A stretch of DNA of 64,000 nucleotides from Muricoccus harenae (GTDB taxonomy: Bacteria > Pseudomonadota > Alphaproteobacteria > Acetobacterales > Acetobacteraceae). The stretch lies in contig NZ_WWDL01000016.1 in NCBI RefSeq assembly GCF_009848505.1, forward strand, positions 1 to 64,000, in the 5' to 3' direction. Shown piece after piece: positions 1 to 64,000 of the stretch. Position 1 is the first letter of the stretch, and each line of letters starts with the position of its first letter. A model generated the notes under the pieces. It was not told the DNA's origin. It ran no database searches and saw nothing but the letters and a program-made list of their open reading frames with translations. A program made the position numbers and the translations under genes.

Positions 1-1
1 G

Positions 2-115
2 GAAAGCTACGACGACATCGTCGATGCATGCTGCCACGCCTGGTCCGCCCTGATGAGCACGCCAAAGCAGATCGCCTCTATCACGCGTCGCTCCTGGGCA
101 CAGGTCAAACTCTGA
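2..115 (+). mobile_element. C-terminal fragment of an IS630-family transposase, cut by the window edge
   Basis: The first 37 codons of the window form the end of an open frame that stops with TGA at 113-115. The peptide reads ESYDDIVDACCHAW, followed by a segment ending SWAQVKL. Transposases of the IS630 family (DDE type) characteristically end this way, with a DACxxAWxxL helix and a terminal SxxRxWA motif. The catalytic core lies left of the window, so intactness cannot be judged. The right end of the element should fall within a few tens of bases of the stop, but I cannot identify the terminal repeat without the left end. Confidence 0.7.
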
Positions 116-289
116 GGCGGTTGGTATAAGCTGCGATCCCGCGGGACCGAGGCTTGCCTGAATCTCGGCCTTGCTCTGGTTCATGGCAGTCCGAATGCGA
201 TGCCGGAAGGGAATGGCCGTTCTGGCCGGGCCGGAGTCAGGCGTCGGCAGGCCGGGCGATTCCTCCGGTAACTTGAACGCGGAAGGGCA

Positions 290-313
290 GGCCGCTGCAA
301 GACCGCAGCGGCC
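290..313 (-). terminator. secA: Hairpin downstream of secA, possible terminator
   Basis: The arms GGCCGCTGC and GCAGCGGCC pair perfectly over 9 bp around a 6-nt loop, 28 bases beyond the secA stop. No clear U-tract follows on the minus strand, so this is a structural candidate only. The rest of the 116-340 gap holds nothing else I recognise. Confidence 0.4.
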
Positions 314-340
314 CGGCCCGCAGGCGGGAAGGGCGTGCCC

Positions 341-3070
<2,730 letters not shown>

Positions 3071-3366
3071 CGGGTCGGGTGGTCTCCGGGGCATCGCCGG
3101 GTGGGCATTGCCTGCGGCCGCCACCAAGGGACCGCGGCGCGGCCAGCAGGAAGGGGGCCGGACAGGGCCCAGCGTGCAGGGGGAGAGATAGGCAAGGGGG
3201 GGCGGCGGGTCAACGAAAGCCGGTGCTGCCCGCCGGCCCGCCCCCGCGATGGCCGCCATGCGGTCGGCTTTGTGATGGCCCTGGCAGTGCCAGGAGCGGT
3301 GCCCGCCTTGTGAGGGAGCCACCGCTCGGCCATCTTGCGACCCCTTCCGCCGAGGCTTCCCCCAAG
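3071..3366. promoter_or_regulatory. Divergent secA/ppiC intergenic region with an inverted repeat
   Basis: These 296 bases separate two divergent genes, so both promoters should lie here. The one clear symmetric element is CCTGGCA-g-TGCCAGG at 3280-3294, two perfect 7-bp arms around one base. No convincing -35/-10 pair stands out in this GC-rich stretch. Confidence 0.4.
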
Positions 3367-4380
3367 ATGCGCCGCCTTCTGCTCTCCACCGCTTCCGTTC
3401 CGGCCCTGCTGCTCTCGGCCGGCCTCGCCTTCGCTCAGGCTCCGGCGCGCCCCCCCGCCGCCCCGTCCCCTGCAAGCCCGGCCCCTGCAAGCCCGTCCCC
3501 TGCAAGCCCGGCGCCTGCGAGCCCAGCCCCGGCTGCCCCTGCCCAGGCCGCGAATCCCCAGCCGGCAGACCCGGTGGTGGCGCGGGTGGATGGCCAGGAG
3601 ATTCGCCTGTCGGACGTGCGGGAGGCCGCCGGCCAGCTGCCCGACGAGTTGAAGAACGCCCCGCCGGCCATGCTCTACCCGCTGATCGTCGACCAGCTGG
3701 TGGCCCAGAAGGCCCTGGTCGCCAAGGCCCGCGCCGAGGGGCTGGAGCGTGACCCGGAGGTGCAGCGCCGCATCGCTCGCGCCACCGACCAGGAGCTGCA
3801 GCAGGCGCTGCTCCGCCGTGAGGTAGCCCCGGCCCTGACCGAGCAGGCCCTGCGCCAGCGCTATGAGAGTGGCGCCTCCACCCGTCAGGGCGAGGAGGAG
3901 ATCCACGCCCGCCACATCCTGGTGCCCACCGAGACCGCGGCCCGCGAGGCGCTGGAGGAGGTCCGCAAGCCCGGCGCTGACTTCGCCGAGGTGGCCAAGC
4001 GCCGCTCCACCGGCCCCGGCGCCCAACAGGGCGGCGATCTCGGCTTCTTCAAGAAGTCCGACATGATCCCCGAATTCGCTGAGGCCGCCTTCGCCCTTCA
4101 GCCGGGCCAGATCATCGCGGAACCGGTGCAGACCCCCTTCGGCTGGCATGTCATCAAGGTGGAAGCCCGCCGCACCGCACCCCCCGCCAGCTTCGAGGAC
4201 AGCCAGGAGGCGCTGCGCCAGGCCGCCTTCGAGGAGAGCGTGAATGCCGCCGTGGAGCGCATCCGCGGCGCGGCGACGGTGGAGCGCTTCAACATGGATG
4301 GTTCGCCGCAGCGCAGTCCCAGCCTGATGGACGGCGCCTCCCCGCCCGCGGCCGCGCCGGCCCCGGCGCAGCGGCGCTGA
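3367..4380 (+). CDS. Parvulin-type peptidyl-prolyl cis-trans isomerase, secreted
   Basis: This is a predicted periplasmic folding factor of the PpiC/SurA/PrsA type, 337 residues long. A signal peptide ([19 protein letters not shown], then LAFAQA) is followed by an Ala/Pro/Ser-rich linker built from 15-bp DNA repeats. A SurA-like helical region follows, then a parvulin domain with [16 protein letters not shown] and PFGWHVIKV motifs. The start was placed at the ATG that begins the signal peptide; longer readings extend into the intergenic region. It lies 11 bases before argJ and is probably cotranscribed with it. Divergent secA suggests shared supply of the export pathway. The exact client range cannot be read from sequence. 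Confidence 0.93.
3466..3540 (+). repeat. Five tandem 15-bp units encoding the Ala/Pro/Ser linker of the isomerase
   Basis: Units of the type TCCCCTGCAAGCCCG or GCCCCTGCAAGCCCG recur in register at 3466, 3481 and 3496, with diverged copies at 3511 and 3526. Each encodes five residues of the PASPA type. The near identity of the first three copies implies recent slippage or duplication. Confidence 0.85.
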
Positions 4381-4391
4381 GGGAGGCAGCC

Positions 4392-5627
4392 ATGGCCAAG
4401 GACATCCCCGTCTCCCCGCTCAAGGTCGAGCTTCCGCCGCTGCCGCCGCTGAAGGGCGTGCGCCTCGGGGTGGCGGCGGCCGGGCTGCGCTACCAGGGGC
4501 GGCCGGACGTGATGATGATGGAATTCGCCCCCGGTACGACCGTCGCGGGCGTCTTCACCAGCAACAAATGCCCGGGCGCCCCGGTGGACTGGTGCCGCGC
4601 CGCCCTGAAGGGCGAGGCGGCGCGGGCCCTGGTGGTGAACGCCGGCAATGCGAATGTCTTCACCGGCCGCGCCGGGGTGGAGACGGTGGAGGCCACTGCC
4701 GCCGCGGCCGCGGCCCTGGTGGGCTCCAAGCCCTCCGAGGTGTTCCTGGCCAGCACGGGCGTGATCGGCCAGGTGATGCCGCATGACAAGCTGACGGCGG
4801 CACTGCCGGCGCTGCATGCCAGCCTGAAGGAGAATGGCTGGGCCGATGCCGCGCGCGGCATCATGACCACCGACACCTTCCCCAAGGCCTGCGCCCGCAC
4901 TGCCACCATCCACGGTACGAAGGTGATCATCGCCGGTATCGCGAAGGGCAGCGGCATGGTCGCGCCCGATATGGCGACCATGCTGTGCTTCGTGGCGACG
5001 GATGCCGCCATTCCTGCCGCCGCGCTGCAGTCCGCGCTGCGCAAGGGTGTGGAGGCCAGCTTCAACCGTACCACTGTCGACAGTGACACCTCCACCAGCG
5101 ACACCGTCCTGCTCTTCGCCACCGGCCAGGCGCAGCATGATCGCGTCTCCCCCCTCTCGGCCTCGGCCCTGGGAGATTTCCAGACCCAGCTGAACGCGCT
5201 GCTGCTCGACCTCGCGCTGCAGGTGGTGCGGGACGGGGAGGGAGCGCAGAAGCTCATCAAGGTGGAGGTGAAGGGCGCCGTCTCCGACAGCTCGGCCAAG
5301 CGCATCGGCATGGCCATCGCCAACTCGCCGCTGGTGAAGACGGCCATCGCCGGCGAGGACGCCAACTGGGGCCGCATCGTCATGGCGGTGGGCAAGGCGG
5401 GCGAGCCGGCCGACCGGGACCGTCTCTCGGTTGCCGTGGGCGGCACCTGGATGGCGAAGGATGGCGGCGTGGTCGATGGCTATGACGAGGCGCCGGTCGT
5501 CGAGCACATGAAGGGCCGCGAGATCGACATCGCGGTTGATCTCGGCCTCGGCAAGGGTGAGTCCACGGTTTGGACCTGCGACCTGACCCATGGCTACATC
5601 GATATCAACGGCTCCTACAGGTCCTGA
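4392..5627 (+). CDS. argJ: Bifunctional glutamate N-acetyltransferase / amino-acid acetyltransferase ArgJ
   Basis: ArgJ transfers acetyl from N-acetylornithine to glutamate and so recycles acetyl in arginine synthesis; bifunctional forms also use acetyl-CoA. The 411-residue protein has the self-cleavage site in the motif MATMLCF. Thr196 is the expected nucleophile and the first residue of the beta chain. Conserved NAGNAN and KGSGMVAPDM segments are present. The start is set by a good ribosome site, GGGAGG, five bases before the ATG. It follows the parvulin gene by 11 bases. Whether this copy is bifunctional depends on whether argA exists elsewhere. Confidence 0.97.
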   Translation: MAKDIPVSPLKVELPPLPPLKGVRLGVAAAGLRYQGRPDVMMMEFAPGTTVAGVFTSNKCPGAPVDWCRAALKGEAARALVVNAGNANVFTGRAGVETVEATAAAAAALVGSKPSEVFLASTGVIGQVMPHDKLTAALPALHASLKENGWADAARGIMTTDTFPKACARTATIHGTKVIIAGIAKGSGMVAPDMATMLCFVATDAAIPAAALQSALRKGVEASFNRTTVDSDTSTSDTVLLFATGQAQHDRVSPLSASALGDFQTQLNALLLDLALQVVRDGEGAQKLIKVEVKGAVSDSSAKRIGMAIANSPLVKTAIAGEDANWGRIVMAVGKAGEPADRDRLSVAVGGTWMAKDGGVVDGYDEAPVVEHMKGREIDIAVDLGLGKGESTVWTCDLTHGYIDINGSYRS

Positions 5628-5660
5628 CCAGCGGCCCTGCGCGGTGAGGGCTGGCTGATG

Positions 5661-5671
5661 CCCCCCCCCCC
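5661..5671 (+). repeat. Run of 11 C residues in the argJ-kinase gap
   Basis: Eleven consecutive C occur 33 bases after the argJ stop. They are followed by a GC-rich partial hairpin (GGCC-cggctt-GGCC). The run is intergenic. It may act with the hairpin as a weak terminator, but no T-tract follows. Confidence 0.6.
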
Positions 5672-5762
5672 GGCCCGGCTTGGCCGGCGGGGCACACGCC
5701 ATAGGGGCATGGACGGTAGATGGCTCTCGTGTGAGTAGGCATGGGCGGCCGCCACCCCTAGA

Positions 5763-7628
5763 ATGGATCTTCCCATTTGCCGGAAGGTCAGGTCCCCAGG
5801 ACGTGTCCTCGTGAGTGCTTCCCGTGGGAATCGCCCCGCCGTCGAACCAGGGCAGTCCGGCCTGCGCAGGCTGCTCCGGCATCACCTGGCGCGGGCAGGC
5901 CGCTCCCTGCGGGGGCTCACGAGCGACGAGCCCTCCATCCGCACCAGGCTGGTCGTGCTGGTGCTTTCGGTGGTCAGCCCAGCGGTCCTGGTCCTGGCCC
6001 TCACCACGCTCCAGGCATGGCACAGCGGGCGCGGTGCCACGGAGCGCGCCCTGCTCGCTCGCGCCCAGGCGGTGGCGGCCGCAGTCGCGAGGGAGATCGA
6101 CCTCGCGCGCGTCACGCTGCAGGTGCTCGCGACCTCACCCTTCCTTGCCAGCGGCGATTTCGGGGGCTTCCACCGCCAGATCGCCACCCTTCCCCCTCCG
6201 GCGAGCGCCCGCATCCTGCTGACGGATGCCAGTGGACAGACCCTGGTCAACTCCCGCCTGCCCTATGGCACGGTACTGCCGCCCCGGGCCAATTTCGAAA
6301 GGGTCGCCCGGGTCTTCCAGACCGGCGAGGCGCAGGTATCGGACTTGTACACGGGGCGCGCCACGCGCGAACCGCTCGTGGCGATCGACGTGCCTGCCCG
6401 GGACGCGGCGGGGCGGATCACCCATGCCCTGTCGATGATCCTCGGGGCGCAGGTGGTCAGCGGGGTGCTTCAAAAGCAGAACCTTCCATCCAGCTGGACC
6501 GCAACGGTGCTGGACCGTCAGGGCGTGCTGGTCGGCTGGTCGCGCGCCGCCGAGCGCTTCGTCGGCCGGGAGGCCACGCCCGCATCGCTGGCGGCGATCG
6601 CCGCCGGCACGAATCCGTTCTCCAGTGTCACGCAGGAAGGAGCGGATGTTCGCGGCGCCGATGCCGCCATCTTCGAAACCGGCTGGACGGCGGTCGTCGT
6701 CGTGACCCAAGCCGAGCTGGATGCGCCATTGCGCACCTCGGTGCTGATGGTCGCGCTCGGAAGCAGCCTCCTGCTCCTGCTCGGCCTGATCTCGGCGACA
6801 TGGCATGCTAACCGCATCGGCCACTCGGTCCTTGCTCTGGCCGAGGGTGCCGCCGCGCTCGGACACAGCGCCATGCCGCGGCCCGCGCCGCGGGGCGTGC
6901 GGGAGGCGACCCGCGCGAGCGTCGCCCTGCGCCGCGCCGCCCGGAGCCTTGCGCGGCGTGGGCACGAACGCGACATCGCCGAGCGCCGGCGCAGCCTGGT
7001 GGTGGCCGAGCTGAACCACCGTGTGAAGAACATGCTGGCGACGGTGCAGGCCATCGCCGCCCAAACGCTGCGTGCGACGGGTGGCGACCCCGCCCGCTTC
7101 ATCGAGGCGCTCACCGCGAGGCTCAAGGCCCTGGCCAGGGCGCATGACCTGCTGACGAGCAATGCCTGGGAGGACATGGAGCTCAGCACGGTGGTGAAGG
7201 CCGCGCTTGCGCCCTGGCTTGCCCCCACGCAGGACGGGAAGCCGCCCGCCGTCTCGGTCCGCTGCACCTGCGGATTCGCGCTGAACCTCCGGCCGCTCCA
7301 GGCGCAGGCCCTCGTCCTGGCCTTGCACGAGCTCGCCACGAATGCGGCCAAGTACGGCGCGCTCTCACGGCCCGGCGGTCAGGTGGAGGTCTGGTGCGGC
7401 CCGGGGGAGGACGGAATGGCCGGTCTCCGCTGGATTGAGTCCGGCGGGCCGCGGATCGAGGCGTCGCCGGAACGGCGCGGCTTCGGAACGCGGCTGCTGG
7501 AACGGGGGCTGGCGCGCGACCTGGGGAGTGGCGCCAGCGTCGAACTGCGCTTCGAGCCCGGGGGGCTGCACGCCTTCGTGCGCTTCCCTCCGGGAGCCGC
7601 CGCGCGCAGGACGCTCGAGCAGGTCTGA
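5763..7628 (+). CDS. Membrane sensor histidine kinase of the HWE/HisKA_2 type
   Basis: This is a predicted two-component sensor of 621 residues. A first membrane helix lies near residues 61-85. An extracytoplasmic region of about 240 residues resembles Cache-type sensors, and a second helix lies near 326-350. The dimerisation/phosphoacceptor box ELNHRVKNMLATVQAIA has His419 as the likely phosphorylated residue. This box and the ATP-binding domain (ELATNAAKYGALS, GFGTRLL) are typical of HWE kinases. No response regulator adjoins it, so it appears orphan. The ATG start lacks a strong ribosome site, and an in-frame GTG at codon 17 is possible. The ligand is unknown. Confidence 0.88.
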   Translation: MDLPICRKVRSPGRVLVSASRGNRPAVEPGQSGLRRLLRHHLARAGRSLRGLTSDEPSIRTRLVVLVLSVVSPAVLVLALTTLQAWHSGRGATERALLARAQAVAAAVAREIDLARVTLQVLATSPFLASGDFGGFHRQIATLPPPASARILLTDASGQTLVNSRLPYGTVLPPRANFERVARVFQTGEAQVSDLYTGRATREPLVAIDVPARDAAGRITHALSMILGAQVVSGVLQKQNLPSSWTATVLDRQGVLVGWSRAAERFVGREATPASLAAIAAGTNPFSSVTQEGADVRGADAAIFETGWTAVVVVTQAELDAPLRTSVLMVALGSSLLLLLGLISATWHANRIGHSVLALAEGAAALGHSAMPRPAPRGVREATRASVALRRAARSLARRGHERDIAERRRSLVVAELNHRVKNMLATVQAIAAQTLRATGGDPARFIEALTARLKALARAHDLLTSNAWEDMELSTVVKAALAPWLAPTQDGKPPAVSVRCTCGFALNLRPLQAQALVLALHELATNAAKYGALSRPGGQVEVWCGPGEDGMAGLRWIESGGPRIEASPERRGFGTRLLERGLARDLGSGASVELRFEPGGLHAFVRFPPGAAARRTLEQV

Positions 7629-7770
7629 CAAATCGCCCTGGGCAGTCTGCACGCTGGCACGCAGGAAATCCCCGCGCCTCAGCGCCTGGGAAAGCAGTTC
7701 GTCAGGCTGGCATAGGGTCGCGGCCGTCGGAGGCGGTGTCGAATGACAGGATGAGGGGAGGCGCGGTCCC

Positions 7771-8940
7771 TCAGCCCCTCAGCCAGCGCCGCAGCCGCGC
7801 CGGGGCCTCCGCCATATCGGCCTCAGGCCCGCAATAGCTGAAGCGCACGAAACGGGCACCGCGATCCGGATCAAAATCGACGCCCGGCGTCGCGGCAATT
7901 CCGGCCTCCGCCAGCATGCGCGCGCAGAATTCCGGGCTGTCATTCGTCAGATACCCGACATCGGCCCAGATGTAGAAGGCGCCATCCGCTGCGGCGATGC
8001 GCTCGAAGCCCGCCTCGGGCAGCCCGGCCAGCAGCAGGTCGCGGGAGCGGCGATAGGTGGCGCGATTCGCCTCCAGCTCCTCGGTGCAGTCGAGCGCGGC
8101 CTCGGCGGCCACCTGCGCGACATGCGGCGCGGAGATGAACATGTTCTGCGCCAGCCGCTCCACCGGTCGGACCAGTTCCTCCGGCAGCACGAGCCAGCCG
8201 ACGCGCCAGCCGGTCATCGAGAAATACTTGGAGAAGCTGTTCACCACGATGGCGCTCGGCGAATGCGCCGCCGCCGTCGCCTCTACCGTGCCGTAGGACA
8301 GCCCGTGATAGATCTCGTCCGAGATCAGCCGCACGCCGTTCCCGTGACACCAGCGCGCGATGGCGGCCAGCTCCTCCGGCGCCAGCATGGTGCCGGCGGG
8401 GTTGCAGGGGCTGGCGACGATCAGCCCGGCCGGGCGCGGGTCCAGCGCCTCGAGCATCGCGACGGTCGGCTGAAAGCGCGTTGAGGCATCGCAGGGAAGC
8501 AGCTGCGGCACCATGCCGAGCGCCGTCAGGATATTCGCATAGGGCGGGTAGTAGGGTGCGGCCATCGCCACCCTATCCCCGGCATCGAAGGCCGCCAGGA
8601 AGGCGAGGGGGAAGGCGCCGGAAGCGCCCACGGTCACCGCGATCCGCTCCGCCGGCACCACCGCGCCGTAATGCTCCGCGTAACGCTGCGCGATCCGCTC
8701 ACGCAAGGATCGCAGTCCGAAGGCTTCAGTATAGCCCATGGGATGGCCGTCCCGCAAGGCGCGGATGGCTGCCTCGGCGGCGCCGCGCGGGGCGCCGGTG
8801 CCGGGCTGCCCCACCTCCATCCGCAGGATGCCCGGCTGGCCGGGCGGAATGGCCGCGGCGCGCGCATTGGCGGCCGCGATCACGTCCATCACGAGAAAGG
8901 CGGGGGCGTTCGCGCCCCGCCCCACCTTCAGCCCCGGCAA
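7771..8940 (-). CDS. Pyridoxal-phosphate-dependent class I/II aminotransferase
   Basis: This is a fold-type I aminotransferase. It shows MEVGQPGTGAPRGAA near the N terminus, the cofactor-loop VGASGAF, SPCNPAGTML, and the lysine-bearing NSFSKYFSMTGWRVGW. Conserved residues upstream of the first ATG (APAFLVMDV) imply that translation starts before it. I therefore place the start at a TTG at 8940 (389 residues), one base past the stop of the upstream gene. GTG at 8925 and ATG at 8889 are alternatives. It lies directly after a gamma-glutamyltransferase-like gene and is probably in the same operon. The substrate cannot be assigned. Confidence 0.85.
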   Translation of the reverse strand: MPGLKVGRGANAPAFLVMDVIAAANARAAAIPPGQPGILRMEVGQPGTGAPRGAAEAAIRALRDGHPMGYTEAFGLRSLRERIAQRYAEHYGAVVPAERIAVTVGASGAFPLAFLAAFDAGDRVAMAAPYYPPYANILTALGMVPQLLPCDASTRFQPTVAMLEALDPRPAGLIVASPCNPAGTMLAPEELAAIARWCHGNGVRLISDEIYHGLSYGTVEATAAAHSPSAIVVNSFSKYFSMTGWRVGWLVLPEELVRPVERLAQNMFISAPHVAQVAAEAALDCTEELEANRATYRRSRDLLLAGLPEAGFERIAAADGAFYIWADVGYLTNDSPEFCARMLAEAGIAATPGVDFDPDRGARFVRFSYCGPEADMAEAPARLRRWLRG

Positions 8941-8941
8941 G

Positions 8942-10255
8942 TCAGTCGTTCCCGGTGGCCAGCCCGAAGCCGCGCGGATCCGCCACGGCCCGGCAGCCCG
9001 AGGCGGAGACGCCGCCCGGGCAGGAAACGGCCACGCCGCGCCCCGGTTCCGGCGCGCCGCTCTGCACCGCCTGCTCCAGCGGCGTGCGGCGCAGCAGGTT
9101 CCAGGCCGCCGGGCCACCCGCCGCCGTCGGGGCCGCGCCCTGGCCCGAGCCGGCGCCCGCATAGCGCATGGTCTTCACGCTGGTGTTCGCCACCAGGATC
9201 GCAGCGAGCGGGGGCGGCTGCACGCTGCCCAGACCTGGGGCCGCGGCGAGCAGGAAGCCCATGCCCGGCACCATGCGCCCGGTGCCGAAAAGGTTGTTCA
9301 GGGTGAAGGCGCAGGCCACCGCCCCACCGTCACGGTCCTGCACCGCCACCGTGGTGCTGGCGCCGAAGGTCCCGGGGAGCACCGGCACGGCCTGGCCGGA
9401 GGAGGCCGCACGGAAGGCGGCGAGCGTCGCCCCACCATCGACCGAGGCCGGGAACACCGAAAGCACGTCCGTGCCCAGGCGCTCCTGCACCGGCGGCACG
9501 GCCTGCGGCACGGCGGCGCGCATCTCGGCGACGGTCAGGAAACCGCCGGCGGCGGCGCTGCCTTCCTCCACCCGGCGGGCCAGGCCGCCCTGGTGGAAAT
9601 CGCCCACGCCGGCGGTGCGGATCTGGCCGAGGGTGGTGGCCAGCTCCTGCTGCACCAGCCGGGTGCCCTCGACGGGCGGGTTGCCGTTGGGCGCGAAGAC
9701 GGCGCGGGAGACGGGATCGGCCAGGAGGGGGCCGGAGACCGCCGCCAGATCAGCGGCGAAGGCACGGGAGACCTCGGTGCCGAAGCGGGCGATCTGCTCG
9801 GCCGGGGCCATGGCGGATTCGAAGGGCAGGCGGCCCTGGCGGGCGTGCAGGGCAAAGAGGCCACGGGCCATCATCGGAACCGCCGCCGGGCGGTCCGCCC
9901 CGCGCGGCACCGCTTCCCGGGCGCCCGGCTGGAAGAGGAAGGCCTCCACCTCGTTGCGGCGCGGATCATAGCCGAGGCAGGCGCCGCCGCCGCCGAGCCC
10001 GGCGCGGGAGGGAAGGGTGACTGACAGGGTGAAGCCCGCCGCCACCGCCGCATCCGCCGCCGAGCCGCCGGCCGAAAGGATGTCCCGCGCCACCTGGGCC
10101 GCGCGCGGCTCCTCAGCGGCCACATTGCCCAGGAAGCCGCGGACATAACCGGTCTGCCCCGGCTGGACCGAACTGCCGCCGCCCAGGAGGTTGCCCACCC
10201 GGTCCACGGTGGAGCAGCCGGCGAGCATCGCCATCGAAATCGCCATCATGGCCAT
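8942..10255 (-). CDS. Compact gamma-glutamyltransferase-like lipoprotein
   Basis: The product is a 437-residue member of the Ntn-hydrolase gamma-glutamyltranspeptidase family. It shows RAGLGGGGACLGYDP in the N-terminal part. It also shows STTVAVQDRDGGAVACAFT-LNNLFG, where the first Thr (about residue 301) aligns with the autoprocessing nucleophile. Canonical enzymes have about 560-580 residues, so this is a short form, mainly in the second subunit. A lipobox (MLAGC) near the start predicts a lipid-anchored protein. With the ATG used, the signal is only 14 residues and lacks basic residues. An upstream ATG at 10300 would add an arginine-rich n-region but would abut the divergent protease gene. 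Substrate unknown. Confidence 0.75.
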   Translation of the reverse strand: MAMMAISMAMLAGCSTVDRVGNLLGGGSSVQPGQTGYVRGFLGNVAAEEPRAAQVARDILSAGGSAADAAVAAGFTLSVTLPSRAGLGGGGACLGYDPRRNEVEAFLFQPGAREAVPRGADRPAAVPMMARGLFALHARQGRLPFESAMAPAEQIARFGTEVSRAFAADLAAVSGPLLADPVSRAVFAPNGNPPVEGTRLVQQELATTLGQIRTAGVGDFHQGGLARRVEEGSAAAGGFLTVAEMRAAVPQAVPPVQERLGTDVLSVFPASVDGGATLAAFRAASSGQAVPVLPGTFGASTTVAVQDRDGGAVACAFTLNNLFGTGRMVPGMGFLLAAAPGLGSVQPPPLAAILVANTSVKTMRYAGAGSGQGAAPTAAGGPAAWNLLRRTPLEQAVQSGAPEPGRGVAVSCPGGVSASGCRAVADPRGFGLATGND

Positions 10256-10298
10256 CCCGGCTGGTCTCCGGGGGGCTTGCCGGAATAGGGTGCCGCCC

Positions 10299-11726
10299 AT
10301 GCGGAAGCCGCTCGCGCTCGCCATCTGGTCCCGAACCATCCCTGCCGCCGTGCTCGTCATCGCCGCGTTCCTGGCACCGGCTACGGCACAGGCGCAAGAG
10401 GGCCGGGGCCCGATCGCCATCATCCGGGACGCGGAAACGGAAACCCTGGTCCGTTCGATGCTCGATCCGCTGCTCGCCACGGCGGGGGTGGACCGACGGC
10501 TGGTGGAGCTGACCCTGGTGAACAACCGGGCCATCAACGCCTTCGTCGCCCAGGGCAACCGGCTCTACATCCATACCGGCTTGATCCAGAAGGCGGATTC
10601 GGCCTCCGAGCTGGCCGGCGTCCTGGCCCATGAGGTCGGCCATATCGCCGGCGGCCACTTGGCGCGACTGCCGGAGGAGATGCGGCTGGCCATGCTCCGC
10701 TCCGTCGCGGCTATGCTGCTGGGGGCCGGGGCCGGGGTGGCGGCGCGCTCCTCCGATGCCGCCATGGGCATCATGATGGGCGGGCAGAGCAGCGCCATGG
10801 GCCAGTTCTACGCCTTCTCCCGCACCCAGGAGCAGGCGGCGGACGAGGCGGGGATGGTGTTCCTGCAGCGCCTCGGCTGGTCGGGGGAGGGGCTGGAGCG
10901 GCTGCTGCGCCGCCTGCTGGACCAGGAGCTTCTGGCCGTGGGCCGGCAGGATCCGTATTTCCGCACCCATCCGCTGTCGCGGGACCGGCTCGACTTCGTG
11001 CGGGAGCAGCGGGCGCGCGGCCGCGCCATGGGGGGCGACCTGCCGGCCTCCCTGGAGACGCGCTTCGCCATGGTGCGGGCCAAGCTGAACGGCTTCATCG
11101 ACGCGCCGGCCGCCAGCTGGCGCCGCTACCTGAACGATGAAAGCGCCCCCGCCCGCTATGCCCGGGCCGTCGCCCAGTACCGCTCCGGCCGAACCGATGC
11201 AGCGCTGGATATCCTGGAGCCGGTGATCCGCGAGCAGCCGGCCAATCCCTACCTGCTGGAATTCAAGGGCCAGATCCTCTTCGACGGTAGCCGCCCGCGC
11301 GAGGCGATCGCGCCGCTGGCCGCCGCCGTCCGCCTCGCGCCGAACGAGCCGCTGATCCGCCTCGCCTATGGCCGCGCGCTGCTGGATGGTGGGGACACCC
11401 CCGAATCCCTGCGCCTGGCCGTCTCCGAGCTGCAGGCGGCGGCGCGGCAGGATCGGGACAACGGCTTCATCTGGGCGCAGCTGGCCGCCGCCCATGCCCG
11501 GCGGAACGACCTGCCCAATGCCGAGCTGGCCCTGGCCGAGCAGGCGATGGCCGAGGGCGACACCGCCGAGGCCCGCTTCCGCGCCGCCCGTGCCGAGCGC
11601 GGCCTGCCTCCTGGCCCGGCCCGGCAACGGGCCTCGGACCTGCGGAATGCCGTGCACCGTGATAACCTGACCCGCGACGAGCGCCAGGCCGAAGACGAGC
11701 TTCGGCGAAGGAACAGAAATCGATGA
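10299..11726 (+). CDS. M48-family zinc metalloprotease with TPR region (BepA/YfgC-like)
   Basis: This is a periplasmic peptidase of 475 residues. A signal peptide (MRKPLALAIWSR...ATAQA) precedes the zinc motif HEVGH at residues 111-115. A glutamate in EQAADEAG is the likely third ligand. The C-terminal half is alpha-helical with TPR-like repeats. BepA-type enzymes degrade misassembled outer-membrane proteins, and that role is inferred here by similarity. The last four bases overlap the next start (ATGA), so it is translationally coupled to the DsbA-like gene. It is divergent from the lipoprotein gene with only about 43 bases between. Confidence 0.92.
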   Translation: MRKPLALAIWSRTIPAAVLVIAAFLAPATAQAQEGRGPIAIIRDAETETLVRSMLDPLLATAGVDRRLVELTLVNNRAINAFVAQGNRLYIHTGLIQKADSASELAGVLAHEVGHIAGGHLARLPEEMRLAMLRSVAAMLLGAGAGVAARSSDAAMGIMMGGQSSAMGQFYAFSRTQEQAADEAGMVFLQRLGWSGEGLERLLRRLLDQELLAVGRQDPYFRTHPLSRDRLDFVREQRARGRAMGGDLPASLETRFAMVRAKLNGFIDAPAASWRRYLNDESAPARYARAVAQYRSGRTDAALDILEPVIREQPANPYLLEFKGQILFDGSRPREAIAPLAAAVRLAPNEPLIRLAYGRALLDGGDTPESLRLAVSELQAAARQDRDNGFIWAQLAAAHARRNDLPNAELALAEQAMAEGDTAEARFRAARAERGLPPGPARQRASDLRNAVHRDNLTRDERQAEDELRRRNRNR

Positions 11727-12469
11727 AGCGAATTCTCCTAGCCGGGATGGCCCTGGTGCTGGGCTGCGGCATGGCGCTGGCCCAGGGGACCGCCCCATCG
11801 GGCTTCACGCCGGAGCAGCGCCAGGAGATCATCTCCATCCTGCGGGAGGCGATGAAGGCCGACCCCTCCATCCTGCGGGATGCCATCACGGCCATGCAGG
11901 AGGGCCAGCGCACGGAGCAGGAGAAGGCCCGCCGAGAGGCGCTGGCCGCGAACCATGACGCGCTGTTCAACGACGCGCGCGACCCCATCAAGGGCAACCC
12001 GCGCGGTAACGTGACCATCGTCGAATTCTTCGATGCCCGCTGCAGCTATTGCAAGGCGCTCCACCCGACCATGCAGACCTTGCTGCAGCAGGACGGCAAT
12101 ATCCGCGTGGTGATGAAGGACCTGCCGATCCTCGGCCCGAACAGCGTGGCGGCCAGCCGCGCGCTGTTGGCTGCGCAGAAGCAGGGCAAGTACGAGCCGC
12201 TCTATGATGCCCTGATGCGGCTGCGCACGGAGCCGACCGAGCAGGTGTTGCAGGCGGAGGCGCAGCGTGTCGGCATGGACTGGGCCCGGCTGCGGCGCGA
12301 CATGGCCGATCCGGCGCTGGAGGCGCGGCTGCAGGCGAATATCAACCTTGCCCAGCGCCTCCAGATCGAGGGAACCCCCGCCCTGGTGATCGGCGACACA
12401 TTGGTGCCCGGCGCCGTGGAACTGCCCCAGCTACAGCAGCTGATCGCCGAGGCGCGCCGCCGTGGCTGA
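11723..12469 (+). CDS. DsbA-family thiol:disulfide oxidoreductase
   Basis: This is a secreted thioredoxin-fold protein of 248 residues. It has a signal peptide (MKRILLAGMALVLGCGMA), a helical N-terminal region and the active site CSYC (Cys107, Cys110) in the context FFDARCSYCK. A C-terminal cis-proline segment reads EGTPALVIG. It resembles the Com1/ScsC-like branch of DsbA proteins more than E. coli DsbA, from the N-terminal extension. The start overlaps the M48 protease stop by 4 bases, which suggests joint production of envelope quality-control factors. Confidence 0.93.
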   Translation: MKRILLAGMALVLGCGMALAQGTAPSGFTPEQRQEIISILREAMKADPSILRDAITAMQEGQRTEQEKARREALAANHDALFNDARDPIKGNPRGNVTIVEFFDARCSYCKALHPTMQTLLQQDGNIRVVMKDLPILGPNSVAASRALLAAQKQGKYEPLYDALMRLRTEPTEQVLQAEAQRVGMDWARLRRDMADPALEARLQANINLAQRLQIEGTPALVIGDTLVPGAVELPQLQQLIAEARRRG

Positions 12470-13319
12470 CGAACCCAGCCAGGGCCCGGCCCACGCGGAG
12501 GAGGAGGGGCGCGGCATTGCCACCGACTTCTCTCGCCAGATGTCCTATGGCGGCTATCTCGGCCTGGACACGCTGCTCTCAGCGCAGAACCCGCGCTCGG
12601 ACAAGCATGACGAGCTGCTCTTCATCATCATCCATCAGGTGCAGGAACTATGGATGAAGCTGATGATCCGGGAAGTGGAGGTGGCGACGGGCTGCGTCCG
12701 TGCGGATCAGCTGCAGCCCGCCTTCAAGGGCCTCGCCCGCGTCTCCCGCATCCAGCGCCAGTTGGTGGAGGCCTGGGACGTGCTCTCCACCATGACACCG
12801 GCCGATTATCTTTCCTTCCGCGACGTGCTCGGCCAGTCCTCCGGCTTCCAGTCCTGGCAGTACCGGCTGATGGAAATTCTGCTGGGCGCGCGGGACGAGT
12901 TCATGCTGAAGCCGCATGCCCATGACGCGGCCCTGACGGCGCGGCTGCGCACAGCCTTCGATTCCCCCTCCCTCTACCAGGAGGCGCTGCGCCTCCTGGC
13001 GCGGCACGGCATTCCCGTGCCGGAGGCCGTGCTCAACCGCGATCCCGCCATGCCGCATGTTGAGGACGAGGGCGTGGTCGATGCCTGGGCGCAGGTCTAT
13101 CGCCGGAGCAACGACTATTTCGACCTCTACGAGCTGGCCGAGGAGCTCGTGGACCTCGAGGACGCCTTCCAGCAATGGCGCTTCCGCCACGTCACCACCG
13201 TGGAGCGCATCATCGGCATGCGGAAGGGCACGGGGGGCTCGGCCGGCGTTGCCTATCTGCGCCGCGCGCTGGAGCGACGCTTCTTCCCGGAACTCTGGAC
13301 GGTACGCGGCCGCTTGTAG
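12462..13319 (+). CDS. kynA: Tryptophan 2,3-dioxygenase
   Basis: This heme enzyme opens the indole ring of L-tryptophan to N-formylkynurenine, the first step of the kynurenine pathway. The 285-residue product has the hallmark SYGGYLGLDTLLSAQ, HDELLFIIIHQVQELW, QSSGFQSWQYR and the heme-ligand region RFRHVTTVERIIG. The start is a GTG that overlaps the DsbA-like gene by 8 bases; no ATG fits the conserved N terminus. Overlap with envelope-maintenance genes is functionally odd. A kynureninase-like gene lies 2.5 kb downstream on the other strand, but no formamidase gene is visible in the window. Confidence 0.96.
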   Translation: MADEPSQGPAHAEEEGRGIATDFSRQMSYGGYLGLDTLLSAQNPRSDKHDELLFIIIHQVQELWMKLMIREVEVATGCVRADQLQPAFKGLARVSRIQRQLVEAWDVLSTMTPADYLSFRDVLGQSSGFQSWQYRLMEILLGARDEFMLKPHAHDAALTARLRTAFDSPSLYQEALRLLARHGIPVPEAVLNRDPAMPHVEDEGVVDAWAQVYRRSNDYFDLYELAEELVDLEDAFQQWRFRHVTTVERIIGMRKGTGGSAGVAYLRRALERRFFPELWTVRGRL

Positions 13320-13363
13320 CGGCGCGGTAGGCAAGCCGCGATTCGGCGGGCGATGATACGGGC

Positions 13364-14614
13364 ATGAAGGTCCTCGTCCTCGGCGCCGGCGTGACCGGCC
13401 TGGCCGCCGCCTATCTCCTCGCCCGCGACGGCCATGCGGTAACGGTGCTGGAGCGCCGCTCCGGCGTCGCGCTGGAGAGCAGCCACGCCAATGGCGGGCA
13501 GCTTTCCTATTCCTATGTCGCGCCGCTGGCAGGGCCAGGCGTGATCAACAAGCTGCCGGGCTGGCTGCTGGACCGGGACAGCCCGGTGCGCTTCCGCCCA
13601 CGGCTGGATCCGGCACAATGGGCCTGGGGGGCGCGCTTCCTTGCGGCCTGCAACGCGAAGACGGCGGACCAGACCACGCGCCGCCTCCTGCTGCTCTCCT
13701 TCCTCTCGCGCGACCTCACGCGTGCGGTGATCGCAGAGCAGAATATCGACTGCGCCTTTACCCGTTCCGGCAAGCTCGTCGCCCATTCCGATCCAGCCGG
13801 TTTCGACGCGGCGCGCCGCCTGGTGGATTACCAACGGAGCCTGGGAAGCGAGCAGGAAGCGCTGTCGCGCGAGGAATGCCTCGCGGCTGAACCCTCTCTC
13901 GCCGGCATCGCGCATCGCCTCGTCGGCGGCATCCTCACGCGCGGCGAGGATGCGGCGGAATGCCGCCTGTTTTGCGCCGGGCTGGAAGCCGCGATGTGCG
14001 GCGGCAATCTCGGCGTGGATCTCCGCTTCGGCGCCGAGGTGCGGCAGATCCTCGCTGTCGGCGGCCGGGTTATCGGTGTGCTGACCGACCAGGGTGTGGT
14101 GGAGGCGGATGCGACCGTCCTGGCCATGGGCGCGGGCAGCGCGCGGCTGCTGTCACCGCTCGGTCTGCGCCCGCCGGTCTATCCGCTGAAGGGCTATAGC
14201 CTGACGCTGCCGATTGCGGCCGATTCCGCGGCGCCGCGGATCAGCGTGACGGATTTCGCAAAGAAGGTCGTCTATGCCCGGCTCGGCCAGAACCTGCGCG
14301 TCGCGGGCATGGCGGACCTGGTCGGCTACGACACGCGCTTCGATCTCTCGCGGCTGGATCTTCTGGTGCGCCAGGCGCGCGAGGCCTTCCCGGAGGCCGC
14401 CGACTGGCGGACCCTGCGCCCCTGGGCCGGGCTACGCCCCGCCACTCCCACCGCCATGCCGATCCTCGGCCCCGCGCCCGGCCTGCCGAACCTGCATCTG
14501 AACATCGGACAGGGCGCGCTGGGCTTCACCCTGGCGATGGGTTCTGCCCGTGTCGTGGCCGATCTGCTTGCGGGGCGGGCACCGCCTATTCCGATGGACG
14601 GTTTTGCTGCCTAA
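13364..14614 (+). CDS. FAD-dependent D-amino-acid dehydrogenase (DadA-like)
   Basis: This 416-residue flavoprotein of the DAO family has the dinucleotide-binding motif GAGVTGLAAAYLLA near the N terminus. It also has the DadA-type HANGGQLSYSYVAPLA and the C-terminal GWAGLRPATPT-like segment, read here as WAGLRPATPTAMPILG. The family oxidises D-amino acids to keto acids and passes electrons to the respiratory chain. It starts 44 bases after the tryptophan dioxygenase gene and precedes an amino-acid binding protein, so a role in amino-acid catabolism is likely. Exact substrate preference cannot be read. Confidence 0.9.
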   Translation: MKVLVLGAGVTGLAAAYLLARDGHAVTVLERRSGVALESSHANGGQLSYSYVAPLAGPGVINKLPGWLLDRDSPVRFRPRLDPAQWAWGARFLAACNAKTADQTTRRLLLLSFLSRDLTRAVIAEQNIDCAFTRSGKLVAHSDPAGFDAARRLVDYQRSLGSEQEALSREECLAAEPSLAGIAHRLVGGILTRGEDAAECRLFCAGLEAAMCGGNLGVDLRFGAEVRQILAVGGRVIGVLTDQGVVEADATVLAMGAGSARLLSPLGLRPPVYPLKGYSLTLPIAADSAAPRISVTDFAKKVVYARLGQNLRVAGMADLVGYDTRFDLSRLDLLVRQAREAFPEAADWRTLRPWAGLRPATPTAMPILGPAPGLPNLHLNIGQGALGFTLAMGSARVVADLLAGRAPPIPMDGFAA

Positions 14615-14682
14615 GCGGGCCTTTCCGCCCCAGGAACGCCCCGGCAGGATATGCGCCACCTGAACCAGGGACAGACCAGACG

Positions 14683-15738
14683 ATGCGATTCGCCCCGATC
14701 CTCGGCGCATTGGGCGCCGCGCTGCTTGCCTTCGGCTCGCCCGCCGGCGCCCAGACCCCGGCACCGGCGCCTGCCCCCGCCGTCTCCCGCGGCGCCACCC
14801 CGATCTTCGATGCGGTGAAGCAGCGCGACCATATCCGCTGCGGCGTCTCGCAAGGCACGCCGGGCTTCTCGGCGCCGGATAGCCAGGGCCGCTGGTCGGG
14901 CTTCGACGTGGAGTTCTGCCGCGCCGTCGCCGCCGCCGTCCTTGGTGACGCGAACAAGGTCCGCTACCAGCCCTATTCGGCGCAGCAGCGCTTCACGGCG
15001 CTGCAATCCGGCGAGATCGACATCCTCTCGCGCAACACCACCTGGACTTTCCAGCGCGACATCCAGCTCGGCCTCGAATTCACCGGCATCGCCTATTACG
15101 ACGGCGCTGGCTTCCTCGCCCGCAAGCAGCCGGGCCTGGAGAATGCCAAGGGGCTGGATGGCGCCAGCGTCTGCGTGCAGACTGGCACCACTAACGAGCT
15201 GATCGTCGCGGACTTCGCCCGCTCCAACAACATCACCCTCAACCCGCTGGTGATGCAGAACCTGGAGGAGATCTTCCAGGCCCTGTTCTCCGGCCGCTGC
15301 GACGCCTTCTGCTGGGACCGCGCGGCCCTGGCCGGCACCCGGCTGCGCGCGCCGAATCCCGACGAATTCGTGCTGCTGCCCGAGGTACTGAGCAAGGAGC
15401 CCTATTCCCCGGTGGTGGCGCAGGGCGACATGCGCTGGATGGAAATCGTCCGCTGGGTGCTCTTCGCGATGATCGAGGCGGAGGAACAGGGCATCACCAG
15501 CGCCAATGTGCAGGAGCGCCTGAACAGCACGGATCCGAACACCCGCCGCCTGCTGGGCGTGACCGGTGATTTTGGCGCCATGCTCGGGCTGAACAACCGC
15601 TGGGCCTATGAGGCGATCCGTCAGGTCGGGAATTATGGCGAGATGTTCGAGCGCACGCTCACGCCGATGGGGATCGACCGCGGCGTGAACCGGCTTTGGA
15701 GCAAGGGCGGGCTGATCTACGCGCCGGCCATGCGGTGA
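14683..15738 (+). CDS. Periplasmic amino-acid ABC transporter substrate-binding protein (AapJ/BztA-like)
   Basis: This 351-residue secreted binding protein begins MRFAPILGALGAALLAFG and has an Ala/Pro-rich linker. The mature part shows GVSQGTPGFSAPDSQG, VEFCRAVAAAVLGD, LSRNTTWTFQRD and GMDRG-like features (read here as GIDRGVNRLW). These are typical of general L-amino-acid binding proteins of the AapJ/BztA type. The family also includes a conserved cysteine pair in the binding lobe. No permease or ATPase gene adjoins it, so the partner subunits must be elsewhere or it is an orphan. A strong terminator follows. Confidence 0.92.
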   Translation: MRFAPILGALGAALLAFGSPAGAQTPAPAPAPAVSRGATPIFDAVKQRDHIRCGVSQGTPGFSAPDSQGRWSGFDVEFCRAVAAAVLGDANKVRYQPYSAQQRFTALQSGEIDILSRNTTWTFQRDIQLGLEFTGIAYYDGAGFLARKQPGLENAKGLDGASVCVQTGTTNELIVADFARSNNITLNPLVMQNLEEIFQALFSGRCDAFCWDRAALAGTRLRAPNPDEFVLLPEVLSKEPYSPVVAQGDMRWMEIVRWVLFAMIEAEEQGITSANVQERLNSTDPNTRRLLGVTGDFGAMLGLNNRWAYEAIRQVGNYGEMFERTLTPMGIDRGVNRLWSKGGLIYAPAMR

Positions 15739-15753
15739 GGTGAAAAGGGAAGG

Positions 15754-15777
15754 CCGGGGAGAAGGAATTCTCCCCGG
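15754..15777. terminator. Bidirectional intrinsic terminator between convergent genes
   Basis: The arms CCGGGGAGAA and TTCTCCCCGG form a perfect 10-bp stem closed by a GGAA tetraloop. On the plus strand it is followed by a T-rich tract (CTTTTTCTTC) starting about 10 bases on. On the minus strand it is followed by CCTTCCCTTTTC. It therefore ends both the binding-protein gene and the kynureninase-like gene. Confidence 0.8.
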
Positions 15778-15799
15778 ACCCCTCATCTTTTTCTTCGAG

Positions 15800-16936
15800 T
15801 CAGCGGAGGCGGTGGAGAAGTTCGTCCACTTCTTCCGAAGTTTGGTACGGGCCGAAGCCGAAGCGCAGACGGCGGCCACGGCGGTCGGTGATGATGCGCC
15901 GTTCCGCCAGTCGCGCCTGCCATGCCTGGGCATCGTCGAGGTCGAAGGCCAGGAAGTTGCCGCGGCGAGCTTCGCTGAGCGGGACGGCAAGACACTCAGG
16001 ATCGAGCCCCGTGCCGGAAAGCCCGGCACAGAAGCGTTCCTGCAGGGCGTGGGCATGCGCGTGGATCGCCTCCGCTGTCACGCCCAACCCGTCCAGCCAG
16101 CGCATCGCGGCCTCCAGCCGGTACAGGCCGGAGGGATCGAAGGTCGCGCCCAGGAAGCGGCCGCCATCAGGCGCGTAGCCCACCTTGCCATCGCTGGCGG
16201 CGAGGGCGCCGAAGGCGGCGTACCAACCGGTGTCGCGCGGGCGCGGCAGCCAGCCGGGCGGGCAATGCAGGAAGCAGCAGCCTTCCCCCGCCATGGCGTA
16301 TTTGTAGCCGCCGGCGGTGTAGAAGGCGCGATGCGCGATGCGTGACAGATCCACCGGCCGCGCCATGAAGGCGTGATAGCCGTCGATCACCAGCACCGCC
16401 TCGCCGGCCGCTTCCGCCAGTGCCTCCAGCCCCTCCAGCGCGAAGCCGGAGTGGAAGAACACCTGGCTTACCCAGATCAGGTCGAAGCCGCCGCGCGCCG
16501 CCTCCACCAGCCGTGCCAGGCATTCGGCGCCGGGCTCCGAGGCGATGCGCGTCACGGCGAGCAGGCCCTCCTCCTCCAGCCGCGCGGCCTGGCGGGCGAA
16601 GGAGTGGAATTCGCCATCCGTGGTCAGCACCCGCGCCGGGCGTCCCGCTGGCATGGTGCTGAGGATGCGCCGCACGAAGTCGTGCGTATTCGGCGCGAAG
16701 GCGAGGGTGGACGAGTCGGGTAAGCCGAGATGCCGCGCCACATGCGCCCGGCAGGCGTCCAGCACCGGGCCGAGCACGCTCTCCCATTTGTCATCCTGCA
16801 GCCGTGCCGCCTCGTCCCAGGCCCGGATCTGCGCATCGCGCGTCACATCGGGCCAGGGATGGTGGCTATGCGCGGCGAAATGCAGCCGTCCTGGCTCCGC
16901 CGAGAGGAAGCGCGAGAAATGCGCGCGCAGGTCCAT
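15800..16936 (-). CDS. Class V aminotransferase-fold enzyme, kynureninase-like
   Basis: This is a fold-type I PLP enzyme of 378 residues. It has AHSHHPWPDVT near the N terminus, a DGYHAFMARPVDLS segment with the PLP-contacting Asp, and AGGYKYAMAGEG, where Lys212 is the probable cofactor lysine. The TGWYAAFG stretch resembles the kynureninase GW motif. Kynureninase cleaves kynurenine to anthranilate and alanine, and the nearby tryptophan dioxygenase makes that role attractive. However, the canonical N-terminal GNSLG signature is replaced by AHSHH, so I withhold the symbol. The ATG follows a strong GGAGGAAA ribosome site. Confidence 0.82.
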   Translation of the reverse strand: MDLRAHFSRFLSAEPGRLHFAAHSHHPWPDVTRDAQIRAWDEAARLQDDKWESVLGPVLDACRAHVARHLGLPDSSTLAFAPNTHDFVRRILSTMPAGRPARVLTTDGEFHSFARQAARLEEEGLLAVTRIASEPGAECLARLVEAARGGFDLIWVSQVFFHSGFALEGLEALAEAAGEAVLVIDGYHAFMARPVDLSRIAHRAFYTAGGYKYAMAGEGCCFLHCPPGWLPRPRDTGWYAAFGALAASDGKVGYAPDGGRFLGATFDPSGLYRLEAAMRWLDGLGVTAEAIHAHAHALQERFCAGLSGTGLDPECLAVPLSEARRGNFLAFDLDDAQAWQARLAERRIITDRRGRRLRFGFGPYQTSEEVDELLHRLR

Positions 16937-17103
16937 GCAGTTTCCTCCGGCCGGCCTCCGGATTGCCCGTCCGGGGCCACCGTATAGAGTGGCGGAATGA
17001 GTCCGGGAATGGCGAGAATCCGTCAGCCCGCGGGCCTGCACCGCCCTGCCCCGGCATGGTCCGGGCCGGCGCCGCGCCGCGCCGCGCCGTGATCAGGGAG
17101 AGC

Positions 17104-18069
17104 ATGAGCTTCCCCGTCCGCGTCCCCGTGCCCGATCTGCGCGAGGCAGCGCGCGGCAACACCGGGATCGATGGCGTCTGGCGCTTCGATTCGGGCCGGC
17201 CAGGGCCGCATGCCGCCATCGTCTCGCTGATCCATGGCAATGAATTCGCGGGAGCGGCGGTGCTGGCCCGCTGGCTGCGCGCGGGGCTGCGGCCGGCGCG
17301 CGGCGTGCTCACCCTTGTCTTCGCCAATCTCGACGCCTTCTCGCGCTTCGACCCATCTGATCCGACCCTCTCGCGCTATGTGGACGAGGACCTGAACCGC
17401 CTCTGGAGCCCCGCGATCCTGGATGGCCCGCGCGACAGCCTGGAACTGCGCCGTGCACGCGCGCTGCGCCCGGTGGTGGAGGCGGCGGATGTTCTCCTGG
17501 ACCTGCACTCCATGCTCTGGCCCTCCGATCCGCTGATCCTGACGGCGCCTTCCCCCGCGGCGCTGGAACTGGTGCGCGCGATCGGGGCGCCACTCACCAT
17601 CGTTGCGGACAGCGCTCATCCGGAAGGCCCGCGGTTGATCGACCATGCTCCTTTCAAGGTGCCGGGCACGCATCGGGTCGCGATGCTGGCCGAGGCCGGG
17701 CCACATTGGGAACCCGAGACCGAGGCGGTGGCGGAAGCCTGCGCGACCGGGCTGCTGCGTGTGCTGGGGATAATCACGACACCTGCGCCGCCGCGTGACC
17801 CACCCGTTGTTCTGCCCAACGCCGTCTGGACGGTGACGCGGGGCATCGCCGCCGCCTCCCGGCAATTCGCCTTCACCCAGCCCTTTCGCGGCGGCACGGT
17901 GATCCCGCGCGCGGGCACCCTGATCGCGCGGGACGGGGTGGCGGAAATTCGCACACCGCATGACGATTGCATGCTGGTGATGCCCTGCCCGCAGGTGATG
18001 CGCGGGCATGTGGCGGTGCGGCTGGCGCGGCGGATGGAAGGGGCGGGCGGCTGGAGCAGTCCGCAGTAG
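17104..18069 (+). CDS. Succinylglutamate desuccinylase / aspartoacylase family zinc hydrolase
   Basis: This M14-like hydrolase has 321 residues. The zinc-binding motif HGNE occurs in SLIHGNEFAGA, DEDLNRLW follows, and the second metal ligand is in LLDLHSM. These are the standard AstE/AspA family elements. Members deacylate N-acyl amino acids. The neighbourhood of amino-acid catabolic genes fits, but the acyl substrate is unknown. The start was set at an ATG preceded by CAGGGAG; longer readings run into the divergent promoter region at 16937-17103. Confidence 0.86.
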   Translation: MSFPVRVPVPDLREAARGNTGIDGVWRFDSGRPGPHAAIVSLIHGNEFAGAAVLARWLRAGLRPARGVLTLVFANLDAFSRFDPSDPTLSRYVDEDLNRLWSPAILDGPRDSLELRRARALRPVVEAADVLLDLHSMLWPSDPLILTAPSPAALELVRAIGAPLTIVADSAHPEGPRLIDHAPFKVPGTHRVAMLAEAGPHWEPETEAVAEACATGLLRVLGIITTPAPPRDPPVVLPNAVWTVTRGIAAASRQFAFTQPFRGGTVIPRAGTLIARDGVAEIRTPHDDCMLVMPCPQVMRGHVAVRLARRMEGAGGWSSPQ

Positions 18070-18089
18070 GGCCGGAAGCGTGATTCTCG

Positions 18090-18860
18090 CTAGGCCGCCG
18101 CTGGCTCGCCTTCCACCGGTACCTTCCCATCCGCCCGGATCAGCGCCGCGATCTCGGCCGCGGCGGCATCGAGCGCCGCCTCGTCCGTGCCCTTGGCCAC
18201 CAGCGCCACGCCGTTCCCGCCTTCGCGGTAATAAGGGTAGGAGCCGATATCGAGCATCGGGAAACGCGCCTGGATGGCGGAGAGGCCCTCGGCGATCTGC
18301 CCTTCCAGCAGCCCGTTGGCGTGAAGCGCGCGGGACTTCACGGGAGTGCCGCCCTGCAATGTCGGCGCCACCACCTCGAACATGCTGCGCATGATGCGCG
18401 GCACGCCCGCCATGACATGCACGTTCTCCATGATGAAGCCCGGCGCCGAGGTTTCTGCGCAGAGGATGGGCGTGGCGCCGCGCGGCAGGGTGGCCATGCG
18501 GAGCCGTGCCGGGTTCATCTCCACCGGCGGATTCCGGCGCGCGTAGTCGGCGGCCATGATGGCGCGGGAGGGCTCATGCACCTCCCAGGGTACGCCGAAG
18601 GCGCGGGCGACGCATTCGCTGGTGATGTCGTCATGCGTCGGCCCGATGCCGCCGGTGGTGAAGACATAGGTGAACTTCGCCCGAACCTCGTTCACCGCAT
18701 CGATGATCGTCTCCGGCACGTCCGGGATGACGCGGGCCTCGCGCAGCGGGATGCCCAACTCGCCCAGCCGGGTCGCAATGAACTTCAGGTTCGCATCCTG
18801 GGTTCGACCCGAAAGCACCTCATTGCCGATGATGAGCAGGGCGGCCGTCGGTTGTGTCAT
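18090..18860 (-). CDS. CinA-like molybdopterin-binding domain protein
   Basis: This 256-residue protein is a MoCF_biosynth/CinA N-terminal-like domain. It shows IIGNEVLSGRTQDAN at the N terminus and the binding loop TTGGIGPTHDD. It also has the characteristic GFIMENVHVMAGVP segment. CinA proteins of this type include ADP-ribose or nicotinamide-nucleotide hydrolysing enzymes, but stand-alone N-terminal domains like this one are not assigned a reaction. It lacks the C-terminal deamidase domain of full CinA. It converges on the AstE-like gene with a 20-base gap. Confidence 0.88.
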   Translation of the reverse strand: MTQPTAALLIIGNEVLSGRTQDANLKFIATRLGELGIPLREARVIPDVPETIIDAVNEVRAKFTYVFTTGGIGPTHDDITSECVARAFGVPWEVHEPSRAIMAADYARRNPPVEMNPARLRMATLPRGATPILCAETSAPGFIMENVHVMAGVPRIMRSMFEVVAPTLQGGTPVKSRALHANGLLEGQIAEGLSAIQARFPMLDIGSYPYYREGGNGVALVAKGTDEAALDAAAAEIAALIRADGKVPVEGEPAAA

Positions 18861-18953
18861 CTGGCGTTTCTCTTGAGCGGTGCATGAAGGGTCGCCGGTT
18901 CCGCCGCCACGTCAAGCCCGCGAACCGGGAGGCGAGGCCTCCCGGCAAGTCCA

Positions 18954-19970
18954 TCAGAGAAAGTCGCGGAGCAACGCGACCAGGGGCTTGTCCGCCGGCG
19001 GCATGGCGTAGCCGCCCAGCTTCTCGGGCCGCACCCAGGCCAGCGCCTGGCCTTCCCGCCCCTCCACCGTGCCGTTCCAGCGGCGGCAGAGGTAGAGCGG
19101 CATCAGCAGATGCCGGCCTTCCAGCGGATGGGAGGCGAAGGCGAAGGGCGCCAGGCAGGTGGCGGAGACATCGATCCCCAGCTCCTCCCGCAGCTCCCGG
19201 ATCAGCGCGACCTCCGGGGTCTCGCCGGGGGCCAGCTTGCCGCCGGGGAATTCCCAGAGACCTGCCATGGGCTTGCCCTCGGGCCGGCGGGCCAGCAGCA
19301 CGCGGTTGTCGGAATCGATCAGCGCGCAGGCCGCGACCAGCAGCAGGTTTGGCCCCGGCGCCGCGACGGGCGATGTGGCGGCGGGCGCCTCGGGAACCTC
19401 CGCCTCGATGGGGCCGGACAGCTCGGCACGCCCGGCGCGGAAGCGGCGCACCGGCAGGCGGGCGTTGCGGGCGGTGAAGTCCTGCTCGGCCCAACCATCC
19501 TCAAGGAAGCCGATCCGCGCCAGCACGGCGGCGGAGCGCTTGTTCTCCTCCAGCACCGAGGCATGGATCACGTCGAGGTCGAGATTGGCCAGCGCCCAGC
19601 GCGCCAGCCGCCCGGCAGCCTCGGGCCCGATCCCCTGGCCCCAGTGACGGCGGCCCACCCAATAGCCCAGCTCCGCATGGCGCGGCGTATCGGGCGCAGT
19701 GGTGAGGCCGACGCAGCCGACCAGCGCGTCATCCCGAGTGATCGCGAGGTGCCAGGCGGTGCCGGCCTCGATCTGCGCACGGGTGGAGGCGATCCACTCA
19801 TCCGCCAACTCGCGCGGATAGGGGAAGGGGACGCGCGCCAGCATGCGCGCCACCTCCCAGTCATTCACCAGCCGGTGTAGCTGGACCGCATCCGCCCCCT
19901 GCAGGGCGCGGAGGGTCAGCCCCCCCGCGCGCAGCGGCGTGAAGATCGCATCCGTCACGTCAAGATCCAC
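18954..19970 (-). CDS. Fused GNAT acetyltransferase and Nudix (MutT-type) hydrolase
   Basis: One 338-residue frame holds two enzymes. Residues 1 to about 185 are a RimJ/RimL-like GNAT domain (ELGYWVGRRHWGQGIG, then NKRSAAVLARIGF). After a short linker rich in Ala and Pro, the second half is a Nudix domain with the box GGKLAPGETPEVALIREL followed by REELGI. Its sequence AACALIDSDNRVLLARRP is typical of 8-oxo-dGTP diphosphatases of the MutT type, which clean the nucleotide pool. In other alphaproteobacteria I recall separate GNAT and mutT genes downstream of argJ, so this may be a fusion of neighbours. It lies about 13 kb from argJ here. No frameshift is needed to join the halves. Confidence 0.88.
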   Translation of the reverse strand: MDLDVTDAIFTPLRAGGLTLRALQGADAVQLHRLVNDWEVARMLARVPFPYPRELADEWIASTRAQIEAGTAWHLAITRDDALVGCVGLTTAPDTPRHAELGYWVGRRHWGQGIGPEAAGRLARWALANLDLDVIHASVLEENKRSAAVLARIGFLEDGWAEQDFTARNARLPVRRFRAGRAELSGPIEAEVPEAPAATSPVAAPGPNLLLVAACALIDSDNRVLLARRPEGKPMAGLWEFPGGKLAPGETPEVALIRELREELGIDVSATCLAPFAFASHPLEGRHLLMPLYLCRRWNGTVEGREGQALAWVRPEKLGGYAMPPADKPLVALLRDFL

Positions 19971-19997
19971 GGCGGCCTCCGGACAGGAGGCGCCGGG

Positions 19998-22900
19998 TCA
20001 ACGGCGCCACCAGCCCTTCTTGGCCGGGGCCGCGGGCGCGTCCTCGGTCCCCAGCAGGACAGGCTGCACCACCGCACCCACCACCGGCTCCGCCTTCGCG
20101 GGATCGGAGGCCGGCTCGGGGGCGGCTTCGGCGATTGGGGCAGATGCAACCGGTGCTGGCTCGGGTTCCGTCGAAGCAGGCTGCGGCGCCGGCGAGGCCT
20201 CCGGCTCGGCGGGGGCGGCCACTTCTTCGGCCGGAGCCTCGGCGGACGTCACGCCCAGCGGCTGGGTCTCCGCCATCTGGGTCTCCGCCGTCTGGGTCTC
20301 CGCCGGCTGGACCTCGGCAGGCTGGACCTCGGCAGGCGCCGAGGCGATGGGGATCTCGCGCACGGTGCGCGGGGCAGTGACCTGCGCCTCCTCGACCGCG
20401 TCCATCGCATCCAGCAGATCGTCATACTGGCCGGCGAAAGGATCGGCCGGGGTGGGGCCGGCATAGCGCGACGCGGCGGCCGGAGCCTCCCCGCCCTCGG
20501 CGCGCGGGGCCTCGTCCTCACGGCGGCGACGGCCACCGCGGCGGCCACGGCGGCGGCTGCCGGCGGCCTCGCCCTCGGCACGCTCCGCCGGGCTCTCGCC
20601 TTCGGCGGCAGTGGCGGGGGCTTCGGCGTCAGCCTCGGCTTCGGACTCCTCCGTAACTTCCTCGCCCTGGGCTGCGTCGGCTGCCTCCGGCGAAGCGCCT
20701 TCCTCGCGCCGGCCGCCACGGCGGCGGCGGCGGCGGCGGCGGCCTCGCTCCTCACCGTTCCCTTCCGGGCTGCCCTCGGCATTGGCGGAAACCTCCTCCT
20801 CCGCCTCTCCGGCGATGGTGGACTCCTCTTCCTCGTCGCTGCCGGATTCCTCGTCGCCGCCGGACAGGAACACCGGCTCTGGCGCGTAATCCATCCGCAG
20901 CGCCGGGGCGCCGAGGCTGGGGGCGGGCTGGGTCTGCGGGCGGATGCGGTCGATGCGGTTCTGCGCCGCGCTCAGCGTCGCGTCGGGCTCGAAGATCACG
21001 CACATGTCGTGGCGCGCCTCGACGGCGGCCAAGCGCTCGCGCTTGCGGTTGAGGATGTGCATTGCGACGGCGGGGGAGCAGTGCACGACGATCTCGGCGG
21101 CGCGGCGCTTGGCGCCCTCCTCCTCGATGGCCCGCAGCACATGCAGCGCCGAGCTCTCCTCGGAACGGACGATGCCCAGGCCCTGGCAGTGTGCGCAGGT
21201 GACGAAGGAATGCTCGGTCAGCGACGGGCGCAGCCGCTGGCGGGACATCTCCATCAGGCCGAAATGGCTGATGCGGCCGACCTGGATGCGCGCGCGGTCA
21301 TGGCGCAGCGCTTCCTTGAGGCGCCGCTCGACCATCGCGTCGTTGCGACTGCTCTCCATGTCGATGAAGTCAATGACGATCAGCCCGGCCAGGTCGCGCA
21401 GGCGAAGCTGGCGCGCGATCTCGTCGGCGGCTTCGAGGTTGGTGCGGAGCGCCGTGTCCTCAATGTGCCGGTCGCGCGTGGCGCGGCCTGAGTTCACGTC
21501 GATGGAGACCAGCGCCTCGGTCTGGTTGATGACGATGTAGCCGCCGGAGCGGAGTTGCACGGTCGGCGACATCATCGCGTCGAGCTGCTGCTCCACGCCC
21601 GCACGGGCGAAGAGTGGCATGGACGGGTCGCGATAGAGCTTAATCTTCCGCTCGTTCTGCGGCATCAGCATCCGCGTGAAGTCGCGGGCCTGACGGAAGG
21701 CCTCCTCGCCCTCGATCTGGATCTCCTCGATATCGCGGGCAAAGTTGTCGCGGATCGAGCGCTTGAGGAGGTCCGCCTCCTCGTAGACCAGCGCCGGGGC
21801 GGTGGACTTCAGCGTGCGGGTGCGGATGTCGTCCCACAGGCGCAGCAGGTACTCGCAGTCGCGCCGGATCTCGGGCTTCGGGCGCTGGGCGCCGGCGGTC
21901 CGGACGATGATGCTCATGCCACGCGGCAGGCCCACCTCGTCGATCACCTCGCGCAGGCGCTTGCGGTCACCGGCCGAGGTGATCTTGCGGGAGACGCCGC
22001 CGCCCTTGGGCGAGTTCGGCATCAGCACGGAGAAGCGGCCGGGCAGCGAGATATAGGTGGTCAGGGCGGCGCCCTTGTTGCCGCGCTCCTCCTTGACGAC
22101 CTGGACCAGGATGATCTGGCGGCGGCGCATCACCTCCTGGATCTTGTAGTGGCGGAGGAACTTGGAGGGGATGCGGCGCTCGCGGCGCTCCTCATCGGCG
22201 CCCTCGTCCCCGTTGCGGTCCTCGCCGCCAATCGTCTCGGGCGGGGCGACGGGCTCGGAGACGGTCTCCACATCGCCATTCTCGCGGTCGTTCCGGGAGC
22301 GAGGGCCGGCAACAGGGTCGCCATCGCTCACGCGGTCCACATGCATGGACATGGGCTGGGCCCGGGTCTGCGCCGGGGTCGGGGGCGCGCCATCCTCGCC
22401 GCCACCGGTCTCGCCGGGGGAAACATCGGGGGCGGCAACATCGGGGGCCGGGGCTTCAGGGGCCGGGGCTTCAGGGGCCGGGGCTTCAGGGGCCGGCGCA
22501 TCGAAAGCGGGGGTAGGCGGCGTCTCGCCGGCCGGGAACGCGGCGGGCGCGCCGGATTCGTCCAGGCTCTCGCCCGGAGCCGTGCCGGGCACATCTTCCG
22601 TGGCTTCGCCGCGGGCGGGCTCATCGCCGACCGAGGCGCGGGCCTCCTCGCGGCCGATCAGGTCCGCGTCGTCCTCCGGCGCCAGGCGCTCGGCGGCGGT
22701 CTCGATCTCGTCCTCGGGGTCCTCCTCGTCATCTTCCTGGGCCTGCATCTCCAGCAGGCGCTGACGGTCGGCGACGGGGATCTGGTAGTAGTCGGGGTGG
22801 ATCTCGCCGAAGGCGAGGAAGCCGTGGCGGTTGCCGCCATATTCGACGAAGGCGGCCTGCAGGCTGGGTTCCACCCGGACGATCTTGGCCAGGTAGATGT

Positions 22901-23021
22901 TGCCCTTCAGCGGGCGCCGGTTCTGGGTCTCGAGGTCGAAATCCTCAAGACGGTTGCCGTCCAGCACCACCACCCGCGTCTCTTCGGGGTGGGATGCATC
23001 GATCAGCATGCGCTTGGTCAT
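19998..23021 (-). CDS. rne: Ribonuclease E
   Basis: This endoribonuclease is the core of the RNA degradosome, with 1007 residues. The N-terminal S1 domain (NIYLAKIVRVEPSLQAAFVEY) is interrupted after about residue 85 by roughly 180 residues rich in Glu, Pro and Ala. It then resumes through the 5'-sensor and DNase-like regions (LVSIDVNSGRATRD, VIDFIDMES). The zinc-link CAHC is at Cys609-Cys612. The C-terminal third is a disordered scaffold with Arg-rich blocks and 15-bp DNA repeats, and it ends KKGWWRR, an end common in alphaproteobacterial RNase E. It is divergent from the amidase gene. The long leader could carry autoregulation as in other bacteria, which is an inference. Confidence 0.96.
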   Translation of the reverse strand: MTKRMLIDASHPEETRVVVLDGNRLEDFDLETQNRRPLKGNIYLAKIVRVEPSLQAAFVEYGGNRHGFLAFGEIHPDYYQIPVADRQRLLEMQAQEDDEEDPEDEIETAAERLAPEDDADLIGREEARASVGDEPARGEATEDVPGTAPGESLDESGAPAAFPAGETPPTPAFDAPAPEAPAPEAPAPEAPAPDVAAPDVSPGETGGGEDGAPPTPAQTRAQPMSMHVDRVSDGDPVAGPRSRNDRENGDVETVSEPVAPPETIGGEDRNGDEGADEERRERRIPSKFLRHYKIQEVMRRRQIILVQVVKEERGNKGAALTTYISLPGRFSVLMPNSPKGGGVSRKITSAGDRKRLREVIDEVGLPRGMSIIVRTAGAQRPKPEIRRDCEYLLRLWDDIRTRTLKSTAPALVYEEADLLKRSIRDNFARDIEEIQIEGEEAFRQARDFTRMLMPQNERKIKLYRDPSMPLFARAGVEQQLDAMMSPTVQLRSGGYIVINQTEALVSIDVNSGRATRDRHIEDTALRTNLEAADEIARQLRLRDLAGLIVIDFIDMESSRNDAMVERRLKEALRHDRARIQVGRISHFGLMEMSRQRLRPSLTEHSFVTCAHCQGLGIVRSEESSALHVLRAIEEEGAKRRAAEIVVHCSPAVAMHILNRKRERLAAVEARHDMCVIFEPDATLSAAQNRIDRIRPQTQPAPSLGAPALRMDYAPEPVFLSGGDEESGSDEEEESTIAGEAEEEVSANAEGSPEGNGEERGRRRRRRRRGGRREEGASPEAADAAQGEEVTEESEAEADAEAPATAAEGESPAERAEGEAAGSRRRGRRGGRRRREDEAPRAEGGEAPAAASRYAGPTPADPFAGQYDDLLDAMDAVEEAQVTAPRTVREIPIASAPAEVQPAEVQPAETQTAETQMAETQPLGVTSAEAPAEEVAAPAEPEASPAPQPASTEPEPAPVASAPIAEAAPEPASDPAKAEPVVGAVVQPVLLGTEDAPAAPAKKGWWRR
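20262..20336 (-). repeat. rne: Five tandem 15-bp units in the RNase E C-terminal scaffold
   Basis: Plus-strand units CTGGGTCTCCGCC(at/gt/gg) occur three times at 20262, 20277 and 20292. CTGGACCTCGGCAGG then occurs twice at 20307 and 20322. They encode repeated pentapeptides of the PAETQ and PAEVQ kind. Confidence 0.85.
22446..22505 (-). repeat. rne: Tandem 15-bp units in the RNase E N-terminal insertion
   Basis: GGCCGGGGCTTCAGG is repeated exactly three times (22446, 22461, 22476), followed by a diverged fourth unit. It encodes repeated APEAP pentapeptides inside the acidic insertion that splits the S1 domain. Confidence 0.85.
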
Positions 23022-23708
23022 GGAAAGCGGGACTCCGCGCCGCGCGGGGCACTGGGCGGCCGGCGGCGGTGAGGGTTGGTGGGCCGGGAGCGCGGCGCGG
23101 GGCGGGGCAATGCATCGCCGTCATCCGTACCTTTCTCCCGTGAAGGGCATCTGGATGCCCTGGGGCTGAGCCCCGATGGTTTCGGCGTGCCGTGCGCAGA
23201 CCCCTAGGCGCAGCGCCCGATAGGCGCGCGCGGCAGGCCGGCGACTGGCGCGTTACGGTCCGTTCCGGTCCCCGGGGGTACGATTCCCTGGAGACGGTCC
23301 TGGCCCTGTCGCGCCGCGTGGCGCGCGCCGGGGAAGGCTGCTACCCCTGCCGTCCCTTGGGTATCGGGCCGGCGCGCCCGGCCGGATATCGGCGTGGCGG
23401 CGGCCCCTTCCGGGACGATGCGGGTCGGGTGTCCAATCTGGCTGGACCGGCGGCCGATCTGATTCGGCCGCGCCCGGGAACCCTCCACCGGCGGCGTGCC
23501 GCCGGGGCGATGCACCATACGCAGGGGGTGGCCCAGGGGCAAGGCATTGGAGTGGCGTGCTGTGTGCCCGAGGCCACACCCGCCACCGAAGCGATCCGGA
23601 TAGCCCGGAAACAGGCCTGTTTCCCTCCGTCACGCTTCAACCGCTTTCGGGATGCTATGATGTGGGACAAGGGGATGCCTGACGACCTTGAGGGGGGACG
23701 TGAGGGGA
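23022..23708. promoter_or_regulatory. Long divergent rne/amidase intergenic region
   Basis: This 687-base gap has no convincing gene. It should hold the rne leader on the minus strand and the amidase promoter on the plus strand. TATGAT at 23656-23661, about 50 bases before the amidase ATG, is a plausible -10 box, but no good -35 precedes it. An 18-bp perfect palindrome lies at 23607-23624. Short open frames here show no family features. Confidence 0.5.
23607..23624. promoter_or_regulatory. 18-bp perfect palindrome upstream of the amidase gene
   Basis: GGAAACAGGCCTGTTTCC is its own reverse complement. It lies about 85 bases before the amidase ATG and about 30 bases upstream of the candidate -10 box. 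That is a position typical of an operator or activator site. The cognate regulator is not identifiable. Confidence 0.5.
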
Positions 23709-24839
23709 ATGCGATCGACTTCAACGCCGAGCCTGCCGCGCCGGGCCTTCCTGGCCGCGGCCATGGCCATGCTGGCGGCGCCGCAGCCAGCCGCCGCCGA
23801 AGCCCGCCTGAGTGCTGTGGGGAATGGTGTGCGGCTGGTGCTGCCGGGCGCAGCCGGGCGCCAGTGGCGCCTGAATGCCGTGGCGCGTCCGGCCCGGCTG
23901 GTGCTGCGCCTGCCGCGTCATGATTGGGAAGGGCCGACGCTGCTGCGCGGCACCGGCCCGGTCGTGAGCTTGCGCTGGGACACGCGCGTCAGCCAGCTGG
24001 TGATCGACCTCGCCGGTCCGGTGGCCGAGCCCTCCGTGGCGCGGGAGGGGGGCGCGCTCGTGCTTTCCATCCGGCCCGGCCCTGCCGCCGCCTTCGCTCG
24101 GATGGCCGGCCCGAACCGCCCTATCGCCCAGGGCCAGGCCGCGCCGCGCCCGGTGGTGGTGCTGGACCCCGGCCATGGCGGGAAGGATCCTGGCGCCATC
24201 GGCGCCACCGGCACGCAGGAGAAGCGGATCGTCCTGGCCGCTGCCCAGCAGATGAAGCGGCGCCTGGAGGCAGGCGGGCGCTGCCGGGTGGTGATGACCC
24301 GCACCCGCGATGTCTTCGTCGCGCTGGAGCGGCGGGTGGATTTCGCACGCCGCAACAAGGGCGCGCTTTTCGTCTCGATCCATGCGGATTCGGCGCCCGG
24401 CGCGCGAGGGGCCAGCGTCTACACCCTGTCGGAGACGGCGTCCGACGCTCTTTCGGCGGCCCTGGCCCGGCGGGAGAACGCGGCGGATGCCAGGGGCGGG
24501 CTCAACCTGCCGCCCGTTTCCCCCGATGTGCAGCGCATCCTTCTCAGCCTCGTGCGGCAGGAGACCCGGCAGGGTTCCGTCAGGCTGGCGAACATGACGG
24601 TCGGCGCCCTGCGGCCCCGCGTTCCGCTCTTGCCCAATACGCACCGCCAGGCGGCCTTCGCCGTGCTCAAGGCGCCCGATATCCCCTCGATGTTGGTGGA
24701 GATCGGCTTTCTCTCCAGCCGGCAGGACGAGGCGCAGCTGAAGCGGCCGGAGCACCGGGCCGTGGTCGCGGCCGCCTTGGCCGGGGCGGTGGAGGATTAC
24801 CTGGAACGGCCGGGCCTGGGAGTGACCTCCATCGGATGA
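23709..24839 (+). CDS. amiC: N-acetylmuramoyl-L-alanine amidase (Amidase_3, AmiC-like)
   Basis: This zinc amidase cleaves the glycan-peptide bond of peptidoglycan during cell separation. It has 376 residues. An N-terminal signal carries a twin-arginine-like segment (LPRRAFLAAAMAM). An AMIN-like domain follows, then the Amidase_3 domain with VVLDPGHGGKDPGA (zinc His), VMTRTRD, LFVSIHADS and MLVEIGFLSS (catalytic Glu). The ATG at 23709 was chosen; a TTG seven codons upstream is possible. The order rne, amidase, PBP1A, prfB is a conserved alphaproteobacterial neighbourhood. The symbol follows family usage; the paralogue type cannot be fixed. Confidence 0.93.
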   Translation: MRSTSTPSLPRRAFLAAAMAMLAAPQPAAAEARLSAVGNGVRLVLPGAAGRQWRLNAVARPARLVLRLPRHDWEGPTLLRGTGPVVSLRWDTRVSQLVIDLAGPVAEPSVAREGGALVLSIRPGPAAAFARMAGPNRPIAQGQAAPRPVVVLDPGHGGKDPGAIGATGTQEKRIVLAAAQQMKRRLEAGGRCRVVMTRTRDVFVALERRVDFARRNKGALFVSIHADSAPGARGASVYTLSETASDALSAALARRENAADARGGLNLPPVSPDVQRILLSLVRQETRQGSVRLANMTVGALRPRVPLLPNTHRQAAFAVLKAPDIPSMLVEIGFLSSRQDEAQLKRPEHRAVVAAALAGAVEDYLERPGLGVTSIG

Positions 24840-24906
24840 TGGCGCCCGGGCCACAGCACGGAACGGGTGTGTTGCGCCGCGAAACGCCTGCGAAACCAGG
24901 GATCCT

Positions 24907-24930
24907 GGGGCGGGGTTACGGTCCCGCCCC
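24907..24930 (+). terminator. GC-rich hairpin after the amidase gene
   Basis: GGGGCGGG and CCCGCCCC pair over 8 bp around an 8-nt loop, 68 bases beyond the amidase stop. There is no T-tract, so it may be an attenuator or pause rather than a full terminator before the PBP1A gene. Confidence 0.4.
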
Positions 24931-25005
24931 CGGCGCGGAAGTGGAGTGCCGGTCCGGCGCGGGCCATCCGCCGCGCTTCCGTGCTATGGAACCGCTGCCC
25001 AGAAG

Positions 25006-25027
25006 AAATTAGGCACGAAAAATTAGG
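25006..25027 (+). repeat. AT-rich direct repeat upstream of the PBP1A gene
   Basis: AAATTAGG occurs at 25006 and again at 25020, exactly 14 bases apart, in an AT-rich patch unlike its surroundings. It lies about 110 bases before the PBP1A start and may be part of its promoter or a regulator site. Confidence 0.4.
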
Positions 25028-25133
25028 TCGGCATCGTCGGCTGCAGGGCTGTCATCCAGCCCCGGCCTACGCCAGTTGCCAAGGACGTCGAGCTGGTCCG
25101 GCCCCCCGGGGACGGCTCTTCATGAGGAACAGG

Positions 25134-27743
25134 ATGGCTTCGAAAGATCTCCGCGCCGAACGGCCCCTGGTTGGCGAACGTCGCCCCCGTGACGGGTCCG
25201 CCCCCGCGGGGTCCGCGGAGGCGATGGACATTCCGCTCACCCCGCCACGCGGGCCGGGCAAGCCGCGCCCGCGGCGCGCCATCTGGCTGCGGCGGACCAT
25301 CGGCTTCGTCTTCGGCGTCGGCATGGTCGGCGTGGTGGTCGGCGGCATCGCGGGCTACGGCCTGTGGCGCACGGCCACGGCAGACCTGCCGGACCATGCC
25401 TGGCTGGCCGACTACCAGCCGCCCCAGATGTCGCGCATCTATGCCGCCGACAGTCGGCTGATGGCCGAGATGGCGCTGGAGCGCCGCGTCTTCGTGCCGA
25501 TCGCCGCCATCCCCAAGCGCCTGCAGCAGGCCTTCGTCTCGGCCGAGGACCAGAATTTCTGGACCCATGGCGGCGTCGATCCCTTCGCCATCGCCCGTGC
25601 CGCCTTCACGAATCTGGAGGCCATGGGCACCGGCCGCCGCTCCATCGGCGCCTCCACCATCACCCAGCAGGTCGCGAAGAACATGCTGGTGGGCAATGAC
25701 CGCACGATGATGCGCAAGGTGCGGGAGGCGATCCTGGCGCAGCGGCTTGAATCCGCCATGAGCAAGGAGCGCATCCTCGAGATCTACCTGAACGAGATCT
25801 TTCTCGGCGCCCAGGCCTATGGCGTCGCCGCCGCGGCCATGAACTACTTCAACAAGGGCCTGGACGAGCTGACCATCGGGGAGACCGCCTTCCTGGGCGC
25901 CCTGCCCAAGGCTCCGAACAACTACAACCCCGCCCGCTACCCCGAGGCCGCCAAGGCCCGCCGCGACTGGGTGTTGGACCGCATGGCCGAGGACCGCGCC
26001 ATCACGCGAGAGGAGGCGGACGCCGCCAAGCAGGAGCCGATCCAGTATCGCGGCCGGGCGCGGCCGGACATGGTCGCCAATGGCCAGTACTTCACCGAGG
26101 AGGTGCGGCGCGAGCTGAATGCCCGCTTCGGCCCGGAGCAGACCACCATGGGTGGCCTCGTGGTCCGCACCTCGATGGACCCGGCCCTGCAGATGGCGAC
26201 CGAAAAGGCGCTGCGCGAGCATCTGATGGCCTATGACCGCCGGCGCGGCGGCTGGCGCGGGCCTGTGACGACGGTCTCGGCCGCCGCCGCCGAATGGATG
26301 CCGGCACTGGAAGGCGTGCAGCGCGTGCCGGGCATGCTGCCGGAATGGCGCCTGGCCGTGGTGCTTGAGGTGAACAACCGTGAAGCCCGCCTCGGCTGGG
26401 CAGAGCGCCCCGGCCCACGTGACCCGGCACAGCCGCGCGAGGGCCGCCTGGCCTTCGAGGACGTGTCCGGCTGGGCCCGCCCGGTACGGGATGGACGCAT
26501 GGGCGCCCCGCCCCGCCGCATGCAGGACGTGGTGAACCCTGGCGACGTGGTGATGGTGGAGACCCTGTCGGCGGCCCCAGCCTCCCAGGGCCGTGCCCCC
26601 GCCCGTGCCGAGCGGCTGGCGCTGCGCCAGATCCCGACGGTCGAGGGCGCGGTCGTCGCGCTCGATCCCTCCACGGGCCGCGTGCTGGCCATGTCGGGGG
26701 GCTTCAACTTCGAGAAGTCCTGGTTCAACCGCGCTACCCAGGCGATGCGGCAGCCCGGCTCCTCCTTCAAGCCCTTCGTCTATGTCACGGCGCTGGAGCA
26801 GGGCATTCCGCCCAACCAGCAGCTGCTGGACGCGCCTTTCGAGCTGATGACGCCGCAGGGCCTCTGGCGCCCGGGCAATTACAGCCGCAACTCGAATGGC
26901 TGGGTGACAATGCGCACGGCCCTCGAGAAGTCACTGAACCAGGTGACGGTGCGGCTGGCGCAGGAGGTCGGCATCGACAAGGTGGCCGAGACTGCCCGCC
27001 GCTTCGGCGTGATCCCGAACATGCCGCGCGTGCTCTCCATGTCGCTCGGCGCCGGCGAGACGACGGTGATGAAGATGGCCGCCGGCTACGCCGCCTTCGT
27101 CAATGGCGGCAAGGGCGTGGAGCCGACGCTGATCGACAGCGTGCAGGACCGCTTCGGCCATGTGGTCTGGCGCTCGGAGGCACGGCCTTGCCAGGGCTGC
27201 GACGCCGATCTCTCTTCCGGGCCGCCGCAGCTGGTGGATGCGCGGCAGCAGGTGGTGGACCCGATCGCGGCCTATCAGATGGTCTCGCTGCTCCAGGGCG
27301 TGACGACGCGCGGCACGGGCGTAAGCGCGGCCAAGGGGCTGAACCGCCCCGTGGCCGGCAAGACAGGCACAACGAACGACTATTTCGACAACTGGTTCGT
27401 TGGCTTCACACCGGACATCGTGGTCGCCGTTTGGGTCGGCTTCGACGAGCCGCATAGCCTGGGCGAAGGCGAGACCGGCGGCGGCAATGCGGCCCCGATC
27501 TTCAACGAGGTGGTGGCCGCGGCGCTGAAGGACAGCCCGCCGGTGCCCTTCCGCGCCCCGCCTGGCGTCGCGCTGGTTCGTGTCTCGCTCGGCAACGGCC
27601 AGTCCATCCTCGAGCCCTTCCGGCCCGGCACCGAGAATGCGGCCCGCCCGCCCATGGGTGGCAATGAGGCGTCCGGCGGGGGCAGAGGCTCGGCCGGCGC
27701 TACGGCCTCGGCCGTGGACAGCAGCCTGGGTGGGCTCTACTAA
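25134..27743 (+). CDS. mrcA: Class A penicillin-binding protein 1A
   Basis: This bifunctional peptidoglycan glycosyltransferase/transpeptidase has 869 residues and is anchored by one N-terminal helix (IGFVFGVGMVGVVVGG). The GT51 domain has SAEDQNFWTHGGVD and GASTITQQVAKNM. An OB-like region intervenes. The transpeptidase has the SxxK motif at Ser543-Lys546 (GSSFKPF) and KTGT at Lys743 (AGKTGTTNDYFDNWF). I chose the ATG of MASKDLRAERP because GAGGAA precedes it at good spacing; an ATG four codons upstream is possible. It follows the amidase gene by about 290 bases and precedes prfB, as in related alphaproteobacteria. Confidence 0.96.
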   Translation: MASKDLRAERPLVGERRPRDGSAPAGSAEAMDIPLTPPRGPGKPRPRRAIWLRRTIGFVFGVGMVGVVVGGIAGYGLWRTATADLPDHAWLADYQPPQMSRIYAADSRLMAEMALERRVFVPIAAIPKRLQQAFVSAEDQNFWTHGGVDPFAIARAAFTNLEAMGTGRRSIGASTITQQVAKNMLVGNDRTMMRKVREAILAQRLESAMSKERILEIYLNEIFLGAQAYGVAAAAMNYFNKGLDELTIGETAFLGALPKAPNNYNPARYPEAAKARRDWVLDRMAEDRAITREEADAAKQEPIQYRGRARPDMVANGQYFTEEVRRELNARFGPEQTTMGGLVVRTSMDPALQMATEKALREHLMAYDRRRGGWRGPVTTVSAAAAEWMPALEGVQRVPGMLPEWRLAVVLEVNNREARLGWAERPGPRDPAQPREGRLAFEDVSGWARPVRDGRMGAPPRRMQDVVNPGDVVMVETLSAAPASQGRAPARAERLALRQIPTVEGAVVALDPSTGRVLAMSGGFNFEKSWFNRATQAMRQPGSSFKPFVYVTALEQGIPPNQQLLDAPFELMTPQGLWRPGNYSRNSNGWVTMRTALEKSLNQVTVRLAQEVGIDKVAETARRFGVIPNMPRVLSMSLGAGETTVMKMAAGYAAFVNGGKGVEPTLIDSVQDRFGHVVWRSEARPCQGCDADLSSGPPQLVDARQQVVDPIAAYQMVSLLQGVTTRGTGVSAAKGLNRPVAGKTGTTNDYFDNWFVGFTPDIVVAVWVGFDEPHSLGEGETGGGNAAPIFNEVVAAALKDSPPVPFRAPPGVALVRVSLGNGQSILEPFRPGTENAARPPMGGNEASGGGRGSAGATASAVDSSLGGLY

Positions 27744-27752
27744 ACCGCCCTC

Positions 27753-27783
27753 CCTCCGCACCGGGCTGTCCCCGGGGCGGAGG
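27753..27783 (+). terminator. Strong two-part hairpin between PBP1A and prfB
   Basis: CCTCCGC pairs with GCGGAGG, and inside it CCGGG pairs with CCCGG around a 5-nt loop. Only one A-G mismatch interrupts the 12 bp. It starts nine bases after the PBP1A stop. The downstream GTTCACTT is only moderately T-rich, so partial read-through into prfB is likely. Confidence 0.5.
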
Positions 27784-27804
27784 ACCCGTTCACTTACAAG
27801 GAGA

Positions 27805-27829
27805 TCGGATCGGCGCTTCCGCGATCCGA
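27805..27829 (+). promoter_or_regulatory. prfB: Hairpin in the prfB leader
   Basis: TCGGATCG and CGATCCGA pair perfectly over 8 bp with a 9-nt loop. The stem ends 16 bases before the prfB ATG, where it could occlude ribosome entry. No ligand or protein is known for it. Confidence 0.35.
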
Positions 27830-27845
27830 CTGGACCCGCCGAACC

Positions 27846-28976
27846 ATGCGTGCCGATGCCGAGAGCCTGAAGGCCCAGATCGCCGACAGCGTCGCCCTGT
27901 TGCGCCGCCACCTGAATTGGGATGCCGCCGTGGTGCGGCTCCATGAGCTGAACGCCCGCGCCGAGGACCCGTCCCTCTGGAACGACGCGGCGGCCGCGCA
28001 GAAGATGATGCGCGAACGCACCCGTCTGGCTGACCAGATCGAGGGCGTCCGGCGCATGGAGCAGGACGTGCAGGACGCGCTGGAGTTGGTGGAGCTGGCC
28101 GAGGCGGAGGGCGATGCAGCGACCGCCGATGCCGCCGTCGCCGATCTCCATCGCTTGGCCGCCGAGGCGAAGCGCCGCGAGATCGAGAGCCTGCTGTCCG
28201 GCGAGGCCGACAGCAATGACGCCTATGTCGAGGTGAATGCCGGCGCCGGTGGCACGGATGCCCAGGACTGGGCGGAGATGATGCTCCGCATGTACACGCG
28301 CTGGGCCGAGGCGCATGGCTACAAGGTCACGCTCACCGAGCAGAGCGACGGCGACGAGGCAGGCATCAAGTCCGCCACCATCCAGGTTTCCGGCCCCAGC
28401 GCCTATGGCTGGCTGAAGACCGAGATGGGCGTGCACCGGCTGGTCCGCATCTCGCCCTTCGGCGGCAATGACAAGCGGCAGACGAGCTTCGCCTCCGTCT
28501 ATGTTTATCCGGTGATCGACGACAAGATTGAGGTGGAGATCAACCCGGCCGACCTGCGCACCGACACCTTCCGCGCCTCCGGCGCCGGTGGGCAGCACGT
28601 GAACAAGACCGAATCCGGCGTGCGCTTCACCCATATCCCGACGGGCATCGTTGCCGCCTCCACCCAGGACCGCAGCCAGCACAAGAACCGCGTCATCGCG
28701 ATGAACATGCTGCGCGCCCGCTTGTACGAGCTGGAGCTGCAGAAGCGCGAGGCGCTCAGCGCCGCCACCGAGGCCGGCAAGACCGACATCGGCTGGGGTC
28801 ACCAGATCCGGTCCTATGTGCTGCAACCCTACCAGATGGTGAAGGATCTCCGCACCGGGGTGGAGAAGGGCAATCCGGCCGCCGTGCTGGATGGCGACCT
28901 GGACGACTTCATGGCCGCCGCCCTCGCCAGCCGCGTCGGCGCAACGCGCTCCGAGGCCAGCGCGAACGCCCGTTGA
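27846..28976 (+). CDS. prfB: Peptide chain release factor 2
   Basis: RF2 ends translation at UGA and UAA. The 376-residue protein has the stop-recognition tripeptide SPF at 203-205 and the catalytic GGQ at 248-250 ([16 protein letters not shown]). It starts directly at ATG ([15 protein letters not shown]) and runs uninterrupted. The programmed +1 frameshift with in-frame UGA near codon 25, seen in many bacterial prfB genes, is therefore absent. It overlaps the next gene by one base (TGATG). Confidence 0.96.
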
Positions 28977-29569
28977 TGGGCGACCTGATCCCCGCGGCCC
29001 CCCGCCCGCAGGACCTGCACGACCCCGGCGGCAAGGTGCGGCTGAAGGTCGGCGGCGAGGTGGTCAGCCGCGCGGAGTTCTCGGCGGATGGCCGCTACCG
29101 CACCGTGCTGGAGCGCCGCTGGGACGGACTTCCCTTCGGCAGCCCGGGCGTCTGCGCCTGGATCATGATGAATCCCAGCACGGCCGATGAGACGGTGGAT
29201 GACCCCACCGTCCGCCGAGCCCGAGACTTCACCCGCCGCTGGGGCTTCGGCGCCATGGTAGTGCTGAACGCCTTCGCCCTGCGCGCGACCAAGCCCACCA
29301 TGCTGCTGGAATGCGAGGACCCGGTGGGACCGGGCAATGACGCCGCCATCGCCGACTGGGCGGCGCGGGCGGATCGCGTGGTTGTCGCCTGGGGCCTGCC
29401 GCCGAAGAAGCTGCGCGGCCGTGCGTCGGAATTGGCCGCGATCCTGGCCCGCGCGGGCGCGAAGCCCCTGGCGCTGAAGGTCACGGCGGATGGCCAGCCC
29501 GGCCATCCGCTCTATATCGCGGGCGATACCGAGCCGAAGCCCTGGGAGGCTCCGGCCGGCGCCCGCTAG
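28976..29569 (+). CDS. DUF1643 domain protein
   Basis: This 197-residue protein shows the DUF1643 pattern: AWIMMNPSTADETVDDPTV, then RRARDFTRRWGFGAMVV and LNAFALRATKP, with a C-terminal HPLYI. No reaction is established for the family, though the MNPSxAD and WG motifs are strongly conserved. Its ATG overlaps the prfB stop as TGATG, so it is probably translated by re-initiation after release factor 2. A TTG one codon upstream is a less likely start. It converges on a binding-protein gene only three bases away. Confidence 0.88.
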   Translation: MGDLIPAAPRPQDLHDPGGKVRLKVGGEVVSRAEFSADGRYRTVLERRWDGLPFGSPGVCAWIMMNPSTADETVDDPTVRRARDFTRRWGFGAMVVLNAFALRATKPTMLLECEDPVGPGNDAAIADWAARADRVVVAWGLPPKKLRGRASELAAILARAGAKPLALKVTADGQPGHPLYIAGDTEPKPWEAPAGAR

Positions 29570-29572
29570 GGG

Positions 29573-31189
29573 TCAGGCCCGCCGAACGTTCCAGAACAGC
29601 GTCGGCCCGCCCTTGAGCACGCCGGTGATGCTGCGACGATAGGCCTGCTGCGGGCGCTGCAGGCCGAGCGGGATGAAGGGCGCCTCCTCCCACACCGTGC
29701 GCTGCAGCTCCTCCGCGATTCGCTTCTCGGTCTCGATATCCTTCGCGTCGAACCACTCGTCGCGCAGGGCCTCGCGCCGGGGGCTGGTGGGCCAGCCGGA
29801 CCAAGCATTGGCGCCGTTGCCGCGAAGCGGCTGGTGGCTGCCGGGAACGGAGGTGTCCAGCCCCTCCCAGGTGGTGCAGAAGGCGCTGAAGCCGCCCTGC
29901 TCCACCGGGCCGCGATTGGTGCGGCGCTGGATCTGCGTGCCCCAGTCCATCGAGATGAGATCGACGTTGAAGCCGACCCGGCGCATCAGGTCCGCGGCGA
30001 CCTCCGTCATGCCCTGCAGGTTCGGAAGATCGGTAGCCGAGAGCAGCACCACCCGCTCGTTCTTGTAGCCGGCCTCCCGGAGCAGGCGCTTCGCCTTCTC
30101 GACATCGCGCGGCCCGGTCAGGATCTCCAGCCCCGCGTCATTCGCCAGCGGCGTGCCCGGGGTGAAGGCGCCCGCAGGGATGCGGTAGAGTTCGGGATCG
30201 GTGCCCACCGCCGCCTGCACGAAGGCTTCCTGGTCCACTGCCGGGAAAAGGGCCCGGCGGATGGCGGGATTGTCGAAGGGCGCGTGCAGATGGTTGAAGC
30301 GCAGCACGCCGAAGCTGCCGGCGGTGTTGATCGCCTCCACCACGATCTGCCGGTTGCGCCGCAGGATGGGCAGCAGGTCCGGCAGCGGCGTCTCCCACCA
30401 GTCGGCCTCGTTGTTCTGCAGGGCCGCCGCCGCCGTGGCGGCATCCGGCATGACGCGCCATTCGACCCGGTCGAAATGCACCTGCTTGCCGCCGGCGAGC
30501 AGGTCCGGGGCCTCCTGCCGTGGCTGGTAGGCGGCATTGCGCTCGAAGACGGCCAGGCTGCCGGCCACCCACTCGTCCCGGAGGAAGCGGAAGGGGCCGC
30601 TGCCCGTGAAATCGGTGACCTGGGTGAAGGGGTCCGTCTGCGCCACGCGCTCCGGCATAATCGCGCAGATATTGGCGCCCGCCTTGCCCAACGCCCAGGT
30701 CAGGCCGTTCCAGGGCCGCTTGAGGCGGATGCTGAAACGTTCATCCGAGGCGGCAGTCATCTCCTCCAGCAGGGCGTCGAGGCGCTGCCCGAGGACGTCG
30801 CGCTTCGACCAGCGGCGGATGGAGGCGATGCAGTCGCGGGCGCGAACCGGCTCGCCATCGTGGAAGCGCAGGCCCGGGCGCAGGGTGATCGTATGGGTCA
30901 GCCCGTCGGCGGACACCTCATGCGCCCCGGCCATCTGCGGCTTGGTCTGGAAGTCGCTGCTCATGCCGAACAGCGTGTCGTAGATCATCAGCCCCGCATT
31001 CCGGGACAGCACCGAGGTGCCCCAGATCGGGTCCATGCTTGCGAGGTTGCCCTGCGGCACGAAGCGCAGGGTGCGTGCCGCCGCGCCTTGCGCGAGGGCC
31101 GGCGCAGGCATCCGGCCCAGGCCGGCCATCATCGCGGTGGCGGTGGCCGTCCTCAGTAGCGTTCTGCGATCGGTCAAGGTCATCTCCAT
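29573..31189 (-). CDS. ABC transporter family-5 (peptide/nickel type) substrate-binding protein
   Basis: This is an extracytoplasmic binding protein of 538 residues. A probable Tat signal (TDRRTLLRTATATAMMAG) precedes the family-5 pattern LRFVPQGNLASMDPIW, YDTLFGM, TLRPGLRFHDGEPV and PAIRRALFPAVDQEAF. Such proteins bind peptides, opines or other solutes. No permease or ATPase genes adjoin it. Several in-frame ATGs lie within 21 codons and none has a strong ribosome site, so the start is approximate. It is not part of the neighbouring prfB operon (opposite strand). Confidence 0.9.
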   Translation of the reverse strand: MEMTLTDRRTLLRTATATAMMAGLGRMPAPALAQGAAARTLRFVPQGNLASMDPIWGTSVLSRNAGLMIYDTLFGMSSDFQTKPQMAGAHEVSADGLTHTITLRPGLRFHDGEPVRARDCIASIRRWSKRDVLGQRLDALLEEMTAASDERFSIRLKRPWNGLTWALGKAGANICAIMPERVAQTDPFTQVTDFTGSGPFRFLRDEWVAGSLAVFERNAAYQPRQEAPDLLAGGKQVHFDRVEWRVMPDAATAAAALQNNEADWWETPLPDLLPILRRNRQIVVEAINTAGSFGVLRFNHLHAPFDNPAIRRALFPAVDQEAFVQAAVGTDPELYRIPAGAFTPGTPLANDAGLEILTGPRDVEKAKRLLREAGYKNERVVLLSATDLPNLQGMTEVAADLMRRVGFNVDLISMDWGTQIQRRTNRGPVEQGGFSAFCTTWEGLDTSVPGSHQPLRGNGANAWSGWPTSPRREALRDEWFDAKDIETEKRIAEELQRTVWEEAPFIPLGLQRPQQAYRRSITGVLKGGPTLFWNVRRA

Positions 31190-31316
31190 TCCGGCGCCCA
31201 TCATGCGCTGGTGTTGCCAGGCGCAGATTGCATCCTGCAGAACGGCGCGTCACCCGGTCAGGCGCGGGAGACGAGATCTTCATGCCCTGCTGTTGAGGCA
31301 ATTCTCGGCGGGGGTG

Positions 31317-32378
31317 TCAGTCCTGCCGACGGTTGGTGAAGCGGGCATTCCCCAGTCCGGTCCCGATGGTCAGCACGCCCCAGCGCTCCACGTCCTGCAT
31401 GTTGGGGATCTCGCTCAGCCCCTGCAGCACGGCGTCGTTGTGCATCAGCACGGTGGTGGGATGGCCGCCGATCTCGGGGATGGCCTCGGCGATGGCGCGG
31501 GGTAGGTTGAAGCGGCTGCTCTCCCAGTTTCCTGGCAGGTTCTGGCCGCCGCGGTCGATCGAGCCGTCAGCCTCGATGATTCCGGGACAGCCGATGCCGA
31601 TGAAGGGCGCCAGGGCCCGCTTCTTCGATTCCGCCAGGGCGACCATGCCGCGCAGCATGGTGGCGATCCGCTCTACAGCCTCCTCGCGGCTGGGCTCGTC
31701 GTCATGGTGGCGCCAGACCTCGAGCCCGACCACCTTCGCCTCCGACAGGTCGCGCGCCTTCTTCAGGTTCAGCTCCACCAGCCCGGCACGGATGTTGGTG
31801 CCGCCAATGTCCACGGCCAGCAGGCTGTCATGGCCCGAGAAGATCCAGCTCGGCGCCAGATGGGCGGCGCCGATCAGCGCGGCCTCATCCGGCTCATGGG
31901 TGATGGGAACCAGTTCCACCCCCTGGCCATCCGCCTTCAGCAGCAGGGAGGCGCGGCCGATCGCCAGATGCCCGATCCGGCTTCCGCTCATCCCGCCACC
32001 GACGACGATGCGCTGCGTGTCCTTCCAGCCCTTCAGCTTCAGGAAGCGGCGGGTGACCCGCGCCAGCTCCTGGGCGAATTCCTCCACCACGCCATGGACG
32101 AGGGCGGCGACCTCCGGATTTTCGTGTTGCATCAGCTTCTCGAGCCGGCGCTTGGAGACATCCTCGCTCGGGCAGTCGCCCAATGGGTCCTCGTCGCCCA
32201 GCTTGCGCAGCCGCTCGCGCCACTCGTCCAGGATCGCACGGAAGGCGCGCTTGCTGGCCCGGTCTCCGATAAAGCCCTCCTTGTCCCGCAACTCGGCATT
32301 ATAGGCATCGAGCACGACGCTGGTGAGCTGCGGCGCGCCGTGGCTGGCGACGGGTGGCGCGGGGGCGTGGTCAGGCAT
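31317..32378 (-). CDS. ROK-like sugar-kinase-fold protein with apparently permuted halves
   Basis: This 353-residue protein has clear ROK/ASKHA motifs in an unusual order. Residues about 30-180 look like the C-terminal half of a ROK or polyphosphate-glucokinase protein. They carry a GDRASKRAF segment, then IVVGGGMSGSR and a DEAALIGAAHLAP end. Then LLAVDIGGTNIRAGLVE, normally at the N terminus, begins with its Asp at residue 190. GIGCPGIIEADG and HNDAVLQG follow, and the chain ends just after TIGTGLGNARF. The CxCGxxGC zinc motif and the ExGH sugar ligand of many ROK kinases are not seen. Substrate and activity are unknown. The ATG used gives the shortest frame covering all motifs. Confidence 0.72.
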   Translation of the reverse strand: MPDHAPAPPVASHGAPQLTSVVLDAYNAELRDKEGFIGDRASKRAFRAILDEWRERLRKLGDEDPLGDCPSEDVSKRRLEKLMQHENPEVAALVHGVVEEFAQELARVTRRFLKLKGWKDTQRIVVGGGMSGSRIGHLAIGRASLLLKADGQGVELVPITHEPDEAALIGAAHLAPSWIFSGHDSLLAVDIGGTNIRAGLVELNLKKARDLSEAKVVGLEVWRHHDDEPSREEAVERIATMLRGMVALAESKKRALAPFIGIGCPGIIEADGSIDRGGQNLPGNWESSRFNLPRAIAEAIPEIGGHPTTVLMHNDAVLQGLSEIPNMQDVERWGVLTIGTGLGNARFTNRRQD

Positions 32379-32445
32379 GGTGTGATCTGGATCCCCTGGT
32401 GTCGGGGCATGAACGTCGCCATCGCCCCCAGGGTTGGAAAAGCTG

Positions 32446-33570
32446 TCAGCGCGGCCGGCGGATACCGAGGCTTGCCGCCGCCAGCAGAGCCGCGGCCCCC
32501 CCATAGATCAGCATTGCCGGGGCGACCGGCAGCAGGACGCCCGCCAGCAGCGGGCCGGCGCCGGCGCCGATATCGCGCCAGGTGGCCTGCCGTGCCAGGG
32601 CGGGCACGCGGGCGGAGCCGGGGTTCTCGGCCGCGACCAAGGGGCCGGGCAGGGGCTGGATCACGGCGCGCAGCAGCACCGTCGCCAGCGCTCCGGCCCA
32701 GAGCAGCACGCCGCCCGCGCCAAGCAGGAGCAGCCCCGCGGCGGTGGCAAGGGACAGCCCGACCAGCGCCCGCCGCGCCCCGACCCGCCCGGCCAGCCAA
32801 CCGCCAGCCGGGGAGAGGAAGATCTCCGCCGCGTAGCGCAGCGCCAGCGCGGCCCCGGCAGCCAGGGTCGCGCCTTCCGGCAGGGCGGCGGCGGCCAGCA
32901 CCGAGAGGCCGATGACGAAGAGCCCATCCATGGTGAGGCCGAAGACGAAGGCCCAGATGTCGAAGCTGCCCGGCAGGGCGAAGCGCGGCCCGCCCTTGGC
33001 ATGGCCCTCGGGCTGATCGGGCAGGCGGGAGGCGAAGAGGATTGCAGGGAGGGAGACGAGGCCGAGCACGACGAAGACGGCGCGCGGCCCTGCCCATTCG
33101 GCCAGCACTGCGCCACCCAGGAGCCCGAACATCGGCCCCGCTGCCACAATGGAGCGCGACCATCCGCTGCGCCGCGCCGCACCCTCCGAAAGCGCCGTGG
33201 GGAGGGCCTGAACCGCGATGTTCATCGCCGCGAAGGCCAAGCCCCAGAGAAGCCGCGCCAGCAGCAGGGCCCAGAGGCCCGACAGCACCGCATAGCCGAA
33301 GGTGGCCAGTGCCGCCGCGGCGGCCGCCAGCATGCAGGCCGTGCGCGGGCCGCGTTCCCCGTAGAGCCGCGCCACCCAGCCATAGCCCGCGATCCGTATC
33401 AGCCGGTTGGCCGCCAGCAGGATGCCCGCCTCGGGCAGGGTCACGCCGAAGGTGCCGGCATAGAGCGGCAGCAGCAGGTAGAGCACCGTGTCGCCCGGCA
33501 GGGTGCAGGCAAGGGTGAAGGCGGAGTTCCGTGTCGCGCGGTCTGCTTCAGCGGCCTCCAGGACGGTCAC
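32446..33570 (-). CDS. Major facilitator superfamily transporter
   Basis: This is a predicted 12-helix inner-membrane carrier of 374 residues with typical MFS patterns. These include GVTLPEAGILLAANRLIRI, the loop motif ARLYGERGPR between helices 2 and 3, and a related loop (GWLAGRVGARRAL) in the second half. It starts with GTG, and GTGA overlaps the stop of the upstream acetyltransferase gene by four bases. The two are therefore translationally coupled. The pairing of an N-acetyltransferase with an efflux-type MFS protein suggests detoxification of an amine compound, which is an inference. Confidence 0.86.
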   Translation of the reverse strand: MTVLEAAEADRATRNSAFTLACTLPGDTVLYLLLPLYAGTFGVTLPEAGILLAANRLIRIAGYGWVARLYGERGPRTACMLAAAAAALATFGYAVLSGLWALLLARLLWGLAFAAMNIAVQALPTALSEGAARRSGWSRSIVAAGPMFGLLGGAVLAEWAGPRAVFVVLGLVSLPAILFASRLPDQPEGHAKGGPRFALPGSFDIWAFVFGLTMDGLFVIGLSVLAAAALPEGATLAAGAALALRYAAEIFLSPAGGWLAGRVGARRALVGLSLATAAGLLLLGAGGVLLWAGALATVLLRAVIQPLPGPLVAAENPGSARVPALARQATWRDIGAGAGPLLAGVLLPVAPAMLIYGGAAALLAAASLGIRRPR

Positions 33571-34103
33571 GGGCGGGTGGGGGGCGTCGTGTCGCCAGGG
33601 CCCAGCGCACGGGTCATCAGCACCGTGTCCAGCCACTGCTCGTGCTTGTAGCCGATGGAGGGGATGACCCCGGCATGGCGGAAGCCGAGGGCCTCGTGCA
33701 GGCGGATCGAAGGGGCATTCGCCGAATCGCCGATCACCGCGACCATCAGGCGGAAGTCGGCCGCCTCGCAGCGGGCGATCAGTGCCTCCAGCAGAACGCG
33801 GCCAATGCCGCCGCGGAGGCCGCCGGGCGCGACATAGACCGAGTTCTCCACCGTATGCCGATAGGCCGGCCGGGGGCGGTAGGCGGAGGCATAGGCATAG
33901 CCGAGCACGGTGCCGGCCTCGTCGGTCGCGACGAGGTGCGGATAGCCGCCGGCCAGGACCGCCTCCCGCCGGGCCGCCATCTCGGTCTCGTCCGGTGACG
34001 AAAGTTCGAAGGAGGCGCGGCCGTTCTCCACCCAATGGGCGTAGATGCGGGTTATGGCGGGGACGTCTTCGGGGCGGCTGTCGCGGATGATGGGCGCTGT
34101 CAT
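33567..34103 (-). CDS. GNAT acetyltransferase of the phosphinothricin (Pat/MddA) family
   Basis: This 178-residue GNAT enzyme has the Pat-family pattern: IRDSRPEDVPAITRIYAHWV, GYAYASAYRPRPAYRHTVEN-SVYV and GIGRVLLEALI. The acetyl-CoA region precedes MVAVIGDSANAPSIRLHEAL-GF. Family members acetylate phosphinothricin, methionine sulfoximine or methionine sulfone. A second homologue lies at 47174-47692 in this window. It is the first gene of a coupled pair with an MFS transporter. Confidence 0.9.
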   Translation of the reverse strand: MTAPIIRDSRPEDVPAITRIYAHWVENGRASFELSSPDETEMAARREAVLAGGYPHLVATDEAGTVLGYAYASAYRPRPAYRHTVENSVYVAPGGLRGGIGRVLLEALIARCEAADFRLMVAVIGDSANAPSIRLHEALGFRHAGVIPSIGYKHEQWLDTVLMTRALGPGDTTPPTRP

Positions 34104-34181
34104 GAAAGCGTCATGCGACCGGCCGTGCCGCGCCGCAAGACGATCAGGTCGGCGACTTGTCTGGCCGCTACCCTTTGGCCG

Positions 34182-35825
34182 CTATCCCGCCATTCCTTCC
34201 CGCACCGCCTGGCGCAGCGGCACCTTCTGCAGCTTGCCGGTGGAGGTCTTGGGCACCTCCTGGAAGACCACGCGCTTGGGCACCTTGAAGGAGGCGAGGT
34301 GCGCCCGGCTATGGGCGATCAGCTCGGCCTCGCTGGCCTCGGCGCCGGGCTTCAGCTCGACGAAGGCCCAGGGCACCTCGCCCCATCGCTCGTCAGGCGC
34401 CGCGACCACGGCGGCGATGGCGACCGCCGGGTGCTTGTAGAGTGCGTCCTCCACCTCGATGGAGGAGATGTTTTCCCCGCCGGAAATGATGATGTCCTTG
34501 GCGCGGTCCTTCAGCTGCACATAGCCGTCCGGGTGCTTCACGCCGAGGTCGCCGGTGCGAAACCAGCCGCGGGCGAAGGCCTTCTCCGTCGCGGCGGGAT
34601 CCTTCAGATAACCCTTCATCACCGTGTTGCCGCGCATCACCACCTCGCCCATCGTCGCGCCGTCGGCGGGCACGGGGGTGTCGTTCGCATCCAGCACGTC
34701 GAATTCCTCAAGGGTGACGTAGCGCACCCCCTGGCGTGCCATCAGGGCAGCCCGTTCCGGCGCGGGCCGCGCATTGTCCTCCGGGTGCCACTCGTTCACG
34801 ACCGAGGGGCCGTAGCATTCCGTCAGCCCATAGATGTGGCGCACCGTGACGCCGGCCGCATCGGCGGCGGCGAGCACAGCCTCCGGCGGCGCGGCGCCGG
34901 CAGTGCCGAAGACCAGCCCCGTGCCCGCGACGCGCGCGGGATCGTTCACCAGCATCTGCAGCACGATCGGCGCGCCGCACATATGCGTCACGCCATGCGC
35001 CGTGATCAGGTCCCACATCGCCGGCCCGCGCACGGCGCGGAGGCAGACATGGGTGCCGGAGACAGCGGCCACTGCCCAGGGGAAGCACCAGCCGTTGCAA
35101 TGGAACATCGGCAGCGTCCACAGGTAGACGGGCGCCGGGCCGATGCCGCAGGCCAGGACATCCCCAATGGCCCCGAGATAGGCGCCGCGGTGGTGGTAGA
35201 CCACGCCCTTCGGCCGGCCGGTGGTGCCGGAGGTGTAGTTCAGCGCGATGGCATCCCATTCATCCGCCGGCGGCTGCCAAGGGAAGGCGGGATCGCCGGC
35301 GGCGAGGAAGGAGTCGTAGTCGATGCCGCCCATGGTGTGGGGGAAGGGCGCCTCTGGGTCGTCCACTTCGATCACCAGCGGCTTCGCCGCCTTGCCCTGC
35401 AGCGCACGTTCCAGCAGGGGCACGAATTCGCGGTCCACGATGATCGCGCGCGCCTCGCCATGATCCAGGATATAGGCGATCGTGTCGGCATCCAGGCGGA
35501 TGTTGATCGTGTTCAGCACCGCGCCGGCCATCGGCACGCCGTTGTGGCACTCGATCATGGCGGGGATGTTGGGCAGCAGCGCCGCCACCGTGTCACCGCG
35601 CCCGATGCCGCGCGCAGCGAGGGCGGAGGCGAGCCGCACACAGCGGTCGCGGTGCTGGCGCCAGGTGAAGCGCTGCGCGCCATGGATCACCGCGATGCGC
35701 TCAGGGAAGACCGCCGCCGCACGCTCTACGAAGAGCAGCGGCGTCAGGGCGCGGTGGTTCGCGGGGTCGCGGGGCAGGGCGTCATAGGCCTGCTTCGCCG
35801 TGATGGGCGTCGGGTTGAGGTCCAT
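34182..35825 (-). CDS. AMP-dependent acyl-CoA synthetase
   Basis: This is an ANL-superfamily ligase of 547 residues. It has the P-loop-like YTSGTTGRPKG at 197-207, the YGLTECYG adenine-site motif, GWFRTGDLG, and the C-terminal catalytic lysine in STGKLQKVPLR. It resembles medium- or long-chain fatty-acid and aryl-acid CoA ligases; the acid is not predictable. The start ATG overlaps the stop of the upstream enoyl-CoA hydratase gene (TGATG) and has GGAGG upstream. Together the two genes suggest beta-oxidation-style degradation of an imported acid. Confidence 0.93.
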   Translation of the reverse strand: MDLNPTPITAKQAYDALPRDPANHRALTPLLFVERAAAVFPERIAVIHGAQRFTWRQHRDRCVRLASALAARGIGRGDTVAALLPNIPAMIECHNGVPMAGAVLNTINIRLDADTIAYILDHGEARAIIVDREFVPLLERALQGKAAKPLVIEVDDPEAPFPHTMGGIDYDSFLAAGDPAFPWQPPADEWDAIALNYTSGTTGRPKGVVYHHRGAYLGAIGDVLACGIGPAPVYLWTLPMFHCNGWCFPWAVAAVSGTHVCLRAVRGPAMWDLITAHGVTHMCGAPIVLQMLVNDPARVAGTGLVFGTAGAAPPEAVLAAADAAGVTVRHIYGLTECYGPSVVNEWHPEDNARPAPERAALMARQGVRYVTLEEFDVLDANDTPVPADGATMGEVVMRGNTVMKGYLKDPAATEKAFARGWFRTGDLGVKHPDGYVQLKDRAKDIIISGGENISSIEVEDALYKHPAVAIAAVVAAPDERWGEVPWAFVELKPGAEASEAELIAHSRAHLASFKVPKRVVFQEVPKTSTGKLQKVPLRQAVREGMAG

Positions 35826-36640
35826 CAGCGATGCCTCCACTCGGGCCTGCGCTTCGCGACGAAGGCGCCGATCCCCTCCGCCGCGTCCTCCGCCAGCAGG
35901 TTCTCGACCATGGCGGCGGTCGCCACCTCATAGGCCTCGGCAAGAGGCAGGCCGGCCTGGCGGTGGAAGCTGCGCTTGCCGAGCTGCACGGCCAGCGCCG
36001 AGCGCCCCGCGATGCGCACCGCCAGCGCCGCCGCCTCAGCCCGCAGGGAGGCGGCCGGGACGACGCGGTTCACCAATCCGATGCGCCGTGCCTCCGCAGC
36101 ATCGATCGGCTCACCCGTCAGCAGCATCTCCATGGCTGCCTTGCGCGGCACGGCGCGCGAGAGCGACACGGCGGGGGTGGAGCAGAACAGGCCGATATCC
36201 ACGCCTGGGGTCGCGAAGCGTGCCTCTTCGGACGCTACCACCAGGTCGCAGGCTGCGGCGAGCTGACAGCCGGCGGCGGTGGCCATTCCCTGCACGGCGG
36301 CGATCACCGGCTGGGGCAGGGCGGGGATGGCCTGCATCACCGCCGCGCAGCGCGCCATGGCATCGGCGAAGAAGGCGCGGCCGCCATCCGGATCGGCGAA
36401 ATGGGCGGTGATCTCTTTCAGGTCATGGCCGGCACAGAATACCGGTCCTTCCGCCTGGATCACCACGCAGCGGATGGCGGGGTCCTCCGCAACGCCGAGC
36501 AGCGCTGCCCGGAGCGCATCGAGCAGCGCGACGGAAAGCCCGTTCCGCGCGGATGGGCGATTGAGGGTGAGGAAGGCGGTGGCGTCCCGGTCCTCGAGGA
36601 CCAGGATGGGTGCGACGGCTCCCGCGGTGCCATCCGGCAT
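35825..36640 (-). CDS. Enoyl-CoA hydratase/isomerase family protein
   Basis: This crotonase-fold enzyme has 271 residues. It shows AFLTLNRPSARNGLS, the oxyanion-hole stretch VFCAGHDLKEI and GMATAAGCQLAAACDLVVAS. The second glutamate of classic hydratases is not obvious at its usual place (VDIGLFCSTP). The reaction may therefore be isomerisation, hydrolysis or another crotonase chemistry rather than hydration. A GGGAGGAAG ribosome site precedes the ATG. It forms a two-gene unit with the acyl-CoA synthetase. Confidence 0.9.
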   Translation of the reverse strand: MPDGTAGAVAPILVLEDRDATAFLTLNRPSARNGLSVALLDALRAALLGVAEDPAIRCVVIQAEGPVFCAGHDLKEITAHFADPDGGRAFFADAMARCAAVMQAIPALPQPVIAAVQGMATAAGCQLAAACDLVVASEEARFATPGVDIGLFCSTPAVSLSRAVPRKAAMEMLLTGEPIDAAEARRIGLVNRVVPAASLRAEAAALAVRIAGRSALAVQLGKRSFHRQAGLPLAEAYEVATAAMVENLLAEDAAEGIGAFVAKRRPEWRHR

Positions 36641-36763
36641 GTCTTCCTCCCGCTTTTCCTTGTGTGCAGCTTGGGGTTTGCCATGGGCCCCATGCAAGGG
36701 GCGCCGAAATGGAAAGGGCGCCGGGATCCCTCCCGGCGCCCTTCCCTGGTGACGTGCCGCCCG

Positions 36764-38497
36764 TCAGGCGCGGGCGTCGCGTCCCGATTCCTCGGTGGCG
36801 AAGATGTCACGGTTCTTCGTCTCGGGGATGAAGATCGCGCCGATCACCACCGTCGCCAGTGCGATGACGATCGGATACCAGAGGCCGTAGTAGATGTCGC
36901 CCGTCTGGGCCACCATCGCGAGCGAGGTGGCCGGCAGCAGCCCGCCGAACCAGCCATTCCCGATGTGGTAGGGCAGCGACATCGCGGTGTAGCGAATGCG
37001 CGTGGGAAACAACTCCACCAGCGCCGCCGCGATCGGACCGTAGACCATGGTGACGTAGATCACGAGCAGGGTGAGGATGCCGATGATTACGGCGGTCTGC
37101 TCGCGGAAAATGTCGAAGGGACCGGACATCTTCACCACGGTCGGGTTGGAGGCCAGCGGATAGCCCGCCGCCGTCAGCGCCGCAGTCAGTTCCCGGTTGA
37201 AGCGGGCCGTCTCAGACGTCCGCTGGGCCGGTTCCATGGTCCGGAGGTTCGGTGCCTGGATGGTGGTGCTGCCCACGCGCACCGCTGCGGTGCCGGAGGG
37301 GCCCTCCTCGGTGTTGTAGATGGCGCCGGCACGGGCCAGCGCAGACTTGGCGACGTCGCAGGCCGTGATGAATTGCGCGGTGCCGACCGGATTGAACTGG
37401 AAGGAGCAGAGCGACGGATCGGTCACCACTTGCACCGGGATGGTCTGGTGCGCCTGGTGCAGCGCCGGGTTAGCCTCCGCCGTCAGCAGTTTGAACAGCG
37501 GGAAGTAGGTCAGCGCGGCCAGCAGGCAGCCGCCCAGGATGATCGGTTTGCGGCCGATCTTGTCCGACAGCCAGCCGAAGAAGACGAAGAAGCCGGAGCC
37601 GAGTAGCAGGGCCCAGGCGATCAGCAGATTCGTCGTCGGACCGTCCACCTTCAGGATCGAGCCGAGGAAGAACAGCGCGTAGAACTGCCCCGTATACCAG
37701 ACCACTGCCTGGCCCATGGTCAGGCCTAGCAGGGCCAGGATCGCCCATTTCGCGTTGCGCCACTTGCCGAAAGCCTCCGACAGCGGAGCCTTCGAGCCGG
37801 TACCCTCTTCCTTCATTTTCTTGAAGGCGGGGCTTTCGTTCAGCGTGGAGCGGATCCAGACGGAGATGCCGAGCAGCACGATCGAGATCAGGAAGGGAAT
37901 GCGCCAGCCCCAGGCGGCGAAATCGGCCTCGCCGAGCATGGTGCGGGTGCCGAGGATCACGAGCAGCGACAGGAACAGGCCCGCCGTCGCGGTGATCTGG
38001 ATGAAGGAGGTGTAGAAGCCGCGGCGCCCGTTCGGGGCGTGCTCCGCCACATAGGTCGCGGCACCGCCATACTCGCCGCCCAGCGCCAGCCCCTGGAGGC
38101 AGCGCAGCACGATCAGCAGGATCGGCGCGAGGATGCCGATGCTTTCCGAGCCCGGCAGCAGGCCAACGAGGAAGGTGGAGGCGCCCATGATGACGATGGT
38201 GACGAGGAAGGTGTATTTCCGCCCCACCAGGTCGCCGATGCGGCCGAAGAAGATGGCGCCGAAGGGGCGCACCAGGAAGCCGGCCGCGAAGGTCAGCAGC
38301 GCGAAGATGTTGCGCGTGCCCTCGGGATACTGGCTGAAGAAGTGCGTGCCGATCAGCGCCGCGAGGCTGCCGTAGAGATAGAAGTCATACCATTCGAACA
38401 CGGTGCCCAGCGAGGAGCCGAGGATGACCTTCCTCTCCTCCTTGGACATCGGGCGGTTCCTGTCGGCCGCCACGGCGGTTGAATAGGCGGTGCTCAT
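36764..38497 (-). CDS. MHS-family (metabolite:H+ symporter) MFS transporter with large periplasmic insertion
   Basis: This is a 577-residue carrier of the MHS branch of the MFS. It has GTVFEWYDFYLYGSLA, RPFGAIFFGRIGDLVGRK, RCLQGLALGGEYGGA and LVELFPTRIRYTAMSLPYH. Typical members have about 430-450 residues. The extra length is a hydrophilic segment of roughly 120 residues between helices, near residues 345-465, with two cysteines (SLCSFQF and ITACDVA). MHS proteins import organic acids, osmolytes or sugars with protons. It precedes the enoyl-CoA hydratase and CoA ligase, whose substrate it may import. Confidence 0.92.
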   Translation of the reverse strand: MSTAYSTAVAADRNRPMSKEERKVILGSSLGTVFEWYDFYLYGSLAALIGTHFFSQYPEGTRNIFALLTFAAGFLVRPFGAIFFGRIGDLVGRKYTFLVTIVIMGASTFLVGLLPGSESIGILAPILLIVLRCLQGLALGGEYGGAATYVAEHAPNGRRGFYTSFIQITATAGLFLSLLVILGTRTMLGEADFAAWGWRIPFLISIVLLGISVWIRSTLNESPAFKKMKEEGTGSKAPLSEAFGKWRNAKWAILALLGLTMGQAVVWYTGQFYALFFLGSILKVDGPTTNLLIAWALLLGSGFFVFFGWLSDKIGRKPIILGGCLLAALTYFPLFKLLTAEANPALHQAHQTIPVQVVTDPSLCSFQFNPVGTAQFITACDVAKSALARAGAIYNTEEGPSGTAAVRVGSTTIQAPNLRTMEPAQRTSETARFNRELTAALTAAGYPLASNPTVVKMSGPFDIFREQTAVIIGILTLLVIYVTMVYGPIAAALVELFPTRIRYTAMSLPYHIGNGWFGGLLPATSLAMVAQTGDIYYGLWYPIVIALATVVIGAIFIPETKNRDIFATEESGRDARA

Positions 38498-38700
38498 CCC
38501 TTGCTTGGTCCTGCATCCCCCCGGGGCGCGACCTGCCCGGCTTTCCGTTGGCCTCGCGCGCCGGAACCGCCGCGTGGGAACAGGTCGTCGCGCAGACCCG
38601 TCGACGCGACGCTAGAACAGGGCTGAGAGGTGTCGCCAGCGATAACCCTTGAGGAATCGCAATCTTTCGACACACGGTGGCGTGAGAGCCACGGTCCCGA

Positions 38701-39363
38701 TCAGGCGAGCTGCGCGGTGACCATTCCCAACGAGCCGAAGCCCAGCGCGACGCGCCCCTCCGCATCCACAGCGAGCGGCTTGGACAGGCCCGCCGCGACC
38801 AGCAGCGCCCCCGCGGGCAAGCCGCCCATGCGCCGCGCGGCGGCCGCGGCCGGGGCGAGCGCGTCGTGTAGGGTGATGCTGGCAGGGCCAATCGCGATCG
38901 GCTCCGCCGTCGGATCGCCGGGTGCGCCGGCGACGACGAAGCCAAGCCCGCCGAGATCCGCCGAACGCTGCGCGACACCTGCCGGGGCATCCGTGAAGCG
39001 GCGATCGGCAATATCCAGGGCGGGATGCAGCGCGGACAGGGCGGGCGGCTCCTCGCCATCTGGATCGAGTGGTTCGCGCAGCACGCCGACCAGCGCGGCC
39101 GTGACGACCGGATGGCGCAGCGGGGCGGCGGTGGCGCCCTCCGGCAGCAACCGCCCCTCGATCATCGGTCCGGCGACATCGCCCGCAATGCGCAGCCCGC
39201 AAGGCGCGATGCCGAGGGCGTCCAGCACGAGGAAGGCCACGCGCTCGCCCTCCGCCCGGTCCCGCGGCGCAAGCTCCGGCGGCAGGGTGGCGAGCGGGTG
39301 GCCGGTGGCGATCGCCTCCGCGATCCAGCCGGCGGTGCGGTCCGCTCGTGTCCGGCGGGTCAT
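38701..39363 (-). CDS. 2-keto-4-pentenoate hydratase family protein
   Basis: This 220-residue protein matches the FAH/hydratase fold used in aromatic meta-cleavage and related pathways. The C-terminal segment MGGLPAGALLVAAGLSKPL resembles the usual LxxGxxVxxGS signature. It is shorter than the usual 260 residues, and the metal-binding ExE motif is not clear, so activity is uncertain. Its ATG overlaps the stop of the upstream TRAP permease gene (ATGA), so it is the last gene of the transporter operon. Confidence 0.78.
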   Translation of the reverse strand: MTRRTRADRTAGWIAEAIATGHPLATLPPELAPRDRAEGERVAFLVLDALGIAPCGLRIAGDVAGPMIEGRLLPEGATAAPLRHPVVTAALVGVLREPLDPDGEEPPALSALHPALDIADRRFTDAPAGVAQRSADLGGLGFVVAGAPGDPTAEPIAIGPASITLHDALAPAAAAARRMGGLPAGALLVAAGLSKPLAVDAEGRVALGFGSLGMVTAQLA

Positions 39364-40760
39364 TCGCGAATCACCTCCTCCTCGGTGAAGCCGCCGCTGG
39401 GCGGCGCTTCGATGGCAGCGGCCGGATCGCCCGCGATATTGCCGCCATAGAGCGTGTCCGGCAGCCAGGTGACCATTTCCGGCACGAAGTACATCAGCAC
39501 CATCGTCATCACGACGATGTAGATGAATGGCATGACGCCGGCGAAGATATCCTCCAGCCGCACATGCTTCGGCGCCACGCCCTTCAGGTAGAAGGTGGCC
39601 ATCGCCACGGGCGGGGAAAGGAAGGAGGTCTGCAGGTTCATGGCGATCATCACCCCGAAGAAGAGGGGGCTGACGCCGAAGTCATCCAGCAGCGGCAGGA
39701 AGATCGGCACGAAGATCACGATGATCTCCGTCCATTCCAGTGGCCAGCCGAGGACGAAGATGATCGCCTGCGCCAGGATCATGAAGGTGAAGCTGTTCAG
39801 CGGCAGCGACTTCACGAACTCCTCGACTACCGACTGCCCGCCGAGATAGCCGAAGACCGAGGAGAATATGTAGGAGCCGACGAAGAGCCAGCACACCATC
39901 GCTGAGGTGCGGGCGGTGAGATAGACGCTCTCCCGTAGCTTCGCCAAGGTGAAGGCGCGGTAGACGATGGCGAGGATGACGGAGCCGAGGCTGCCCATCG
40001 CCGCCGCCTCGCTGGGCGTCGCCAGCCCAAACAGGATGGCGCCGAGCACCGAGGCAATCAATAGCGCCAGCGGCACGAAGGAGGTGACGAGCGCCCAGAT
40101 CACCCGGCCAAGGGGAATGTTGCGTTCCTCGGGTGGAAGAGGCGGCGCCACCTGCGGCTTCAGCATTGCCAGGATGATGACATAGAGGACGTAGCAGCCC
40201 GCCAGCGTCACACCCGGGATAAAGGCAGCGGCATAGAGCTGCACCACCGATACGCCCGCGGTCGCGCCATAGAGGATCAGCATGATCGAGGGTGGAATCA
40301 GGATGCCGAGGCACCCGCCCGCGCAGGTGACGCCCGCCGCCAGCCGCACGTCGTATCCAGCCTTCAGCATGGCCGGAAAAGCCAACAGCCCCATCAGCGT
40401 CACCACCGCGCCGACGATGCCGGTGGCGGTGGCGAAGAGCGCGCAGGTGGCAAGGGTGGCGACAGCGAGGCTGCCGGGAATGTTGCCCGATGCCATCTGC
40501 AAAGATCGGAACAACCGGTCGAGGATGTTCGCCCGCTCGATCACATAGCCCATGAAGACGAAGAGCGGGACGGAGATGAGCACGTCATTCGCCATCACCG
40601 CATAGGTGCGTTGCACCAGCAGGTCGAAGACCCGGTCTCCCATCCCGAGATAGCCGAAAAACAACCCCATCGCCATCAGCGTGAAGGCAATGGGAAAGCC
40701 CAGCAGGATGAAGAACAGGAACAGCCCGAGCATCGTCAGGCCGAGAGCGGGATCACTCAT
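39360..40760 (-). CDS. dctM: TRAP transporter large permease (DctM)
   Basis: This sodium-coupled membrane subunit has 466 residues and many hydrophobic helices. It shows MFVGYVIERANIL-like and GCLGILIPPSIMLILYG motifs typical of DctM, and a C-terminal TSFLSPPVAMATFYLKG. It forms an operon with the small subunit and binding protein upstream and a hydratase-like gene downstream. The substrate class is probably a carboxylate, judged only from the family. The chosen ATG (MSDPALGLTML) lies 34 bases after dctQ. Confidence 0.95.
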   Translation of the reverse strand: MSDPALGLTMLGLFLFFILLGFPIAFTLMAMGLFFGYLGMGDRVFDLLVQRTYAVMANDVLISVPLFVFMGYVIERANILDRLFRSLQMASGNIPGSLAVATLATCALFATATGIVGAVVTLMGLLAFPAMLKAGYDVRLAAGVTCAGGCLGILIPPSIMLILYGATAGVSVVQLYAAAFIPGVTLAGCYVLYVIILAMLKPQVAPPLPPEERNIPLGRVIWALVTSFVPLALLIASVLGAILFGLATPSEAAAMGSLGSVILAIVYRAFTLAKLRESVYLTARTSAMVCWLFVGSYIFSSVFGYLGGQSVVEEFVKSLPLNSFTFMILAQAIIFVLGWPLEWTEIIVIFVPIFLPLLDDFGVSPLFFGVMIAMNLQTSFLSPPVAMATFYLKGVAPKHVRLEDIFAGVMPFIYIVVMTMVLMYFVPEMVTWLPDTLYGGNIAGDPAAAIEAPPSGGFTEEEVIRE

Positions 40761-40794
40761 CTGCGGGCGTTGTCTCGCGCTGGTTCGGGTTGTG

Positions 40795-41466
40795 TCACCG
40801 GCCGTCCTGCTGATCGCCGGCGCGTTCGCGCGAGACCGCCTCGGGAGGCGGGGCGGTGATCCCGGCGCCGCGCGCCAGGTCGGCGGCCAGCGCCTCAGCG
40901 CCGCGCACCTCGGCCTGGGCCAGGATGATCTGGTCCAACTCCTCCACATCCGACAGGCGCTGCGGCCATTCCCCGGATTGGATGCAGCGGATGCAGCGCA
41001 CCAGCTCCACCAGCCCCTGCAGCAGCAATAGGACGCCGACCACCGGGATGAGGAGCTTGAAGGGCCAGATCACGGGGCCGGTCGGAGAGAACATGGACCG
41101 CTCGTTCTGGCGGTAGCTTTCCTCGAAGAAGTGCCAGCCATAGATCATGAAGGCGAAGATCGCCGGAAAGAAGAACAGAACGTAGAGCAGGGCATCGAGC
41201 CGGGCCTGCCAGCGCGGCGGCATCATGCGGTAGAGGAAATCGCCACGCACATGACCGTTGCGCGACAGCGCATAGGCGCCCGCCATCATGAACAGCGTGC
41301 CGTAGAGCATATAGCTGACGTCGTAGCCCCAGGTCGTCGGCGCGCGGAAGGCGTAGCGGGCGACGACCTCATAGGTGACGACAGCGGTGAGCGCCACGAT
41401 ACACCAGGCGAAGACCTGGCCGATCAGGGTGGAAAGACGGTCGATCCCCAGCAGGACTCGCTGCAT
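40795..41466 (-). CDS. dctQ: TRAP transporter small permease (DctQ)
   Basis: This four-helix membrane subunit has 223 residues. The first half has ALTAVVTYEVVARYAFRAPTT and GRVRGDFLY-like features (read as HVRGDFLYRMMPPRWQ). The C-terminal tail of about 50 residues is hydrophilic, longer than in most DctQ proteins. AAGGAG precedes the ATG at proper spacing. It lies between the binding protein and DctM genes. Confidence 0.93.
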   Translation of the reverse strand: MQRVLLGIDRLSTLIGQVFAWCIVALTAVVTYEVVARYAFRAPTTWGYDVSYMLYGTLFMMAGAYALSRNGHVRGDFLYRMMPPRWQARLDALLYVLFFFPAIFAFMIYGWHFFEESYRQNERSMFSPTGPVIWPFKLLIPVVGVLLLLQGLVELVRCIRCIQSGEWPQRLSDVEELDQIILAQAEVRGAEALAADLARGAGITAPPPEAVSRERAGDQQDGR

Positions 41467-41520
41467 GACGCTCCTTGGTTCCGAGGGAAGGCCGGCGGGG
41501 CCGTGCCCCGCTGGAGGTCG

Positions 41521-42657
41521 TCAGCGGCCCGCGAAGAAGTGGTTGTAGGAGACCACCTGGCTGGCCTCGTAGCGCAGGAAGAAATTGCCCACGCGGCGGC
41601 ACCATTCCCGCTGGCTGTCGCAGATCTTCTTAAAGAAGGGTCCGTTGTGCGGGTTCGAGTTGTCGCCCTCCAGCCGCTCGATCACCTTGTTCCAGGCGGC
41701 GAGCTGCGCATCCAGCACCGGCCGCGGCAGGGGCCGCGCCTGCACGCCCTGGCGCTGGGTCATCTCCAGCAGGTCCTTGGAGTAGCGGTCCTGCAGCTTC
41801 CAGGACATGTCGGCCGAGGCAGCCTCCGCCCCGTAGCGAAGGATCGCCTGCAACTCCGGTGGCAGCCCTTCGTATTTCTGCTTGTTGAACAGGATCTCGA
41901 AGCTTTCCACGCGCTGGTGGTAGCTTTGGATCATGTAGGTCTTGGCAACGTCGGGGAAGCCGAGGATGCGGTCGGAGGAGGGGTTGTTGAACTCCGCCCC
42001 GTCGATCACCCCGCGCTCCAGCGCCGGCACGATCTCCCCGCCCGGCAGTGACACGACGGCGGCGCCCATCTCGGCCAGCAAGTCGGCGGCCAGGCCCACG
42101 GTGCGGTATTTCAGGCCGCGGATCTGCTCCGCCCGCTCGATCGGCTGCTTGAACCAGCCGAAGGGCTGGGTAGGCATGGGACCGGAGAGGAAGCCGACCG
42201 CATTCACCTTGAGGATGTCGTTCAGCAGCTCCTTGTACATGGCTTCGCCGCCGCCATGGTAGAACCAGCCGAGAAGCTGGTTGGCATCGCCGAACCAAGG
42301 TGGCGTCGTGCCGAACAGGGAGAAGGCCTTGTTCTTGCCGAACCAATAGGCCGCGACCCCGTGCCCGCCATCGAGTGTGCCCGCATGCACCGCATCCAGC
42401 ACCTGGAAGGCCCCGACCACGGCCCCGGCCGCCAGCAACTCCACCCGCAGCCGCCCGCCGGCCATGCGGTTCACCCGTTCCACATAGTCCTGGGCGAATT
42501 CATGGAAGATGTCGCGCTGGGGCCAGGTGGACTGGAAGCGCAGCGTGGTGGTCTGGGCACGGCTGACGCTCGGCGTGGCGAGGATGGCGGCCCCGGTAGC
42601 ACCGACTGCGGCGGCACGTAGAAGGCCCCGGCGGCCTGCCTTTGCTTTCTCGGACAT
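41521..42657 (-). CDS. dctP: TRAP transporter substrate-binding protein (DctP)
   Basis: This extracytoplasmic solute receptor has 378 residues. A Tat-type signal (AGRRGLLRAAAVGATGAAI) precedes LRFQSTWPQRDIFHEFAQDY. The family core includes GLKYRTVGLAADLLAEMGA and the ligand-binding region VPALERGVIDGAEFNNP. The subclass is the one often annotated for mannitol, chloroaromatic or 2-oxo acids, and the ligand is unresolved. The ATG is preceded by AGGGAAG. It is the first gene of the TRAP operon. Confidence 0.94.
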   Translation of the reverse strand: MSEKAKAGRRGLLRAAAVGATGAAILATPSVSRAQTTTLRFQSTWPQRDIFHEFAQDYVERVNRMAGGRLRVELLAAGAVVGAFQVLDAVHAGTLDGGHGVAAYWFGKNKAFSLFGTTPPWFGDANQLLGWFYHGGGEAMYKELLNDILKVNAVGFLSGPMPTQPFGWFKQPIERAEQIRGLKYRTVGLAADLLAEMGAAVVSLPGGEIVPALERGVIDGAEFNNPSSDRILGFPDVAKTYMIQSYHQRVESFEILFNKQKYEGLPPELQAILRYGAEAASADMSWKLQDRYSKDLLEMTQRQGVQARPLPRPVLDAQLAAWNKVIERLEGDNSNPHNGPFFKKICDSQREWCRRVGNFFLRYEASQVVSYNHFFAGR

Positions 42658-42753
42658 GAAGCTTCCCTTGTGGCGCGGCATCTGACGGCCGTGTTCGCAA
42701 GCAAGCCTGCCCGAGATTCTAACGGGGCTGCAATATCTTTGTAGACAGGAAGG

Positions 42754-43557
42754 CTATTTGTCGACGAAGGCCTTCTCGACGACGTAGTGCCCCGGCTCGT
42801 GCTGGCTGCCCTCCTTCATGCCGAGCGCCACGAGCCGCGCGCGCGTGTCTTCCAGCATCTCCGGAGAGCCGCAGAGCATCACGCGGTCATGCTCGGGGGA
42901 TAGGGAGGGGAGGCCGAGATCGGCGTAGATGCGGCCGGTGTCCATCAGCTCCGTGATGCGGCCGCGGGTCTGGAATTCCTCGCGGGTGACGCTCGGATAA
43001 TAGATGAGCTTGTCGCGCACCATCTCGCCGAGGAACTCGTTCTGGCCGAGCTCATTCGTGATGTAGTCGCGATAGGCCAGCTCCTCCACCTCGCGCACCG
43101 TATGGGTGACGATGATCTTCTCGAAGCGGTCGTAGGCCTCAGGCTCGCGGATGAGCGACATGAAGGGGGCGAGGCCGGTACCGGTAGAGAGGAACCACAG
43201 GTTCTTGCCTGGCAGCAGATTGTCCAGCAGCAGCGTGCCCACCGGCTTCCGCCCGATCAGGACCGTGTCGCCATCCTTTACGTTCTGGAGGCGGGAGGTG
43301 AGGGGGCCGTTCTGCACCTTGATGGAGAGGAACTCCAGCGTGTCCTCCCAGGGCGGGGAGGCCACGGAATAAGCCCGCATCAGCGGCTTGCCGTTCACCA
43401 TCAGCCCGATCATCGCGAACTGCCCGGCAGCGAAGCGGAAGCCCGGGTCGCGCGTGCAGCGGAAGGAGAAGAGCCGGTCGGTCCAGTGGCGGACCTCCAG
43501 CACCGTCTCGGTCAGGAAGGCGGACATCGCAGGGCGGGTGGGATCGGCGGTCGGCAT
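42754..43557 (-). CDS. fpr: Ferredoxin-NADP reductase
   Basis: This FAD enzyme exchanges electrons between NADPH and ferredoxin or flavodoxin. The 267-residue protein has the FAD motif RAYSVASPPWED, the NADP loop STGTGLAPFMSLI, THTVREVEELAYRD and the C-terminal GHYVVEKAFVDK. The ending VEKAFVDK is typical of bacterial-type FPR. The start is uncertain between 43557 and 43527 (MSAFLTETV). It stands alone upstream of the TRAP operon with no ferredoxin gene nearby. Confidence 0.95.
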   Translation of the reverse strand: MPTADPTRPAMSAFLTETVLEVRHWTDRLFSFRCTRDPGFRFAAGQFAMIGLMVNGKPLMRAYSVASPPWEDTLEFLSIKVQNGPLTSRLQNVKDGDTVLIGRKPVGTLLLDNLLPGKNLWFLSTGTGLAPFMSLIREPEAYDRFEKIIVTHTVREVEELAYRDYITNELGQNEFLGEMVRDKLIYYPSVTREEFQTRGRITELMDTGRIYADLGLPSLSPEHDRVMLCGSPEMLEDTRARLVALGMKEGSQHEPGHYVVEKAFVDK

Positions 43558-43656
43558 GGCGGGACGGTATGGGGTGGGGGCGCCGGTTGTGCAATGCGGA
43601 GGCGTTGCATTCCGGCCGTGCTTGAGATGTGGCCCCGGCCCCGGCAGCATCCGGTC

Positions 43657-44376
43657 ATGCCCGATTCCCTACCCAGCCCTCCGCTCGGACCTGAGGTCGA
43701 CCCCACCCCGCGCCCTCTGCCCGCCCGGGTCTTGCATCGCGGCGGAAGTGTGGAGCTGGAGCCGCTGCACACGCGCCATGCCGCGGAGCTCTGGGAGGCT
43801 TCCCAGGCACCGGGGGCGGAGCCGGACTGGGCCTATCTGGGCTATGGTCCCTTCGGGGATGAGGCGGCCATGCGCCGCCATGTTGCGGCCTTCGCGGCCC
43901 AGCACGATCCCATCGCCTGGGCCATCCGGCCGCACCGCACCGGCACCGCCGATGGCTGGCTGACCCTGATGGAGATCTTTCCCGCCGATTCAGCGATCGA
44001 GATCGGCCATATCTGGTTCTCCCCCCGCCTGCAGCGGACCCGGGCGGCGACGGAGGCCATGTTCCTGCTGATGCGTCACGCCATGGATGAGCTCGGCTAC
44101 CGCCGGCTGGTCTGGAAGTGCCATGCGATGAACCAGCCCTCCCGCAATGCCGCGGCCCGGCTGGGCTTCCGCTACGAGGGCACCTTGCGTGCCATCAAGG
44201 TGATAAAGGGCCGGCTACGGGACACGGCCCAGTTCTCCATCCTGGCCGAGGAATGGCCGGCGCGCCGCGACGCCATCTCCACCTGGCTGGATGCGGCCAA
44301 CTGGGATGCCGAGGGGCGGCCCCGGGCCCCTCTGGCCCGTGTGGCGGCCCCGCCGCTGCCCTGGCTGGCGGGCTGA
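43657..44376 (+). CDS. GNAT family N-acetyltransferase (RimJ/RimL-like)
   Basis: This 239-residue acetyltransferase shows VELEPLHTRHAAELWEASQ, EIGHIWFSPRLQRTRAATEA and NQPSRNAAARLGFRYEGTLR. The last is the Ac-CoA and C-terminal pattern of the RimJ/RimL type that acts on proteins or amino acids. It is divergent from the ferredoxin-NADP reductase gene. The ATG of MPDSLPSPPLG was chosen because the upstream reading is antisense to that gene. Substrate unknown. Confidence 0.88.
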   Translation: MPDSLPSPPLGPEVDPTPRPLPARVLHRGGSVELEPLHTRHAAELWEASQAPGAEPDWAYLGYGPFGDEAAMRRHVAAFAAQHDPIAWAIRPHRTGTADGWLTLMEIFPADSAIEIGHIWFSPRLQRTRAATEAMFLLMRHAMDELGYRRLVWKCHAMNQPSRNAAARLGFRYEGTLRAIKVIKGRLRDTAQFSILAEEWPARRDAISTWLDAANWDAEGRPRAPLARVAAPPLPWLAG

Positions 44377-44426
44377 CGCGGCTTCGTCATCGGTCCGTCA
44401 AGCGGCAGCAACATCCGGCGCGTATC

Positions 44427-44449
44427 CCCCCGGCCACCAAGGTCGGGGG
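44427..44449 (+). terminator. Hairpin with short T-tract after the GNAT gene
   Basis: CCCCCGGCC pairs with GGTCGGGGG (one G-T wobble) around the loop ACCAA, followed by TTCTT. It ends 10 bases before the next start codon. It may both end the acetyltransferase message and sit in the leader of the phytase-like gene. Confidence 0.5.
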
Positions 44450-44459
44450 TTCTTGAACC

Positions 44460-45833
44460 ATGCGTGCTCTTCTTTTGGCTTCCGCCGCCCTGCTGGCCCT
44501 CGCCGGTGCCGCCCATGCCGACCAGCGCTTCGAGGCGGTGCTCGAGGGGCACGCCATCCTTCCCGCCAACACGCTTGTGCAGCCACCCGCCGATGCGCCG
44601 GCTGATGCCCGCATCGCGGGCAAGTTCGCCGGCCACGGAAACCTGCGGGCCGATACGGTGGGCCGTTTTCCCGGCACCACGGGCACGGGGGCGAATGCGC
44701 GCCCGACCGGCCTGTCCTTCCCTTTCCAGGGCCAGGCGCTGCAGGGCTTCTCCGGGATCAAGCCGCTGGCGGGGGATCCTGGCGCCTACTGGGTGCTGAC
44801 GGACAACGGCTTCGGCAGCAAGCGCAACAGCCCTGACGCACTGCTGATGCTTCACCGGATCCGTCCGGATTTCCGCACCGGCCAAGTGGCGGTGGAACGC
44901 ACCATCTTCCTTTCCGACCCCGGGCGCCAGGTGCCCTTCCGCATTGCCCATGAGGGGACGGAGCCGCGCTACCTGACCGGCAGCGACTTCGACATCGAGA
45001 GCATCCAGCCTGTCGGCGACGGCTTCTGGCTCGGCGACGAGTTCGGCCCCTTCCTGATCCATGTGGATGCCGAGGGCCGGGTCCGCCGGATCGTGGAGAC
45101 CAAGCTGGACGGGCAGGTGATCCGCTCCCCCGATCATCCGGACCTGCAAGTGGCCGCCACCCCCACCGCCGGCACGGCCTTCCGCGCCCGTCGCTCCGGC
45201 GGCTATGAGGGCATGGCGCTGACGCCGGACGGGCAGAGCCTCTGGGGCCTGCTGGAGCAGCCGCTCTATGCCGAGGGCAGCGACAAGGCGGAGGGTCAGT
45301 TCCTCCGGCTGATCGAGTTCTCCACCGCCAAGGGCGAGTGGACCGGCCAGTCCCTGCGCTACCGGCTGGAGCCGGGGGCGACTGCCATCGGCGACTTCAA
45401 CTTCATCGATGAGCGCCGCGCCCTGGTGATCGAGCGCGACAACGACGAGGGCCATCCCAGCCGCGCATGTGCCACGGGCCAGCGCCCGCCGGCCTGCTTC
45501 CATGCCCCGGCACGGCACAAGCGGGTCTATCTGGTCGATCTTGGCGCGCCGGATGCGGAGGGCTTCGTCCGCAAGATCGGGCATATCGACCTGATGGCGA
45601 TCCGCGATCCCGAGGGGGTGGCGCGGCAGCGCGGCGATCTGGGCCCGGACGCCCCGGCGGATCGCTTTTCCTTTCCGTTCTTCACCATCGAGAATGTCGC
45701 CATGGTCGATGCCGACCACATCATCGTCGGCAACGACAACAATCTTCCCTTCAGCGGCGGGCGCCATCTGAGCCGGGCGGATGACAACGAGTTGATCCTG
45801 CTTCGCGTGCCGGAACTGCTGCGCGCCCGGTAA
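44460..45833 (+). CDS. Secreted esterase-like / phytase-like domain protein
   Basis: This 457-residue protein has a signal peptide (MRALLLASAALLALAGAAHA) and the esterase-like activity of phytase domain. It shows GFSGIKPLAGDPGAYWVLTD, GSDFDIESIQPVGDGFWLGD-EFGP, SGGYEGMALTPDGQSLWGLL and a C-terminal NVAMVDADHIIVGNDNN. The fold is a beta-propeller-type periplasmic hydrolase related to phosphodiester or phytate phosphatases; the substrate is not defined. It stands alone. Confidence 0.9.
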   Translation: MRALLLASAALLALAGAAHADQRFEAVLEGHAILPANTLVQPPADAPADARIAGKFAGHGNLRADTVGRFPGTTGTGANARPTGLSFPFQGQALQGFSGIKPLAGDPGAYWVLTDNGFGSKRNSPDALLMLHRIRPDFRTGQVAVERTIFLSDPGRQVPFRIAHEGTEPRYLTGSDFDIESIQPVGDGFWLGDEFGPFLIHVDAEGRVRRIVETKLDGQVIRSPDHPDLQVAATPTAGTAFRARRSGGYEGMALTPDGQSLWGLLEQPLYAEGSDKAEGQFLRLIEFSTAKGEWTGQSLRYRLEPGATAIGDFNFIDERRALVIERDNDEGHPSRACATGQRPPACFHAPARHKRVYLVDLGAPDAEGFVRKIGHIDLMAIRDPEGVARQRGDLGPDAPADRFSFPFFTIENVAMVDADHIIVGNDNNLPFSGGRHLSRADDNELILLRVPELLRAR

Positions 45834-45916
45834 GCAGCCCGCGGCCGGGGACGTGTGGACATGGCCCCCGGGCCTGCCGCAGCATCCGGCCGCGAATCGG
45901 CAGGGGGGTGCTGGGT

Positions 45917-47107
45917 ATGACGAATGCGCAACAGACGAGCGGATTCCTGCCCAATGCCCTGCCTGCGCCCCGGCATGCTGCGGGCGGGGTCCTCGCCGGC
46001 CTCTCCTTTGCCGCCAAGGACCTTTACGACATCGCCGGCCAACCCACGGCCTATGGCAACCCGGATTGGGAGCGCACCCACCCCGTGCCCGTATCGAGCG
46101 CCGTGGCGGTGCTCGCGCTGCTCGAGGCCGGGGCGCGCTTCGCGGGCAAGACCAAGACGGTGGAGCTCGCCTATGGGCTGACCGGCGAGAATGTCTGGTA
46201 CGGCACGCCGCTGAACCCGGCGGCGCCGGACCGCTTCCCGGGTGGCTCCTCCTGCGGCAGCGCTTCGGTGGTGGCGAGCGGGGAGGTGGATATCGCCCTC
46301 GGCTCCGATACGGGCGGCTCGGTGCGGATTCCGGCCTCCTACTGCGGTATCTATGGCATCCGCCCTTCCTGGGGCTCGGTCTCGCTGGTGGGCGCGCGGC
46401 CGCTGGCGCCGTCCTACGACACGGCGGGTTGGTTTGCCGCCCGCGCCTCCCATCTGCGGCGCGCGGGGGAGGTGCTGCTGCCAGCGGGCGGCGATGGGCC
46501 GCTCGGGCCGCTGCTTCGCGTGAACGAGGCCTGGATGAACGCGCAGCCAGCCATCGCCGCCGCGCTGACACCGGCTCTCGAGGCGGCTGAGGCGGTGATG
46601 GGCCCCGCCATTCCGATCAGTCCGGTGCCCGAGACGCTGGCGGTGCTCTATGAGCATTTCCGCTGCGTCCAGGCTGAGGAGGCCTGGGCCACGCTGGGCG
46701 CCTGGGTGGCGGCGACAGGCCCGAAATTCGGCCCCGGCGTCGGCGAGCGCTTCGCGGCGGCGCGGGACCTGCCCGCCGGCAAGGCGGAAGCGGGCCGCGC
46801 CTTCCGCCAGGTCTTCCGCAAGCGCCTGCTCGGGCTGCTGGGCGGCGGCGCGGTCATGGCCTACCCGACCTCTCCGCTCCTGGCGCCGAAGCTGGATTCC
46901 TCCCCGGCCGAGCAGCAATGGGTGCGCGAGACGACGATCGGCGTCACCGCGATCGCCGGGCTGGGTGGGCTCTGCGAGGTGTCGATCCCGGCCGCAAAGG
47001 TGGATGGCGCGCCGGTCGGCCTCTCCCTGGTCGCGGCGCCGGGCCGGGACCGGGCGCTGCTGGCCCTGGCGGAGCGCGTGGCGGAACAGCTGGGGCTTGC
47101 GATCTGA
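45917..47107 (+). CDS. Amidase signature family hydrolase
   Basis: This 396-residue amidase has the Ser-cisSer-Lys triad. Lys34 is in LSFAAKDLYDI, Ser112 in the GGSSCGSA loop, and Ser135 in DTGGSVRIPA. At fewer than 400 residues it is shorter than GatA-type amidases (about 480), so a metabolic amidase is more likely than the tRNA amidotransferase subunit. The ATG at 45917 was chosen; a GTG three codons upstream (45908) is possible. It precedes a Pat-family acetyltransferase by 66 bases. Confidence 0.92.
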   Translation: MTNAQQTSGFLPNALPAPRHAAGGVLAGLSFAAKDLYDIAGQPTAYGNPDWERTHPVPVSSAVAVLALLEAGARFAGKTKTVELAYGLTGENVWYGTPLNPAAPDRFPGGSSCGSASVVASGEVDIALGSDTGGSVRIPASYCGIYGIRPSWGSVSLVGARPLAPSYDTAGWFAARASHLRRAGEVLLPAGGDGPLGPLLRVNEAWMNAQPAIAAALTPALEAAEAVMGPAIPISPVPETLAVLYEHFRCVQAEEAWATLGAWVAATGPKFGPGVGERFAAARDLPAGKAEAGRAFRQVFRKRLLGLLGGGAVMAYPTSPLLAPKLDSSPAEQQWVRETTIGVTAIAGLGGLCEVSIPAAKVDGAPVGLSLVAAPGRDRALLALAERVAEQLGLAI

Positions 47108-47173
47108 CGACGTGTGCTGAATTTCGCCTAGCGGGTGATTTCCCGGTCCAGCTTTCTGCTTTAGGCATCCCCT

Positions 47174-47692
47174 ATGCCCATCCGCGACGCCACGCCCGAT
47201 GACGCCTCCGCCATCGCGGAGATTTACGCCCACCATGTCCTGCACGGCACTGGCACCTTCGAGGAGGAGCCGCCTCCCGCCGATGAGCTGGCCGGGCGAA
47301 TCGCCCGCATCCAGAGCGCCGGCCATGCCTGGCTTGTGGTGGAGGAGGCTGGGCGGATCCTTGGCTACGGCTATTACAACAACTTCCACCCCCGCTCGGC
47401 CTACCGGCAGACGGTGGAGGATTCGATCTATGTGCGCGACGACGTGCGCGGGCAGGGCGTGGGCAAGGCGCTGGTGGCCGAGCTGCTGACCCGTGCCGAG
47501 GCCGAGGGCTTCCGCCAGATGGTCGCGGTGATCGGCGATTCGGAGAATGTCGGCTCGATCGGCCTGCACCTGTCCCTCGGCTTCAAGCAGGTGGGCATGC
47601 TGAAGGCCGTTGGCCTCAAGTTCGGGCGCTGGGTGGACGTGGTCTACATGCAGAAGGCACTGGGCGAGGGGGATCGTTCCGTCCCGGCCTGA
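47174..47692 (+). CDS. GNAT acetyltransferase of the phosphinothricin (Pat/MddA) family
   Basis: This 172-residue protein is paralogous in type to the one at 33567-34103. It has IRDATPDDASAIAEIYAHHV, GYGYYNNFHPRSAYRQTVED-SIYV, GQGVGKALVAELL and MVAVIGDSENVGSIGLHLSL-GF. The NFHPRSAYR segment is closer to acetyltransferases for methionine sulfoximine or phosphinothricin. It may be cotranscribed with the amidase gene upstream. Confidence 0.92.
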   Translation: MPIRDATPDDASAIAEIYAHHVLHGTGTFEEEPPPADELAGRIARIQSAGHAWLVVEEAGRILGYGYYNNFHPRSAYRQTVEDSIYVRDDVRGQGVGKALVAELLTRAEAEGFRQMVAVIGDSENVGSIGLHLSLGFKQVGMLKAVGLKFGRWVDVVYMQKALGEGDRSVPA

Positions 47693-47800
47693 TGCCCGCC
47701 GGGCGGGACGTTACGTTGACCATCCCGCCCGGATATGGGCTGCTTCCGCCGCCTGACCGGGGACGACACGACCCCGGAAGGCGAGGGAGATCGAAACGGA

Positions 47801-48136
47801 ATGCTGCTGGATCATCGTACCTATATCTGCCGGCCTGGCACGCTGAAGCGGCATCTCGCGCTCTATGAGGAGCATGGCTGGGCGGTGCAGACGCGCCACC
47901 TCGGCATGCCCTTCGCCTATCTCACGACCGAGACCGGGGACGTGAACAGCTACATCCATATCTGGATGTACGAGGATGCGGCGGATCGCGCGCGGCGCCG
48001 CGCGGCACTGCAGGCCGATCCGGCCTGGGCTGCCTATCTGGAGATGAGCGCGGAAGCCGGTTACCTGCTCAAGCAGGAGAACAAGCACATGATCCCAGTG
48101 CCTTTCGCCCCCAAGCCGGCGCGCGCCGGCGCGTAA
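47801..48136 (+). CDS. NIPSNAP family protein
   Basis: This small 111-residue protein has a dimeric alpha/beta-barrel fold. It begins MLLDHRTYICRPGTLKRHLA and contains YIHIWMYEDAADRARRRAAL, both standard for NIPSNAP proteins. No enzymatic role is known for bacterial members, which often neighbour catabolic genes. The ATG at 47801 was chosen because family members begin with the HRTY strand. GAGGGAGA lies upstream. Confidence 0.9.
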   Translation: MLLDHRTYICRPGTLKRHLALYEEHGWAVQTRHLGMPFAYLTTETGDVNSYIHIWMYEDAADRARRRAALQADPAWAAYLEMSAEAGYLLKQENKHMIPVPFAPKPARAGA

Positions 48137-48217
48137 GCGCGGGGCTCCAGGCTTTTGATCGGGAACGAGCCCGGGGCAATCGGGCCGCTCCTCGCCGGCA
48201 GACAGGTTACGGCCGGG

Positions 48218-48250
48218 CTTGCCGCCCCCTGGCTCCATGGGGGCGGCGAG
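48218..48250. terminator. Strong hairpin between convergent NIPSNAP and Bug genes
   Basis: CTTGCCGCCCCC pairs with GGGGGCGGCGAG (one T-G wobble) across a 9-nt loop. It lies in the 124-base gap between convergent genes, close to the end of the minus-strand gene. T-tracts are weak on both sides, so it is a probable but unproven bidirectional terminator. Confidence 0.55.
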
Positions 48251-48260
48251 GTGGCCTGCT

Positions 48261-49235
48261 TTAGCCGAGCGTAACGCCCGCGCCGCGAACGACGGCGCCC
48301 CAGCGCGCCTTATCCTCGGCAATGAAGGCAGCGAAGGCCTCCGGGGCGTTCGCGATGGCATCGGCGCCCTGGTCGCGCAGCCGGGCTGTCACCTCCGCAT
48401 CCGTCAGCGCGCGGCGCACGGCCTCGTTCAACGCGAACACGACGGGCGCGGGCGTGCCGGCCGGCGCCAAGAGGCCGAACCAGGAGGTGACCTCCACGCC
48501 GGGCACGGAGGCGGACAGGGTCGGCATGTCCGGCAGCATCGGCGTCCGCTCCGGCCCGGCCGTGCCGAGCGCCACCAGTCCACCGCTGCGGATATGGGGC
48601 AGCACCGTCGGGGCATGGTCGATCATCATCGAGACGCGCCCGGCCAGCAGGTCCGCGATCGCCGGTGCGCTGCCGCGATAGGGCACATGCGTCAGGCTGA
48701 TCCCGGCCTTCGAGGCGAATAGCTCAGTGGCCAGATGGGTGATCGCGCCCTGCCCGGACGACGCAAAGGTGAGTTCACCCGGCCTGGACTTCGCGTGGCG
48801 GAGCAGGGCGGGCACGTCCCGCGCGGGGATGGAGGGATGCACCACCAGCACCATCGGCACCGTCGCCACCATCGAAATCGGGGCGAAGTCCTTCACGGTA
48901 TCGTAGGCCAGGTTGGGGTAGAGGTGCGGCGTAATGGCCTGGGTGGCGCTGGTGCCGAGAAGCAGGACATGCCCGTCCGGGCCAGCCTTGGCGACGGCCT
49001 CGGTCCCGATGGTGCCACCGGCGCCCGTCCGGTTCTCGACCACCACCGGCTGCGTCCAATCAGCCTGGAACCGGTTCGCCAGGGCCCGGGCGAGGATATC
49101 CGTGGCGCCCCCGGCGGCGAAGGGAACAATGATGCGTACCGGGCGGGCGGGCCATGCTTGTGCCCGCGCCGGACGTCCCGTGACCCAGGCGGCCGCGGAG
49201 CCAAGGGCGGCCGCCATGAGGGGGCGTCGCTGCAT
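48261..49235 (-). CDS. Tripartite tricarboxylate transporter substrate-binding protein (Bug family)
   Basis: This periplasmic binding protein has 324 residues. The signal peptide ends PARAQA and is followed by WPARPVRIIVPFAAGGATDI and VVVENRTGAGGTIGTEAVAK. HVPYRGSAPAIADLLAGRV and a GLLAPAGTPAPVV segment complete the Bug signature. Ligands are usually carboxylates. No TctA/TctB membrane genes adjoin, which is common for Bug proteins. The ATG at 49235 follows a strong GGAGGAACGA site; an ATG four codons upstream forms part of it. Confidence 0.93.
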   Translation of the reverse strand: MQRRPLMAAALGSAAAWVTGRPARAQAWPARPVRIIVPFAAGGATDILARALANRFQADWTQPVVVENRTGAGGTIGTEAVAKAGPDGHVLLLGTSATQAITPHLYPNLAYDTVKDFAPISMVATVPMVLVVHPSIPARDVPALLRHAKSRPGELTFASSGQGAITHLATELFASKAGISLTHVPYRGSAPAIADLLAGRVSMMIDHAPTVLPHIRSGGLVALGTAGPERTPMLPDMPTLSASVPGVEVTSWFGLLAPAGTPAPVVFALNEAVRRALTDAEVTARLRDQGADAIANAPEAFAAFIAEDKARWGAVVRGAGVTLG

Positions 49236-49324
49236 TCGTTCCTCCATTCGGCAGGTTGTGCCCTGCTTCGAAACGATTGCAGCACGCGCCTCGGCGGCGA
49301 GGCAACCCGGGTGGGCGGCTTTCC

Positions 49325-49714
49325 TCAGTGCCCGGATGCGGCGACCTCCGGCCGATAGCGGCTGGCCACCACCGCGTCGCCACGTAGCGTGTCTTCCAGC
49401 GCCTGGCGGGCACTCCCGGACGGAAGAAGCGCCACCACCCGGTCGAACCATTGGGCCTGGCCCCTGACCCGGGTGAGGAAGAGGGCATCCAGCGCCTGGG
49501 CGAGCGGCGTGCGGCCGGCGCAGCAGCTACAGGCGAGCGGGTGTGGTGACGCCTCACCTTCGAACCTGGCCATGGCGACGGCACCCGGCGGAAGGGAAGG
49601 CGGCGGCACTTCGGCCAGCAGGGCAGCGCCCGGCCGTGCCGCCAGGCTGGCGTCCAGCGCCGCCTGATCCGCGACGACCGAGACGGGAATGCGGCCATCT
49701 GCGAAGACGGGCAT
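49325..49714 (-). CDS. Uncharacterised small protein with CxCC motif, divergent from the regulator-metH unit
   Basis: I do not recognise the family. The 129-residue protein has no signal peptide or membrane helix. It has an Ala/Pro-rich N-terminal half and then HPLACSCCAGRTPLAQALDA, with Cys62, Cys64, Cys65 and nearby His58. It ends in a helical region (DALFLTRVRGQAQWFDRVVA). The cysteine cluster could bind a metal or react with thiols. An AAAGGAG site lies upstream of the ATG. It shares its promoter region and a 22-bp palindrome with the ArsR-methyltransferase gene, so a role in methionine or homocysteine metabolism is an inference. Confidence 0.75.
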   Translation of the reverse strand: MPVFADGRIPVSVVADQAALDASLAARPGAALLAEVPPPSLPPGAVAMARFEGEASPHPLACSCCAGRTPLAQALDALFLTRVRGQAQWFDRVVALLPSGSARQALEDTLRGDAVVASRYRPEVAASGH

Positions 49715-49737
49715 AGCAGGGATGCTCCTTTCCGATA

Positions 49738-49759
49738 GACATAAAGATATCGTTATGTC
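49738..49759. promoter_or_regulatory. 22-bp near-perfect palindrome, probable operator of the ArsR-type regulator
   Basis: The arms GACATAA and TTATGTC flank a core AGATATCG; 20 of 22 positions are symmetric. It ends 12 bases before the regulator ATG and lies 24 bases from the divergent start, so binding would affect both genes. ArsR-type dimers bind such AT-rich palindromes. The site stands out in a GC-rich genome. Confidence 0.7.
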
Positions 49760-49771
49760 ATTTGCAAGGCC

Positions 49772-50704
49772 ATGGAAGAGACCCTGGCGCAGCTTCGCGC
49801 CGCCGCCGAGCCGACGAGGTTGCGCCTGCTCGCGCTTTGCGCGCGGGGGGCGCTCTGCGTCACCGATCTCTGCGCCGCCCTCGGCCAGTCCCAGCCGCGC
49901 CTGTCCCGCCATCTGAAGCTGCTGGTGGAGGCAGGATTGCTGGAGCGGATGCCGGAGGGGTCCAACGTCTATTTCTCCCTGGCCACCCGGGCGGATTTGG
50001 CGCGTGCCATCCTGGCGAGGCTGCCGGAGGATGATCCCCTGCTCGCTGCCGACCGCCGCCTCGCGGCGCGGCTGGGGGCGGAGCGGGTGCGCGCGGCTTC
50101 CGAGGCCTTCCGCAGCGCCGGAGCGGATTGGGACGAGGTGCATGCCCTCGGCCTCCCTGCCGCTGCGATCGAGGCGGCGTTGCTGGACGCCCTGCCGCCG
50201 CGGATCGGTCGGCTGCTGGATATCGGCGCGGGCACTGGCCAGTTGCTGGAGCTGCTGGCGGACCGCTGCGACGCGGCGCTGGGCGTGGATGCCAGCCGCG
50301 ACATGCTGGCCCTGGCTCGCGGCCGGCTGGCCGAGCGCGGCTTGGCTTCGCGCTGCGTGGTCCGCCAGGCCGACATGTACCGCCTGCCCTTCCCGGATGC
50401 CGGCTTCGATGCCGTGACGCTCCAGATGGTGCTGCATTACGCCGAGGATCCCGCCGCCGCCCTGGCGGAGGCCGCGCGTGTCCTCTCGCCCGACGGGATG
50501 CTTCTGGTGGTGGATCTGGCCGCCCACGACCGCGCCGAGCTGATGGAGCGCCATGCCCATCGCTGGCCCGGCTTCGATGACGCCCAGATGGCAGGTTGGC
50601 TCGGCGAGGCCGGCTGCTCGCTGTCCTCGCCCGTTGAGATCCCGGGGCCCCTGAATGTCCGCCTGTGGTCCGCGCATCGCGCGACCGTCGTGCAGCCTGC
50701 CTGA
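49772..50704 (+). CDS. ArsR-type regulator fused to an SAM-dependent methyltransferase domain (SahR-like)
   Basis: This 310-residue fusion has an N-terminal winged helix (RLRLLALCARGALCVTDLCA, then ALGQSQPRLSRHLKLL). The C-terminal class I methyltransferase-like domain has motif I LLDIGAGTGQLLELL near residue 148 and VLSPDGMLLVVDLA. ArsR-methyltransferase fusions beside methionine genes match the SahR regulators described in Proteobacteria. In those, S-adenosylhomocysteine is the effector and metH, metF, metK and ahcY are targets; I rely on memory for this. It lies 14 bases before metH, probably in one operon, and a palindromic operator precedes it. Confidence 0.85.
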   Translation: MEETLAQLRAAAEPTRLRLLALCARGALCVTDLCAALGQSQPRLSRHLKLLVEAGLLERMPEGSNVYFSLATRADLARAILARLPEDDPLLAADRRLAARLGAERVRAASEAFRSAGADWDEVHALGLPAAAIEAALLDALPPRIGRLLDIGAGTGQLLELLADRCDAALGVDASRDMLALARGRLAERGLASRCVVRQADMYRLPFPDAGFDAVTLQMVLHYAEDPAAALAEAARVLSPDGMLLVVDLAAHDRAELMERHAHRWPGFDDAQMAGWLGEAGCSLSSPVEIPGPLNVRLWSAHRATVVQPA

Positions 50705-50718
50705 GAAGAGTGAAGATC

Positions 50719-53700
50719 ATGTCCCGACCGCATCTGCTCGACGCGCTGCGTGACCGTGTGCTGCTCTGCGACGGCGCCATGGGCAGCCGCGTGCAGGCCC
50801 TGACCCTGGATGTCGAGAAGGACTACTGGGGCCAGGAGAACTGCACCGAGGTGCTGAACCTCTCCCGCCCCGACCTCGTACGCGAGATCCATCGCGGCTA
50901 TTTCGAGGCCGGCGCCGACATGGTGCTGACCAACAGCTTCGGCGGCAGCCCCGTGACTTTGGGCGAGTTCGACCTGCAGGACCGCGCGCGCGAGATCAAT
51001 CGCCGCGCCGTGGAACTGGCGCGCGAGGCAGCCGAGGGTTTCGCCGATGGCCGCCCACGCTGGGTGATCGGCGATATCGGCCCCGGAACGCGCCTGCCGA
51101 GCCTCGGCCATATCCCCTATGACGCGCTCGAGGAGGCGCTGACCGAACAGTGCCGCGGCCTGATCGAAGGCGGCGCCGACGCGATCCTGACCGAGACGAA
51201 CCAGGACACGCTCTTCATCAAGGCCGCCGTGAACGGCGCCAAGCGCGCCATCGCGGAAGCCAGGTCCGACATCCCCATCTTTGTGCAGGTGACGGTGGAG
51301 ACCACTGGCACGCTGCTGGTCGGCCCCGACATCGCCGCCGCCGCGACGGTGATCGATGCGCTGGACGTACCGCTGATTGGGCTGAATTGCGCGACCGGTC
51401 CGCAGGAGATGGCGGAGCATGTCCGCTGGCTGTCGCAGAACTGGCGCGGTCTGATTTCCTGCCAGCCGAATGCCGGGCTGCCGGAGTTGGTGGACGGCCA
51501 CACGCATTACCCGCTCGGCGCCGCCGAGATGGCAAGCTGGATGGAACGCTTTGTCACCGAGGATGGGCTGAACCTCATCGGCGGCTGCTGCGGAACCTCC
51601 ATCCCGCATATCCAGGGCCTGGATGCGATGCTGCGGAAGCTGGGCGGCGCCAGCCACCGCCCCGCGCCTGTCGCGCGCAAGCCGGTCTGGGTGCCCTCCG
51701 TCGCCAGCCTCTACGGCACCGTCGCGCTGCGGCAGGAGAATGCCTATTTCTCCATCGGCGAGCGCTGCAACGCCAATGGCTCCAAGCTGTGGCGCCAGCG
51801 GCAGGAAGCGCATGACTGGGACGGCTGCGTCGCCATCGGCCGCGAGCAGGTGGCCGAAGGGTCCAACTCGCTCGACGTCTGCACCGCCTTCGTCGGCCGC
51901 GACGAGACCGCCGAGATGAACGAGGTGATCACGCGCTTCACCAGCAGCGTGAACGCTCCGCTGGTGATCGACTCCACCGAGACGCCGGTGATCGAGGCCG
52001 CGCTGAAGCTGCATGGCGGCAAGCCCATCATCAACTCGATCAATTTCGAGGATGGCGAGGGCCATGCGACGGACCGACTGGTCCTCGCCAAGAAGTTCGG
52101 CGCCGCCGTCATCGCCCTAACGATCGACGAGGTGGGCATGGCGAAGACTGCCGAGGACAAGCTGCGCATCGCGCGCCGCCTCGTGGACTTCGCCTGCAAC
52201 AAGCACGGCTTGCCGCAGAGCGATCTGATGATCGACCCGCTGACCTTCACCATCGCGACGGGCAACGAGGACGACCGCAAGCTCGGCCAGTGGACGCTGG
52301 AGGGCATCCGCATGATCCGGGAGGAGTTCCCGGACATCCAGATCATCCTCGGCCTGTCCAACATCTCCTTCGGCCTCAACCCGGCCGCGCGCCATGTCCT
52401 GAACAGCGTGTTCCTCGACCATGCCGTGAAGGCAGGGATGACGGGCGCGATCGTCCATGTCTCCAAGATCAAGCCGCTGCACCTCATCCCCGCCGAGGAG
52501 GTGAAGGTGGCCGAGGACCTGATCTTCGACCGCCGCGCGGAAGGCTACGACCCGCTCCAGGCGTTGCTGGAACTCTTCGCCGGCCGCAAGGCCGCAGACA
52601 CTGCCAAGCGGGCCAAGGCCGAGACGGTGGAGGGCCGGCTGAAGGACCGCATCGTCGATGGCGACCGCAAGGGACTGGATGACGAGCTGGCTGATGCGCT
52701 GGGCAAGGGCATCGAGCCGCTGACCATCATCAACGACATCCTACTGGATGGAATGAAGGTGGTGGGCGAGCTGTTCGGCGCCGGCAAGATGCAACTTCCC
52801 TTCGTGCTGCAGAGCGCAGAGACCATGAAGGCTGCGGTGGCGTATCTCGAGCCGCACATGGTCAAGGTGGAAGGCCAGGAGAAAGGCACCATCGTGCTCG
52901 GCACGGTGAAAGGCGATGTGCATGACATCGGCAAGAACCTCGTCGACATCATCCTGACGAACAACGGCTACAAGGTGGTGAACCTCGGCATCAAGGTGCC
53001 GCTGCAGGACATCGTCACCGCCGCGAAGGAGCACAAGGCGCATGCCATCGGCATGTCAGGCCTGCTGGTGAAGTCCACCGTGGTGATGCGCGAGAACCTG
53101 GAGGAGATGTCGCGCCAAGGCGTCGATCTCCCGGTGATGCTCGGCGGCGCGGCGCTGACGCGCAACTATGTCGAGGATGACTGCGTCCGCGCCTATGCCT
53201 CGGGCCGTGTCGCCTATGCGCGCGATGCCTTCGACGGCCTGCACCTGATGGACAAGGTGATGGGCAATGGCTTTGACGACTATCTCGCCGCCCTCCAGGC
53301 CCGCCGTGTCGGCAAGGGCAAGAATGAGCGCCGCACCCTCGGCACCGCCGATGCCCGTGGCTTCGCGCCCGTGGAAGTCGGCTATGCCCAGGAGCGCCGC
53401 CGACGCCTGACGGGGGATGAGCCCGTGCCCAACCCGCCCTTCTGGGGCGCCCGCGTGGTCGAGGCGCCGTCCAAGGCGATCGTGCCCTTCATCAATGAAC
53501 GCAGCCTGTACCAATTCCAATGGGGCTTCCGGAAGCAGGGCCGCTCCCTGGAGGACTTCATCGGCTGGGCGAAGCAGGAGCTGCGCCCGGTGCTGCGCCG
53601 GATGCTCACGATCTCCGAGGAAAAGGAGATCCTTAAGCCCCAGGCCATCTACGGCTACTGGAAATGCGCGGGCCAGGGGAACGACCTCATCCTGTTCGAG

Positions 53701-54219
53701 GAGGATGGGGTGACGGAGGCCACGCGCTTCACCCTGCCGCGCCAGCCCAAGGCCGATGGCGATTGCATCGCTGACTTCGTGCGCGACGTGGATGACGGGC
53801 CGGAGAAGCGCGACGTGATCGGCCTGCAGGTCGTCACCGTCGGCCAGAAGGCCAGCGACATGGCGCGGGAGTGGTTTGAGGAGAACCGCTACCAGGATTA
53901 CCTCTATCTCCACGGCCTTTCGGTGGAGATGGCGGAGGGCATGGCGGAATATGTGCACAAGCGTATCCGCGCCGAATGGGGCTTCGCGCATGAGGATGCG
54001 CGGGACATGGAGAAGATGCTTTCCCAGGGCTATCGCGGGGGGCGCTATTCCTTCGGCTATCCGGCCTGCCCGAAGCTCGAGGACCAGGAGCCGCTGTTGC
54101 GCCTGCTGAAAGCCGACCGGATCGGCGTCACAATTTCGGACGAATGGCAATTGCATCCTGAGCAATCCACCTCCGCGATCGTGCTGCACCACCCGGGGGC
54201 GAAGTACTTCTCCGTCTAG
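50719..54219 (+). CDS. metH: Cobalamin-dependent methionine synthase
   Basis: MetH methylates homocysteine with 5-methyltetrahydrofolate through methylcobalamin. The 1166-residue protein has all four modules. The homocysteine domain has zinc ligands Cys224, Cys290 and Cys291 (NCATGP, GGCCGTS). The folate domain has ERCNANGSKLW. The B12 domain has GDVHDIGKNLV with His735 as cobalt ligand and SGLLVKS. The C-terminal reactivation domain has RGGRYSFGYPACP and DEWQLHPEQSTSAIVLHHP. It is complete and probably self-reactivating. The start ATG follows the regulator stop by 14 bases. Confidence 0.98.
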   Translation: MSRPHLLDALRDRVLLCDGAMGSRVQALTLDVEKDYWGQENCTEVLNLSRPDLVREIHRGYFEAGADMVLTNSFGGSPVTLGEFDLQDRAREINRRAVELAREAAEGFADGRPRWVIGDIGPGTRLPSLGHIPYDALEEALTEQCRGLIEGGADAILTETNQDTLFIKAAVNGAKRAIAEARSDIPIFVQVTVETTGTLLVGPDIAAAATVIDALDVPLIGLNCATGPQEMAEHVRWLSQNWRGLISCQPNAGLPELVDGHTHYPLGAAEMASWMERFVTEDGLNLIGGCCGTSIPHIQGLDAMLRKLGGASHRPAPVARKPVWVPSVASLYGTVALRQENAYFSIGERCNANGSKLWRQRQEAHDWDGCVAIGREQVAEGSNSLDVCTAFVGRDETAEMNEVITRFTSSVNAPLVIDSTETPVIEAALKLHGGKPIINSINFEDGEGHATDRLVLAKKFGAAVIALTIDEVGMAKTAEDKLRIARRLVDFACNKHGLPQSDLMIDPLTFTIATGNEDDRKLGQWTLEGIRMIREEFPDIQIILGLSNISFGLNPAARHVLNSVFLDHAVKAGMTGAIVHVSKIKPLHLIPAEEVKVAEDLIFDRRAEGYDPLQALLELFAGRKAADTAKRAKAETVEGRLKDRIVDGDRKGLDDELADALGKGIEPLTIINDILLDGMKVVGELFGAGKMQLPFVLQSAETMKAAVAYLEPHMVKVEGQEKGTIVLGTVKGDVHDIGKNLVDIILTNNGYKVVNLGIKVPLQDIVTAAKEHKAHAIGMSGLLVKSTVVMRENLEEMSRQGVDLPVMLGGAALTRNYVEDDCVRAYASGRVAYARDAFDGLHLMDKVMGNGFDDYLAALQARRVGKGKNERRTLGTADARGFAPVEVGYAQERRRRLTGDEPVPNPPFWGARVVEAPSKAIVPFINERSLYQFQWGFRKQGRSLEDFIGWAKQELRPVLRRMLTISEEKEILKPQAIYGYWKCAGQGNDLILFEEDGVTEATRFTLPRQPKADGDCIADFVRDVDDGPEKRDVIGLQVVTVGQKASDMAREWFEENRYQDYLYLHGLSVEMAEGMAEYVHKRIRAEWGFAHEDARDMEKMLSQGYRGGRYSFGYPACPKLEDQEPLLRLLKADRIGVTISDEWQLHPEQSTSAIVLHHPGAKYFSV

Positions 54220-54231
54220 GGCGAGGGGTCT

Positions 54232-55131
54232 ATGTCGGGCCAGATGAGCCCGACCGAACGCACTGCCTGGACCAGCCTTGGCGTCGGCCTGTCCGTGTTG
54301 ACCCTCAAGGGGGCGGCATGGGGGCTGACGGGCAGCACGGCGTTGTTCGCCGACATGCTGGAGACGGTGGTGAATGTCGCCGCCGCCTCCGCCGCCCTGG
54401 CCGCCGTCCGCTACTCGGCCATGCCGGCGGATGAGAACCATCCCTATGGCCATGCCAAGGTCGAGTATTTCTCGGCGGTGCTGGAAGGCACGCTGATCCT
54501 CGTCGCGGCCTCCATGATCCTGCAGGAGGCCTGGCAGGCCTGGGCGCAGCCGCATGCGCCCGACCAGCCTGCGCTGGGCCTCGCCCTTTCGGCCGTCGCG
54601 ACCGTCATCAACAGCGTCTGGGCCACCGTCCTGCGGCGGAGGGGGAAACGCCTCGGATCGCCGGCGCTGGTGGCGGACGCGCACTACCTTATGTCGGATG
54701 TCGTCACCTCGGCCGGGGTGATCATCGGCGTGGGGCTGGTCACGGTCACCGGGCTGCTCTGGCTGGACCCGCTGCTGGCGGGCGCCACTGCGGTCATGAT
54801 CCTCTTCTCCGGGTGGCGCCTCCTGCGCGTGAGCGTGGGCGGGCTGATGGACGAGGCGGTGGCGCCGGACGACCTCGCGCAGATCCGCGGCCTCGTCTCC
54901 TCCGAGGGCTCCGGGGCGCTGGAGGCGCATGACCTGCGGACCCGCCGCGCCGGCCGCATAACCTTCGTCGAGTTCCACCTCGTCGTGCCCGGCGCCATGC
55001 CGGTGCGGGAGGCGCATGACATCTGCGACCGGATCGAAGCGGCGCTGAAGGAGGCTCTCGGCAGCGCCGTCATCACCATCCATGTGGAGCCGGAGGGCAA
55101 GGCGAAGCACAGCGGGGTAGTGGTCCTGTGA
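54232..55131 (+). CDS. Cation diffusion facilitator (CDF) family transporter
   Basis: This divalent-metal efflux protein has 299 residues, several membrane helices and a C-terminal cytoplasmic domain. Key segments are FADMLETVVNVAAASAALAA, HPYGHAKVEYFSAVLEG and a second metal-site region HYLMSDVVTSAGVIIG. The first site reads D-E-N rather than the more common D-H-D, so metal preference may differ from zinc. GAGGGG precedes the ATG three bases upstream, and it starts 12 bases after metH, implying cotranscription. Confidence 0.92.
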   Translation: MSGQMSPTERTAWTSLGVGLSVLTLKGAAWGLTGSTALFADMLETVVNVAAASAALAAVRYSAMPADENHPYGHAKVEYFSAVLEGTLILVAASMILQEAWQAWAQPHAPDQPALGLALSAVATVINSVWATVLRRRGKRLGSPALVADAHYLMSDVVTSAGVIIGVGLVTVTGLLWLDPLLAGATAVMILFSGWRLLRVSVGGLMDEAVAPDDLAQIRGLVSSEGSGALEAHDLRTRRAGRITFVEFHLVVPGAMPVREAHDICDRIEAALKEALGSAVITIHVEPEGKAKHSGVVVL

Positions 55132-55150
55132 TTCGCCGCCCCTGAACGCC

Positions 55151-56062
55151 GTGGCCTGGCAGTTCGCCCCCATCGCCTATCCGGCCTGGCGCGCCAAGCC
55201 ACGCCGCGCGCGGGGCGGAAGCTGGTCCTGGTGGACGGCGGCTGCACTCCATGGCGCCGCGCTGACGGCCCTGTTTCTCTGGCTGGGCCGGGAGAGATTG
55301 CCGGAGCCGACCATTCTAGAGGGAATGCCGCTGGTCTGGCAGGGGCCGGTCGGGGCAGGGGAGGGGGCGCCGGAACTATCGCCCGACCTGCCTTCGCCAA
55401 GCCCGGCGGAGGAGGCACCGAGCCCGCCGGTCGCCGAGACCTCTCCGCCCATGCCGCCCGTGCCTCCGCCATCGGCCGAGACACCTCCACCGGAGCCTCA
55501 CGTCACTCCCGGGGAAACCCCGGCGGATCTTCCTTCCCCGCCACCCGTACCGGCGGACGAGCCGCCCCCTGCGCCTCAGCCTTTGCGCTCCACTCCGCCG
55601 GCATCCGCTCCGCCCCGCCTTGCGGAACCCCTGCCTCTTCCACCGCCGGCAGCACCACCCGTCCCGTCCCGCCCAGCGCCAAGTGTAGCGACGGCCGCTC
55701 CGGCAATGCGCATGGCCGAGGTGCCGATCCCCGCGGGCGCCGTGCGCCTGGACGCTGGCAGCACCGGCGCAGCCGGCGAGAGCCGCGCCGTCGGCGCGCC
55801 ACGGCCCGGCTGCCAGGATGCCATTGGCTACCCGGCCTCCGAGCGGCAGCGCGGTATCACCGGGGCGGTGGTGCTTAGACTGCGCGTGTCGGATGACGGC
55901 CGGGTGGTGGAGGCGCGCATCACCGAGCCCAGCGGCTCCTTCGCCCTGGACGAGGCGGCGCAGCGCGGCGTCCGCCGCTGCCGCTTCGAGCCGGCCCTGC
56001 GGGATGGCGTGCCGGTCTGGGGCACGCTTCAGCGCTATCGCGTGGTCTTCAGGCTGGAATAG
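55151..56062 (+). CDS. TonB family energy transducer
   Basis: This 303-residue protein has one N-terminal membrane helix (WWTAAALHGAALTALFLWLG) and a long Pro/Glu-rich periplasmic linker. It ends in a TonB C-terminal domain (GITGAVVLRLRVSDDGRVVE, then RRCRFEPALRDGVPVWG). TonB links proton-motive force to outer-membrane receptors such as BtuB-type cobalamin receptors. No ExbB, ExbD or receptor gene is present. The start is GTG. Its place between metH and a cobalamin adenosyltransferase suggests B12 uptake, as an inference. Confidence 0.88.
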   Translation: MAWQFAPIAYPAWRAKPRRARGGSWSWWTAAALHGAALTALFLWLGRERLPEPTILEGMPLVWQGPVGAGEGAPELSPDLPSPSPAEEAPSPPVAETSPPMPPVPPPSAETPPPEPHVTPGETPADLPSPPPVPADEPPPAPQPLRSTPPASAPPRLAEPLPLPPPAAPPVPSRPAPSVATAAPAMRMAEVPIPAGAVRLDAGSTGAAGESRAVGAPRPGCQDAIGYPASERQRGITGAVVLRLRVSDDGRVVEARITEPSGSFALDEAAQRGVRRCRFEPALRDGVPVWGTLQRYRVVFRLE

Positions 56063-56070
56063 AATGTTCC

Positions 56071-56616
56071 ATGGTCAAGCTCGACATCATCACCACACGC
56101 GGCGGCGACACCGGACAGACCTCGCTCGGGGACGGCACGCGCGTGTCCAAGGATTCCATCCGGATCGAGGCGCTGGGCGCAGTGGATGAGGCGAATGCCG
56201 CCATCGGCCTGCTGCGTCTGCATACGGCGCAGGAGGAGGACGCGATGCTGGCGCGCATCCAGAACGACCTGTTCGACCTCGGCGCCGATCTCTGCGTACC
56301 GGGCGGGAAGGGCGGGCTGCGAATCTCTGCGGCGCAATGCCTGCGGCTGGAGCAGGAGCTGGCCAGCATGAACGCGGACCTGCCGCCGCTGCGTTCCTTC
56401 ATCCTGCCCGGTGGCACGCCGGCAGCTGCCCATGCCCACCAGGCGCGGACCCTTGCCCGCCGGGCGGAGCGTGTCGTGGTGGCGCTGGCGGCGGCTGAGC
56501 CGGTGAATGCCGATGCGGTCCGCTACCTCAACCGCCTGTCCGACCATCTCTTCGTCCTGGCCCGCAGCCTGAACATGGGTCAGGACCTGCTCTGGACGCC
56601 GGGCGAGAATCGCTGA
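56071..56616 (+). CDS. Cob(I)alamin adenosyltransferase, PduO type
   Basis: This enzyme attaches 5'-deoxyadenosyl to cob(I)alamin using ATP. The 181-residue protein has the ATP-binding N terminus TRGGDTGQTSLGDGTRVSKD, GAVDEANAAIGLLRL, FILPGGTPAAAHAHQAR-TLARRAER and the ending RYLNRLSDHLFVLARSLN. All are standard for PduO-type enzymes. It starts eight bases after the TonB gene, and a pseudogene converges on it. Confidence 0.95.
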   Translation: MVKLDIITTRGGDTGQTSLGDGTRVSKDSIRIEALGAVDEANAAIGLLRLHTAQEEDAMLARIQNDLFDLGADLCVPGGKGGLRISAAQCLRLEQELASMNADLPPLRSFILPGGTPAAAHAHQARTLARRAERVVVALAAAEPVNADAVRYLNRLSDHLFVLARSLNMGQDLLWTPGENR

Positions 56617-56638
56617 GCCGTGCCGGGGGGCGCCCGGG

Positions 56639-57132
56639 TCACCCGAGGATAGCGGCGCCCAGCCAATAGCAGCCGCCGCCCACCGCCGCCGCGGCCGGCA
56701 GGGTAACCACCCAGGCCCAGACGATCCGCCGCGCCACGCCCCAGCGCACCGCCGAGGCCCGGCGCGCCGCGCCGACCCCACGATCGAGCCGGTGGCCGTG
56801 TGGGTGGTGGAGACGGGAATGCCGAGCCAGGTGGCCCCGAACAGCGCCATCGCGCCCCCCGTCTCGGCGCAGAAGCCCTGCATGGGGCGGAGATCGGTGA
56901 TGCGGGAGCCCATGGTGCGCACGATCCGCCAGCCACCGAACAGGGTGCCGAGGCCCATCGCCGCATGGCAGGCGATGACCACCCAGAAGGGCACGTGGAA
57001 CTCCGGGCCCAGGACGCCCTGGGAGTAGAGGAGGATGGCGATGATCCCCATCGTCTTCTGCGCGTCGATGCCGCCATGGCCGAGGCTGAACAGCGATGAG
57101 GACAGGAGCTGGAGGACCCGGAAGCGCCGGGC
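56639..57132 (-). pseudogene. Truncated and frameshifted PiT-type inorganic phosphate permease
   Basis: Only the C-terminal part of a PiT permease remains. The in-frame segment reads RVLQLLSSSLFSLGHGGIDA, then QKTMGIIAILLYSQG and GIPVSTTHTATGSIVG. At the CCCC run 56776-56779 one base appears missing. The continuing homology lies in the next frame as GAARRASAVRWGVARRIVWA, then WVVTLPAAAAVGGGCYWLG up to a TGA at 56639-56641. Everything upstream of about 57132, the first two thirds of a normal permease, is absent. The usual GHGGND is GHGGID here. A sequencing error could explain the frameshift but not the truncation. Confidence 0.8.
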
Positions 57133-57190
57133 GCTACTAAAGGAGGGTTTCTGCCTGGTCCAGCAACGCCGATCCCGGCGCCGCCGCCCG

Positions 57191-58297
57191 TCAACCCCGC
57201 AGTAGCGTCCGGAACAGCGGCACGGCGGCAGCCAGCTGTGCCACGGGCACCTCCTCGCGCGGCGTATGCGCCACGCCGATATCCCCCGGGCCGAGGATCA
57301 CGCAGGGGGCGAGCGCATTCAGCCGCGTGGCATCGGTGCCGAAGGCGACGGTGCCGGCCTTCTGCCCCGTGGCGGCTTCCGCGGCCGCGACCAGCGGATG
57401 TTCCGGCGGCAGCTCCGGCGGCGAGCCGTCGATGTTGAAGGTGAGGGCAAGGCCCGCGCGAGCGGCTGCATCCTGCACGGCCTGGACCACCGGCGCGGGA
57501 TCCAGCTTGCGGGAATAGCGGAACTTCATGCGGGCAGTGGCCCGGGCGACGGTGACGTTGATTGCCGTACCGTGATTGTCGATCACGATGTTGAAGTCGG
57601 GGAACGGCGGCTCATAGCCGTCGTCGCGGAACGTTTCCTCCTCCCGCAGCCGGTCGTGCAGGTTACGCATCTCTTCCAGAAAGGGAATCAGCGCGAGATT
57701 GGCATTCACACCCTTGCCGGTGGAGGAATGGGCTTGGCTGCCGCTCGCCACCGCCTCAAAATTCACGGTGCCGCGGTGGCCACGGATCGGCGCCAGCCCC
57801 GTCGGCTCCGCCACCACGATGCCCCGCAGCGCCGCGCGCCGTGCCAGCGTGGATTGCTCGGCAATGAGGATGGCACCGGCCTTTGTCGTCTCCTCATCGG
57901 TGGTGATCAGCAGGGTCACGGGCATATCGGCCGGCAGGCCCTGGGCGGCGATGATGCAGGCGGCCACGGGCCCCTTCATGTCGGCCGTGCCCAGCCCGTG
58001 CATCATGCCCTGCGCGTCCACCCGCGCGGAGAAGGGGTCTTCCTGCCAGCCTGTATCCGGCACCGTGTCCATATGGCCGGAAAGAGCGAGGCCGCCCGGC
58101 CCGCCGCGATGCGCGACGAGGGCACGCTTGGCCACGCCATTCGCATCCTTGTAGTCCAGCCGCTCGATTTCGAAGCCTGACAGCTCCGCCTCGATCCGCT
58201 CGGCGAGGGGCAGGTTGGAGACGAAGGAACGGCTGTCGATGCGGACAAGATCGGCAGCGAGGGCGGTAACGGCCTCGGCATCGGTACGGTCGGTCAT
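57191..58297 (-). CDS. M20-family metallopeptidase/deacylase (ArgE/DapE/ACY1 group)
   Basis: This zinc hydrolase has 368 residues. It has LALSGHMDTVPDTG (zinc His and catalytic Asp), GLGTADMKGPVAACI, TTDEETTKAGA (catalytic Glu pair) and the C-terminal zinc region GPGDIGVAHTPREEVPV. Members include acetylornithine deacetylase, succinyl-diaminopimelate desuccinylase and carboxypeptidases. Because argJ is present, a strict acetylornithine deacetylase is not required, so the substrate is open. It is divergent from the threonine-synthase-like gene, sharing a 68-base promoter region. Confidence 0.92.
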   Translation of the reverse strand: MTDRTDAEAVTALAADLVRIDSRSFVSNLPLAERIEAELSGFEIERLDYKDANGVAKRALVAHRGGPGGLALSGHMDTVPDTGWQEDPFSARVDAQGMMHGLGTADMKGPVAACIIAAQGLPADMPVTLLITTDEETTKAGAILIAEQSTLARRAALRGIVVAEPTGLAPIRGHRGTVNFEAVASGSQAHSSTGKGVNANLALIPFLEEMRNLHDRLREEETFRDDGYEPPFPDFNIVIDNHGTAINVTVARATARMKFRYSRKLDPAPVVQAVQDAAARAGLALTFNIDGSPPELPPEHPLVAAAEAATGQKAGTVAFGTDATRLNALAPCVILGPGDIGVAHTPREEVPVAQLAAAVPLFRTLLRG

Positions 58298-58365
58298 GGC
58301 AGGGGTATCCCTTGCGGGCAGCGCGGCCGCAAGACAGGTTGCGGCGCTTTGCGTGAGGATGCCCC

Positions 58366-59499
58366 GTGACCGCCTATCTCGATCCGCGCAGCGGCCAGAC
58401 CTGGCCGCTGGAGATTCCCCGCTGGCGCGGCGATGACGGCCAGCCGCTGCTGCTGACCGACCTGCCCGGGATCGGGCGCGATGCCATCGACCCCGCCGCG
58501 CCTGGCTTGTGGCGCTACGCCGCCGCGCTGCCTTTCCGCCCGCGCGAGCCGATCGCCATGGGCGAGGGATGCACGCCGCTGCTCTCCCGTCGGTTGCATG
58601 GCGTGGATGCGCTGCTGAAATGCGAATGGCTGATGCCCACCGGCTCCTTCAAGGACCGGGGCGCCTCAGTGATGCTTTCCCTGCTGCGCGAGCACGGGAT
58701 CACTGCGGTGCTGGAGGATTCCTCCGGCAATGGTGGCGCGGCCATCGCCACCTATGCGGCGGCGGGCGGGATGCGCGCGCGCATCCTGGTGCCGGACAGC
58801 ACTTCGCCCGCCAAGACCGTGCAGTCCCGCGCGGCCGGCGCGGAGATCCAGCTCACCCCCGGCAGCCGCCAGGATTGCGCCGACGAGGCGCTGCGCCAGG
58901 GCAACGACCCGCAATCCGGCTTCTTCTATGCCAGCCACAACTGGCACCCGTTCTTCCTGCAGGGCACGAAGACGCTTGCCTATGAATTGTGGGAGGATCT
59001 CGGCTTCCAGGCGCCGGATGCGGTGGTGATTCCCTGTGGCGCCGGCTCCAACGTGCTGGGCTGCGACATTGGCTTCGGGGAGCTGTTGCGCGCCGGGCAG
59101 ATCGACCGTCTGCCGCGCCTGTACGCTGCGCAGCCCGCGCATTGCGGCCCGCTGGCGCGCGAGGCGTTGGGCCTGCCGGCCGAGCCACCCCGCCCCACTA
59201 TCGCCGAGGGCACCGCCATCGCCCAGCCGATCCGCCCGCAGGAGGTGCTCGGCGCCCTGCGCCGCAGCGGCGGAGGGGGCGTGCTGCTGGAGGAGGGGGA
59301 GATCGCGGAGGCCGCCCTCTCCCTGGCGCGCCAGGGACTTTATGTGGAACCGACCTGCGCCCAGGCGGTGGCGGCGCTCGGCAAGCTCGTCGCGGAGGGT
59401 CAGGTCCGGCCGGGCGAGAAGGTGGTGGTGATCCTCACCGGCACGGGATTGAAGGCGACGCCGCGCTATGCCGAATTGCTGGGGGTTGGTCCGGTCTGA
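58366..59499 (+). CDS. Threonine synthase-like PLP-dependent enzyme
   Basis: This fold-type II PLP enzyme has 377 residues. It shows MGEGCTPLLSRRLHG, the lysine motif PTGSFKDRGASVMLS, SSGNGGAAIATYAAAGG and VIPCGAGSNVLGCD, then GTGLKAT near the end. These place it with ThrC-type threonine synthases and related ammonia-lyases. True synthases release phosphate from phosphohomoserine; an alternative role cannot be excluded since a main thrC may lie elsewhere. The start is GTG at 58366. Confidence 0.88.
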   Translation: MTAYLDPRSGQTWPLEIPRWRGDDGQPLLLTDLPGIGRDAIDPAAPGLWRYAAALPFRPREPIAMGEGCTPLLSRRLHGVDALLKCEWLMPTGSFKDRGASVMLSLLREHGITAVLEDSSGNGGAAIATYAAAGGMRARILVPDSTSPAKTVQSRAAGAEIQLTPGSRQDCADEALRQGNDPQSGFFYASHNWHPFFLQGTKTLAYELWEDLGFQAPDAVVIPCGAGSNVLGCDIGFGELLRAGQIDRLPRLYAAQPAHCGPLAREALGLPAEPPRPTIAEGTAIAQPIRPQEVLGALRRSGGGGVLLEEGEIAEAALSLARQGLYVEPTCAQAVAALGKLVAEGQVRPGEKVVVILTGTGLKATPRYAELLGVGPV

Positions 59500-59887
59500 A
59501 GCACCTGTCGGCGTCGCGGAACGTCAGGCCGGGGCGCCGCAGAATGGATTCCGATACGCCGCGGCAAGTGACGTCGATTGATCCAAGTTAATTTTGCATG
59601 GTCCTCCAGTTCGAGCCGCCCCTGCCCATGGAGACCAGCCGTGACCCGGGGCTGCGCATTTCCGGTCGATTTCGGGCCGGAATCCCACCTGATGTGAGTG
59701 GTGTTCGTGGATGCGGACGGCGCCTGCTGGACCGTTCCGAATCCTGAGGTTCGCATGCAGGCGAACTGGTCGATGCAGCGCTGGCCTGCGAGGGCGCCGT
59801 TGCAGAAGCCCTTCCCCATCATGGTGCCGCCCGTGGACGCACCGGCCCTGCCGTGCCAGCCGTCGCTGAACGGCCACGCCGTGAACG
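59500..59887. other. 388-base stretch with no recognised gene
   Basis: This sits between the threonine-synthase-like gene and a dctA remnant. It includes an AT-rich patch around 59580-59600 (AAGTTAATTTTGCATGG) unlike its surroundings. A minus-strand reading (MMGKGFCNGALAGQRCID, from 59822 downward) has reasonable codon use and several cysteines. It has no family features I know and would overlap the threonine-synthase-like 3' end. It may be degenerate DNA left by rearrangement. Confidence 0.5.
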
Positions 59888-60310
59888 GTCGCGGCCATCC
59901 AGGGCTACATGCAGCGCGCAGCGCATCTGATGGCCATCATCCCCGACACTTTCGTCAGCGCCTTTGCCAATGGGGAGCTGTTGCAGGTCCTGCTGCTGGC
60001 GGCCCTGACGGGCTTCGCCATCAACGCCCTGCCCGACCGTCTGCGCGAGCCGATCTCCCATGTGATCGACGCGGCAGCCGCCGTGTTCTTCGGCATTGTC
60101 GCCATCGTCGTGAAGGCCGCTCCAGTCGGCGCCTTCGGTGCCACGGCTTTCACCACTGGCGCCTATGGCTTCGGCTCCCTGGTGCTCCTGGGCGAGCTGG
60201 ACCCGGTGAAGCTGCACCAAGCCAGGGGTGGCAAGCCCATCGCCGGGGTAGGGCCGCAGCCCGGTTCCGTCGTCCCGCTGCCGGAGCCGGTGGCGAACCG
60301 CTCGGGCTGA
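59888..60310 (+). pseudogene. dctA: Remnant of a C4-dicarboxylate transporter gene (dctA) with internal deletion
   Basis: The frame encodes a middle piece of a DctA-type symporter: MAIIPDTFVSAFANGELLQV, then LPDRLREPISHVIDAAAAVF, FGIVAIVVKAAPVGAFGATA and FTTGAYGFGSLV. It then jumps to what looks like the protein's C-terminal tail (GELDPVKLHQARGGKPI). Roughly 200 central residues and about 190 N-terminal residues of a normal DctA are missing. No start codon with a ribosome site fits. This is decay, not a functional small protein. Confidence 0.75.
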
Positions 60311-60400
60311 GGACGCCTCCGGCGTGCCTCGGCCAGTCACTGTTCAGCCTGGCTGGCGTGGTCCTGGCAGGTGAGTGCTGCTCCTGCCCTGCGGCCTGCG

Positions 60401-61117
60401 TTACGGGCCGGAGGAGATGGAGCGGGTGACCGGGTTGTTCTCTGCGTCCAGTTCCGGGGCGGGATCGGCCGCGCCGCTCGCGGCACGGCCACCATAGGCA
60501 GGCAGGGACCAGCCCCCACCCATCGCCGCGGCCCGGATGGCGAAGGCAGCCAGCACCCCAGCCCCAACCGCCACGGCCCGGTCCGCCCCCAACCCTTGCA
60601 GTGCGAGGAAGACGCCGGCTCCCGCTCCCGCGGCGGTGGCGTAGATCTCGCGCCGCAGGATCAGCGGGATCTCGCCGCAGATCACGTCGCGGATCAGCCC
60701 GCCAAAGCTTGCGGTCATCACCCCCATCAGCACCGAGACCCAGGGCGCCGCGCCGGTCCGCGCGGCCGCCTCCGCCCCCAGCACGGCGAAAACCGCCATT
60801 CCCGCCGCATCGGCCCAGAGCAGCAGCGCCACGCGGCGTGCCGTTCCGCGCTCCGTCGCCCGGGGCGTGATGAAGAAGATGAGCAGGGCGAAGGTAGCGG
60901 CCAGCACCGCAAGGTCCGGCCGAGAGAGCCAGGAGACCGGAAGACCCAGCAGCAGGTCGCGCAGCGTGCCGCCGCCGAAGGCGGTGGCGCCGGCCACCAG
61001 CAGGAAGCCCACCGGGTCCATCCGCTTGCGCGCCGCGGTCAGCGCGCCGGCGGCGGCGAAGGCAGCCGTGCCGATCCAGCCCAGCGCCTCCAGCACAAGG
61101 TCGAAGGACTCGGCCAC
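60401..61117 (-). CDS. TRIC-type (YicG/UPF0126) cation channel family protein
   Basis: This is a predicted seven-helix membrane protein of 238 residues. It has duplicated glycine-rich signatures GATAFGGGTLRDLLLG and GVMTASFGGLIRDVICGEIP, characteristic of bacterial trimeric intracellular cation channel homologues. Bacterial members conduct potassium or other monovalent cations; some are linked to glycine uptake. The start is GTG at 61117, seven bases after the MFS stop. An ATG at 61183 would overlap the MFS gene by 59 bases. The last 25 residues form a hydrophilic tail. Confidence 0.9.
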   Translation of the reverse strand: MAESFDLVLEALGWIGTAAFAAAGALTAARKRMDPVGFLLVAGATAFGGGTLRDLLLGLPVSWLSRPDLAVLAATFALLIFFITPRATERGTARRVALLLWADAAGMAVFAVLGAEAAARTGAAPWVSVLMGVMTASFGGLIRDVICGEIPLILRREIYATAAGAGAGVFLALQGLGADRAVAVGAGVLAAFAIRAAAMGGGWSLPAYGGRAASGAADPAPELDAENNPVTRSISSGP

Positions 61118-61124
61118 ACCCAGG

Positions 61125-62369
61125 CTATTCGGCGGGAACAGCGGCGGGGGAGGTGGGACCGACGGCGCGCAGCGCTTCGCCACGGGCGGTGCCGGCGCAG
61201 AACAGGGAGGCCAGCAGCAGCAGCGCGACGGTCGGCAGCACGAGCCAGGACATGCCGTTGTCCAGCATCAGTCCGAAGGGAACAGGGGTGATCGCGCCGC
61301 CCAGCGGCAGGCCGGCGGAGATGAAGCCGAAGACCTTTCCCATCTGCCCCGGCGGGGCGGCATTCTTTACCATGACGTCCCGCGGGGTGCGGGAGGCGCC
61401 CAGCGCCGCTCCCGCGGCCAACGCCACGATCGGGAGCACCACCTCAGGCATCGGCACCAGTCCCATGGCGAGGAGCAGGATGATCGAAAGCGCGGTCAGC
61501 GCTGTGACGAAGGTGAAGTGCCGGCTGTAGCGATCCGCGTACCAGCCGCCGATCAGCACGCCGCCTGTGCTGCCGGCCACGTACCCGGTGAGCGCCAGGG
61601 AGGCGACCGCCAGCGGCGTGGCCCAGAGCTGGTCCAGGGTGGCGATCAAGAAGGACTGGATGCCCGTGGTCGCCATGGAGGACAGCAGGAAGAAGGCGAA
61701 GAACATGAGCATGGTGCGCGACAGCAGCACCTCCCGGCCCACCGGCGCGCGGCGGTCCTTCGGCTTCGCCTGGTCCTGCAGGATGCGGGACTGCAGCAGG
61801 ATGGTCGCCACCACCGGGATGCCGAGCAGCCCCACGGTCAGAAGAGTCGGCCGCCAGCCGATGCCCAGGGTCTGCGTCATCAGCCCGATCGCGAGCGGCG
61901 CGGCCATGAAGCCGAGATTGCCCGTGAAGGTATGCGCGGCGAAGGCCCGGCCCATGCGGCGCCCGTCGATGCTGCTGCCGAGGATCGCGTAATCGGCCGG
62001 GTGGATGACGGAATTGCCGAAGCCCGAGATCACGGCGAGCGCCATGATCACCCAATAGTTGGGCGCGAAGGACATGGCCGAGATGGACAGCGCCATGAGC
62101 AGTGACCCGCCAATCAGGAAGGGCCGTGCGCCGTAGCGGTCCACCATGAAGCCCACCGGGGTCTGCAGCAGCGCCGTCACGCCGGACATCAGCGCCAGCG
62201 AAAGTCCCAGCACGGCGTAGGAGACGCCGAATTCCTCCCTCCAGATCGGGAAGAGCGGCGCCAGGCACAGCAGGTAGAAATGGGACAGGAAGTGGTTCGT
62301 GCCGATCAGCCCAATGATCCGCCAGTCGCGGTTGGGCTGGGCTGTGCCGGGTGCATCTTCTTGGACCAT
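61125..62369 (-). CDS. Major facilitator superfamily transporter
   Basis: This is a 12-helix carrier of 414 residues. It has GLIGTNHFLSHFYLLCLAPL, the loop motif VDRYGARPFLIGG after helix 2, GNSVIHPADYAILGSSI and a second loop YADRYSRHFTF. The GNHFxSHF opening is seen in MFS groups often annotated as fosmidomycin-resistance-like exporters, so it may export a small metabolite. It lies between a LysR regulator gene upstream and the TRIC-type gene, all on the minus strand. Confidence 0.9.
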   Translation of the reverse strand: MVQEDAPGTAQPNRDWRIIGLIGTNHFLSHFYLLCLAPLFPIWREEFGVSYAVLGLSLALMSGVTALLQTPVGFMVDRYGARPFLIGGSLLMALSISAMSFAPNYWVIMALAVISGFGNSVIHPADYAILGSSIDGRRMGRAFAAHTFTGNLGFMAAPLAIGLMTQTLGIGWRPTLLTVGLLGIPVVATILLQSRILQDQAKPKDRRAPVGREVLLSRTMLMFFAFFLLSSMATTGIQSFLIATLDQLWATPLAVASLALTGYVAGSTGGVLIGGWYADRYSRHFTFVTALTALSIILLLAMGLVPMPEVVLPIVALAAGAALGASRTPRDVMVKNAAPPGQMGKVFGFISAGLPLGGAITPVPFGLMLDNGMSWLVLPTVALLLLASLFCAGTARGEALRAVGPTSPAAVPAE

Positions 62370-62434
62370 GGGGCGAAACCTGCGCTTGGTCCCGCGTGCC
62401 GGTCAAATGCGTGTTCTGCGGGGCGGGGGTGCCG

Positions 62435-63301
62435 TCAGGCGGCGATTGGCGCCACCTGACCCACCGTGTGCCGGATCGCCTCCACCAGCGGGCCGGCGAG
62501 GGGTGCCAGTCCGGCCAAGTCGCCAAAGACCGCCATTTCCGCGGGTTCCAATGGCGGCAGGCCGGGCAGGGGAACCAGTCCCTCGGGCAGGCCCGAGGCG
62601 CCGATCACCGTGATGCCGAGGCCCGCCTGCACCGCCGCCGCCACGCCGAGCAGGCTGGCCGAAGTGTAGGTGATCTCGAAGCCCAGCCCGGCCCTTGCCA
62701 GGGCCGCCAGGGCACGGTCCCGGAACATGCAGCCGGCGGGCAGCATGGCGAGTGGCAGGGGGCGCCCCTCGGGCGCGATCCAGCCGGGGGCGGCCGCCCA
62801 GATCACCGGCTCGGTCCAGAGGATGGCGCCCTCGCTTTCCCCGTCGCGGCGCTTGCCGAGGACGAGGTCGAGCGAACCTGCTTCCATCGCCCGGCGCAGT
62901 TCATGGGAACGGCCCACCTCCACCTCCAGCCGGATGCCGGGATGGGAGCGGGAGAAGCGGGCAAGCAGCGGGGCGAGGTTGCGCGGAACGAAATGGTCCG
63001 CCACCCCCAGGCGCAGCCGGCCGGTGACCGGGGGAGCGACGAGGCGCCGCACCGCCTCCTCGTTCAGCGCCAGCATCCGGCGGGCATAGGCGAGCAGGGT
63101 CTCGCCCTGCGGAGTAAGGGCGACGCTGCGGCTGGTGCGCTCGAGCACGCGCTTGCCGAGGAGTTCCTCCAGCCGCCGGATCTTGAGGGAGATGGCCGAT
63201 TGCGTCAGCCCAAGTGCAGGGGCCGCCGCGGTGAAGCCGCCACGCTCCGCCACCTGCACGAAGCAGCGGAGCAGGTCGAGATTGAGATCAGGAATGCGCA
63301 T
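62435..63301 (-). CDS. LysR-type transcriptional regulator
   Basis: This 288-residue regulator has an N-terminal helix-turn-helix (LLRCFVQVAERGGFTAAAPA, LGLTQSAISLKIRRLEELLG) and a two-lobe effector domain (GRLRLGVADHFVPRNL). It lies 65 bases upstream of the MFS gene in the same orientation. It may therefore control that gene, although LysR regulators usually act on divergent genes. The effector is unknown. Confidence 0.94.
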   Translation of the reverse strand: MRIPDLNLDLLRCFVQVAERGGFTAAAPALGLTQSAISLKIRRLEELLGKRVLERTSRSVALTPQGETLLAYARRMLALNEEAVRRLVAPPVTGRLRLGVADHFVPRNLAPLLARFSRSHPGIRLEVEVGRSHELRRAMEAGSLDLVLGKRRDGESEGAILWTEPVIWAAAPGWIAPEGRPLPLAMLPAGCMFRDRALAALARAGLGFEITYTSASLLGVAAAVQAGLGITVIGASGLPEGLVPLPGLPPLEPAEMAVFGDLAGLAPLAGPLVEAIRHTVGQVAPIAA

Positions 63302-63402
63302 CGGGGGCCCAGGCCTAAAGGAATACGCTGGCCCGCGCCCCTGATCGGGTCAATGAAGATCCGCCCGGGTCACCTACCGGATCGATGAGCGGTGCTGATC
63401 GC

Positions 63403-64000
63403 TCAGATTTCCTCGTCGAAGCCGCCGCCGCCGTCGAAGCCGCCACCGCCGGCATCGTTGTTGCCGGCCGCGTCATTGCCGCCCCAGCCACCGCTCTGGT
63501 CCGAGACCGGCGAGGCGTCGTTCTGTGCCGCGCCCGGATCCGTCCAAGGGGAGGAGGAAGGCGTGCTCACCGCCTGCTCGCCGAAGGAGCCCGCGGCGCC
63601 CGTGGCATCCGCGGCCGCGGTTGCCGCTTGAGCCCCACCGCCCGAGAACATGCCCATCATCATGTTGCCCAGCACCATGCCACCCGCGACGCCGGCCGCA
63701 GTGGTCAGCGCCGTGCCGAGGAAGCCGCTGCCGCGGCCCTGCTGCTGCATCATGGCCGGGTTCATCGCACCCGGGGGCGGCTGGATCGGCTGCGGGCGAG
63801 GCGTCATCGGCATCTGGCGGTTGTTGCCGCCACCGAACATGCCGCCGAACAGCCCGCCACGGGACTGCTGTTGGCTCGCCTGTGCCTGGGTGTTCTCCAG
63901 TTGCCACTCCAGCTCCTGGATGCGGTTCTGAGCCTGCACCAGGGCCGCTTCCTGCACGAAGGCGGTCTGGGTGATGCGATACCGCGCCTCGGGGTAGCGG
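63403..64000 (-). CDS. DUF2076 family protein, 5' end outside the window
   Basis: This is the C-terminal 198 residues or so of a protein that continues past the right edge. It has YRITQTAFVQEAALVQAQNR followed by IQELEWQLEN, the pattern of DUF2076 (proposed periplasmic ligand-binding). A Met/Pro/Gln-rich region then leads to a hydrophobic glycine-rich helix (GTALTTAAGVAGGMVLGNMM). The tail is rich in Gly, Asp and Asn and ends FDGGGGFDEEI. Function is not established. Confidence 0.85.
   Translation of the reverse strand, partial: RYPEARYRITQTAFVQEAALVQAQNRIQELEWQLENTQAQASQQQSRGGLFGGMFGGGNNRQMPMTPRPQPIQPPPGAMNPAMMQQQGRGSGFLGTALTTAAGVAGGMVLGNMMMGMFSGGGAQAATAAADATGAAGSFGEQAVSTPSSSPWTDPGAAQNDASPVSDQSGGWGGNDAAGNNDAGGGGFDGGGGFDEEI

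Follow-up and report, generated by a model that had tools for sequence, protein, structure and literature searches.

Evidence for natural circular permutation in a family of ROK-type sugar kinase homologues from Muricoccus harenae and other bacteria

One predicted protein of Muricoccus harenae carries the sequence motifs of a ROK sugar kinase in an unusual order, and we wondered whether it is a natural circular permutation of a ROK-type protein and whether it is likely to act as a kinase. The gene lies on the minus strand of contig NZ_WWDL01000016.1, at positions 31317-32378 (stop codon included) of the 64-kb stretch of DNA that was analysed (the window, to which all coordinates of the gene and its minus-strand features refer). 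It encodes 353 amino acids, two of them cysteines, and has a GC content of 68% (window 70%) and a GC3 of 88%. An in-frame extension up to an ATG at 32504 is possible; the extra part overlaps the upstream MFS transporter ORF, which ends at 32446, and a methionine matching the start at 32378 is present in several close homologues.

Ordinary ROK kinases (PF00480) are ordered from the DxGxT motif through the GTG hairpin to the GGG segment and the end of the chain. An earlier note on this DNA had read a rotated order here, with GGG and DEAALIGAA ahead of DIGGTN and with GTG near the end; it had also found the zinc and ExGH motifs missing, and had inferred a permutation. A motif scan of the full sequence reproduced these positions. 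From the N-terminus onwards, the protein has GDRASK (residues 38-43; 32250-32267), GGGMSG (residues 127-132; 31983-32000), which corresponds to the GGG segment in the C-terminal half of ROK proteins, DEAALIGAA (residues 164-172; 31863-31889), which stands at the terminus of ordinary ROK chains, the phosphate-1 loop DIGGTN (residues 190-195; 31794-31811), QNLPGNW (residues 279-285; 31524-31544), HND (residues 313-315; 31434-31442), and the phosphate-2 hairpin TIGTGLGNARF (residues 337-347; 31338-31370), which ends six residues short of the C-terminus. ExGH and the zinc-motif string CxCG were both absent from the 353 residues. Six related copies from Bradyrhizobium and some metagenome-assembled genomes (MAGs; L019, L035, L055, L057, L068 and L081) have variable lysine-rich C-terminal tails past the last strand, which the window copy lacks.

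The Pfam ROK profile matched residues 187-349 only, through profile positions 2-141 of 294 (43.8 bits, cut-off 22.9), and at E 0.001 it matched 24 of 27 family members and missed three. In the other half of the protein, residues 97-175 matched positions 213-286 of 288 of the NCBIfam profile for the N-acetylmannosamine kinase NanK (NF047821), with 26 bits against a cut-off of 450. An alignment of the 27 family members was compared by hhalign with one of 18 ordinary-order ROK proteins (17 from Pseudomonadota and E. coli nanK). In native order, residues 183-351 aligned to template positions 3-153 (E 4e-15) and residues 17-176 to template positions 163-303 (E 1.4e-5). After rotation at residue 181, this swapped pair became a single collinear match of 288 columns that covered template positions 3-303 of 306 (E 3.2e-20). 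Among 23 cut points, the highest scores were obtained at 180 (144.1) and 185 (143.9), as compared to 110.1 for the native order. The N-terminal half by itself scored 46.2 against the ordinary proteins, while 200 column shuffles gave a mean of 14.0 and a maximum of 27.2 and the reversed alignment gave 15.3, so that its likeness to ordinary ROK proteins is more than chance. Both halves are thus homologous to the opposite halves of the ROK reference, the pattern by which a natural permutation is recognised.

A HMMER profile made from the same 18 ordinary proteins was used to score all 353 rotations of the protein. The best single stretch rose from 45.5 bits in native order (profile positions 3-150) to 60.5 bits for cuts at 179-183 (positions 3-301 of 304), and 500 rotated versions in which the first 180 residues had been shuffled reached 51.2 bits at most. 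Since the total across all native stretches was 58.6 bits, the benefit of rotation lies in collinearity more than in score. With both programs the score peaked at cuts in the range 179-185, whereas the Pfam ROK model gave no such gain when single sequences were rotated (43.9 versus 43.8 bits, with two stretches remaining). Against PDB sequences, the best E-value was 0.0024 for the rotated profile (8 rows) and 0.0036 for the native profile (27 rows), and the rotated profile reached the first halves of ROK chains only, not their second halves.

From these matches, residues 1-174 (31857-32378) can be assigned as the counterpart of the C-terminal part of ordinary ROK proteins (about residue 143 to the end) and residues 185-353 (31320-31826) as that of the N-terminal part (1 to about 145). 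The gap between the two matched segments, residues 175-184 (31827-31856, with approximate bounds), is a putative linker between the ancestral C- and N-termini. The old termini would have been joined by this linker of about 10 residues, and the chain would have been reopened in the loop following the GTG beta-hairpin, beyond which the new termini lie. The earlier note had proposed the same cut and junction, with a linker of about 12 residues.

An AlphaFold2 model of the protein, with the 27-member alignment as input, reached a pLDDT of 88.7 and a pTM of 0.88; residues 1-184 modelled alone gave modest confidence (pLDDT 68.5). Foldseek returned partial or weak rows for both models, and no row at E 0.001 or better for the N-terminal half. 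Match ranges were taken from VIA-align, which re-examines Foldseek's own candidates, and families absent from its lists were not counted as evidence. The halves were superposed separately on ROK chains, not as a whole permuted chain. Residues 182-350 of the whole model fit the first ~145 residues of the N-acetylmannosamine kinases 5nck (1-144; Z 9.2, rmsd 2.3, 141 aligned) and 6q26 (1-145; Z 9.6, rmsd 2.6, 143 aligned) and of the putative sugar kinase 3r8e (0-145; Z 9.1, rmsd 2.5, 143 aligned). The same residues fit positions 405-554 of the human N-acetylmannosamine kinase domain 2yhw (Z 12.6, rmsd 2.0, 147 aligned), and the C-terminal part also matched residues 11-161 of the polyphosphate/ATP-glucomannokinase 1woq (Z 10.2, rmsd 2.2, 145 aligned).

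The N-terminal half, modelled alone, fit the complementary ranges of the same three chains, namely 142-272 of 5nck (Z 8.2, rmsd 3.4, 122 aligned), 143-276 of 6q26 (Z 8.3, rmsd 3.3, 123 aligned) and 144-289 of 3r8e (Z 8.6, rmsd 3.3, 135 aligned). The first 17 rows of its VIA-align list were ROK kinases or regulators, some by title and others, among them 3r8e, 4ija, 2qm1 and Mlc entries, that we took to be ROK proteins; kinases of other ASKHA types, pantothenate kinases and hexokinases among them, appeared between these from rank 18 onwards (Z 6.6). Because only 4 of 1000 chains reached a Z of at least 8 and Foldseek contributed no row at E 0.001 or better, this structural match would be weak on its own, and it is its positional agreement with the sequence results that counts. 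The models predict that residues 1-175 and 185-353 assemble as one kinase-like fold. Half by half, the protein shares with ROK kinases the fold, the phosphate-1 loop, the catalytic ND, the GTG hairpin and the GGG segment. The permutation inferred earlier was thus borne out by the profile rotations and by the complementary structural ranges, and we consider it almost certain that the protein is a natural circular permutation of a ROK-type protein.

We next turn to how widely this order is shared. A scan of genomes from 84,980 species gave 565 candidates and 551 related stretches, and the best 80 of the 551 were retained. In 76 of these 80 loci the strict motif order was found within one ORF; the remaining four (L002, L005, L011 and L018) had tblastn matches spanning at least residues 5-349, and L002 and L018 aligned in the same permuted order. 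All 26 aligned homologues were permuted as well. The permuted order is a family trait, and a one-off misassembly, which the earlier note had asked homologues to exclude, is excluded by their shared order. A broken-frame N-terminal fragment of 221 bases in one genome (G298, L198 at about 6702-6909) is 90% identical to the start of a full copy 3.6 kb off, and for these two reasons we read it as a partial duplicate and not as a trace of the permutation event.

Within the taxonomic family of the window, 10 of 100 genomes had a match, the source genome included. In a sample of the phylum there were matches in 43 of 299 genomes, full-length in 16 (again including the source genome); those in the other 27 were weak (E 2.7e-6 to 9.7e-4) and lay inside profile positions 175-340, and the proteins of four of these 27 genomes (L109-L112) were ordinary-order ROK proteins. 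When the rotated profile was run against the same 299 genomes (E 1e-4), the same 16 showed the permuted gene in at least two swapped pieces, four others had weak first-half matches, and one fragment was seen; with at most seven candidates scored per genome, this search found no full-length relative in ordinary order. Matching plasmid records numbered 205, of which 111 were Rhizobium and 79 Sinorhizobium by first word. Among the plasmid matches listed, the gene was annotated as 'ROK family protein' or lacked an annotation; the labels hypothetical protein and glucokinase were rare. The named records among the best 80 loci and the 205 plasmids were all from Pseudomonadota, except for one MAG labelled Labilithrix.

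In the window, the gene lies between the MFS transporter ORF, upstream on the same strand, and a gene for an SBP_bac_5 solute-binding protein (29573-31204) downstream. Elsewhere in the window (27846-29569), a DUF1643 gene (28973-29569) shares a few bases with the end of a release-factor gene with PCRF and RF-1 domains (27846-28976). Among 29 loci, no flanking ORF had a match at E 1e-15 in more than five of the others, and those shared neighbours that were examined fell within close groups, one example being genes that flank Bradyrhizobium copies and that we recognised as those for ObgE and the ribosomal proteins L21 and L27. In all seven annotated Rhizobium plasmid records, the permuted gene and the trehalose-phosphatase gene otsB stand head-to-head. 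The same arrangement was seen in the one annotated Shinella record, of which the other flanks differ, and by tblastn in one further genome (G351, L168). In Rhizobium and Shinella (L149, L152, L153, L155, L156, L200, L201 and L202), the two genes are 108-125 bases apart. In Sinorhizobium meliloti (L151 6624-9026), the head-to-head neighbour of the permuted gene is annotated as 'osmoprotectant NAGGN system M42 family peptidase'. These arrangements suggest that in some lineages the gene may be connected with osmoprotectants; neither neighbour was found in the Phyllobacterium and Bradyrhizobium records, and the Methylobacterium and S. medicae records consist of stretches without annotation.

In Rhizobium and Shinella the gene may, as a weak inference from its neighbour, provide glucose 6-phosphate close to the trehalose pathway. 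Such a role would make the protein a permuted glucokinase, dependent on ATP or polyphosphate, that feeds trehalose synthesis, a reading towards which the head-to-head otsB genes point, as does an ordinary-order polyphosphate-glucokinase-like ROK gene that in genome G523 (L131/L174 3959-8678) lies beside same-strand homologues of otsB and otsA. The seven Rhizobium records all belong to one replicon type (rep_cluster_841), however, and may count as one locus. Moreover, at E 1e-6 otsB was found in none of the 80 best loci (flanks of up to 5 kb) and in one (L168) of 17 extended loci with the permuted gene; it is not adjacent to the gene in the plasmid records of S. meliloti, Phyllobacterium and Bradyrhizobium, and beside the window copy, with its transporter and solute-binding neighbours, it is absent. 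The NCBIfam polyphosphate glucokinase profile (NF045942) scored 21.3 bits, far under its equivalog cut-off of 250. Taken together, we consider this glucokinase role rather unlikely.

The relation to polyphosphate glucokinases is also limited at the level of the chain. Alphaproteobacterial proteins that resemble them (L114, L115, L130 and L131) lack the zinc motif, as does the permuted family, and according to the accessible part of PMC6406325 the same is true of methanotroph polyphosphate glucokinases annotated as ROK. The earlier note had likened GDRASK to these enzymes; this holds locally, in that L131 has GDRTRDKIG, but the N-terminal half also contains a stretch, SKRRLEKLMQHENPEVAA, that aligns with ordinary ROK kinases and is without a counterpart in the polyphosphate-glucokinase-like proteins. 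The permuted family differs from these proteins in its rotated order and in the ROK-type stretch ahead of the GGG segment, and the tree described below does not group it with them with support. Two genomes (G237 and G189) contain both the permuted gene and an ordinary polyphosphate-glucokinase-like gene.

Conservation was assessed in an alignment of 58 sequences, some of which represent identical or near-identical genes drawn from two collections. Asp190, Gly192, Gly193, Asn314, Asp315, Thr340 and the GTG were invariant in all 58, residue 194 was Thr in 42 and Ser in 16, and near the new N-terminus His13, Phe36, Gly38 and Asp39 (the latter two within GDRASK) were invariant too. In mutation work on NagK, the catalytic base is identified as D105 and the metal ligand as D6, while T10 and T132 are said to contact phosphates (accessible part of PMC10031466). 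By motif and alignment, we take Asp315, Asp190, Thr194 and Thr340 to be the counterparts of these residues. Asp190 would hold the metal, Thr194 and Thr340 would contact phosphates, and Asp315 would deprotonate the acceptor hydroxyl. Since the metal and catalytic aspartates and the GTG are invariant, the protein is probably an active sugar kinase.

The sugar pocket is a different matter. The motif GHx9-11CxCGx2G(C/H)xE is described as typical of every ROK member in the part of PMC2742894 that was accessible, where N516, D517, E566, H569 and E588 are given as the sugar contacts of human GNE. Only N516 and D517 of these are retained in the permuted protein, as Asn314 and Asp315; CxCG occurred in none of the 58 sequences, and the string E.GH somewhere in two. 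With the zinc motif lost and ExGH not retained, the pocket cannot be the same as in ordinary ROK kinases. His13, Phe36, Gly38 and Asp39 may help to rebuild it, and we speculate that His13 and Asp39 might stand in for the sugar-binding residues that were lost.

ROK proteins include regulators, and a permuted ROK-fold protein that has no kinase activity and instead senses or binds sugar would also be compatible with the loss of the two motifs, which in human GNE bear the sugar-binding residues E566, H569 and E588 (PMC2742894, same part). We consider this unlikely, however, given that Asp190, Asn314, Asp315 and the GTG have been kept throughout the alignment and that no DNA-binding family was found by Pfam at E 0.001 in any of the 27 members.

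A tree was built from 25 permuted proteins, rotated into ordinary order, and 37 ordinary ones (quick search, no bootstrap, unrooted). All 25 permuted proteins grouped together with an SH-aLRT of 100, and the branch of their clade was 3.46 changes per column long; among the 37 ordinary proteins this clade had no supported position, and the run gave long-branch warnings. Because a single long branch joins the family to ordinary ROK proteins, the unrooted tree leaves the direction of change unfixed, and the permuted order could be ancestral and the ordinary order derived. This is very unlikely, as the ordinary order is found across the ROK chains of many organisms in the PDB, whereas the named permuted records among the 80 loci and the 205 plasmids stay within Pseudomonadota but for the Labilithrix-labelled MAG.

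Some structural rows were obtained in native order, and these could be read as evidence for another ASKHA-type kinase, for instance one like pantothenate kinase, that is not a permuted ROK protein at all. VIA-align matched residues 21-330 to the pantothenate kinase 3djc (Z 9.1, rmsd 3.3, 182 aligned), residues 19-353 to the Hsp70 domain 5obw (Z 9.1, rmsd 5.1, 224 aligned), and residues 31-353 to positions 287-692 of hexokinase I (1bg3; Z 9.3, rmsd 33.9, 257 aligned); the Foldseek list of the whole model was topped by hexokinase 2 with 435 columns and an rmsd of 31.1. We take both hexokinases to be tandem duplicates whose two copies meet near residue 475, so that a permuted chain should span the end of the first copy and the start of the second, which would account for the huge rmsd. 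The ASKHA-type fold consists of two duplicated, mutually similar domains, and it is to this internal likeness that we would tentatively attribute the rows for 3djc and 5obw. That the protein is such a native-order kinase is highly improbable: identity to 3djc is 10%, ROK rows top both VIA-align lists, and the sequence matches are to ROK proteins in swapped order. An artefact, in which adjacent gene fragments or a misassembly placed a ROK C-terminal half ahead of an N-terminal one, has nothing but the odd order itself in its favour and is refuted, to practical certainty, by full-length homologues of 56-90% identity from many genera and separate assemblies, by plasmid copies down to 47% identity across 99% of the query, and by invariant residues on either side of the junction.

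Altogether, the best explanation of these results is, with high probability, that the protein is a ROK sugar kinase homologue which has undergone natural circular permutation and which most likely functions as an active metal-dependent sugar kinase. The family has the phosphate-1 motif (with Ser for Thr in some members) and the predicted catalytic Asp of ROK kinases, and the window protein passes the Pfam cut-off. It departs from them in two defining features, motif order and zinc motif, for which reason we place it beside ROK as a permuted variant. Sugar kinases that differ in segment order are known from another fold: the accessible part of PMC2213659 describes a non-sequential alignment of ADP-dependent glucokinase with 2-dehydro-3-deoxygluconokinase, a ribokinase-like pair unrelated to ROK. 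Among the matches listed in the open-access literature there was no permuted ROK protein; the main text of a 2025 review (PMC12696579) has no word starting with 'permut', and the accessible parts of PMC6200981 and PMC9611204 contain nothing attributable to the permuted gene. This agrees with the earlier statement that no permuted ROK family has been described, without proving it.

A joint reading of all observations would be that of a widespread permuted family of single origin, to our knowledge the first within ROK, in which the move of the chain ends to a place near the nucleotide-binding hairpin accompanied a rebuilt sugar site and a new substrate or donor tied to osmoprotectant metabolism; as a whole we offer this tentatively and think it rather doubtful. 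The gene itself is common among bacteria and has gone unremarked. Proteins that bear no label but 'ROK family protein' can thus differ in topology, a difference concealed by half-length Pfam matches. It represents a natural protein that has been re-cut elsewhere, with apparently the same fold and with its catalytic residues kept. A permutation fixed across many genomes, here 551 related stretches, is a direct test of how far a two-lobed sugar-kinase fold tolerates a change in chain order, of whether the position of the chain ends matters for folding and domain closure, and of the way in which a sugar site that has lost the zinc motif is rebuilt to recognise its ligand.
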